40,487 nucleotides of DNA from Planctomycetales bacterium. Its GTDB lineage: Bacteria > Planctomycetota > Planctomycetia > Pirellulales > S012-138. Made by a program: the position numbers and the translations under genes. A model generated the notes under the pieces. That model worked only from the letters and a program-made list of their open reading frames with translations. It searched no databases and was not told where the DNA came from. The DNA is taken from positions 1-40,487 of the forward strand of contig WFOE01000103.1 in NCBI GenBank assembly GCA_015488215.1, given 5' to 3'. This document shows positions 1 to 40,487 of the stretch, one piece after another (positions within the stretch are counted from its first letter, which is position 1; every line of letters begins with the position of its first letter).

Positions 1-150
1 CCGTGCGCCTTGCGCACGGTGCTTCCGCACCAATGCAAGAACAACCACCGACTCTTGCAACGGGCGAGCCCCGAGCTTCAGCTCGGGGAGAAAAGCGAGC
101 CGGGAGCGTAAGCTCCCGGAGGCGGCACCGCCGCACCATGCCGGATGTGC
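1..150. repeat. Modular palindromic repeat cluster R1
   Basis: Intergenic block packed with inverted repeats. Positions 1-65 match, in inverted orientation, 1590-1652 on the far side of the acpS-MOSC pair. Two hairpins follow: GGCGAG at 63-68 then stem CCCCGAGC/GCTCGGGG with loop TTCA (69-88), and GCGAG then stem CCGGGAGC/GCTCCCGG with loop GTAA (100-119). The rest (to about 150) is short GC palindromes. No gene is visible in 1-202. Confidence 0.75.
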
Positions 151-202
151 AACTTCCCAAGCGAGGAACAAAACACGCCGGGACGGAAGCACTCGGCCGC
201 TT

Positions 203-991
203 TCAATCCAGCAACTGGAGCACGTCGCCGGTGCGCAGCAGGGCCGAGGTTTCCAAGCCGCGGGTGTTAATCGCCAGGCGGTAGAAGTGGTCGAACCGTT
301 CCCGGGGACTCCAGGCCGGCAGCGTCTGCTGCCGCTGTTGAGCAAATCGCCGGGCGAACTCCCGTAGAGACTTGCCGGTATCCGGGTCCCGCGGCGGAAC
401 CGCACAGCGCTGGCAGATTCCTGTGGCCTGAAACACGGCCGTACCCAGGCGAAATCGCCGCCCCTGGCCCGACCCGGGCAGGACGAGCCGGTCTTCCCAA
501 AACGGAGGCACGCCGCCCAATTCCAGATTGGCCCGAAAACGCCGCCGCAGTTGTTCTAGCGGCAAACCGAACCACCGGCCTACTTCCTCCAGCGAAGCCG
601 TGCTCACCAGCGTGGGCCCCGGGGCGTCCGTGTCATCAGGGAACCCTCCTTCCGGCCGGTGAAGCAACTGCACCGGTTGATCGAAAAAGGCTTGCAGCCA
701 CCGTTCGAGCTTGGGTTTTTCGCCGGGCAGGACGAACGTTTCCCAAGCGGTCGCCGAGGGGGGACGCACGTGGACTACCAGTTCCTGGCCACGCAGTTCG
801 TATCGGGTGCGCAAGGGGTGTACGGCTGCGGTGCGTTTGCCGTTGAGGAAGCGGCCTTCCGCATCGGCAAGCGCCCAGCATCGATCCCAACGCAAGGCGC
901 CCCCGGCGAGCACTTCGGCCCGGTCCGCCTCCATCCCGTCGAGCGACTTGATGGGGTAGATGGTGATTCGTTGCAGCACGGGCTGGTTCAT
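203..991 (-). CDS. MOSC domain protein (YcbX/mARC-like)
   Basis: A 262-residue protein with an N-terminal MOSC beta-barrel (IYPIKSLDG at 11-19, typical of the family) followed by a MOSC domain. C193 and C196 lie in GICQRCAVPPRDPDTG, the region where the mARC/YcbX proteins carry the conserved cysteine that binds the molybdenum cofactor; the RCxVPxRDPxTG pattern is characteristic. Known relatives bind sulfurated Moco and reduce N-hydroxylated compounds or are of unknown role. The ATG at 991 was chosen because it overlaps the acpS stop by one base (TGATG), implying translational coupling; the reading frame remains open upstream but that part is antisense-like and arginine-rich. The substrate is unknown. 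A molybdenum enzyme cluster lies about 6 kb away, with no direct link visible. Confidence 0.85.
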   Translation of the reverse strand: MNQPVLQRITIYPIKSLDGMEADRAEVLAGGALRWDRCWALADAEGRFLNGKRTAAVHPLRTRYELRGQELVVHVRPPSATAWETFVLPGEKPKLERWLQAFFDQPVQLLHRPEGGFPDDTDAPGPTLVSTASLEEVGRWFGLPLEQLRRRFRANLELGGVPPFWEDRLVLPGSGQGRRFRLGTAVFQATGICQRCAVPPRDPDTGKSLREFARRFAQQRQQTLPAWSPRERFDHFYRLAINTRGLETSALLRTGDVLQLLD

Positions 992-1401
992 CACGGTTGC
1001 TCCGGGCGGCCGTTGCTTGCCGGGGCCAGGGCCAGGGCATAGGCCGTGGCATGGGTGCGGCAGTGCGAGATGGAAATGAGCACTTCGGCCACGCCAAGTC
1101 GCCGGCCCACTTCCAGCGCCCCGCCGTGCAGTTCGATCCGGGGCTTTCCGCCCGGGGAGGTAACCACTTCCACGTCGCGCCAACTAATGCCGCGCACCCA
1201 GCCGGTGCCCAACGCCTTGAGCACCGCTTCCTTGGCCGCCCAACGCCCGGCAAAGTGCTGTGTAGCCTCCTTGCGAGCCTGGCAGTATTGGATTTCGCGG
1301 GCCGTATAGACCCGGGCCAGGAACGCTTCGCCGTGCCGCTGGATCATGTTGGCAATCCGCAGGCATTCGATGATATCCGTGCCGATGCCGACGATTTGCA
1401 C
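991..1401 (-). CDS. acpS: Holo-[acyl-carrier-protein] synthase
   Basis: A 136-residue AcpS. It transfers 4'-phosphopantetheine from coenzyme A to acyl carrier protein in the cytoplasm, activating fatty acid synthesis. The Mg/CoA-binding residues are in place: GIGTDI with D9, and FAGRWAAKEAVLKALG with E58, the same positions as in the E. coli enzyme; ISISH follows near residue 112. The start is GTG, preceded by AGGAG ten bases upstream. The stop codon overlaps the MOSC start by one base, so the two genes form a coupled pair. Length is normal for the family. Confidence 0.95.
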   Translation of the reverse strand: MQIVGIGTDIIECLRIANMIQRHGEAFLARVYTAREIQYCQARKEATQHFAGRWAAKEAVLKALGTGWVRGISWRDVEVVTSPGGKPRIELHGGALEVGRRLGVAEVLISISHCRTHATAYALALAPASNGRPEQP

Positions 1402-1825
1402 CGCTGTCGCTCTCCTGCAAACAAACGCACGGAATCCCCTCTTTGTTGTTATAACAGCCCCGGCATGTTGCCAGAATTGCCCTCCGGAAAAAAACCGGCC
1501 GCGACAGTGCGAAGACGCACCGATATGCCAGGAAACAGGATAAGCATCCGGCTAGTACTTTTTGATCACGCCCGGAGATGATTCTGCTCGCCCGTTGCAA
1601 GAATCGGCGCTTGTTCTTGCATTGGTGCGGAAGCACCGCGCAAGGCGCACGGCGCAAGCCGCAAGCCGATTCCCGCCCGGTGCGGAAGCTCCTTGCTCAA
1701 GACCCAGGACCCAAGACGCAAGACCTCTCCAAGTCGGCGGCTCGCTGGCGAGCTGCCACCGGGCCTGCTCAACAACATTGTGACCTACTTAGAGCGGCAG
1801 CTCTGTCCCGGGCGGAAACGAACGC
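1402..1825. other. Intergenic region upstream of acpS
   Basis: 424 bases between two minus-strand genes. The part nearest acpS contains TATAAC on the minus strand (around 1451-1456), a possible -10 element without a convincing -35 partner. From about 1585 to 1746 it is filled with repeat cluster R2. No coding potential was found. Confidence 0.5.
1585..1746. repeat. Modular palindromic repeat cluster R2
   Basis: Contains an inverted copy (1590-1652) of the first 65 bases of the window: 60 of 63 aligned positions match, plus a 2-base indel. Within it TGCAAGAA and TTCTTGCA form an 8-bp stem, followed by the GGTGC-GGAA-GCACC mini-palindrome (1624-1637). At 1731-1746 there is half of a GGCGAG-type hairpin (on the minus strand AGCGAG, CCGCCGAC, TT, then unrelated sequence); the second arm is missing, suggesting decay. 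Confidence 0.7.
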
Positions 1826-3259
1826 TTAGAACAGCTCCTCGATGACCCGCGTGTTGCCGAACACCTGGAGTTGAGCCCGGGCCACGGAGTCAACGCCCAG
1901 GCGATCCACAATCGTGCAGCCCACCTTGGCCGGAGGGATCGGCTCGGTTACGGGATGTTCGCCGCGGCGGTCGCTTGCTCCGACGACGCGCCCTCCCTGC
2001 ACGCCTCCCCCGGCCCAGAGCGAGCTGTAGCAATGGGGCCAGTGGTCGCGAGACGCCCGGGGGTTGAGCTTCGGCGTGCGGCCAAACTCCCCGATGGCCA
2101 CCACCAGCACTTCCTCAAGCAATCCGCGGGCGTGCATATCGTCCAGCAGGGCCGAAAGGGCCTGATCCAGCACCGGCCCGTGGTAGTCGGGCAGCAGCTC
2201 GTAGTTGTAGATATGGGTGTCCCAACCGAAATCGCAGTTGGGCGTCATCGCCTCGACGTACTGGCTCCAGTTCACCTGGATGTAAGGGACGCCGGCTTCG
2301 GCCAGGCGCCGGGCCAGCAACAAGCTCTGGCCGAACGTGGTGAACCCGTACCGGCGGCGCAACGCCTCGGGTTCCCGGCTCAGGTCCAGCGCCTGCTGGG
2401 CCTGGCGGCTGGTAAGCAGCTCGAAGGCGTTGCGATAGGCGTTGTCCCAACGCTGGTAACCGGGAGAGCGAGCCATCCGGTCGGCCTGGCGGCGCAAGCG
2501 GTCGAACTGCCGGAGCAACAGCCGGCGGGTTTCCAGGCGGCGCACGTCCAGCCCCGGCAGCAGCTTCAGCGCCGGCACTTGCACCTGGCCGGTGGCGGTG
2601 CACTGGACCAGGAACGGATCGTACCGGGAACCCCATTTGCCGCCGCCGTAGCCGGTCATAGGACGCACCACGTCCCGAGCCACGCCGCGCCCCACCAGAA
2701 TGAACGGGGGAAGCTCCCCGTAGCCGTGGTGCCGAGCGACGATGGAGCCGAAGTTGGGCTGGGCTTCCTGCTCGGCCGCGCCGGTCAGGGCCCAGGTGCC
2801 GGCGTTAGGATGCGCGTTGTGGAACGTCTTGTGCGACCGCACCAGCGACCAGAGATGGCTCCGCTGGGCCAGCCGGGGAAAAAGTTCAGTAATCTGCAAC
2901 CCGGGGGTGCGCGTGGCAATTGGCTGAAGCGGGCCGCGGTATTCGGTCGGAGCCTGAGGCTTGGGGTCCCAGGTGTCCAGATGGCCCGGTGCCCCCCAGA
3001 GCCACAGGAGAATCACCGCTCGGGCTTTCGGTTCCTGCGCCCCGGCCCGGCGCGGAGCCAACGCGCCCAAGACGCCAAGACCCGGCAACGCGGCGCCCCA
3101 CTGCAAAAACGCCCGACGACCAATCCGGCCGTGGCACACGCGAGCGGAGAAATCGCCCACTTCCACTAGCGGCGGGACGTCGGCAATCCGGCGGGAAGGA
3201 GGCATTGCACCGGGCATGGCTTGCTGGTGGGCAAACTCGTCGGGCAGTAAGGCGAGCAA
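1826..3259 (-). CDS. DUF1501 family exported protein
   Basis: About 477 residues if the first ATG-equivalent start is used; M15 and M19 are equally plausible starts. A twin-arginine signal (GRRAFLQWG with R48-R49, followed by a hydrophobic stretch and RAGAQ) indicates folded export across the membrane. The mature part begins AVILLWLWGAPGHLDTWDPK, the hallmark of DUF1501, a sulfatase/alkaline-phosphatase-fold family hugely expanded in planctomycetes; GEFGRTPK and DHWPHCYS near the C-terminus are also typical. Members often sit beside DUF1549/DUF1553 cytochrome proteins; none is adjacent here, so this is a solitary copy. The reaction is unknown. Confidence 0.9.
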   Translation of the reverse strand: MLALLPDEFAHQQAMPGAMPPSRRIADVPPLVEVGDFSARVCHGRIGRRAFLQWGAALPGLGVLGALAPRRAGAQEPKARAVILLWLWGAPGHLDTWDPKPQAPTEYRGPLQPIATRTPGLQITELFPRLAQRSHLWSLVRSHKTFHNAHPNAGTWALTGAAEQEAQPNFGSIVARHHGYGELPPFILVGRGVARDVVRPMTGYGGGKWGSRYDPFLVQCTATGQVQVPALKLLPGLDVRRLETRRLLLRQFDRLRRQADRMARSPGYQRWDNAYRNAFELLTSRQAQQALDLSREPEALRRRYGFTTFGQSLLLARRLAEAGVPYIQVNWSQYVEAMTPNCDFGWDTHIYNYELLPDYHGPVLDQALSALLDDMHARGLLEEVLVVAIGEFGRTPKLNPRASRDHWPHCYSSLWAGGGVQGGRVVGASDRRGEHPVTEPIPPAKVGCTIVDRLGVDSVARAQLQVFGNTRVIEELF

Positions 3260-3460
3260 ACGAGCCGTCGTTCCTTTGTATAGTACCAGAGCTTCCCATT
3301 CCGGTGCAAACTAAGACGAAATCGTATGCCAGCTTTGGTTTTTTCCTTTTTCGTTCCGGACATACAAATTGAGAGCTCTCTTGCCCGGGACGGGGGATTG
3401 GCTATACTGGTGGTTTCCAGACCCCAAGCGTTGTGAATCCTGAGGTTGGAGAGCGGCACG

Positions 3461-3742
3461 ATGGCCCGTGTTTGCGAAATCTGCGGTAAAAAGCCCCTGA
3501 CCGGCAATCGGGTGACCACCCGCGGGCGAGCCAAGTACCTGGGCGGCGTGGGGACCAAGATTACTGGCATTTCCCGGCGCCAGTTCCGGCCCAACTTGCA
3601 GCGGGTGCGGGTCACCACGGCCAACGGGACCAACAAGCGGATGCGTGTCTGCACCCAGTGCCTCCGCAGCGGAGCGGTGACCCGACTGGTGCGCCAGCGC
3701 CCGTTCCGGCTGCCGGTGGAGCTGCAAAAAGAAAAGAACTGA
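3461..3742 (+). CDS. rpmB: 50S ribosomal protein L28
   Basis: A 93-residue L28. It starts MARVCEICGKKP and carries the zinc-ribbon form of the protein (Cys pair CEIC near residues 5-8 and CTQC near 65-68). The middle, RRQFRPNLQRVRV, is the conserved rRNA-binding segment. The ATG at 3461 is favoured over an in-frame TTG 15 bases upstream because GGAG sits nine bases before it and known L28 proteins start at MA(R/K). The gene is followed after 55 bases by gatC on the same strand, so the three genes 3461-5718 may be co-transcribed. Confidence 0.96.
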   Translation: MARVCEICGKKPLTGNRVTTRGRAKYLGGVGTKITGISRRQFRPNLQRVRVTTANGTNKRMRVCTQCLRSGAVTRLVRQRPFRLPVELQKEKN

Positions 3743-3797
3743 ACCCGCGCGGCGGTGGTCGTTTCGGTTCGTTCCTCTTGCATCCCGGCGGTCCCCG

Positions 3798-4088
3798 ATG
3801 GCTCTGACGCGGCAGGATGTGGAAAAAGTGGCCCTGCTGGCCCGGCTTCAATTGGAGCCGGAGGAGCTGGACCAACTGGCCGGCCAGTTGGCCCGGGTGC
3901 TGGAATACGTGGACCAGTTGAGCCAACTGGACACCAGCGACGTGGCCCCCCTGGCCCATGCGGTCGAGCTGACCAACGTGTTTCGGGAAGACGAGCCGGG
4001 CCAGACGCTTCCGCGGGAACAAGCCCTGGCCAACGCCCCTCGCAGCGACGGTCGGTTCTATCTGGTGCCCGCCGTGCTGGGGGAATAA
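3798..4088 (+). CDS. gatC: Asp-tRNA(Asn)/Glu-tRNA(Gln) amidotransferase subunit C
   Basis: A 96-residue GatC. This small subunit wraps around GatA and stabilises the GatCAB complex, which converts misacylated Glu-tRNA(Gln) or Asp-tRNA(Asn) to the amide form. The typical order is present: an N-terminal helix VEKVALLARLQLEPEEL, YVDQLSQLDTSDVAPLAH, then LREDE-like FREDEPG and the C-terminal FYLVPAVL. It lies 79 bases before gatA. No gatB is found in this window. Confidence 0.95.
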   Translation: MALTRQDVEKVALLARLQLEPEELDQLAGQLARVLEYVDQLSQLDTSDVAPLAHAVELTNVFREDEPGQTLPREQALANAPRSDGRFYLVPAVLGE

Positions 4089-4167
4089 CCTCTGGCCGCA
4101 GCAGGAGTTCCCGCCGGGATCGGCTTCGTAGTCTCCAGGTATCCGTCTGCAAGGATTCTCCGCTGGC

Positions 4168-5718
4168 ATGAGCACCCCGTTGTGGCAACTTCCAGCCGCC
4201 CAGTTGCTCGCCCTGCTGCAACAAGGGGACGTGGGAGCCGAGGAACTGGCGGTCCAGTTTCTGGACCGGATCGAAATGCTCAACGAACGCCTGGGCGTGT
4301 TCCTGTATGTGAACCCCGAAGCCCGGCAGCAGGCCCGCAGAATCGACCAGCGCCGCCGGGCTGGCGAGCCGTTGGGCCCGCTGGCCGGACTGCCCGTGGC
4401 CCTGAAGGACAATCTGTGTACGGCCGATATGCCCACCACCTGCGCTTCGCGCATGTTGCAGGGGTACCGCAGTCCGTTCGATGCCACCGTGGTGGAGCGC
4501 CTCCGCCGGGCCGACGCGGTGGTGTTGGGGAAGACCAATCTGGACGAGTTTGCCATGGGCAGCTCCAACGAGACTTCCTACTTCGGCCCGGTGCGCAATC
4601 CCTGGGACGCGGAGCGTATCCCAGGCGGTTCCAGCGGAGGGGCGGCTGCCGCCGTGGCCGCCGGATTGGCCCCGCTTTCGCTGGGCAGCGACACGGGCGG
4701 CTCGATCCGCCTGCCGGCTGGGCTGTGCGGCGTGGTCGGGCTCAAACCGACCTATGGGCGTGTGAGTCGCTGGGGGCTGGTGGCTTTTGCCAGCAGTCTG
4801 GACCAGATCGGCCCACTGGCTCGCACCGCCGAAGATTGTGCGCTACTGCTGGAAACGGTGGCCGGGCACGATCCGCGGGATTCGACCAGCGTGCCGCAGC
4901 CGGTCCCCCCGTACAGGCAACGGTTGAGCGAACCGCCCCGGCAACTGCGTATCGGCTACGTGCCCGAGCACTTGGAACAGGCCTCCGAGCCGGTGCAACA
5001 GGCGGTGCGCCAGGCGCTGGACCTGCTGGTGCAGAACCTGGACGCCCAACTGGTGCCCATTCAGATGTCCCATGCCCGCTTTGCCGTGGCCACGTATTAC
5101 ATCATCGCTCCCAGCGAGGCTTCCAGCAATCTGGCCCGGTACGACGGAATCCACTACGGCTATCGGGCCGACGAGCAGGCGATGCTGGACCAACTGCGCC
5201 GCCAGCGGGAGGAGCTGCGCCGGGCGGGAGACGACCGGGGCTTGGAAGAGCTGGACTCCCCGCTTGTGCGGCTCTATCGCACCACCCGCAGCCAGGGCTT
5301 CGGGGCCGAAGTGAAGCGGCGGATCATGCTGGGCACCTATGCTCTCAGCGCCGGATACTACGACCAGTACTACCTGAAAGCCCTGAAAGTGCGGCGACTG
5401 ATCCGCCAGGACTATCTGGACGCGTTCGAGCAAGTGGACGTGATCGCCGGGCCGGTTAGCACTACCACGGCGTTTGCCCTGGGCGAAAAGCAAGACCCGC
5501 TGGAAATGTACCTGGTGGACCTCTACACCGTGGGCGCCAACCTGGCCGGGGTGCCGGCTCTGTCGGTCCCCTGCGGGTTCGATTCCGAAGGCTTGCCCGT
5601 GGGTTTGCAATTGCAGGGGCCACTGTTTTCCGAAGCTCGCCTGCTGCAACTGGCCCATCACTACCAGCAGCACACCGCCTGGCACAAGCAGCATCCGCAG
5701 TTGGCTCTGCAAGTGTGA
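4168..5718 (+). CDS. gatA: Asp-tRNA(Asn)/Glu-tRNA(Gln) amidotransferase subunit A
   Basis: A 516-residue amidase-signature enzyme that hydrolyses glutamine and channels the ammonia to the misacylated tRNA bound by GatB. The Ser-cis-Ser-Lys triad is readable: K80 in VALKDN, S155 in IPGGSSGG, and S179 in GSDTGGSIRLPA, each one residue offset from the S. aureus enzyme. The substrate region YGRVSRWGLVAFASSLDQIGP is intact. AAGGAT stands eleven bases before the ATG. Length is slightly above the usual 480-490 residues because of a longer C-terminal half. It follows gatC and is likely in the same transcript. Confidence 0.96.
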   Translation: MSTPLWQLPAAQLLALLQQGDVGAEELAVQFLDRIEMLNERLGVFLYVNPEARQQARRIDQRRRAGEPLGPLAGLPVALKDNLCTADMPTTCASRMLQGYRSPFDATVVERLRRADAVVLGKTNLDEFAMGSSNETSYFGPVRNPWDAERIPGGSSGGAAAAVAAGLAPLSLGSDTGGSIRLPAGLCGVVGLKPTYGRVSRWGLVAFASSLDQIGPLARTAEDCALLLETVAGHDPRDSTSVPQPVPPYRQRLSEPPRQLRIGYVPEHLEQASEPVQQAVRQALDLLVQNLDAQLVPIQMSHARFAVATYYIIAPSEASSNLARYDGIHYGYRADEQAMLDQLRRQREELRRAGDDRGLEELDSPLVRLYRTTRSQGFGAEVKRRIMLGTYALSAGYYDQYYLKALKVRRLIRQDYLDAFEQVDVIAGPVSTTTAFALGEKQDPLEMYLVDLYTVGANLAGVPALSVPCGFDSEGLPVGLQLQGPLFSEARLLQLAHHYQQHTAWHKQHPQLALQV

Positions 5719-5944
5719 TTGGCACCGGGGGCGGCGTTTTTCTGCAACACCGAGACGGGGCAGGAACTTCGCCGTATGGAGCGGCTGGCAAGGGCTCCGG
5801 GCGGCAATTAGGGTTGACCGTGGAAGTGCCGCGGCACGAATCGCCGCCTGCGGATTTTGGCGCGCGTGCGACAGCGGCCGAAAGCCCACCGGAAAGTGAA
5901 CGCCGCTTGCGGAACTTGCCCTCTGCCTGCAGGAGAATCCGGCT

Positions 5945-7315
5945 ATGAACCGCCTGTTTGCTCCGGTCGCCGTGCTGGCCGCCACGCTGTCGGCCGTAAC
6001 GCTGTTGGGTTTTCAGACCAGGCTCCATTCGACGCTAGGCCCCGGGCAGGCACAGCGCCCCCCGGGTGTAGTGTATCCGAACGACTTCGGCGCCCGAGGC
6101 GACGGCCGGGCCGATGACACCGCCGCACTGCAACGGGCCTTGGATCATGGCGGCGTGATCGACCTGGGAGCGGGCACCTATCGCATCACCCGGCCGCTGA
6201 TTCTGGACCTGGGCCGAAGCGGTCCCACGGCCATCTGCGGCCATGGCACGGCCACGCTGGTGATGGAAGGCCCTGGGCCGGCTCTGTGCATCCGCGGGCA
6301 CCACCAGGGCACGGCCGATCCCCACACGCTCAAGCCCGGCCTGTGGCGACAAGAGCGGTTCCCGTTAATCCAGGGGGTGGTCATCGTGGGCCGGCACCGC
6401 GAAGCGCACGGCATCCAGGCTGTGGGCACCATTCAGCTTACGCTGCACCAGATCGCCGTCCGTGGTGTGCATCACGCGCTGTGGCTCCGCCAGCGGAATC
6501 GCAACGTGGTGGTAAGCGACTGCCACCTGTACGAAAACCGCGGCGTGGGCTTGTTTCTGGAGCGGGTGAACCTGCACCAGATCAACGTGATCGGATGCCA
6601 CATCAGCTACAATCGCCAGGGCGGGCTGGTGGTCCGAGGGGGCGAAGTCCGCAACCTGCAAGTGACCGGCTGCGACATCGAAGCCAACATGCACGCCGAA
6701 AGCCCTCCCACGGCCAACGTGCTGCTGGATCTGCGGGAGGGCTCCTGCCGCGAGGTGAGCATCGTCGGCTGTACCATCCAGCACTCGGCCCGAGTGCCCG
6801 AGTCGGCTAACGTGCGCCTGCTGGGACGCGGGGAGCAGGACCGCCGCAAGGTGGGCAACATGGTCATAGCCAACAATCTGCTGAGCGACGCCCAGTACAA
6901 CATCCACCTGGTTCATGCCCGCGGCGTGGTCATCCAGGGCAATTCGCTCTGGCGAGGCTTCCAGGGACACGTGGTGGCCCAGGCCAGCGACCATCTGCTG
7001 GTGGTGGGCAATCTGATGGACCGCAATCCCGACTACGACCGCCAGGGACAAGGGCACGACGGACTGCGGCTGGAACACTGCCGCTGGGTTACCGTGGCTT
7101 CGAACCACGGCCGGGGATTCGCCGGTCCGCAAGGAGCCGACGTGCTGGTCGAACGCAGCCGTCACGTGCTGTTACACGGCAACGCCTTCTATCAGGGCCA
7201 AGGCAGCCTGGCGCTCCGGCGCAGCCGGCAAGTGGAGCTGCGGCACAACCGCATCCTCGGGCAAGGAGAACCCGCGGTTCGGATAGAAGAATCGGAGCAA
7301 GTCACCCGGGACTGA
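5945..7315 (+). CDS. Secreted right-handed parallel beta-helix protein
   Basis: A 456-residue protein with a hydrophobic N-terminal export signal (residues 1 to about 25). The mature start YPNDFGARGDGRADDTAALQ is the entry motif of the pectate-lyase-3/GH28-like beta-helix superfamily: NDFGA.GDG..DDT marks the first helical turn. The rest consists of many short turns with repeated N/V/G patterns (VIGCHISYN, VTGCDIEAN, VIANNLLSD, VIQGNSL, VVGNLMDRN, VASNHG, LLHGNAF), as expected for a long beta-helix. Family members cleave or bind polysaccharides; no catalytic residues can be assigned. AGGAG lies nine bases before the ATG. The 226 bases separating it from gatA contain only a GTGCCGCGGCAC palindrome (5826-5837). 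Confidence 0.85.
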   Translation: MNRLFAPVAVLAATLSAVTLLGFQTRLHSTLGPGQAQRPPGVVYPNDFGARGDGRADDTAALQRALDHGGVIDLGAGTYRITRPLILDLGRSGPTAICGHGTATLVMEGPGPALCIRGHHQGTADPHTLKPGLWRQERFPLIQGVVIVGRHREAHGIQAVGTIQLTLHQIAVRGVHHALWLRQRNRNVVVSDCHLYENRGVGLFLERVNLHQINVIGCHISYNRQGGLVVRGGEVRNLQVTGCDIEANMHAESPPTANVLLDLREGSCREVSIVGCTIQHSARVPESANVRLLGRGEQDRRKVGNMVIANNLLSDAQYNIHLVHARGVVIQGNSLWRGFQGHVVAQASDHLLVVGNLMDRNPDYDRQGQGHDGLRLEHCRWVTVASNHGRGFAGPQGADVLVERSRHVLLHGNAFYQGQGSLALRRSRQVELRHNRILGQGEPAVRIEESEQVTRD

Positions 7316-7428
7316 GCCGGTTTGCTCTCCCGTATGAGCCAGCGGTGCCGGCCCTTTCCATCCCGGGCGAAACGGCCCCGTACGTAGCTATTCCCGGGCG
7401 GAGTGGCCGTGTGGCCCGGCAGCGGGGC

Positions 7429-7791
7429 TTATGGCTTTGCCTGCGAGGGAAGTGCCCCCTGTTTTTCCAGCTCTTCCTCGATCCAGCTCAGGGCCGTCAT
7501 GGCCGAAGGCCAGCCCAGCGTGGTGATGGCCAGCAGCGCCACGTGGCGCAGTTCCTCGGGGGTCCAGCCGGCTTTCAGTCCCCGGCGCGTATGGGAATGG
7601 ACGGCCCCCTGCAACTGGGCTCCGGCGGCCAGGGCCAGTTTGACCAGCCGCTGCGTTTTGGCATCCAGCGGACCGGCTTCGGAGACGGCTTCGCCCAGTT
7701 CGTTGTAGGCTTTCCAGATGGGGCCGAACTGGTCGGCCATCTTTTGCACGATGGGAGGGAGCTTGTCGCCGGTTTTTTTCTGCTCGCTCAC
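7429..7791 (-). CDS. Carboxymuconolactone decarboxylase/AhpD-like protein
   Basis: A 120-residue protein. The segment LALAAGAQLQGAVHSHTRRGLKAGWTPEEL fits the CMD/AhpD fold, including the HSHTRRGLKAG helix. The redox-active CxxC pair of AhpD-type peroxidase partners is absent: the positions before HSH read QGAV, and the protein has no cysteine at all, so a thiol-peroxidase role is unlikely. The start is GTG at 7791, with AGGAG nine bases upstream; it overlaps the stop of the chaperone gene (GTGA), so the two are translationally coupled. As the last gene of the molybdoenzyme cluster it may assist assembly, but that is inference. Confidence 0.8.
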   Translation of the reverse strand: MSEQKKTGDKLPPIVQKMADQFGPIWKAYNELGEAVSEAGPLDAKTQRLVKLALAAGAQLQGAVHSHTRRGLKAGWTPEELRHVALLAITTLGWPSAMTALSWIEEELEKQGALPSQAKP

Positions 7792-8648
7792 GCCTGGGGC
7801 TCCTTGCGAACTTCGGCCGTGGTTTCCAGCGGCACCAGCTCCTCGCAACCCTCTACGGTGCAGGTGCCGCAGGAGTCCTGGGCTTCGGGCGGTTCGATTC
7901 CTCGGGGGCGGGCAAGCACCGGTTGCGGCAGTCCCAGCCGGCGCCGTTCCCAGCCCAGCCAGGCCCCCAAGGTCCGAGCCAGGTGCAAGTAGAACCCATC
8001 TTCGGCCTTGCGGGCAAGTCCCCGAGCAAACGCGCCCAGCCACCAGACCACCTGGTCGCGGAAGAACTTTTCCCAGGCTTCGCGGCACACCTGGGCCTGC
8101 TCGCAGCGGGGGCCCCAACGGTCGGCGGCCAGACGCTGCTTGCACAGCAACAGGGCCAGAAACTCCAGTTCCAGCGAAACGTGATCCGGCCGGTCCGGAC
8201 ACCGGGAAGAGATTTCCAGCCCGAAGGCACGATAAAACCCCGCCACGTCGGCCAACTGTTGGGCTCGGAAGAACGGCTCGCGGGTGCGGTGGTACTCGGT
8301 GCCGTAGGGAGGACACTCCTTGGGCGGCACCAGCCCGAAGACGCGATTGTACTCCTCACGCGGATCGAACCCCGGTGCGGCCAGCGCGGCCAACGCCGGT
8401 TCCAGGTCCAACAGTTCCAGCGGTTCTTCGCCGGGGGCAAGCGGCTCCTGCGCCCAGGGACCGGCCCGGCCGCGGAGCACCTCGGCCGCCTGGACGGCCA
8501 GGCGCTGGCTTTCCGGCTGCCGAATGGCCGACCAGGGTTCACGATGCGGGTCGGAAAGCCCCAGGGCCAGGAAGCGGATGACCAGCTCGCGGGCCAACAG
8601 CAGTTCCAAATCGGCCGGGGCTTGGAGTGGCGGAGTGGTCATCGTCAC
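7788..8648 (-). CDS. TorD/NarJ-family molybdoenzyme chaperone
   Basis: About 286 residues (GTG start; an ATG six bases downstream is equally likely). All-helical TorD/DmsD/NarJ-type sequence with the family signature EEYNRVFGLVPPKECPPYGTEYHRT around residues 97-121, followed by LADVAGFYRAFGLEIS and ERPDHVSLELEFLA-like DRPDHVSLELEFLALLL. Such chaperones bind the Tat signal of the catalytic subunit and hold it until the bis-MGD cofactor is loaded; the partner here is the Tat-exported alpha subunit of the same cluster. The C-terminus carries a cysteine group (CGTCTVEGC) beyond the usual domain, which could bind metal. Repeat cluster R3 separates it from the beta subunit gene. Confidence 0.88.
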   Translation of the reverse strand: MTMTTPPLQAPADLELLLARELVIRFLALGLSDPHREPWSAIRQPESQRLAVQAAEVLRGRAGPWAQEPLAPGEEPLELLDLEPALAALAAPGFDPREEYNRVFGLVPPKECPPYGTEYHRTREPFFRAQQLADVAGFYRAFGLEISSRCPDRPDHVSLELEFLALLLCKQRLAADRWGPRCEQAQVCREAWEKFFRDQVVWWLGAFARGLARKAEDGFYLHLARTLGAWLGWERRRLGLPQPVLARPRGIEPPEAQDSCGTCTVEGCEELVPLETTAEVRKEPQA

Positions 8649-9059
8649 GGGATTCCAAACTGGCGGATTGGGGCAGTGGTTCGCTCTGTGTCTCTGTGAA
8701 AACCGACGCTTATTCTTGCTCTGGTGAAAGCCAGCATTTGTTCTTGCCCTGGCGAGCCCCGGACTTTCAGTCCGGGGAGAGCCGAGGAAAACGCTTGTTT
8801 GTCATTTTGTCTCCGGGGACTGAAGTCCCCGGCTCGCCGAGTGCAAGAATCGGCGTTTATTCTTGCTCGGAGCGGAAGCACCCAGTCGCCGACGGCTGTG
8901 CCGTCCTCCGCCAGCTAAAGCTGGCGGCTCGCCGTCTTGTGTTGTTACGTTTGTTCTTGCTCCGGTGTGGCCACACCTCCTCAAGCCTCCACCCCCTCAA
9001 GCCCCCACGCCCTTCTGCTGGGGCAGGACCGGCGCGAATCGCTCAGTACAGTTTGTTGT
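8649..9059. other. Intergenic region filled with repeats inside the NXR-like cluster
   Basis: 411 bases between the beta-subunit and chaperone genes, almost entirely made of repeat cluster R3 (about 8690-8965). No small gene and no clear promoter or terminator could be made out in it; the remainder is C-rich sequence. Confidence 0.6.
8690..8965. repeat. Modular palindromic repeat cluster R3
   Basis: Three complete GGCGAG hairpins: 8751-8780 plus orientation (stem CCCCGGAC/GTCCGGGG, loop TTTCA), 8811-8838 minus orientation (stem CCGGGGAC/GTCCCCGG, loop TTCA) and 8906-8933 minus orientation (stem CCGCCAGC/GCTGGCGG, loop TTTA). Between them lie several TTCTTGC modules (about 8713, 8741, 8860, 8955), one forming a GCAAGAAT/ATTCTTGC stem (8843-8866), and a GACGGC/GCCGTC palindrome (8891-8905). 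Confidence 0.8.
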
Positions 9060-10355
9060 TCAAATTGCGTTCAGGTGCAGTTCCTTCGGTCGCTCGAAGG
9101 TGGGTTCTTCGATGGTGATGCGCACCACCTCTTTGCCCAGCTTGTTGAACCCGATGACCGTGTCGTTGTATATCTCCTGCACCACTTCTTTGCCCGAGGG
9201 AAGCACCACCGGCACTTCGGCCACCTTGGGGCCCTTTTCGATGGCAAAGCGGAAGATGATATGCCGCTGGGCGCGGAACAGTTGCAGCACGGCCAGCAGC
9301 TCGCGGTCCGGGCAGCAGTATTGTTCCAGGGCGTGGTCCACGCCGGGGCCGAACATCTGCACCAGGTAGCCTCGCGGGACCCAACGCGGCGGAATGTAAA
9401 AGCCGTTGGGCTCGGTCCCGAACTGCGGGTAAAGCGGCAGCGCCACGCGGCGCTCGCGGATGAGGAAATAGAGCGGATTGGTCGGGTCCTTGGCCCAGGT
9501 GCCGTCTTCGGCAATCTTGACCAGCCCTTGCAAGCGGATTTTGCCCACGCAGGCCGACATGCAGCGGGTTTCCACCGGTACGCCGTCCGGGGTGATTTCC
9601 GGATCGCGGCCTTCCAGGCGCGGGTAGCAGGCCACGCATTTCTCGCTGGTGCGGGTCGTGGGGCGATAGAGCGCCTTTTTGTAAGGGCACCCCTCCACGC
9701 ACTTGCGGTAGCCCCGGCAGCGGCTCTGGTCGATAAGGACCACGCCGTCCTCGGGACGCTTGTAAATGGCCTGCCGGGGGCAAGCGGCCAGGCAGGCCGG
9801 ATAAGTGCAGTGGTTGCAGATGCGGGCCAGGTGGAAGAACCACACGCGGTGTTCCGGCAGCCGGGCTTCGCCGCCGAACTGGCCGTCGCGGTTGAAAATG
9901 GTGGCCTGGGGCGTGTCCTCGTGGATGTTGGGGGCTCGCCACTCGGCATCGCTGGGCAGATAGCCCAGGGCCACCTGCGACCCCTCGGGGCCCACGCGCC
10001 GCCGGGCCGCTTCGAAGATGGTCAGCCCCTGGAACACCCCGTAAGGGCTCTTTTGCGGGTCCTTGCGTGCGGCGTTCCACACCTGGCCGCTGGGATTCAC
10101 CTCCTCCAGCATGGCCAGCAGCTTGGCGTCCCAGTGTTGCGGATAGCCGCCAAAGGGCTTGCTCTCCACGTTGTTCCACCACATGTACTCCTGGCCCTTG
10201 GAGAAGGTCCAGGTGCTTTTGCAGGCCATGGTGCAGGTCTGGCACCCGATGCAGCGGTTGATGTTGAAGACGAAGGCGAACTGCCACTGGGGATGGTGCT
10301 CCTCAAAAGGAAACTCCATCCGGCGGCCAAGCTGCCAGTTATAAACCTGAGCCAT
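9060..10355 (-). CDS. nxrB: NXR/NAR-type iron-sulfur beta subunit
   Basis: A 431-residue electron-transfer subunit carrying four Fe-S clusters. Cysteine groups: C35-C38-C41-C45, C180-C183-C188-C192, C213-(Y216)-C219-C223, and C240-C243-C265-C269. Tyr216 replaces one ligand, the position where NarH and relatives have Trp and a [3Fe-4S] cluster. MAQVYNWQLGR, WTFSKGQEYMWWNNVE, PFGGYPQ and FGTEPNGFYIPPRW closely match, from memory, the beta subunit of Nitrospira-type nitrite oxidoreductase, more than NarH. No signal peptide: it would be co-exported with the Tat-bearing alpha subunit. AGGAGG stands seven bases before the ATG. A selenate, chlorate or dimethylsulfide enzyme beta subunit is the alternative; a periplasmic nitrate reductase is also possible. 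Confidence 0.88.
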   Translation of the reverse strand: MAQVYNWQLGRRMEFPFEEHHPQWQFAFVFNINRCIGCQTCTMACKSTWTFSKGQEYMWWNNVESKPFGGYPQHWDAKLLAMLEEVNPSGQVWNAARKDPQKSPYGVFQGLTIFEAARRRVGPEGSQVALGYLPSDAEWRAPNIHEDTPQATIFNRDGQFGGEARLPEHRVWFFHLARICNHCTYPACLAACPRQAIYKRPEDGVVLIDQSRCRGYRKCVEGCPYKKALYRPTTRTSEKCVACYPRLEGRDPEITPDGVPVETRCMSACVGKIRLQGLVKIAEDGTWAKDPTNPLYFLIRERRVALPLYPQFGTEPNGFYIPPRWVPRGYLVQMFGPGVDHALEQYCCPDRELLAVLQLFRAQRHIIFRFAIEKGPKVAEVPVVLPSGKEVVQEIYNDTVIGFNKLGKEVVRITIEEPTFERPKELHLNAI

Positions 10356-10400
10356 GACGAAACCTCCTGCACTCGGGCAGACGGACAGTGGGGCGGTGTT

Positions 10401-10784
10401 TTACTTTCCGGGCATGTTTTCCCGTGGGAGTTCCAGTTGCACCAACTCCCGTTGCGGCACGCCGTCCAGCTCGTCGGGCGCCTCGACCACCTGCACGCGG
10501 AACGTGCCGCATTGGGCCAGCACGGCCTGCACCTGTTCCCGCAACCGCTGCGGACCCAGCCACTGGCCCAGCGCGTGCAAGGCCGGGTAGGCCGGATCGG
10601 CAAACAGCCGCAGAATCGCTTCCAGCGGCCAGCCTTCCCGGGCGTATTCTTCCACCGTGCAGCGGAGCATCAGCAGCGGGTCGCCCGGCACGGCCGTGGC
10701 GCAAAGTTCCATCGGGTCTTCCGGCTCCACGGAGCGCGTGGCCGGATGCACTTTGGGCACCAGGTGCGATTCGGGCTGGTTCAT
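10401..10784 (-). CDS. Small unknown protein between alpha and beta subunit genes
   Basis: A 127-residue protein from ATG 10784 (a TTG start 24 bases upstream is possible; neither has a strong ribosome-binding site). I do not recognise the family. It has no signal peptide or membrane segment; it is acidic and helix-rich, with MELCATAVPGDPLLMLRCTVEEYAREGW and LGPQRLREQVQAVLAQCG. It lies 75 bases after the alpha stop and 45 bases before the beta start on the same strand, so it is almost certainly translated with the complex. Its place suggests an assembly factor or accessory cytoplasmic subunit, but nothing in the sequence proves this. Confidence 0.75.
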   Translation of the reverse strand: MNQPESHLVPKVHPATRSVEPEDPMELCATAVPGDPLLMLRCTVEEYAREGWPLEAILRLFADPAYPALHALGQWLGPQRLREQVQAVLAQCGTFRVQVVEAPDELDGVPQRELVQLELPRENMPGK

Positions 10785-10859
10785 GGCAAGGGGAGCCTTT
10801 GCTGGCAAGTGTGTCGTGTTTGTCTCGGCAGCGCCGGGCTAGACGTAGTGGCTGTTTTC

Positions 10860-13800
10860 TTACCCTCCGACCACCTTCACGTAGCCGCCGGAGAGGTACT
10901 GGGCTTTTTGCGGCGTCTGGTCGCCGGGGCTGTAGCCGCTTTGGGCCGGTCGCCACACGCCCTGGCCGTTCAGTCCGCCCGGCTCGGCCTTGGTGATGCG
11001 CACCAGGGTTTCCTTGGGCACGGTGTTGATGGCGTGGTTGTCCACTTCGAAGCCGAACACGAAGCCCAGCAGGCCGGTCTTCTTGTGGAACAGCGTGTCG
11101 GTCTGGTGCATGGGCATCATCCAGTTGCGGGTGATGCTCTGGTGCGAACCGTAGCGGTAGCTGGCCTGGTAGCCGGTATCGGTGGCCAGGGCCCGACCGT
11201 CGGCCCGGGTTTCATGGGCCTTGACGCTCCGCTCGGTGGCAATCCAGCCGGTGTGCTTCAGGATGGTGAAGTTGTACGGCAGGCCCGGGTTGAACTTCAC
11301 CCGTACCATGCAGCGGAACGCCCGGTGGCGGAACGACCCCTCGTCGTCCTTCCAGCCCACGTAGGGGCGGTCCTCCGGGTTGGCGTCCACCCAGACGTAG
11401 TCCCCTTCGTTCAGACCCAGGTCCTTGGCCGCCTGGGGATTCATCTGAATCTGCCGGTCGGCCACACCGGGCGAGCGCTTGTCGTTGCGGTACGGGTCGC
11501 CGAAGTTGTCGCTCCAGATCCAGTGCCAATCCACCGTGGTCCACGAGGAGTGCGTCGAGTGGCGGCTCTTGGGCGTGGAGCAGTAGAAGCGGAAACCCTG
11601 CTTCCAGAGCGGGTTGACCGTCTTTTTCACCTCCGACCAGCTCATCTTCACGTTGCGCACTTGCCGCAGATCGGCGTCCATGGCATCGAGCGGGATGCCG
11701 TAGTCGTTGGGTCGCACGTAAGGACTGGTGGAGACAATCACGTTGGGCAGATAGGGCGTGGCTTCCACGGCTTCCCGGTGCACGATCAGGTTTTCGCCAT
11801 ATTCGATGGCTTCCGGGATATCACAGTAGGAGTGCAAGCGGCCGCTGTCGGTGTAGAACGGAACCGAATCGTGCACCTGCTCCCAGAACGGCACCCGGGG
11901 ATACGTGCGGTAGAGCATCAGCACCGCGCCCGGCTCGCCGCCGTAGTCGCCGCGGAGGATTTTCTCCACCCGGTAGGGGCCGTCCTTGCCCCGAGTGGTG
12001 ATGCAGTTGTCCAGCACGCGCTGGATGTACACGGTGGCTTTCTTCTCGGTGATGAACTTCCAGTAATCGGCAAAGCGGCGGTCGTTCAGCAGCCGGGCCA
12101 TGGCCCGCCCCACTCCGGCGAACACTTCCGCGTCGTCGCGGGTGTCGTGGATGGGTTTGATGCCGCCCTTCCAGATTTGCAGGAACGGGTTGGAACAACT
12201 GCCGGCGCACTCGTAGTCCTCGAACTCCACCCAGGAATTGACCGGCAGCACCACGTCGGCGTATTCGGCCGAACCGGTCCATTCAATCTGCTGGTCGATA
12301 ATCAGATCGGTCTTGGGCAGTACGTTGACGATGATGTGATAGACCCACTTGGCCTGGTTGAGCCAGTTGGCGTTGTTGTACCAGAACGCCTTGGTCGGGG
12401 TGGGCATGTGCGTCTGGCCGGTGAAGACCTTACGCCCCTGCGGGGTGTCGATGGCCAGAATCTTTTCCCCGCAGGCCCAGTACGAAGGGTCTTCCACGTC
12501 GCCGCACTTGCGCACGTTTTTCTTGGTCAGCCGGGCGTTTTCGTCCAGCACCGGGTGGAACGGATCTTCGGCCGCGTAGGTGCCCACGCCGGGACCGGTC
12601 CAGGGAGAAGCCTGAAACACCCCTCCCTTGTAATTGCCGGCCCAGGTGTAGACCCCTGCCCCGTGCTTGCCGATGTTGCCGGTCAGGATCAGCGGCAAGT
12701 AAGTGGCCCGGTTGTGCAGCGTGGCGTGGAAGTAGTGGTTTACCCCTTCGCCGATGTGGATGGCCACCGGGTGGCCGGCCTTGGTGGTTTCCCAGATGTC
12801 GCGGGCCAAGCGTTCCACCAGTTCGGCTTTGGCCCCGGTAATCTCCTCGACGGTCTTCAGGTCGTAGTCCTTCAGGTGCCGCTTGTACATTTCGAAGACG
12901 GGCATCACTTCCACTTCCTGCCCCTCGACCAGCTTCACCCGGAAGCTGCCCTCCAACGCGGCGTTGAGCTTGAAGTGTTCGCCTACCTCGTCACGTGAGA
13001 CGGCCACCGGCTTGTTCTGGTCCAGGTCCCAGACCGTAAAGTCGCCAATCCTTTGCCGCTGCTCTTCCTTGAGCCCGTGCAGCTTGACCGAAGGACCGTC
13101 GCTCAGGTCCTTGAGCTTGTAGCCGGGGATGACCTCCTCGGGCCGCAGCCGCTTGAGCGTGTCGGTACGCACCAGCAGCGGAAAGTCGGTAAACTTGCGC
13201 ACGAAGTCGGGGTCGTACCACTTGTTTTCGATCAGCAGCCGGGTAATGCCCAGGAAGATGGCCGTGTCGGAAAGCCCGGGCCGGACGCTGATCCAGTAGT
13301 CGCTCTTGGTGGCCGGGCAGTTGTATTCCGGGGCGATATCGACGATCTTGCCCCCGCGTTCCATTACCTCGTTGAGCCAGTGGGATTCGGGCATTTTGTT
13401 TTCGATCAGGTTCTTACCCACCTGAATCACCAGCTTGCAGAACCGCAGGTCGTTGAAGTCCATGTCGCAGGTCTGCAAGCCGTGGACGAACGGATGGCCC
13501 GGGGCCTGATCGCCGCGCCAGGTGTATTCGTTCCATTCGCGGGCTCCGCGCGCTTTTTCCGGAGGCACGCCGCGCACGTGGTGGTCCAGCAGCCCCAGCA
13601 TGTTGGCAAACCGGTAGATGCCGAACTTGCCCACCAGCCCGTGCAGCGGCAGGTTTGACCCCATCTTGATCACTCGCGTGCCGGCTCCTTCCACTTTGTC
13701 GATCATCAGCGGGTCGTAGCCGTCTTTTTCCAGTCGGCGGCGTCCTTCCTCGCCGCTGTAGGTTTTGGCGATGGCAATCAGGGCCTTGGCCACGTACTCA

Positions 13801-14321
13801 TACGCCTCGTCCCAGGTGACGCGGACGAACGAGTCGTTGCCGCGGTCGTCGAACTTGTACTTGGTGCGCAGCTCCGGATTGTCCGAAAGGGAGGGGAATC
13901 CGTCGTCGGCCCATTGCTTCCACCCCTTGCGCAGCACCGGCCCCTTGGCCCGGTAGGGACCGTACACGCGCCGCTGCATCGTGAACCCCTTGGCGCAGCC
14001 CCGGGGATTCCAGGCCTTGGTGGCCCGGTTGCCGTACAGGTCGCCGTAACGGTCATGGTCGTAGTTCTGCTCGCTACGGATCATCACACCGTTGCGTACG
14101 AAGGCCCGCAGGCGGCACATGTGGGTGTCGTTGGGAGCGCAAATCCAGGTGAACGTCCGGTCGTAGCGGTATTGGTCGCGGTAGATTTGTTCCCAGTCGC
14201 GGTTGGGGTACTGGCCCAGCGGGTTTTCCACGCTCACGGCCTCAAAGGCCCAGAGCCGCGGCACGGCCAGCGAAGCCCCCGAAGCGGCCAGCACCGATTG
14301 CAGAAAGCTGCGACGATCCAT
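10860..14321 (-). CDS. nxrA: NXR/NAR-type molybdopterin catalytic alpha subunit, Tat-exported
   Basis: A 1153-residue type II DMSO reductase catalytic subunit. The N-terminus MDRRSFLQSVLAASG is a Tat signal, so the enzyme works outside the cytoplasmic membrane. The FS0 cluster motif reads C61-x3-D65-x3-C69 with C109 in NPRGCAKG; an Asp stands where the second Cys is usual, as in Nitrospira-type nitrite oxidoreductase. D271 in WRGDQAPGHP aligns with the Asp that ligates molybdenum in NarG. YRFANMLGLLDHHVR, KMPESHWLNE and SDYWISVRPG complete the bis-MGD core. Length (about 1150) suits NXR better than NarG (about 1250). AAGGAG lies eight bases before the ATG. Nitrite oxidation and nitrate reduction cannot be told apart from sequence; other type II substrates (selenate, chlorate, hydrocarbons) are less likely. 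Confidence 0.88.
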   Translation of the reverse strand: MDRRSFLQSVLAASGASLAVPRLWAFEAVSVENPLGQYPNRDWEQIYRDQYRYDRTFTWICAPNDTHMCRLRAFVRNGVMIRSEQNYDHDRYGDLYGNRATKAWNPRGCAKGFTMQRRVYGPYRAKGPVLRKGWKQWADDGFPSLSDNPELRTKYKFDDRGNDSFVRVTWDEAYEYVAKALIAIAKTYSGEEGRRRLEKDGYDPLMIDKVEGAGTRVIKMGSNLPLHGLVGKFGIYRFANMLGLLDHHVRGVPPEKARGAREWNEYTWRGDQAPGHPFVHGLQTCDMDFNDLRFCKLVIQVGKNLIENKMPESHWLNEVMERGGKIVDIAPEYNCPATKSDYWISVRPGLSDTAIFLGITRLLIENKWYDPDFVRKFTDFPLLVRTDTLKRLRPEEVIPGYKLKDLSDGPSVKLHGLKEEQRQRIGDFTVWDLDQNKPVAVSRDEVGEHFKLNAALEGSFRVKLVEGQEVEVMPVFEMYKRHLKDYDLKTVEEITGAKAELVERLARDIWETTKAGHPVAIHIGEGVNHYFHATLHNRATYLPLILTGNIGKHGAGVYTWAGNYKGGVFQASPWTGPGVGTYAAEDPFHPVLDENARLTKKNVRKCGDVEDPSYWACGEKILAIDTPQGRKVFTGQTHMPTPTKAFWYNNANWLNQAKWVYHIIVNVLPKTDLIIDQQIEWTGSAEYADVVLPVNSWVEFEDYECAGSCSNPFLQIWKGGIKPIHDTRDDAEVFAGVGRAMARLLNDRRFADYWKFITEKKATVYIQRVLDNCITTRGKDGPYRVEKILRGDYGGEPGAVLMLYRTYPRVPFWEQVHDSVPFYTDSGRLHSYCDIPEAIEYGENLIVHREAVEATPYLPNVIVSTSPYVRPNDYGIPLDAMDADLRQVRNVKMSWSEVKKTVNPLWKQGFRFYCSTPKSRHSTHSSWTTVDWHWIWSDNFGDPYRNDKRSPGVADRQIQMNPQAAKDLGLNEGDYVWVDANPEDRPYVGWKDDEGSFRHRAFRCMVRVKFNPGLPYNFTILKHTGWIATERSVKAHETRADGRALATDTGYQASYRYGSHQSITRNWMMPMHQTDTLFHKKTGLLGFVFGFEVDNHAINTVPKETLVRITKAEPGGLNGQGVWRPAQSGYSPGDQTPQKAQYLSGGYVKVVGG

Positions 14322-14652
14322 AGCACCGTCTCCTTGCCGGGAGGTAAGTGTTTCGGTTGGCCTGCCGTCCTCCGGCGAGCCCCGGACTTCCGTCCGGGGA
14401 GGACCGGAGAAGCCGGGAAAAAACGTTTGCTCTTATTTTTCCTCCGCCAGCTAAAGCTGGCGGCTCGCCGAATAGCGAGAATTGGCGCTTTTTCTCGCAT
14501 CGGAGCGGAAGCTCTCCCTTCATCCCCCCAAGCCTCCAAGCCCTTTGGTGCGGAAGCACCCAGTGGCCGACGGCTCTGCTCTCCTCCGCCGACTCAAGTC
14601 GGCGGCTCGCCATGCTCTCTACGCTCTCCGGGCCGGGGAGGCCGCAGGGTGA
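14322..14652. repeat. Modular palindromic repeat cluster R4 (alpha/gamma intergenic region)
   Basis: 331 bases without a gene. Three complete GGCGAG hairpins: 14374-14401 plus orientation (stem CCCCGGAC/GTCCGGGG, loop TTCC), 14442-14469 minus (CCGCCAGC/GCTGGCGG, loop TTTA) and 14584-14611 minus (CCGCCGAC/GTCGGCGG, loop TTGA). A GCGAGAA/TTCTCGC stem lies at about 14477-14500 and a GGTGC-GGAA-GCACC palindrome at about 14545. Open frames here translate to EPPALAGG-like text, which is repeat sequence and not protein. Confidence 0.8.
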
Positions 14653-16437
14653 TTACTTCTCCAGTTCCAGCTCGTGCCAGATGGAAATCAGCTTCTGGCC
14701 GTTGCGGTCGCCGTAGGCTCCGTCCCATACGGCCACAGCCAGCGAAAGCGTCTCGCCTGGGTGGATGGCCACCGGAGCTTCGGCGCTTTGGCCCAAGGGG
14801 CGCACCAACACCACGGTCCATTTGCCGTCCTTCCAGCTCCCCTGACCGCGCACGTTCTGTGCCCCGGGCGGCAGGAAGGTGATCGAACCGACCCCCTGGG
14901 CGGTAACGGAACTGACCGGGTTGTTCGGCTTGAGCACCGCATGCGGGTTCCCCACCGCCGCGGCTGTGAGGAACTCCTTGGGCTGTGCTTCGGTCCGCAG
15001 CGGGTTTTTGTCCTTTTTGGCAAACGGGTAGTCGTCCACCACCATTCGCGGATAGACGGTTTCCACGTCCTGTGGGCCGGCCAATCGGGCCTGCCAACTA
15101 GCTCGCCACAGCCAGCTTTCCACCTGGCAGCCGCTTTCCAAGGCTCCCATGCCCAGGAACGGTTCTTCCTCACCTCGGAACCACTGGAGGGCCACCATGT
15201 CTTCAAAATCCTGGGGCCGCACCGTCTGCTCGTTTCGCGTGGCGTCGTTCCACACCAGCCGCACGGCCAGGTGCTTGCCGTCGTGGACGGCCTGAATGTG
15301 CAGGTCCGGTTCCGGGTAGTTCCGCCAGAAAAGTGGCGTGATGGTGATGCGTACCGCAGGCACGTCCTGCCACAGGGAGGGATCCTGCCCGTCGTTTACC
15401 GGCCCGGCGACGCGCTTGGCCACCAGATGGGTGCGGCGGTGCTGCACTTTTTCGGTGGCCGAAGGCGGGGAGAGTGAGTCGATGAACCGGGCCAAATCCA
15501 GGATTTCCTGCGGCTTCAGGTTGGGCGAGGCCGGCATGGGCGATCCGGGCATGCCGAGCAGAATCCGGGCGTAGAGCTGGCGCAGCTCGCGTCCGCCCTT
15601 GAAAATGCCCCGGGTGTAGTCTCGCGGGCTGTTGGGCGTGCCGTCGTCGTCGAACTGTTTCTTCACGCCGTCGCCCCGGCCCGTCTCGCCGTGGCAACTG
15701 TGGCACCCCTGTTTGAAATAAAGTTCCTTGCCCCGAGCCACCGCCTGGGGGTCTTGCCGTTCCGCTTCGCTGGGAAGCTGGACGGGTTTACCCGGAGTGG
15801 TGGCCCGGGCCACGTGCTGGTTCAGTTCTTCCGGGTCCAGCTCCTCGTCTTGTTCTTCAAACAACTTGCGAATCTGCTCGGCCACGCCTTTGCGAGTCAG
15901 GTGGCGCACGTAGGCCACCAGGGCCAATCGCTGCTCTTTGCTGAAGTGCCGGAACGGCACCATGGCCGAGCCGGGCATCCCCTGGTCGATTACGTGCAGT
16001 AGGTCTTCGTCCGAAGGGACCTTGTTCTCCGTAGTGACGATGCGGAACTTGGCCAAGCGGAAGTTCCGCGGCTTGGGGAACAAGAACCGGGCAGCCGGGC
16101 CTTGGCCGTCGCCCCGGGTGCCATGGCAGCCGGCGCAATGCCGCTCAAAAAGCCGACGCCCCAGGGCCAGCGTGGCCTGCTGGGGCGCGGTGGTTTGGGT
16201 GTTTGCTTGCTGTTGGGCGGGTGGTTCCTGCGGTTCGCCGGGTGGGACCTGTTCGCCCTGGGCAATCTGGTTGGCCGTCGAGCCATGCTGCCCCTGGGCT
16301 TGCGGGGGCGGAGGGTCTTCCGGAGCCGGTGGGAGCTGGTGCCCGGACCCTCCGCAGCCGGAAACCCCGGCAATCAGCAATCCCACAAAAACAATCCCCA
16401 CACGCCAGAGCCGGCCCGCCCAGGCAAGAGCACGCAT
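14653..16437 (-). CDS. Diheme cytochrome c / ethylbenzene-dehydrogenase-type heme b gamma lipoprotein
   Basis: A 594-residue fusion. The start at 16437 was chosen because GGAG lies nine bases upstream and the product then begins with a lipoprotein signal (VSGC lipobox, C28). A proline/glutamine-rich linker (35-88) leads to two class-I cytochrome c domains: CAGCH (101-105) with Met candidates in GMPGSAM (153-159), and CHSCH (245-249) with GMPGSPMP (295-302). Residues from about 330 on form an EBDH-type domain, the fold that binds heme b in gamma subunits of type II DMSO reductases (VWDGAYGDRNG, WKDGKWTVVLVR). It would pass electrons between the exported beta subunit and periplasmic carriers while tethered to a membrane. 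First gene of the cluster; 331 bases of repeats separate it from alpha. Confidence 0.88.
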   Translation of the reverse strand: MRALAWAGRLWRVGIVFVGLLIAGVSGCGGSGHQLPPAPEDPPPPQAQGQHGSTANQIAQGEQVPPGEPQEPPAQQQANTQTTAPQQATLALGRRLFERHCAGCHGTRGDGQGPAARFLFPKPRNFRLAKFRIVTTENKVPSDEDLLHVIDQGMPGSAMVPFRHFSKEQRLALVAYVRHLTRKGVAEQIRKLFEEQDEELDPEELNQHVARATTPGKPVQLPSEAERQDPQAVARGKELYFKQGCHSCHGETGRGDGVKKQFDDDGTPNSPRDYTRGIFKGGRELRQLYARILLGMPGSPMPASPNLKPQEILDLARFIDSLSPPSATEKVQHRRTHLVAKRVAGPVNDGQDPSLWQDVPAVRITITPLFWRNYPEPDLHIQAVHDGKHLAVRLVWNDATRNEQTVRPQDFEDMVALQWFRGEEEPFLGMGALESGCQVESWLWRASWQARLAGPQDVETVYPRMVVDDYPFAKKDKNPLRTEAQPKEFLTAAAVGNPHAVLKPNNPVSSVTAQGVGSITFLPPGAQNVRGQGSWKDGKWTVVLVRPLGQSAEAPVAIHPGETLSLAVAVWDGAYGDRNGQKLISIWHELELEK

Positions 16438-16883
16438 GGCTTGGGTCTCCCAGCCGCAAGAGAACACGCACCGAGAAGCACCGACGATTTTGGTTCGAAT
16501 TGCCTGTCCGCCAGACGCAACCGCAGTGCCAAGTTGTGACGAAAATCCCAAACTCCACCCCTGACAGTTCGCAAAGCTACAGAAATTCGCCAATAAAAGA
16601 CATCTTTGTCCCTTTAGGAGGTCCGCTTCCGAGGCTCAGGCCCAAGTGTGCGGCCAGTGTGCCAGTGCGCGCCTGCAGTGGGCTGCAGCAGCGCAGGCGG
16701 ATGAAAAAGCAAAAGACGTACTAGACGTACAGAGCCTGACGCCCAACCGGGCAGTCCTCAGCCGCCTTGGCAACCATCCGACTTGGCTGAAGTTCCCAAG
16801 AAGAGAGTGGGAACGAGGCTCAAAGAGACAGGAAGCGGGAGTCGCCTGCCCGGGGAAAAATCCTCCCATGGGCGCAAAGAGAT

Positions 16884-16918
16884 GCCCTTCGCAGGCGGGG
16901 CAGGGACCCGCGAAGGGC
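16884..16918 (-). other. GC-rich hairpin in the gamma-subunit leader
   Basis: Perfect 9-bp inverted repeat GCCCTTCGC (16884-16892) and GCGAAGGGC (16910-16918) with a 17-base loop. It is not followed by a T run in either direction, so it is not a classical intrinsic terminator; it may be a structural or protein-binding element of the leader RNA. Confidence 0.4.
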
Positions 16919-16981
16919 TGGGACGGGGATGTCCGATGCACTGCGTAGTAGCTAGTGCTTTGGCTTTCTCATTACACCTGT

Positions 16982-17009
16982 ATTCTAGCCTCTCTCGCCT
17001 CCTTTGCAA
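16982..17009 (-). promoter_or_regulatory. Candidate promoter for the NXR-like cluster
   Basis: Minus strand TTGCAA, 16-base spacer, TAGAAT, with an A-rich tract upstream that could act as an UP element. The -10 matches the housekeeping consensus at five of six positions. It would start transcription around 16975. Confidence 0.35.
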
Positions 17010-17045
17010 ACCCCCTAATAAGTGGGATTTTTCTTCTTTTTTCTC

Positions 17046-17150
17046 CTAGTCGCCGACGACCACCTTGGCCGAGAGAGCCACCAACAAAAACACGAACACC
17101 GTAACGCACAAAGCTCCCAGGACCGAATGCATCGGCAACGACTTCTCCAC
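17046..17150 (-). CDS. Possible one-helix membrane micro-protein
   Basis: Open frame of 34 codons from GTG 17150; an internal ATG at 17132 gives 28 residues beginning MHSVLGALCVTVF. Almost the whole product is one hydrophobic helix (VLGALCVTVFVFLLVALSA) followed by a short KVVVGD tail. The codons are biased like real coding sequence (many GTG, TTG, TTC). A TTGACA promoter lies about 80 bases upstream on the same strand, and GGAG stands 12 bases before the ATG. It precedes the molybdoenzyme cluster on the same strand, so a role as a membrane anchor or small subunit is conceivable. It could also be chance; no homologue is known to me. Confidence 0.4.
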   Translation of the reverse strand: MEKSLPMHSVLGALCVTVFVFLLVALSAKVVVGD

Positions 17151-17228
17151 AAGTGTTTTTCTTTCCGGAAGTTGTGGTTGCTGGGCTTGTCCCCATGCAG
17201 TCCCAACTCCCTCTGGCGGACACCCGAC

Positions 17229-17257
17229 AGCATGCCCGGTGCCGGGCCATCTGTCAA
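17229..17257 (-). promoter_or_regulatory. Candidate promoter upstream of the micro-ORF
   Basis: Minus strand TTGACA (17252-17257), 17-base spacer, CATGCT (17229-17234). The -35 is perfect and the -10 weak (three of six). A second TTGACA lies 15 bases further upstream (17267-17272), overlapping the guaB promoter on the other strand. Confidence 0.4.
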
Positions 17258-17265
17258 GGGGCCGA

Positions 17266-19703
<2,438 letters not shown>

Positions 19704-19836
19704 CCCAGGTCGCCGGGCCGGTAAGCCGAACTGCATGGATCGGGGGGACCGGCCAGGGGTTGGTTTCCCCCGACTCTTGGGTTTTGCCGTGTTCTTCGCC
19801 GGCGGCGATGACGGCTGCTAGCGTGCCCATCTCCTC

Positions 19837-19865
19837 TTGACCGCCTGGGGGCAAGTGGCTATTCC
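19837..19865 (+). promoter_or_regulatory. Candidate promoter for the DUF6268-like pair
   Basis: TTGACC (19837-19842), 17-base spacer, TATTCC (19860-19865), 60 bases before the first gene of the pair. The -35 matches five of six positions and the -10 three or four of six. Confidence 0.35.
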
Positions 19866-19925
19866 GGGCGTCCCTTTCTGGACACAGGTAGCCCTTGCTG
19901 TTCCGGCTCCAGGTGGACGATGGGC

Positions 19926-21059
19926 ATGTTGGCACGCATCATGTGGGTACTGGCCGGGCTGGCGCTGGTAGCAGTGCCGGTCCAGGCCGTGGCCCAAAGC
20001 AGCGGCACGACCGCTCCGGGTGCATATCCCCCGGGCACGTCGTCCTCTGGCGGAACAGGGATTGCCCCCACTTCGCCCCCTGCGCTAGGTTCGGGCACCC
20101 CGACTACGCCTGCGCCGGCTACTGGTTCCCCTGGCACGGCGATTCCCTCGCTACCCGATTGGGACCCTTACAGCAGCGACCCGTTGAACACAACGCCTGC
20201 AACACCCACGCCGCAGCCGGCCATCACGCCCGATCCGTTCCTGCCCGGCCAAAGCCCCCTGGCCCAGCAGATGCGGTTCTTGCAGCAGGTGCGTTTTGAA
20301 TACACGCTGCTGGGCCGCAACGGCGACCTGGGTCAGAACCAACTGGAACTGTTCGGCACCTTCGTGTTTCCGTTCGCCTACCAGGTGGCTCCGCTGGAAG
20401 TGACACCGGGATTTGCTGTGCAACTTTGGGACGGCCCGGACGGAACCACTGCCTTGACCGACCCGGACTTGCCTGGCCAAACCTATTCGGCTTATCTGGA
20501 CATCGGCTGGCGGCCGCAGTTGACCACGAACTTAAGCGCCGAGCTGGGAGTTCGCCCGGGGGTCTATTCGGACTTTGACCATGTCAGCTCGGATAGCCTG
20601 CGGATCAAAGGCCGGGGCCTGGGTCTGTATCGCTACAACCCGCAATGGCAGATCGTTGCGGGGGTGATTTACCTGGACCGCTTCGACGTGAAGATTCTGC
20701 CCGCCGGGGGGGCGATCTGGACCCCCACGCCCGACGTGCGCTGGGAAATCCTGTTCCCGCAGCCTCGGCTGGCACAGCGGTTGACCACCTGGGGCAATAC
20801 CGAGTGGTGGTGGTACGTCGGCGGGGAATACGGCGGGGACGGCTGGACGGTCCGCCGGGCCAACGGAGCTTCGGATGCCTTCGACTACGACGACCTGCGC
20901 CTGATTGGCGGCTTGGAGTTCCGGCCCGTGGGCTCTCTGGGCGGGCTTCAGGGCCAGATCGAACTGGGCTACATCTTCGACCGCAAGCTGAAATACGTCA
21001 GCGGCCTGCGCTACAAGGCCAAGGACACCATTATGCTGCGGGTGATGTTCATGCGATGA
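19926..21059 (+). CDS. DUF6268-like exported beta-barrel protein, copy 1
   Basis: About 377 residues. AGGTGG stands nine bases before ATG 19926, better placed than for the ATG at 19920. A signal peptide ending in AQA/VAQ is followed by a low-complexity Pro/Thr/Ser/Gly linker (to about 105), then alternating strands such as FEYTLLGRNGDLGQNQLELFGTF, WRPQLTTNLSAELGVRPGV and WWWYVGGEYGGDGWTVRR. The pattern and the closing MLRVMFMR suggest an outer-membrane barrel; DUF6268 is my best family guess. The stop overlaps the next start (ATGA), so it is coupled to a paralogue immediately downstream. Confidence 0.8.
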   Translation: MLARIMWVLAGLALVAVPVQAVAQSSGTTAPGAYPPGTSSSGGTGIAPTSPPALGSGTPTTPAPATGSPGTAIPSLPDWDPYSSDPLNTTPATPTPQPAITPDPFLPGQSPLAQQMRFLQQVRFEYTLLGRNGDLGQNQLELFGTFVFPFAYQVAPLEVTPGFAVQLWDGPDGTTALTDPDLPGQTYSAYLDIGWRPQLTTNLSAELGVRPGVYSDFDHVSSDSLRIKGRGLGLYRYNPQWQIVAGVIYLDRFDVKILPAGGAIWTPTPDVRWEILFPQPRLAQRLTTWGNTEWWWYVGGEYGGDGWTVRRANGASDAFDYDDLRLIGGLEFRPVGSLGGLQGQIELGYIFDRKLKYVSGLRYKAKDTIMLRVMFMR

Positions 21060-22294
21060 CGGCCCCGCACCAGCAAAATGCCGCCCGCATTGCGCCAATG
21101 CGACTGCTTGCCAGGAAAAAACTGCTTGCCAGGAAAAAGTTGACCCACGCCCCCGGTTCTGCAAAGCGGTCCATGTACTCAAACGTCCCGGCCAATTGCC
21201 GAACCAGCTTTGCCCGCGTAGCTTTCTGCCTGCTGGTAGCTGTTGCAGCCGTCGCCGAGCCGGCCTGGGGACAAACGCCTGCGACCACGCAAAGTGGGCT
21301 TTCGCGGCTCCCGGCCCCGGGAACGCTTCCGCCGGGTGGTACGGCGGCGGTGCCGAACCTCTCGGTGACAAGTCAGGTGAATCCGGCCGATGGTGCGGTT
21401 CTCCAAGGGAACGCGTTTCAAGGAACCGGCTCCTTGCCGGTCCGCCCGGCCGGTTACTTGGACCCGGCCGTGGACCATGCGGCCCAAAGTGCTTCGGCCA
21501 CTCCCCAGCCCAACCAAACCGAGCCTGAACCGGAAGGCCCCTGGCAGCAGGCGCGCTGGATTACCGCCTGGGTTTCCGGCAGCGATCCGGGACTGGTGGA
21601 GCAGAAGTGGGACAGCACCTGGGCTTTTCCCACCCTGTCGCGGGAATATCCGCTGGTGATTACGCCGGGGTTCCGCTGGGTGTTTTTCAACGGCCCGGAC
21701 CAGCCACACCTGCCCGCCCGGACCTATGACCTGACACTGGACCTGCGGTGGATTTGCCCCCTGGGCCGAGGGTGGATGCTGGATGTGGCCGTCACGCCCG
21801 GGTTGCACACCGACTTTGAACAGGAAACTTCCAAGGCGTTCCGGCTCCCCGGGCGATTGATCGCCGTTTGGGAACAGAACCCGGCGGTGAAATGGCTCTT
21901 TGGGCTTACGTACCTGGATCGGGACGACGTGCAGTTCCTGCCCGTGGCCGGGTTGATCTGGACCCCCGATGAGTGCCATCGGCTGGAGCTGGCCGTGCCC
22001 AAGCCCCGGTACGCGTATCGCTACTACCACGACGGCCAGGTGAGCCGCTGGTGGTACGTGGCCGGAGAGTTCGGCGGGGGGAGCTGGGCCATCGAACGCC
22101 CCAGCGGCCAGCTCGATGTACTCAACTACTACGACATCCGTCTCGTGGTGGGCTGGGAACAAAAAAGCCGCTCGTTCTGGAACGCTTTCGTCGAGCTGGG
22201 CTACGTGTTCGGCCGCAACGTGGAATACCTGAACACACCCGGGACGTTCGCCCCGGACGATGCGGCCATGATTCGCGCCGGAATCACCTTTTGA
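21056..22294 (+). CDS. DUF6268-like exported beta-barrel protein, copy 2
   Basis: 412 residues from ATG 21056, which overlaps the stop of copy 1; ATGs at 21098 and 21173 are alternatives and the last puts the signal peptide (FARVAFCLLVAVAAVAEPAWGQ region) closest to the N-terminus. The mature protein is a paralogue of copy 1: TPGFRWVFFNGPDQPHLPARTYDL aligns with TPGFAVQLWDGPDGT..., LTYLDRDDVQFLPVAGLIWTPD with VIYLDRFDVKILPAGGAIWTPT, and WWYVAGEFGGGSWAIERPSG with WWYVGGEYGGDGWTVRRANG. Both end in a GYVFGR/GYIFDR strand. Function unknown; probably outer membrane. Confidence 0.8.
   Translation: MTAPHQQNAARIAPMRLLARKKLLARKKLTHAPGSAKRSMYSNVPANCRTSFARVAFCLLVAVAAVAEPAWGQTPATTQSGLSRLPAPGTLPPGGTAAVPNLSVTSQVNPADGAVLQGNAFQGTGSLPVRPAGYLDPAVDHAAQSASATPQPNQTEPEPEGPWQQARWITAWVSGSDPGLVEQKWDSTWAFPTLSREYPLVITPGFRWVFFNGPDQPHLPARTYDLTLDLRWICPLGRGWMLDVAVTPGLHTDFEQETSKAFRLPGRLIAVWEQNPAVKWLFGLTYLDRDDVQFLPVAGLIWTPDECHRLELAVPKPRYAYRYYHDGQVSRWWYVAGEFGGGSWAIERPSGQLDVLNYYDIRLVVGWEQKSRSFWNAFVELGYVFGRNVEYLNTPGTFAPDDAAMIRAGITF
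21106..21139 (+). repeat. Tandem 17-bp direct repeat
   Basis: CTGCTTGCCAGGAAAAA occurs twice back to back just after the second DUF6268-like start, giving the peptide LLARKK twice. It lies in the stretch between the possible starts, so it may be untranslated. Confidence 0.7.
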
Positions 22295-22425
22295 GCGGTT
22301 TTTGAGCGGTCCGGCCCGGGCGATAGCACTGCCAGCGTACAGGTTGGACTTGCTGATCTCGGGGCGGTTCGAGTAAAGCAACACCTTGATTTCCAGGGGT
22401 ATTAATCCGACCCGCAATCGAGCCC

Positions 22426-23904
22426 ATGTGGATTGTTTTCTTTGTCAGTTTTGCCGTCGCACTGGTCCTCACTCCGGCGGCCAGAACGCTGGCCAGTCGC
22501 TGGGGCGTGCTGGATCGTCCCGACGGGCGGCGCAAGCTGCACGCTCAGCCGGTGCCGCTCTGGGGTGGAGTGGCGGTCTATTTTTCGCTGCTGGCAGGTC
22601 TGGCGTTCACCTGGGCCGCACTGGAGCCTCCCGAGGGCTTTACGTCACTTGCCGCCTCGCTGGGGCTTTCGGCCGGATTCGTTTGCCTGCTGGGCTGCGT
22701 GGACGACGTGCGGAACCTGAGCGCCCGATTCAAACTCCTGTTGCAACTGGCCGCCGTTTCGCCCGTGTTGCTGGCCGGGTACGTGGTGCGGGAAATCGTG
22801 GTGTTCGGCGTTCCGGTCCAGTTGGGCTACCTGAGCGTGCCGTTGACTGTTTTGTGGCTCATCGGGTGTATCAATGCACTGAACCTGCTCGATGGCATGG
22901 ACGGCATGGCCACCACGGTGGGGCTTTCCACCGCGCTGATGATGACCGTGATTGCCGTTTCGATGGGCCACAATCACGTGGCCTGGTGCGCGGTGATTCT
23001 GGCCGGAGCGCTGGCGGGCTTTCTGCTTTATAACCTGCCCCCGGCCAGCATCTACCTGGGTGATTCGGGCAGCATGGTCATCGGCCTGGCCTGTGGCATG
23101 TTGGCCATTCAAGGAGCGATGAAAACCACCACCACGCTTTCGCTCACTGCTCCGGCCCTGGTGCTGGCCGTGCCGATGCTGGACACGGCCCTGGCCGTGC
23201 TGCGGCGGAGGCTCACCGGCCAGTCGATTGCCGCCCCGGACCGAGGGCATCTGCACCATCGGCTGCTGGAACGCGGGCTGTCCACCTGGCAGGCACTGTG
23301 CGTGGTGGGGGCGTTGTGCCTGGCCACCGGCGCCCTGGCGGCGGCGGCCACCTGGTTCCGCAGCGACGCGCTGGCCTGGGTTCTGCTGCTCACCTTGTTC
23401 GTCCTGCTGGTGCGACTTCGCATCTTCGGCCATTACGAAACCTCGCTGGTCAAAAGCACCGTGGTCGCTTGGCTTCGCAAAGTGCGCTTGGGGACCGCCG
23501 CCCCGCAGCAACTTCGCGTCGACATGGAAGACTTTCAGCAAGCATTCGAGCTGCTGGCCCGGGAACTTGCCGATTGGGACGCCCTGGAACTGCAAGCCGA
23601 ATGGACCGGCCCGACTCCTGCTGCTCCCTCTTGCACCTGGTGCCACGTGCTGGACCAGGGAAACGGTACCGACACGTGGCAACTGAGCGTCTCGCAGACT
23701 ACCCCCCAACGGCAAACCCTGCTCCTCAAAACGACCATCCGCCGCCGGGGAGGGTTTTCCGCCTGGCATCTGGCCCAGGTGGCCCAGCGGCTCGAAGACT
23801 TTGCCCGATTCTGGGCCCAGCAGTTACCGGAAATCCCCGTGACCGAGCAGCGGCCGGCAGCCGAAGCGCTCCCTCCGGCGACCATTTCCGCCCGGGCAGC
23901 GTAA
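22426..23904 (+). CDS. WecA/MraY-type polyprenyl-phosphate sugar-1-phosphate transferase with C-terminal extension
   Basis: A 492-residue integral membrane protein with about ten hydrophobic segments in its first 350 residues. The family motifs are complete: HAQPVPLWGGVAV (39-51), CVDDVRN with D93-D94, NLLDGMDG (153-160), YLGDSGS (209-215) and DRGHLHHRL (271-279). It transfers a sugar-1-phosphate from a UDP-sugar to undecaprenyl phosphate at the inner face of the cytoplasmic membrane, starting a surface glycan; the histidine-rich loop favours the WecA/TagO group over MraY. Residues from about 350 on form a soluble extension of some 140 residues (LRVDMEDFQQAFELLAREL...) that I cannot assign. 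The convergent epimerase gene next door suggests shared glycan synthesis. Confidence 0.9.
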   Translation: MWIVFFVSFAVALVLTPAARTLASRWGVLDRPDGRRKLHAQPVPLWGGVAVYFSLLAGLAFTWAALEPPEGFTSLAASLGLSAGFVCLLGCVDDVRNLSARFKLLLQLAAVSPVLLAGYVVREIVVFGVPVQLGYLSVPLTVLWLIGCINALNLLDGMDGMATTVGLSTALMMTVIAVSMGHNHVAWCAVILAGALAGFLLYNLPPASIYLGDSGSMVIGLACGMLAIQGAMKTTTTLSLTAPALVLAVPMLDTALAVLRRRLTGQSIAAPDRGHLHHRLLERGLSTWQALCVVGALCLATGALAAAATWFRSDALAWVLLLTLFVLLVRLRIFGHYETSLVKSTVVAWLRKVRLGTAAPQQLRVDMEDFQQAFELLARELADWDALELQAEWTGPTPAAPSCTWCHVLDQGNGTDTWQLSVSQTTPQRQTLLLKTTIRRRGGFSAWHLAQVAQRLEDFARFWAQQLPEIPVTEQRPAAEALPPATISARAA

Positions 23905-23942
23905 TCGTTGCGGCATCCCTCGCCCAGTCTACGCCCACCGGA

Positions 23943-24899
23943 CTAATTGCCGGGGGCCGGAACGGTCGCCCGGTCGGCAAAGTAGCGGGCCGTGCTCTCC
24001 AGACCTTCCCGCAACGACACCTGCGGCCGGTAGCCCAACACCTGCCGGGCCAGCGTGATGTCGGCCAGACTCTGGTGGATGTCGCCGGGCCGGGGCGGAT
24101 CAAACCGCGGCCGGATCGGGCGTTGGAAAATCTCACCCAGCGTCTCAAGCAGCTCCAGCAACGTCGTGCTACGGCCACTGCCCACGTTGAATGTTCGCCC
24201 GGGGGCCTCGGGGCATTGAGCCGCCAGCAGGTTGGCCTGCACCACGTCGCTTACATGCACGAAGTCGCGGCTTTGGGTCCCGTCGCCGAACACCACGGGC
24301 TGCCCTCCCGTGACGATCGCGTGCACAAAACGCGGAATCACCGCGGCGTAGGGGCCGTTGGGGTCCTGCCGCGGACCGTAGATGTTGAAGTACCGCAGCA
24401 CCACCGTTTCCAGCCCGAAACTGTGATAGAAACTGCGGCAGTAAAACTCTCCGGCCAGCTTGGCCGCCCCGTAGGGGGAAACCGGCTCCACCGGATCGGA
24501 TTCGCGTTTGGCGGCCGTGGGCTGGTCTCCATAGGCGCTACTGGAACCGGCGTAGATGAACCGCTTCACGCCCGCCCGGCGGGCCGCATCCAGCAGCACC
24601 AGCGTGCCGGTGGCACAGGCCCGATGGGTATCCTCGGGCCGTTCCAGACTAAGCGGCACGCTGGCCAACGCGGCGTGATGGAACACCCACTCTACGCCTT
24701 CGGTGGCCGCTTGGGCCGCCTGGGGGTCGGCCACGTCGCCCCGGAGGAACTCAATCTGCGAGTGCACTTCGGCCAGATTCTCCAGCGAGCCGGTGGAAAG
24801 ATCGTCCAGCACGCGCACCTGGTGCCCTTGTTCCACCAATCGGGCCACCAGATGGGAGCCAACAAACCCGGCCCCGCCGGTTACCAACACACGAGTCAT
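23943..24899 (-). CDS. NAD-dependent nucleotide-sugar epimerase (extended SDR)
   Basis: A 318-residue extended short-chain dehydrogenase. The NAD-binding motif GGAGFVG (8-14), catalytic Y143 and K147 in SPYGAAK, and S120/S121 in AGSSSAYG are present, with RYFNIYGPRQDPNGPYAAVIP typical of UDP-GlcNAc/UDP-glucose 4-epimerases of the WbpP/TviC type. The ATG at 24899 was chosen because AGGAAC precedes it and the SDR motif then sits at the usual distance; the frame stays open upstream but reads as non-protein. It is transcribed towards the sugar-phosphate transferase gene, 38 bases from it. A dehydratase role is less likely given the YFNIYGPR and GSGRSTT segments. Confidence 0.9.
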   Translation of the reverse strand: MTRVLVTGGAGFVGSHLVARLVEQGHQVRVLDDLSTGSLENLAEVHSQIEFLRGDVADPQAAQAATEGVEWVFHHAALASVPLSLERPEDTHRACATGTLVLLDAARRAGVKRFIYAGSSSAYGDQPTAAKRESDPVEPVSPYGAAKLAGEFYCRSFYHSFGLETVVLRYFNIYGPRQDPNGPYAAVIPRFVHAIVTGGQPVVFGDGTQSRDFVHVSDVVQANLLAAQCPEAPGRTFNVGSGRSTTLLELLETLGEIFQRPIRPRFDPPRPGDIHQSLADITLARQVLGYRPQVSLREGLESTARYFADRATVPAPGN

Positions 24900-25253
24900 G
24901 CTCTTGTTCCTCGCTTTCTCTCGAGGTGGCAAAGGGCAGGCGGCGCACCTGTTCATTGAACTCTACCTTGCCCCCGGCCGCCAGAGCAGCCAAAAGCTGC
25001 CTGTCCTTCCAGACGGCAAAAACCGGAAAAGCGGAATAACCCGAAACCTTGCAGACGCCCGGCCCCGGCCCCACAGCGGGCTTCGACCCCCGGGGGGAAC
25101 ATCCTATACTTGTACGTTTTCCCGGTATGTTTATGCCTGAGAGAGGCGCGGGCGGACGTTTGAGCAACGCGCCCGGCAACTCGACCGTAGCGAGCCTGAA
25201 CCAACTCGGTCGAAGACGAGCCGCCGCTTGCCCACGTTGCGGAGGGCCGGAGG
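24900..25253. other. Divergent intergenic region with structured trkH leader
   Basis: 354 bases between divergent genes. It contains a candidate promoter (25082-25110) and a leader of about 135 bases rich in base pairing. Pairings visible: GCCT/AGGC (hairpin GCCT-GAGAG-AGGC), CGGGCG with CGCCCG enclosing CGTT/AACG, and CGACCG with CGGTCG. The order AGAGAGG ... CCCGGCAAC resembles part of a SAM-I riboswitch, but the later conserved GGUGCCAAUUCC is missing. Confidence 0.45.
25082..25110 (+). promoter_or_regulatory. Candidate trkH promoter
   Basis: TATACT (25105-25110) is a good -10; the segment 17 bases upstream, TTCGAC, is a poor -35. Transcription would start about 135 bases before the ATG. 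Confidence 0.3.
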
Positions 25254-26795
25254 ATGAACTACCGATTGGTGGCCCACGGGCTGATGTTCGTGGCTCTGGC
25301 CGTGGCCGTGGCCATGCTGACCAGCCTGCCGTGGGCCGTGCCGCAACTGAGCCACACGCCGCGTTTCGAGGCAGGACCGTTCTTCGGCATGTTGGGCTCC
25401 GCCCTGGCCAGTGCGGCGGTGGCGGCTGCGCTGTGGCTGTTCGGACGCAGGGCCAGCGGCACGCTTTATCGCAAGGAAGCCATCGCCGTGGTGGGCCTGG
25501 GCTGGCTGCTGGCTTCGGCCCTGGGGGCCTTGCCGTTTCTGCTCTGCGGCTGCCACGTGGGTCCGGAACAGCCGATGGGAGTGGTGGACGCGTTTTTCGA
25601 ATCCGCCTCGGGCTTTTCGGGCACGGGGGCCACGGTCATTACCGATCTGGAAACTCCGGAACTGGTCCCCCGCTGCGTGCTGTTCTGGCGGTCGATGACG
25701 CACTTTCTGGGCGGCTTGGGTTTTATGGTGTTGTTCGTGGCCGTGCTGGGACAGGGTTCGTTGGGCCGGATGCTGATGCTGACCGAAATGTCCGGCCCGA
25801 CCAAAAGCGTCACCCATTCCCGGGCGCAGGTGGCCGCGTTGGCGTTCGCTTCGGTTTACTTGGTGCTCAACGCAGCACTGGTGGTGGCATTGTTGCTGAT
25901 GGGCGTTTCGTTGTTCGACGCGTTGTGCCACGCCTTCGGCACGGTGGCCACGGGGGGGTTCAGCACCTACAACGACTCGGTGGCCCATTTCCAATCCCCG
26001 GCCATCGAATGGACCATCGCCGTGTTCATGATCCTGGCCTGCACCAACTTTTCTCTGCTCTATCTGACGGCGATGCGGCGCAGCCTGGGTCCCATGATGG
26101 AAAACGTCGAGTTCCGCGTTTATCTGGCCGTGCTGGGGCTGGGCACGGTGGCCGTCTGGCTCTCGGGAATCCTGGCCCGGGATTTCTCCTCCTGGGGCGA
26201 GGGCGCCCGCTACAGCTTTTTTCAGGTGGCTTCCATCATTACCAACACGGGCTTTGCCACGCAGGACTTCGACCGCTGGAACCAGTTCGCCCGAGCGGCG
26301 TTGTTCCTGCTGATGTTTGTGGGTGGTTGTGCGGGCAGCACCAGTTGCAGCATCAAGGTGATCCGGCACATCCTGGTGTTCAAGATTCTGCGGCTGGAAC
26401 TGGAGCGCAAGTTCCACCCCAACGTCATCCGCCCGCTCAAAGTGGGCAAAGAGGTGTGGGACGACGCCGAGCTTCCCCGGGACATCCTGGCTTATTTCAC
26501 CCTGGTGTTGGTGGTGTTCGTCTTAGGGTGGCTGGCCCTGGTGTTGCTGGAGCCGACGGCAACCTGGACCGTGCAAGGACGCAGCCCCAACGACAAGCTA
26601 ATCGACTGTGCCAGCGCCGTGGCGGCGACGATCAACGGCGTCGGCCCCGGCCTGGGCACCGTCGGCGCGGCCCAGAACTACCAGGATTTCCATACAGTGA
26701 CCAAACTGCTGCTCAGCTTCTTCATGCTGCTGGGCCGCCTGGAGTTCTTCCCGCTGCTGGTGATGTTCTTCCCCAGGTTCTGGACCGGCGAATAA
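25254..26795 (+). CDS. trkH: TrkH/KtrB-family potassium uptake protein
   Basis: A 513-residue membrane protein with the fourfold MPM architecture of K+ transporters. The four selectivity-filter loops are readable in order: ESASGFSGTGATV (117-128), FGTVATGGFST, IITNTGFAT and ATINGVGPGLGTVGA. It moves K+ (or Na+) through the cytoplasmic membrane and normally binds a TrkA-type NAD/ATP-regulated ring; no trkA is found in this window. GGAGGG lies seven bases before the ATG. The long structured leader hints at RNA-level control. Length and filter residues are normal. Confidence 0.95.
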   Translation: MNYRLVAHGLMFVALAVAVAMLTSLPWAVPQLSHTPRFEAGPFFGMLGSALASAAVAAALWLFGRRASGTLYRKEAIAVVGLGWLLASALGALPFLLCGCHVGPEQPMGVVDAFFESASGFSGTGATVITDLETPELVPRCVLFWRSMTHFLGGLGFMVLFVAVLGQGSLGRMLMLTEMSGPTKSVTHSRAQVAALAFASVYLVLNAALVVALLLMGVSLFDALCHAFGTVATGGFSTYNDSVAHFQSPAIEWTIAVFMILACTNFSLLYLTAMRRSLGPMMENVEFRVYLAVLGLGTVAVWLSGILARDFSSWGEGARYSFFQVASIITNTGFATQDFDRWNQFARAALFLLMFVGGCAGSTSCSIKVIRHILVFKILRLELERKFHPNVIRPLKVGKEVWDDAELPRDILAYFTLVLVVFVLGWLALVLLEPTATWTVQGRSPNDKLIDCASAVAATINGVGPGLGTVGAAQNYQDFHTVTKLLLSFFMLLGRLEFFPLLVMFFPRFWTGE

Positions 26796-26900
26796 ACTCA
26801 GCGCCGTTAGATTGCCATGCCCCCGGGCAGGGAACTATTCTGGTAGCTCGGGTCCCCAGCCCATGCGGCCAGCCTGAAGGGGCCATCCAGGAGCAATGCG

Positions 26901-29468
26901 ATGAAGCGAAGCGTTCTTGCCCTGACGATTATCTTGTGCGGTCTGGCCTCCCCGGCCGTGGCGCAACTGAAGCCGGAACAACTGCCCCCCTACGACATCC
27001 GCGCCCGGGTTCTGCGGAGCGGCGGCAACCCGCCCGAGCAAAAACAGTCCTTCGCCTTTTACTTCGCACCGGACCGCGCGGCCCATAAGACCACCGGCTC
27101 CGAGTGGTGCCCCTGGGTGCGTATCGACCGGGAAAAATTCGCCTACCAGCTCAAACGCTATCCGAACACCCATCTGCGGCGGTGGCCTTTCGTAACGGGG
27201 CTGCGAGTGCATCCGGTTTCTGACCCCACCCGGATCGAAGTGCAAGTGCGGTTCGTGGAAAACGGGCAGGTGGTCTCCCTGCAAGCGGAACTTTTCGGCC
27301 CCCGGCTGGGACTTTTGTTCTGGCGCCGTCCGGAGGATCGCGTTCCGCAAGTGGCCACTCCTCGACAATACGACCGCCGCTACTGGCGCGTGTTTCAGCA
27401 AGTGCGCATTGCGGACCAAGAGCGGCCCAAGCACTTCATCATCGTGGACCGCTACATCGGCACGGACGACGACCGCGGGGCGTGGCAAGCCGGGATCGAG
27501 AATCTGGCTCGGGCCGGGTTCACCGCGCTGATGATCCCCCCCGGGCCCAAGCTGCCACCGGTGCTGGCCAAAACCGGCGTGCGGCGGATTGCCTGGGCCG
27601 TGTACAGTCCACCCGGTTACGCGTTCGATTACGATCCGAAAGTAACTCCCGAGGCGATTCGCCAGTGGGCCGAAAAGCAGGCTCAAGCGTATCGCCGTGC
27701 CGGGTTCGAGCTGCGGCAGATGGCACTGTTTGCCATGTCGGACGAACCGGGCTGGTACTACCCGGCCACTTACCGTGCGCTGGAAAAGTCCCCTCAGGGG
27801 ATGAAACGCTTCCACCAGTATCTGCAACGGCAGGGGATGACGCTGGAACAACTGGGGCGTTCCCGTTGGGAAGACGTACGCCCCTTGGGGCCCAGCCAGG
27901 TGCGTAGCGCCGGCGACCGGCGGCTGTTTTACTGGACCTGCCGCTTTTTTGCCTGGGATTCGGCGCGGCATTTTTCCAATTGCCGCCAGGCGCTGGCCGA
28001 CGCGTTCGGTTACGACCTGCCGGTGGTAACCAACTGGAACTTTTTCGCTGGGCGGTTCTACGTGCCCGGGCCGGTGGCCAACAATCCCGACAAGAAACAC
28101 CCCGACGCGGCCATGGGCGGACACGACTGGTACGAGTTCGCCCGGCTCCGAGGCGGCAACATGCTCTGGACCGAAGACTGGTTCGGCGACCAGAAGGCGT
28201 ATCAGTGGTCGTTCTATTTGGCGCGGCTGCGGGTCGCCGCCCGCGAAGGGGGGGTTTCGTTCGGAAGCTACGTCATCCCGCGAACCGCCGGAGGCCGGAA
28301 AGAGGGGATCACGCAAAAAATCCTTTCCATCACCGGTCACGGGGGCAAGGCAATCAAGTATTTCGTGTTCGGGCCCGAGTACGCTTTTCCCGGCAATTGC
28401 TATTCCGAACGGGTCGAAGTGGTGCTCGACATGGTCAAAGCCCATCGGGCGATCGGCCGGGCCGAGCCTTTGCTGTGGCCGGGGCGGATGCCGGTGGCCC
28501 AGGTGGCTCTGTTGCATCCGCGTAGCTCGCAGCCTTGGGACGCCCTGACTCCGGCCCGAAAGAAAGTCCAAATCCAGGGGGCGACCAACACCCACATGAA
28601 CGCCCGCCGCACCGGCTATCTGAGCGAGCTGTTCGACCTGTACCTGGCCTTGCAACATGCTAACGTGCCGGCCGACGTAATCGACGAGGACATGCTCCGC
28701 CAGGACAAGCTCGCCCCGTATCGCGTGCTCTATGTGACCGGGCCTGATCTGCCCGAGGAAGGCCAGCGCCAGTTGCTCGCTTGGGTGCGCGGCGGGGGCA
28801 CGCTGGTGCTGGTTCCGGGAGCGGCCTGCTGGAACCGCTACCACGAACCCTGCCAGGTGATCTACCAGGCGGCGGGACTGCCCCGACCGGTGGTGCCCCG
28901 GGAGTTCTACAACTACGTGTTGGGCGTGCCCTGGGCGGGTAAAGGCCAAGGAGAGCAAGGGCCGTTTCGCTACATCGGGCCCCGGGCGCGGCTCGCCCCC
29001 GGCCGCACACATCAGGTGGTGGCCCGGTTCGCTGACGACCAGAGCCCGGCCGTGGTGGTGGTCCCTGTAGGCAAGGGGCGTGTGGTGCAGTTCGCCTGGT
29101 TTCCAGGGCTTTCCTACTGGCGCAGTCAATCGGGCAAGGAAGACGGGCTGCCGGTGGGATTTTCCGAGCCGGTTCGCCGCTGGATTCTCTGGCCTGCGCT
29201 GGAACTGGCCGGGGTGAAACGTCTGGTGGAACCAAACCAGCCGATGGTCGAAGTGCTGTTTTTGCAAAGTCGGGCCGGGGTGGCGCTGACCGTGCTCAAC
29301 TGGAGCGGCCGCCCGGTGCCCAAGCTGCGGTTGCGGGTACGCAGCGGATTTCGGCCCTCTCGGGTGGAAAGCGTGCTGGCCTCCCGGGTCGAAGTGCGTC
29401 CCTGGAACGAAGGCGTGGAGCTGTTCCTGCCCCTGGAACGCTACGAGGTGCTCTCGCTTTATCGCTGA
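26901..29468 (+). CDS. Secreted GH42-like glycoside hydrolase candidate
   Basis: An 855-residue exported protein: signal peptide ending AVAQ (residue 22), a beta-rich N-terminal domain to about 150, then a TIM-barrel-like region with MSDEPGWYYPA (D281-E282), resembling the acid/base region of GH42-type clan-A enzymes, and TEDWFGDQKAYQWSFYL. Residues from about 520 form a Rossmann-like GATase1/beta-galactosidase-trimerisation domain (YRVLYVTGPDLPEEGQRQLLAWVRGGGTLVLVPG), and the end (about 780-855) is a small beta domain. Domain order matches beta-galactosidase GH42 relatives, but the catalytic nucleophile could not be assigned and the substrate is unknown. AGGAGC precedes the ATG. Confidence 0.75.
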   Translation: MKRSVLALTIILCGLASPAVAQLKPEQLPPYDIRARVLRSGGNPPEQKQSFAFYFAPDRAAHKTTGSEWCPWVRIDREKFAYQLKRYPNTHLRRWPFVTGLRVHPVSDPTRIEVQVRFVENGQVVSLQAELFGPRLGLLFWRRPEDRVPQVATPRQYDRRYWRVFQQVRIADQERPKHFIIVDRYIGTDDDRGAWQAGIENLARAGFTALMIPPGPKLPPVLAKTGVRRIAWAVYSPPGYAFDYDPKVTPEAIRQWAEKQAQAYRRAGFELRQMALFAMSDEPGWYYPATYRALEKSPQGMKRFHQYLQRQGMTLEQLGRSRWEDVRPLGPSQVRSAGDRRLFYWTCRFFAWDSARHFSNCRQALADAFGYDLPVVTNWNFFAGRFYVPGPVANNPDKKHPDAAMGGHDWYEFARLRGGNMLWTEDWFGDQKAYQWSFYLARLRVAAREGGVSFGSYVIPRTAGGRKEGITQKILSITGHGGKAIKYFVFGPEYAFPGNCYSERVEVVLDMVKAHRAIGRAEPLLWPGRMPVAQVALLHPRSSQPWDALTPARKKVQIQGATNTHMNARRTGYLSELFDLYLALQHANVPADVIDEDMLRQDKLAPYRVLYVTGPDLPEEGQRQLLAWVRGGGTLVLVPGAACWNRYHEPCQVIYQAAGLPRPVVPREFYNYVLGVPWAGKGQGEQGPFRYIGPRARLAPGRTHQVVARFADDQSPAVVVVPVGKGRVVQFAWFPGLSYWRSQSGKEDGLPVGFSEPVRRWILWPALELAGVKRLVEPNQPMVEVLFLQSRAGVALTVLNWSGRPVPKLRLRVRSGFRPSRVESVLASRVEVRPWNEGVELFLPLERYEVLSLYR

Positions 29469-29548
29469 AAAGCGGTAAAACAGACGCACGACCGGACCGC
29501 AGCGTGCGCGTTCCGTTGGTGCGTTCCCCTGCGAAGGGATTTCCAGCC

Positions 29549-30166
29549 GTGAGCAACCCCCCTGTGCTTGTACTGGCCACACGCAACGCCCACAAGGTGC
29601 AGGAGCTTCGGGAACTGCTGGCCCCGCTGGGACTGGAACTGAAGACCCTGGCCGACTTTCCTCAGGCGGTGGATGTGGCCGAGGACGCTTTCACCTTTGC
29701 CGAAAACGCCGAAAAGAAAGCGGTGGAGCAGGCCCGGGCCTTGCGCCACTGGACCCTGGGCGAAGACAGCGGGCTGGTGGTCGATGCCCTGGGCGGGGCC
29801 CCGGGCCCCCGTTCGGCTCGCTTTGCCGGCCCACAGGCTACCGACGAGCAGAACAACCGCAAGCTGCTGGCCGAATTGGAAGGCGTGCCCGAAGAAAAAC
29901 GCACGGCCGCCTACGTGTGCCACGTGGTGGTGGCCGATCCCCAGGGACAAGTGCAGGCTCGTGGCGAAGCCCGCTGCCGGGGACGCATCACCACCTCGCC
30001 CCGGGGAACAGCCGGATTCGGCTACGACCCGCTGTTCGAAATCGTCGAATACCATCGCACGTTCGGCCAGTTGGGCCCGCTGGTCAAGCAGCGGCTGAGC
30101 CACCGCGCCCGGGCCGTGGAGCGGCTGCTGCCCCAGTTGCGGCGATTGCTGGCCGCTGATTCGTAA
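29549..30166 (+). CDS. rdgB: XTP/dITP diphosphatase (RdgB/HAM1 family)
   Basis: A 205-residue nucleotide-pool sanitising enzyme that hydrolyses dITP and XTP to the monophosphates. The hallmarks are ATRNAHKVQEL (start of the fold), EDSGLVVDALGGAPGPRSARFAG (catalytic Asp region), GFGYDPLF and LSHRARA. The GTG at 29549 was chosen because AAGGGA lies about ten bases upstream and the length then fits the family; an earlier in-frame GTG (29504) would add 15 residues with no homology to the usual N-terminus. Confidence 0.93.
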   Translation: MSNPPVLVLATRNAHKVQELRELLAPLGLELKTLADFPQAVDVAEDAFTFAENAEKKAVEQARALRHWTLGEDSGLVVDALGGAPGPRSARFAGPQATDEQNNRKLLAELEGVPEEKRTAAYVCHVVVADPQGQVQARGEARCRGRITTSPRGTAGFGYDPLFEIVEYHRTFGQLGPLVKQRLSHRARAVERLLPQLRRLLAADS

Positions 30167-30305
30167 CGTAGCGGCGGCTCCCCCCGCCCGGCCCGATTTT
30201 CCGGGCAACATGTGTGGGGCAATCCTGGGAGCTTCGCCGCCTGAGTCGTGGCCGCTGCGGCACGTGTTGTCCCTCCCATTGTCCTTCCCCGAACTGACAC
30301 CGGCG

Positions 30306-31421
30306 ATGAAGATTACCCAGGTCGAAATCTTCGTGCTGGAAAAACCGCTTGCCCGGCCCCAGCGCAACAGCAAGGGAAGCCGCACCAGCCGCAAGTTCAC
30401 GCTGGTACGGGTGCATTGCGACCGGGGGCTTACCGGCCTGGGCGACGCCTACGGGGACCAGGCCATCATGGCCTGCATCCTCCGGCACCGGCTGGCTCCC
30501 GCGGTGCTGGGGGCCAATCCGCGCCGTATTGACCTGCTCTGGCAGCGGTTGTTCGAAAGCCGCGCGTTCTGGGAACCAGGCGGATCGTTCCTTTGCGGCA
30601 TCAGCGCGTTGGAGGTCGCTTGCTGGGACCTGTGGGCCAAAAGCGAAGGCGTGCCGGTCTGCGAGCTGCTCGGCGGCAGTCGGCGAGAGTGGATTCCGGC
30701 TTACGCCAGCGATTTGCACTGGGACACCCCAGAGTGGATGGCCGAAACGGCCGCCCGCTACGTGGAACAAGGATTCACCCACGTCAAATGCCACGTGGGC
30801 GCAGCCGGGCAGTTCGACAACGACCTGCGGCGCCTGGAAGCCATCCGGCAAGCCATCGGCCCCGAGGTGGAGCTGATGGTCGATCTGAACACCGGCATGG
30901 ACCGGCAGCAGGCGCTTCGGTTCGGTCGGGCCATCGCCCCGTTGCGGCCGTTCTGGCTGGAAGAACCGCTTCCGCCATGGGACCTGGCAGGACATCGCCT
31001 GCTGGAAGACGAGTTGGGCTACCCGGTGGCCACCGGCGAGAATCTGTTCACCATCCACGGCTTTCGTCCGGCCTGGAATCCGCCGTGCTGCCGGTATCTG
31101 ATGCCGGATGTGCTTCGCTGCGGAGGGCTGGCGCAGATGCAACAGATCGTCCGCGAAGCCTCGGCCGCCGGGATGAGCGTCACCCCGCACAACTACTCCA
31201 GCGGCGTGGGGCTGGCCGCCACGTTGCACCTGATGGCCGCCCAGCCGGAGATGGAACTGCTGGAATACGATCCCACGCAAACGGCCATCTATGAAGAACT
31301 CTTTCCCGAACCGCCCCCGCTGGAACGAGGACACGTGCGCGTGCCGGAACGCCCCGGGCTGGGGGTGGAACTGCAAGAACAAACGCTCCAGCGTTACCTG
31401 GTGGCTCAGTACCGAGTGTAG
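30306..31421 (+). CDS. Mandelate racemase/muconate lactonizing enzyme family protein
   Basis: A 371-residue enolase-superfamily enzyme. Metal ligands D193 (VDLN), E219 (WLEEP) and E245 (TGEN) are in place; the D268 (MPDVLRCGG)/H295 (TPHNYSSG) dyad, the R-specific base of the mandelate racemase subgroup, is also present. On the other face the KxK motif reads K161-C-H163, so the second lysine is replaced by histidine. This combination suits sugar-acid dehydratases, but no subgroup can be chosen with certainty. The gene lies 139 bases after rdgB on the same strand and convergent to the HD-GYP gene. No sugar-catabolism neighbours are visible. Confidence 0.9.
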   Translation: MKITQVEIFVLEKPLARPQRNSKGSRTSRKFTLVRVHCDRGLTGLGDAYGDQAIMACILRHRLAPAVLGANPRRIDLLWQRLFESRAFWEPGGSFLCGISALEVACWDLWAKSEGVPVCELLGGSRREWIPAYASDLHWDTPEWMAETAARYVEQGFTHVKCHVGAAGQFDNDLRRLEAIRQAIGPEVELMVDLNTGMDRQQALRFGRAIAPLRPFWLEEPLPPWDLAGHRLLEDELGYPVATGENLFTIHGFRPAWNPPCCRYLMPDVLRCGGLAQMQQIVREASAAGMSVTPHNYSSGVGLAATLHLMAAQPEMELLEYDPTQTAIYEELFPEPPPLERGHVRVPERPGLGVELQEQTLQRYLVAQYRV

Positions 31422-31493
31422 AGCCGTTCGGGTTTGCAGCCTTCGTCCCTGGGAATACTCGGGCGGCAGGGGACACGGGCGGGGGCGCTGCTT

Positions 31494-32705
31494 TCAGGCG
31501 GAAACATATTCCGGCCGCGGTGTCGAGTGCCAGAACGCCTCGGGATAGTAAGGGGTGACGTCCTGGTCGTCCACCCGCTGGATGAACAGGTCCTGGTAGA
31601 TGGCCAGGTCCATTTCGTTCAGGCTGGGGTTGGCCACCCGGTGGCCCTGTTCCGTGCGCAGGATCTGCACTTTCGGCCGGTAGGGTTCTTCCGGATTGAA
31701 GTCCACCACCACCGCTTCCATTCCGTTGGAAAGCTGAACCACCTTGCCGATGGGAAAAGGCGGGATGATGCGGTAAAAAGCCTGTTCGATGACCGGATCG
31801 AACATCCCCTGGCACCAGGTGCGCATTTCGTGCAGCACGCGGATGGGCGGCTTGGCCGCCGAGTAGCAGCGGTGGGTGGTGGCCGCGTCGAACACGTCCA
31901 CCACAGTGGCAATCCGGGCAAAGACGGGTATCTGGCGTTCTTTCAGCGGGGGCAACCATTCGCCGCTGGCTGGGTCCTGGCGGCGAGGGTAGCCCCGGCC
32001 GTCCCAACGCTGGTGGTGATGAAGCACCACCACGGCCGTCGCCGGGGGCACGTGGCCCCGGACCATCTCGTAACCCAACACCGGGTGCTGCCGCACGTAT
32101 TCCATCTCTTCGGGTGTGAGTTTGCCGGGCTTGTTCAGCACCTTGGGGTCCAGACGCACTTTGCCCAGGTCGTGCAATAGCAGCCCCAGTCCCAGGTGGC
32201 GGAGATTCTTCGCCTCGCGAGGGTCTTTCCACTCCCGCTGTTGGATCAGGTATCCTTCCAGTTGCTTGCCCAACAGCATGGACAGGTAGCAGACATTGGT
32301 TGAATGGGCCATCAGATAGCTGTCGTAAGCCTGCAGCTTCTGCAACATGGCCGAAAACTTGTTGCGTTGCAGAGCTTCGTTCAAGCTGGTGACGGCCTCC
32401 TCAAACCCCTGCCAATCCAACGCCGCCCCGGTGGATTCCATGCTGCGTTGGAAGTTGCACCGCACGCGGTGGTAAAGTTCCCGCTGCTGTTCTTCCAGTT
32501 CCGGATCGAACAGTTGCTCCAGGAACTCCAGTTGCGGGTACTGGATCCACACTTCGTAAATGCCCCAGCGTTTCAGTCGCGGAACCAGGTTCAGCGGAAT
32601 CTCCTGCCCGCGCTGAAGCAAATACCGGCCCGGATGCGATGGCACCGGAATAGGCCGAGCCAGCACCATGCCGGGGGTCAGGTGATCGACATGCACACGA
32701 ATCAT
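31494..32705 (-). CDS. HD-GYP domain protein
   Basis: A 403-residue protein. The start at 32705 has an ideal AGGAGG eight bases upstream. The central half is an HD-GYP domain, the cyclic-di-GMP phosphodiesterase type: H134 in MAHSTNV, H178-D179 in LLLHDLGKVRLD, H207 in RQHPVLGYE, HHHQRWDGRGYP (230-240, complete GYP motif) and the DVFDAATT metal-site segment (270-277). The N-terminal 125 residues carry a DUF3391-like beginning (VHVDHLTPGMVLARPIP), and the C-terminal 90 residues form a small beta-rich domain (VVQLSNGMEAVVVDFNP). No receiver or membrane segments. It probably degrades cyclic di-GMP in the cytoplasm. Confidence 0.92.
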   Translation of the reverse strand: MIRVHVDHLTPGMVLARPIPVPSHPGRYLLQRGQEIPLNLVPRLKRWGIYEVWIQYPQLEFLEQLFDPELEEQQRELYHRVRCNFQRSMESTGAALDWQGFEEAVTSLNEALQRNKFSAMLQKLQAYDSYLMAHSTNVCYLSMLLGKQLEGYLIQQREWKDPREAKNLRHLGLGLLLHDLGKVRLDPKVLNKPGKLTPEEMEYVRQHPVLGYEMVRGHVPPATAVVVLHHHQRWDGRGYPRRQDPASGEWLPPLKERQIPVFARIATVVDVFDAATTHRCYSAAKPPIRVLHEMRTWCQGMFDPVIEQAFYRIIPPFPIGKVVQLSNGMEAVVVDFNPEEPYRPKVQILRTEQGHRVANPSLNEMDLAIYQDLFIQRVDDQDVTPYYPEAFWHSTPRPEYVSA

Positions 32706-33083
32706 CCGTAACACCTCCTGCTATTTCCGGGAACGACCAAACCGGGCAAGAGGCGACGCCATCCCCCCGGTGACAGACTGCAGAGGCAACCCAGGGCGTG
32801 AGGGTTTACGCGGGTTCAGTTTCGAGCCAGTGCGCACCCGTTGCCGGCAAGGGATCACCGTCGCCACACGAGGATATTACTTCGGAAATCAAACTTGCCG
32901 CCCGGACGAGGCGTTCCATTCAAACGTAGATTACGCCAAGGGGACGGTGTCCCCTGTCCCGGAAAAAGCGACGGCCCCGTTGGAACAGAAAACCTCCGTC
33001 GAACCGGAAAAACCGGCCCCCGTTCCCCCCGATGGTTGTACGTTCCCGGTCGGGCACCCGCTTGCACGAGCCGAACCGACGAT
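32706..33083. other. Intergenic region upstream of the HD-GYP gene
   Basis: 378 bases. I see no RNA gene, repeat or clear promoter. An apparent plus-strand open frame running through it (32770-33123) ends antisense to the next gene and has no ribosome-binding site. Confidence 0.5.
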
Positions 33084-33734
33084 TCAACGCGAAGAAAAGC
33101 TGCTTGGGCGCAGTGCGGCGTAAGCGTCCGGCGTGTCCACGTCCCGCAGCACTCCGGCCGTATCGACCGGCACCCGGCACTGGGGCCACCGCCTGACCAC
33201 CACGTTAATCCCCTGCCGGGGGCCCAGGGCGAACACTTCGGCAGCCGCCCGCCAGGGCAACGCCACCGGATGCCCGCTGCGGCCACGGTGCTCGGGCACG
33301 ATTACCTCGGGGCGCTCGGGCCGGTAATAGCCCAGAAGCCGAGCGATCAGCTCCGGCGAAACGCCCGGCACATCGCAAGGGCTGAGCAGCCACACGTCTT
33401 GGGCCCGGGGCGAAAAACGCTCCTCCAAAAACCGCAGCCCCCATTGAACCGACTCTTTCATCTCCCCGGGGGCTTGCGGCGGACGGCACACAAACGCCCC
33501 CGTGGCTTGAACGCATTGGGCCAGCGGTTCGTCCTCGGGCCGCACGACGACCACCACGGCTCGTAGCGGCGCGGCCAGATACTGCCGCAACACGTGTTCG
33601 ATCAACCGGCCCGACCCCCAGGGAAGCAGCAGCTTCGGCCGGCCCATACGGCGGCTGTGCCCCGCGGCCGGAAGCACCGCATAACAGTCGCACGTCGGCG
33701 ATTGTTCAGAAGCCGAGGGCCACGGCATGCGCAT
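33084..33734 (-). CDS. MobA-like NTP transferase (MocA type)
   Basis: A 216-residue nucleotidyltransferase. The nucleotide-binding motif LPAAGHSRRMGRPKLLLPW (21-39, K34), the metal-site CDVPG and the GRSGHPVALPW loop are those of MobA/MocA proteins that add CMP or GMP to molybdopterin. Starting 14 bases after the xdhC stop, it almost certainly shares its message. MocA-XdhC pairs prepare the sulfurated, cytidylated cofactor of xanthine-dehydrogenase-type enzymes. The alternative ATG two codons later is possible. Confidence 0.88.
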   Translation of the reverse strand: MRMPWPSASEQSPTCDCYAVLPAAGHSRRMGRPKLLLPWGSGRLIEHVLRQYLAAPLRAVVVVVRPEDEPLAQCVQATGAFVCRPPQAPGEMKESVQWGLRFLEERFSPRAQDVWLLSPCDVPGVSPELIARLLGYYRPERPEVIVPEHRGRSGHPVALPWRAAAEVFALGPRQGINVVVRRWPQCRVPVDTAGVLRDVDTPDAYAALRPSSFSSR

Positions 33735-33747
33735 CGCAAGACCGCCC

Positions 33748-34845
33748 TCAGCACGATTCCAGAGCCGAAACCCGCTGCGGGCGGCCCGGCACACACCCGT
33801 CCCGATTGCGATGGGCCACCAGCTCGGCCAGGATGCTGATTGCGATTTCCATCACGGTCTGCGAGCCGATGTCGATCCCCACCGGGGCGTAAACTTCCTC
33901 CAGCCGTTCGCGGGGAATCCCCTGACTGGCCAGGTCTTCGAAGATGAGCCGGATTTTCCGCCGGGAGCCGATCATGCCAATGTAGCGCGCCGGCTTCTGG
34001 ATTAGGTGGAACAGAGCCTCTTCGTCGTGATTGTGGCCTCGGGTAACAATCAGGCAGTAGGTCCGCTGGTCCACCTCCAACTGAGGCAGCAGCTCGCCAA
34101 AAGGACCGCAGAGCCGACGATGGACGCCGGGAAAACGCTCTTTTGAGAGCAAGTCCTCGCGGTCGTCCATTACCCAGACTTCAAAGTCCAAGTCCACGGC
34201 CAGTCGGGCCACCGCTTGCCCCACGTGTCCTGCGCCGACAATCACCAGCCGGCATCGGGCCGGCTGGGGCAAATAGGCCACCTTGCCCGTGGTGTAGGGA
34301 CGCACTCTCCGGTCTAACGGGCGCAAGCCCTGAACCACCTGTTCTACGGCCTCGGCCGGAAGCTGCTCCGCGGTGGACGCTATTACCCGACCTTCCTGGT
34401 CCAGCAGCAGCCGGTCGCCCGGGACCAAGCCGGGCAACTGGGCTCCGGGGAGCAGCACCGCCTCGGTGCTGCCGTCGCCCCGGCTCAGGTGATGGGCCAG
34501 TTGCCGCAGATATTCTCTGGCCTGGGGCTGGCTCAACGGGTCCAGCAGCACGGTCATTCGCCCGCCGCAGATCAGCCCGTCGTCCCAACCGTAGTCGTTG
34601 TCCAGGTTGAAGGTAATCAGCTCCGGAGAAGCATCCGGGGACAGCCCCAGCGCGCGGCGTTTGACTTCCGCCTCCACGCAGCCGCCGCCCAGCGTGCCGA
34701 TCTGCTTGCCCTGTGGCGTAACCAGCATGCAAGCGCCGGCTTTCTGCGGGGTGGAGCCGCGCGTTTCCACCAGACGGCAGAACACCCCCCGAAAGCCCTC
34801 CTGCTGCGCAAGTCGGGCAACCTGCGCGATTACGTCGCGGATCAT
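33748..34845 (-). CDS. xdhC: XdhC/CoxF-family molybdenum cofactor insertion protein
   Basis: A 365-residue XdhC. The N-terminal domain shows RGSTPQKAGACMLVTPQG, GTLGGGCVEAEV and LICGGRM, the family hallmarks; the C-terminal half is a Rossmann fold (VIVGAGHVGQAVARLA at about 204-219) followed by GSRRK and APVGIDIGSQTVMEIAISI. XdhC holds molybdopterin and helps sulfurate it before insertion into xanthine- or CO-dehydrogenase-type enzymes. No such enzyme gene lies in this window. It is the first gene of a two-gene operon with the MocA-like protein. Confidence 0.93.
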   Translation of the reverse strand: MIRDVIAQVARLAQQEGFRGVFCRLVETRGSTPQKAGACMLVTPQGKQIGTLGGGCVEAEVKRRALGLSPDASPELITFNLDNDYGWDDGLICGGRMTVLLDPLSQPQAREYLRQLAHHLSRGDGSTEAVLLPGAQLPGLVPGDRLLLDQEGRVIASTAEQLPAEAVEQVVQGLRPLDRRVRPYTTGKVAYLPQPARCRLVIVGAGHVGQAVARLAVDLDFEVWVMDDREDLLSKERFPGVHRRLCGPFGELLPQLEVDQRTYCLIVTRGHNHDEEALFHLIQKPARYIGMIGSRRKIRLIFEDLASQGIPRERLEEVYAPVGIDIGSQTVMEIAISILAELVAHRNRDGCVPGRPQRVSALESC

Positions 34846-34916
34846 CGGTTGGGACGACCTCGGCTCCTATCGGGAAGACAACGGGGAACGTTCCGCCGCG
34901 CCGGTCAGGAAACGGC

Positions 34917-35909
<993 letters not shown>

Positions 35910-36055
35910 TCTTCTGGGCTCCTTATGCCGAGGAACTTGGGACTCCGAGGAAACCCCTCTTCTACTCGCCCCCCTGGCAACCCGGCGACAGCCGGATTGT
36001 TCCTCATTGTTATTGCCCCAAGCGGCACCTGCAAGTAAGTAGCGTTTGCCGGCAG

Positions 36056-36484
36056 TCAGGGGGCCGCAGCACTTTGGACTTCCAGGGTGAGCTCCACGGG
36101 AGCGTCGGCGGCCACTTCGACGGTAAGCTGCGACTGCTTGTTGAACTGCACGGCCACCGGCGGCGGTCCTGGGCTTGTTGCCGCAGCGCTTTCTTCCACG
36201 CCCTCCAACGGCACCTGAAGTTGGGCGGCGGAATACACCTCGACACGGTACACGCCCGGAAACGGCCCCTCGGCCGCTGGGATGTGGAACTCCCCGTCTT
36301 TGACCAGGGCGTAACACTTTGGGCCACGGGTTCCCTGGATCGGCACCAACACCACCGAACCACTCTCAAGCGGCTTGCCGTCCAACCGCACCGTGCCGCG
36401 GACTTCCTGGCCCGGCTTTCTAGCCGAATCGCACCCGGTGAGAGCCACGCTGCAACATACGACCAACACACAGAGGATGCGCAT
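36056..36484 (-). CDS. Small lipoprotein with carboxypeptidase-regulatory-like fold
   Basis: A 142-residue protein. The lipobox ALTGC (residues 14-18) marks it as a lipoprotein. The mature part, [42 protein letters not shown], shows the GxVxxxGxPlxxaxVxf pattern of the planctomycete carboxypeptidase-regulatory-like (transthyretin-like) lipoproteins that are very common in this phylum. The rest is a beta-sandwich with a Pro-rich loop. Its neighbours on both sides are exported proteins on the same strand, 33 bases from the next upstream gene. Function unknown. Confidence 0.85.
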
Positions 36485-36517
36485 GGGATGCTCTCCTGCG
36501 TTCCAGGTTCCGAAGCG

Positions 36518-37279
36518 CTAGCGATTGCCGGCATCTTCTGGGACGGCGCCGTTCCGCAGCCGACAATTGCGCACTTGGATTACTTCGGCCAGGTGGGAAC
36601 GATTGCCCTGGGTGGTGATGGAACGAATCGTCAGCGGAAGGTCCCAGCGCCCCTGGCGTTTCCACTCCAGCATCACCGTGGTGCTGCGGACCAGCAGGCC
36701 GCTTTTCCGATTCCAGAACGAAACCGTGTACACCCGCGGCAGATACTTTCCTTGGGCGTTGCGAACTGCGTCCAGCACCGAGATGGTGAAATGCAGCGGT
36801 CCCATGTCCCGCGATACTTGCGCAATCAAATCACCGCGGATGCGGTATTGACTGTGCATCGGGTCGTTGCGAAAGCGGATGAGCCGCCCCAGCGGATGCG
36901 ACGCCTGTTCCGCGACGAACTCCACGTCGAAACGATACTCGTCGGTTGCGGCGCGGTGCTGGACTACGGATTCAAAGCGGCGTTTTAGCGGAACAAACTC
37001 CACGGGAATGGGTTCGTTCCACTTGACCTTCAGTTCCGGGGTTACCACCACGTCGCGCACCAGGTGTTTTCCGTTGCTTTGCAACCAAAGCTCGGCTTCG
37101 AAGCCGGGAAAATCTTTCCACTGGGCCCGCGCCTCGTGGGCGCGAACCATCACCTGCTGGGCGTCTTCTGCCTGGGACTTGTCCGCCTCGGGCTTCTCCG
37201 CCTGGGCCAAGCCCACCACGGCAGCCACCACCGGGCAGAGGAACGCAATCAGACCGCAGCTCCAAAGGGAAACTCGCAT
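36518..37279 (-). CDS. Exported DUF3386-like protein
   Basis: A 253-residue protein. The start at 37279 has AGGAG eight bases upstream and is followed by a signal peptide (MRVSLWSCGLIAFLCPVV, cleaved near LAQA). The mature part begins with a charged spacer, then VMVRAHEARAQWKDFPGFEAEL, which resembles DUF3386 of cyanobacteria and planctomycetes. Strands such as VYTVSFWNRKSGLLVRSTTVMLEWKRQGRWDLPLTIRSITTQ follow. It lies between the DUF1559 protein and a small lipoprotein on the same strand. The family assignment is moderate; the role is unknown. Confidence 0.7.
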   Translation of the reverse strand: MRVSLWSCGLIAFLCPVVAAVVGLAQAEKPEADKSQAEDAQQVMVRAHEARAQWKDFPGFEAELWLQSNGKHLVRDVVVTPELKVKWNEPIPVEFVPLKRRFESVVQHRAATDEYRFDVEFVAEQASHPLGRLIRFRNDPMHSQYRIRGDLIAQVSRDMGPLHFTISVLDAVRNAQGKYLPRVYTVSFWNRKSGLLVRSTTVMLEWKRQGRWDLPLTIRSITTQGNRSHLAEVIQVRNCRLRNGAVPEDAGNR

Positions 37280-37443
37280 GGCATGATCTCCTACGCACCA
37301 AAGGGAAACATCGTGGCAGACTACGAGGCTGTCACAAAACTTCCGGCCGCAGACGCTGCGTTTGAGGATGCGGGCGGCGCCGGGGGGTGGGGAAACGCTG
37401 TAAAGTCCCCCGCCGCACACCGCAACATCCGCACCGAATCCAC

Positions 37444-38328
37444 CTATGGCGAGGCCGTCACGGCTTCCCGTCCGTTTCGGGTAGCCAGGGCATCCAGTAC
37501 GGCCGCGTCGATATCCGGAGAGAGCATCCGCACGGCCGCATCGGCAAAAGCCATGTTCACCCCGTTGGGATGATCGCTGCGAAAGGTGTGAAACTCGTCG
37601 AAGCCGCTGACCAGTGCCTGGGCGTTAAACACCCCGGCGGTGGTTGCAATCGAAAAGCCCGGATAGCCGATCCCCCACTGCACCACGCCCCCACGGAGCT
37701 TGTCAGTCCCGGCAAAAAAGTAGTTTTGCAGGCCGTAGTCCATCTCGCCTAGCAGGATTGTGTTGGAAGTGCCGTCCTGGATACGGCCCAGCGTGGTGGC
37801 AAACTGATCGCTGCTAAAGACAAACGCTCCGTTGCGCGGGCCGCGCCAAGGATTCTGGCTGCCCACGCATACGGCGTAGCTGGCCGGAGCTCCTTCGTAG
37901 GGAGCCTTGGGATGGGGCACGGGCCGAGGCAAGTCCATCGTAGGGCACAGGAATCCCGGCAACGTTTCTTTGATCAACTGGTTGTTCGTACCATGAAAGA
38001 CCGACTGAGTCAGGTCGAACCGCTGGTGCAGGTTGCTCTGTTCCAGATACGGCAACGCAGAAGTAAATGCACTGTGGAACGTTGTCCCCCATTGGCTAGC
38101 AAAGGGAAATCGCCCTTGGGCATCATGATGCAGGTGCATGGCCAGCGCAAGCTGCCGCAGATTGTTCTGGCAGGAGCTGCGGCGCCCACTTTCCCGAGCA
38201 GCCTGGACGGCCGAAAGCAACAGCCCAACCAGAATCCCCACAATGGCAAGAACCACCAGCAGCTCGATCAGAGTAAAAGCTGCCCGCACGCGGACAGAAC
38301 CGACGGGAGCAGATCGCAAGGCCAGCAT
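37444..38328 (-). CDS. DUF1559 prepilin-like protein
   Basis: A 294-residue protein. ATG 38328 has GGAGGTG four bases upstream. The N-terminus AFTLIELLVVLAIVGILVGLLLSAVQ is a type IV prepilin/pseudopilin signal with the helix that follows; CQNNLRQLALAMHLHHD is the DUF1559 core. Towards the C-terminus HPNGVNMAFADAAVRMLS corresponds to the HxGVNxxFxDGSV motif (the so-called H-X9-DG), with DA replacing DG. Planctomycete genomes carry dozens of these; they are processed and exported and may be minor pilins or surface proteins. It is driven by the strong promoter at 38423-38450. Confidence 0.92.
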   Translation of the reverse strand: MLALRSAPVGSVRVRAAFTLIELLVVLAIVGILVGLLLSAVQAARESGRRSSCQNNLRQLALAMHLHHDAQGRFPFASQWGTTFHSAFTSALPYLEQSNLHQRFDLTQSVFHGTNNQLIKETLPGFLCPTMDLPRPVPHPKAPYEGAPASYAVCVGSQNPWRGPRNGAFVFSSDQFATTLGRIQDGTSNTILLGEMDYGLQNYFFAGTDKLRGGVVQWGIGYPGFSIATTAGVFNAQALVSGFDEFHTFRSDHPNGVNMAFADAAVRMLSPDIDAAVLDALATRNGREAVTASP

Positions 38329-38422
38329 GACACACCTCCCAAACAGCAAGGGGGGAACCAGGCGTGGCTTGCTGGCCTTGGCGGCTGGCTAGCACGCTAT
38401 TGAGACGCAATTTCAATAGCGG

Positions 38423-38450
38423 ATAATACACGATGCCAATCCGGTGTCAA
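38423..38450 (-). promoter_or_regulatory. Strong candidate promoter for the DUF1559 gene
   Basis: Minus strand TTGACA (38445-38450), 16-base spacer, TATTAT (38423-38428). Six of six and five of six matches to the housekeeping consensus, in the only AT-rich stretch of the region. Confidence 0.65.
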
Positions 38451-38519
38451 CTGCTTTTTCGGAAAAAGTCCATTTCCGGCGAATTTTCAGTATCTTCTGC
38501 TTGCCATTGAAGTGATACA

Positions 38520-38538
38520 GATAATCAGTATCATTATC
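38520..38538. promoter_or_regulatory. Fur-box operator upstream of hemP
   Basis: GATAATCAGTATCATTATC on the plus strand. Its complement matches the classical 19-base Fur consensus at 17 of 19 positions. TGATAC (38513-38518) and GTATCA (38528-38533) give a second overlapping half-site pair, as in extended Fur sites. TTGAAG (38507-38512) and TATCAT (38529-38534), 16 bases apart, form a promoter within the site, so Fur would block it. The site begins 63 bases before the hemP ATG. Confidence 0.7.
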
Positions 38539-38582
38539 ATTGCTTTCTCTCCGTTCCCCTTGCCCCATCGGGAAGTGGCCCC

Positions 38583-38789
38583 ATGAACCAGTCCGAACAG
38601 CCGGAACAGCGCCAACACGCCCGGCAAGACCAGCCGCCACCGGATGCTTCGCTTCCCCGGGAAGCGCTGCCTCGGATTATTCCGGTCGAACAACTGCTGG
38701 GCCAGGACGACGAGGTGCTCATCCTCTGCGGTTCGCAGCTTTACCGGCTTCGCCGCACGCGCCAGGGAAAACTCATTCTGCACAAGTAA
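38583..38789 (+). CDS. hemP: Hemin uptake protein HemP/HmuP
   Basis: A 68-residue protein whose C-terminal half, EVLILCGSQLYRLRRTRQGKLILHK, has the HemP pattern (hydrophobic strand, G-x-x-Y-x-LR-x-TRxGKLIL-K). HemP proteins are small regulators or accessories of heme and siderophore uptake, usually iron-repressed. The N-terminal 30 residues are a Gln/Pro/Glu-rich tail. It stands alone directly behind a Fur box; no heme receptor or ABC transporter is in the window. Given its size it could be missed by automatic annotation. Confidence 0.85.
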   Translation: MNQSEQPEQRQHARQDQPPPDASLPREALPRIIPVEQLLGQDDEVLILCGSQLYRLRRTRQGKLILHK

Positions 38790-38964
38790 ATCCCAGGGAC
38801 GTCGGCACTCCGCTTCGGCAGTTACTTCTCACCCAGGCCGGCTTTTCTCCCGGTGGGCTTTCCTGCGGTGAGCTCTAGAATAGGGGCACCCGACTCTCCG
38901 GTGCTCTCCGCTTCCCGGTGTGAATTTCCGCCGGGCTACCTACTGCGAGGACAAGGACTAACCG

Positions 38965-40422
38965 ATGAACCAACCGGCCGTGCTGGTCATCTTCGGCGCT
39001 TCGGGCGATCTGGCCCGGCGAAAGCTGGTGCCGGCCCTGTTTCGTCTGTTCCTCAAAGGTCGCTTGCCCTCGGGCGTGCAAGTGCTGGGTGTTTCCCGCA
39101 CCCGGTTTTCCGACCAGCAGTGGGCCGGCCACTTGCGCGAACATCTGCCCGGGGAACTCTCACCTGAAGAGCAAGCCGCCTGGGACCGCTTTGCCCAAAT
39201 CTTGCACTACCAGCCGGGCGACCTCACTCGGCAGGAAGACTTCCACCGCCTGGGAGAGCGGCTGGAGCAACTGCAACAGGGCCGGCCCGCTCAGCGCGTC
39301 TTCTACCTGGCCACCGCTCCGCACTACTTCGGCCAGGCAATCCAGGGGCTGATTTCCGCCGGGCTGAACCGAGCCGAGCCAGGGCCGCCTCCGCGGGTGG
39401 TGGTGGAAAAGCCGTTCGGCCGCGACCTGGAATCGGCCCGGGCCCTGAACGAACAACTCCACCGCGGCTTCGACGAGTCCCAGGTGTTTCGCATTGACCA
39501 CTACCTGGGCAAGGAGACGGTGCAGAACATCCTGGTGCTGCGGTTTGCCAACGCCATCTTCGAGCCGGTCTGGAACCGCAGCTTCGTGGAACACGTGGAA
39601 ATCACCGCGGCGGAACGGGACGACGTGGGCACGCGCGGGGCCACCTACGACGCCACTGGGGTGCTACGCGACATGTTCCAGAACCACCTGTTCCAGTTGC
39701 TCTGCTTTACCACGATGGAAGCGCCCAACCGCTTCGAGGCCGACGCAATCCGCAACGAGAAAGTCAAAGTACTCGACGCGGTGCGCCCCCTGGACCGCCA
39801 GGCCGTGCTGCAAGATACGCTGCGGGCCCAGTATCGCGGCTACCGTCAGGCCCCCGGCGTGGACCCGAACAGCCGCACGGCCACGTTCGCCGCGGTGCGG
39901 TTGTGGATTGACAACTGGCGGTGGCAAGGCGTTCCGTTTTTCCTGCGCAGCGGCAAGGCGATGAACTGCCGCACCACGCAGATTGTGGTCCAGTTCCGCC
40001 AGCCGCCGCTTCAGTTGTTCCGCCAGTGCGGCGGGGTGCATCAGGGCAACCGGCTGGTCATTCAAATCCAACCGGCCGAAGGAATCCAACTGCACATCCA
40101 GACCAAAGTGCCCGATGCCGGTATGGAGCTGACGCTGACCGACTTGTCGTTCCGTTTTGACCGGCACTTTCAGGGGCGGATGCCGGACGCATACGAGCGG
40201 CTGTTGCTGGACGTGCTGGCCGGGGACCCGAGCCTGTTTGCCCGCAGCGACGAAGTGGAACAAGCCTGGCGGATTGTGGACCCGATTTTGCGCATCTGGG
40301 AACAAGAGGACGAGCCCCCGTTGGCTTTTTATGAACCGGGCCAATGGGGACCCGAGGAAAGCAGCCGCTGGATCGCCCGGTTGGGCCATCGCTGGATGGA
40401 CGTGTGCCCGGTGCTGGAATAG
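38965..40422 (+). CDS. zwf: Glucose-6-phosphate 1-dehydrogenase
   Basis: A 485-residue G6PDH, the first step of the oxidative pentose phosphate pathway, which oxidises glucose 6-phosphate with NADP or NAD. The nucleotide-binding GASGDLA (11-17), EKPFG (148-152), the substrate-binding RIDHYLGKE (176-184) and the [11 protein letters not shown] segment are intact. AAGGAC lies eight bases upstream of the ATG. Length is normal. No gnd or pgl follows in the remaining 65 bases of the window. Confidence 0.96.
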
Positions 40423-40487
40423 ACCTCGGGGGGCAGGGGTTGCCGGGACGGAAAAGGATTTTGCTCCCCGGCCACCCGGCTCTACAA

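Follow-up and report, generated by a model that had tools for sequence, protein, structure and literature searches.

Proteins of the HemP/HmuP/ChuP family are known regulators of heme-receptor genes and act on other genes than their own (PMC9131926), and whether they do so as DNA co-activators or as mRNA regulators is disputed. The core of the HmuP-responsive element (HPRE) of proteobacterial heme receptors, GCCAGC, has been quoted for the leaders of two heme-receptor genes, chuR (CCCGCAAGCCAGCCGACAGCCAGCCAGCG) and vbuA (PMC9131926). A receptor-less hemP also exists in the form of ydiE, which Fur represses in Salmonella and which belongs to the core Fur regulon of E. coli (PMC3212961, PMC10164565). 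The hemP copies of Klebsiella, Azospirillum and Acinetobacter have no receptor beside them in the DNA that we fetched. Both a stand-alone hemP and the action of HemP/HmuP in trans are already known. In Caulobacter, DUF4198 genes rank with those most strongly repressed by Fur (PMC3751524). Very little has been described of iron control in planctomycetes: a full-text literature search with Planctomycetes and "Fur box" returned only work on Chlamydiota, and one for "DUF3386" found nothing.

hemP and its Fur boxes

We examined a planctomycete stretch of 40,487 nucleotides (the window), for which the original prediction had described a stand-alone hemP gene behind a Fur box. The features on the hemP side are these:

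38507 to 38534, plus strand: promoter-like TTGAAG-16-TATCAT for hemP, from a consensus scan only, covered by the boxes
38514 to 38538, no strand assigned: two overlapping predicted Fur boxes in the hemP promoter (38514-38532 and 38520-38538), conserved in two congeners (G001 and G002)
38583 to 38789, plus strand: hemP, HemP/HmuP/YdiE family, 68 residues
38965 to 40422, plus strand: zwf, the next gene downstream (TIGR00871, 572 bits)

The 68-residue protein belongs to the HemP/HmuP family by its C-terminal HemP domain, which scores 46.2 bits with PF10636 against a curated cut-off of 25, and its relatives in the PDB by sequence are 2loj, 4ynx and 2jra. The gene is present in 39 of 58 relatives. 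No TonB-dependent heme receptor adjoins hemP in the window neighborhood, where the proteobacterial hemP-heme receptor arrangement would place one, and the genome's two TonB receptors both lie on other contigs. None of the other hemP loci compared has a zwf homologue beside hemP, and zwf stands outside the conserved neighborhood.

The predicted Fur site at 38520-38538 agrees with GATAATGATAATCATTATC at 17 of 19 positions on the minus strand and the overlapping site at 38514-38532 at 16 of 19, with no match to the Fur consensus in 100 dinucleotide shuffles of the window. With up to three mismatches to GATAATGATAATCATTATC allowed, the whole 4.29-Mb genome contains only the two hemP sites, and the reversed control pattern gives none. 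On all of these points, from the HemP protein to the overlapping sites, the possible promoter beneath them and zwf as the next gene without a heme receptor, the original prediction was correct. The Fur homologue that it called for is present as the one FUR-family gene found in the genome (G000:C245, 90.9 bits), whose product matches the Fur entries 4ets and 6d57 (Campylobacter type) best in the PDB, with PerR and Zur ranking lower. When sites with at least 14 of 19 positions of GATAWTGAKAMTCAWTATC were counted up to 500 bp upstream of hemP, they occurred in 26 of 47 hemP upstream regions compared with 58 of 2391 control windows. With sites kept across relatives and one Fur homologue in the genome, control of hemP by iron and Fur is well supported by sequence comparison.

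A degenerate box, searched genome-wide with up to three mismatches, added only C107:9679-9703 and a site on C64, which we dismissed as a chance match inside a coding gene. At C107 (L103), overlapping Fur-type boxes stand directly 5' of the gene for a 108-residue protein without a Pfam match; the congener G001 has a homologue (61% identical), also with a box. Judged from its boxes, this gene is predicted to belong to the Fur regulon as a third member. In all, three promoters came out of the genome-wide scan, a result that bears out the proposed use of the site as an iron-regulon marker and provides a usable Fur motif for planctomycete genomes.

Several further observations concern hemP and the window. 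At the IxH position of HemP (VLILCGSQ in the window protein, 38583-38789) most planctomycete proteins have a histidine and all three members of the genus a cysteine, possibly a change of heme ligand. Tandem hemP duplicates 230-360 bp apart occur at two loci (L052 in G009 and L043 in G057), and a tblastn search of plasmids with the window HemP gave no match. In five genomes (L055, L054, L057, L078 and L079) a CobA/HemD-type protein (VYLVGAGPGDPGLLTL...) is encoded convergently and close to hemP, a possible link to tetrapyrrole synthesis. Elsewhere in the window an XdhC/CoxI-family protein (33748-34845, minus strand; PF13478, 145 bits) is encoded apparently alone.

The divergent operon

The original prediction missed the divergent promoter, its Fur-type box and the operon behind it. 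hemP lies head-to-head with an operon DUF1559 - DUF3386 - lipoprotein across an intergenic gap of 250 bp, with the following features:

38423 to 38450, minus strand: promoter-like TTGACA-16-TATTAT (11 of 12 positions) for the operon, from a consensus scan only
38396 to 38414, no strand assigned: second Fur-type box, GCTATTGAGACGCAATTTC, just past the divergent -10, 16 of 19 positions of GATAWTGAKAMTCAWTATC
37444 to 38328, minus strand: DUF1559 (SBP_bac_10) type IV pilin-like protein, operon gene 1 (PF07596, 134 bits; PF07963, 26 bits), start taken as the ATG at 38326-38328
36518 to 37279, minus strand: DUF3386 protein (PF11866, 80.7 bits; structure model of pLDDT 86, searched with Foldseek)
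36056 to 36484, minus strand: putative lipoprotein of family F3, no Pfam match, conserved homologues in the same place

In the alignment of the window with the two congeners, the boxes of hemP and of the divergent operon both stand out as islands of identity. The pairing itself extends well beyond the genus. From the coordinates of hemP and of the DUF4198/DUF3386 gene, of which there are only 1-2 copies per genome, the two lie within 6 kb of each other in 21 of 34 relatives having both genes. The usual order is hemP and, divergently, DUF1559 followed by DUF4198-DUF3386, in some loci with a lipoprotein or PEP-CTERM protein between them; the F3 lipoprotein family is found in 8 of 47 loci. Among 298 genomes drawn from the whole class, hemP and DUF3386 are no more than 10 kb apart in at least 15 of the 61 genomes holding both, and in many class members DUF3386 is unlinked to hemP. 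Scanning in the reverse direction, from the DUF4198-DUF3386 alignment through the named genome collection, we recovered 12 loci, 10 of them with hemP; of the remaining two, one is cut by a contig end and the other is that of Blastopirellula marina. Two separate boxes, mostly spaced by 114-138 bp, were found in 9 of 24 divergent loci. Such a layout is absent from the 23 other hemP loci and present in 9 of 3150 control windows. By this comparison hemP belongs to a conserved divergent pair in which each promoter has one predicted Fur-type box. "Stand-alone" is right in that no receptor is present and zwf comes next, and misleading in that hemP has a conserved divergent partner in a Fur-boxed operon.

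Other arrangements also occur within the order Pirellulales. In a second class of hemP locus, TonB and/or a TonB receptor stands beside hemP (G009, G010, G012 and G034), and in another Pirellulales group (L036/L070, L041, L044 and L049) a TPR-repeat protein directly after hemP replaces the DUF1559 operon, with the box retained. The host genome has a second DUF3386 gene (G000:C44:8018-8800, L083), which has neither a Fur box of at least 14/19 nor a GCCAGC pair.

The operon products are exported proteins and probably bind iron or heme, or pass it on, at the envelope, where they would stand in for the heme receptor of proteobacterial hemP loci. We infer this role from the predicted fold of the DUF3386 protein, which resembles LolA/LolB ligand carriers, from metal-bound DUF4198 structures and from the Fur repression seen in Caulobacter. 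The likeness to LolA/LolB is weak (TM about 0.35 by Foldseek), and we do not use it as proof of a ligand. In relatives, DUF3386 is fused to a domain of the DUF4198 metal-binding type, which scores 22.5 bits, below the cut-off of 34, and which is supported as DUF4198 by its structure, resembling DUF4198 structures with bound zinc, cobalt, copper or nickel; a PDB sequence search with the DUF4198-DUF3386 profile gave nothing significant. As the window protein is DUF3386 only and the operon has no DUF4198 domain, metal binding cannot be transferred directly to it.

These metals raise the question of whether the boxes are instead read by a FUR-family sensor of another metal or of peroxide (Zur, Mur or PerR type), in which case the module would not concern iron. 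Such a sensor would fit the zinc, cobalt, copper and nickel of the nearest DUF4198 structures, and only one FUR-family gene is found, whose product could have a ligand other than iron. The site at hemP is, however, an almost classical iron Fur box, Fur entries are the regulator's first matches in the PDB, and HemP-family and DUF4198 genes are regulated by iron and Fur elsewhere (PMC3212961, PMC3751524). We consider a different metal or peroxide to be improbable and iron-responsive Fur to be the preferred reading.

The GCCAGC pair in the operon leader

On the minus strand, the sequence that separates the second box from the DUF1559 start is GCTAGCCAGCCGCCAAGGCCAGCAAGCCACG, and two features are located here:

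38371 to 38389, minus strand: GCCAGC tandem resembling an HPRE, located in the divergent operon's leader, with its units at 38384-38389 and 38371-38376
38314 to 38404, minus strand: leader segment with a predicted fold, in which the second GCCAGC pairs with the start-codon region AUGCUGGCC and the Shine-Dalgarno sequence lies in a stem

An HPRE is defined by repeated GCCAGC in the 5' leader of a gene for iron uptake, and the window has such repeats, the uptake role being here a putative one. The divergent leaders have GCCAGC as their commonest 6-mer, with 18 of 20 loci containing it and 15 containing two or more copies (shuffle means of 1.9 and 0.1 loci, respectively). Close pairs of the motif occur in the same proportion of divergent leaders (15/20, with five lacking one), compared with none of the 20 opposite strands, 27 of 2340 random windows and none of 91 regions upstream of other genes. 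Repeated GCCAGC was also seen, in fetched DNA, in the leaders of the TonB receptor genes divergent from hemP in Chelatococcus and Methylocystis. In the GC-rich host genome the paired pattern has 74 matches; hence, the pair alone is not diagnostic and we did not use it as a regulon predictor, having dropped it as a genome-wide target finder.

The frequency of GCCAGC in the genome would also suit a chance neighborhood, in which a Fur-boxed hemP happens to lie beside unrelated genes and the motif matches reflect composition, as would the fact that DUF1559 genes are common in planctomycetes. Against this stand the 21 of 34 genomes that link hemP to a gene of one or two copies, together with a two-box layout and a leader motif that are both far above several controls, and we regard coincidence as very improbable.

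If HemP does target the element, the copies behind boxes far from hemP would imply action in trans. Blastopirellula marina DSM 3645 has its hemP and DUF3386 genes on separate contigs, and there the DUF3386 gene and a divergent DUF4198 gene each have a Fur-type box followed by a GCCAGC pair, the boxes being weaker (13-14/19) than those of the window. The divergent gene (L116:5882-7531) encodes a DUF4198-like domain fused to Kelch-like repeats. G018 is arranged likewise, its hemP being 310 kb distant, and in G007 and G034 a leader with box and GCCAGC pair lies upstream of a DUF4198 cluster. The suggestion in the original prediction that HemP can act in trans is genuinely strengthened by these leaders at DUF4198/DUF3386 genes far from hemP, although as an idea it was not new, HmuP, HemP and ChuP being known regulators.

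HemP could also work on its own as a regulator of TonB receptor genes elsewhere in the genome, with the divergent operon merely a co-regulated neighbor. The genome does have two TonB receptors, hemP stands alone in several Proteobacteria and HmuP/ChuP act on receptor genes (PMC9131926); yet the scan near TonB genes that had been proposed as a check found, at the host's own receptor loci (C40 and C31), neither a Fur-type box of at least 14/19 nor a box with a GCCAGC pair. The HPRE-like element sits instead on the neighboring operon, to which the linkage of hemP is kept in those 21 of 34 genomes. We give receptor control at a distance a low probability and favor the divergent operon as the target of HemP.

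A more serious competitor, in our view still rather unlikely, is that the tandem GCCAGC is a DNA site, at which HemP serves as transcriptional co-activator or another transcription factor binds. HemP/HmuP of B. japonicum and B. multivorans are described as direct transcriptional activators according to their citation in PMC9131926, and only a short distance separates the motif from the promoter upstream of it. Its position downstream of the predicted start, inside the leader and in a single orientation, argues for RNA, as does the evidence from E. meliloti and C. violaceum, which favors action on the mRNA (PMC9131926).

The predicted fold of the window leader has an energy of -41.1 kcal/mol (z of -2.71; 2 of 200 shuffles), and the same fold is predicted in both congeners. 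In each of nine planctomycete leaders the Shine-Dalgarno sequence is less accessible than in the shuffles on average, several of the nine being individually weak, and its hiding is unconvincing in two proteobacterial leaders. Because of these weak and unconvincing cases, we put forward a hairpin switch as a hypothesis.

A proposed module and the described systems

We propose that hemP makes up, together with the operon DUF1559 - DUF3386 - lipoprotein, a single divergent module of Planctomycetia under iron control. With iron, Fur would repress both promoters, each through its own box, and at low iron both transcripts would be made. HemP would then raise expression of the divergent operon through the tandem GCCAGC in the mRNA leader, probably by relieving the hairpin that hides the ribosome-binding site, and would act in trans in relatives where the element precedes distant DUF4198/DUF3386 genes. 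Taken as a whole, repression of both promoters by Fur and activation of the operon by HemP through an HPRE-type leader element seem to us moderately probable. More tentatively, and with some doubt, we suggest that HemP is an RNA-level activator whose recognition of GCCAGC is common to Proteobacteria and Planctomycetes while the targets differ completely, and that by opening a hairpin in which the element itself covers the start region it switches on a receptor-independent iron or heme system (DUF1559/DUF3386/DUF4198).

The same leader motif with different targets, far from Proteobacteria, would separate recognition by HemP from the function of its target, in the form of a concrete and mutable 19-nt element that bears on the dispute over mechanism. 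The model points to a target of HemP in a phylum where none was previously known, and it proposes that DUF3386 and a particular group of DUF1559 proteins serve in the acquisition of iron or heme, a first function for both.

Of the described systems, HmuP/ChuP with the HPRE (Ensifer meliloti shmR; Chromobacterium violaceum chuR and vbuA) is alike in its HemP-family protein, its Fur control and the tandem GCCAGC in the target leader, and the divergent hemP-receptor layout of Chelatococcus and Methylocystis is like that of the window. In Planctomycetia, by contrast, the target would be an exported DUF1559/DUF3386/DUF4198 operon and not a TonB receptor, with a dependence on HemP that is here presumed. 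YdiE of Enterobacteriaceae shares the receptor-less hemP behind a Fur box, whereas in the planctomycetes hemP is accompanied by a conserved, divergent operon that has a Fur box of its own. The iron-responsive clusters of Caulobacter (CC_2193 and CC_3059-3063) have DUF4198 under Fur and are strongly induced by iron limitation; in the relatives of our host DUF4198 is instead fused to DUF3386 and paired with hemP and DUF1559, the window copy being DUF3386 only. Other Pirellulales loci also have hemP beside outer-membrane uptake genes, as hemP - TonB - TonB receptor in G010 and G034 and with the receptor only in G009 and G012, but in those loci we found neither a DUF1559/DUF3386 operon nor a GCCAGC pair with a Fur box. 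Compared with all of these, what is new is the planctomycete module, its two-box layout and an HPRE-type element on non-receptor genes in another phylum, through which HemP would act.
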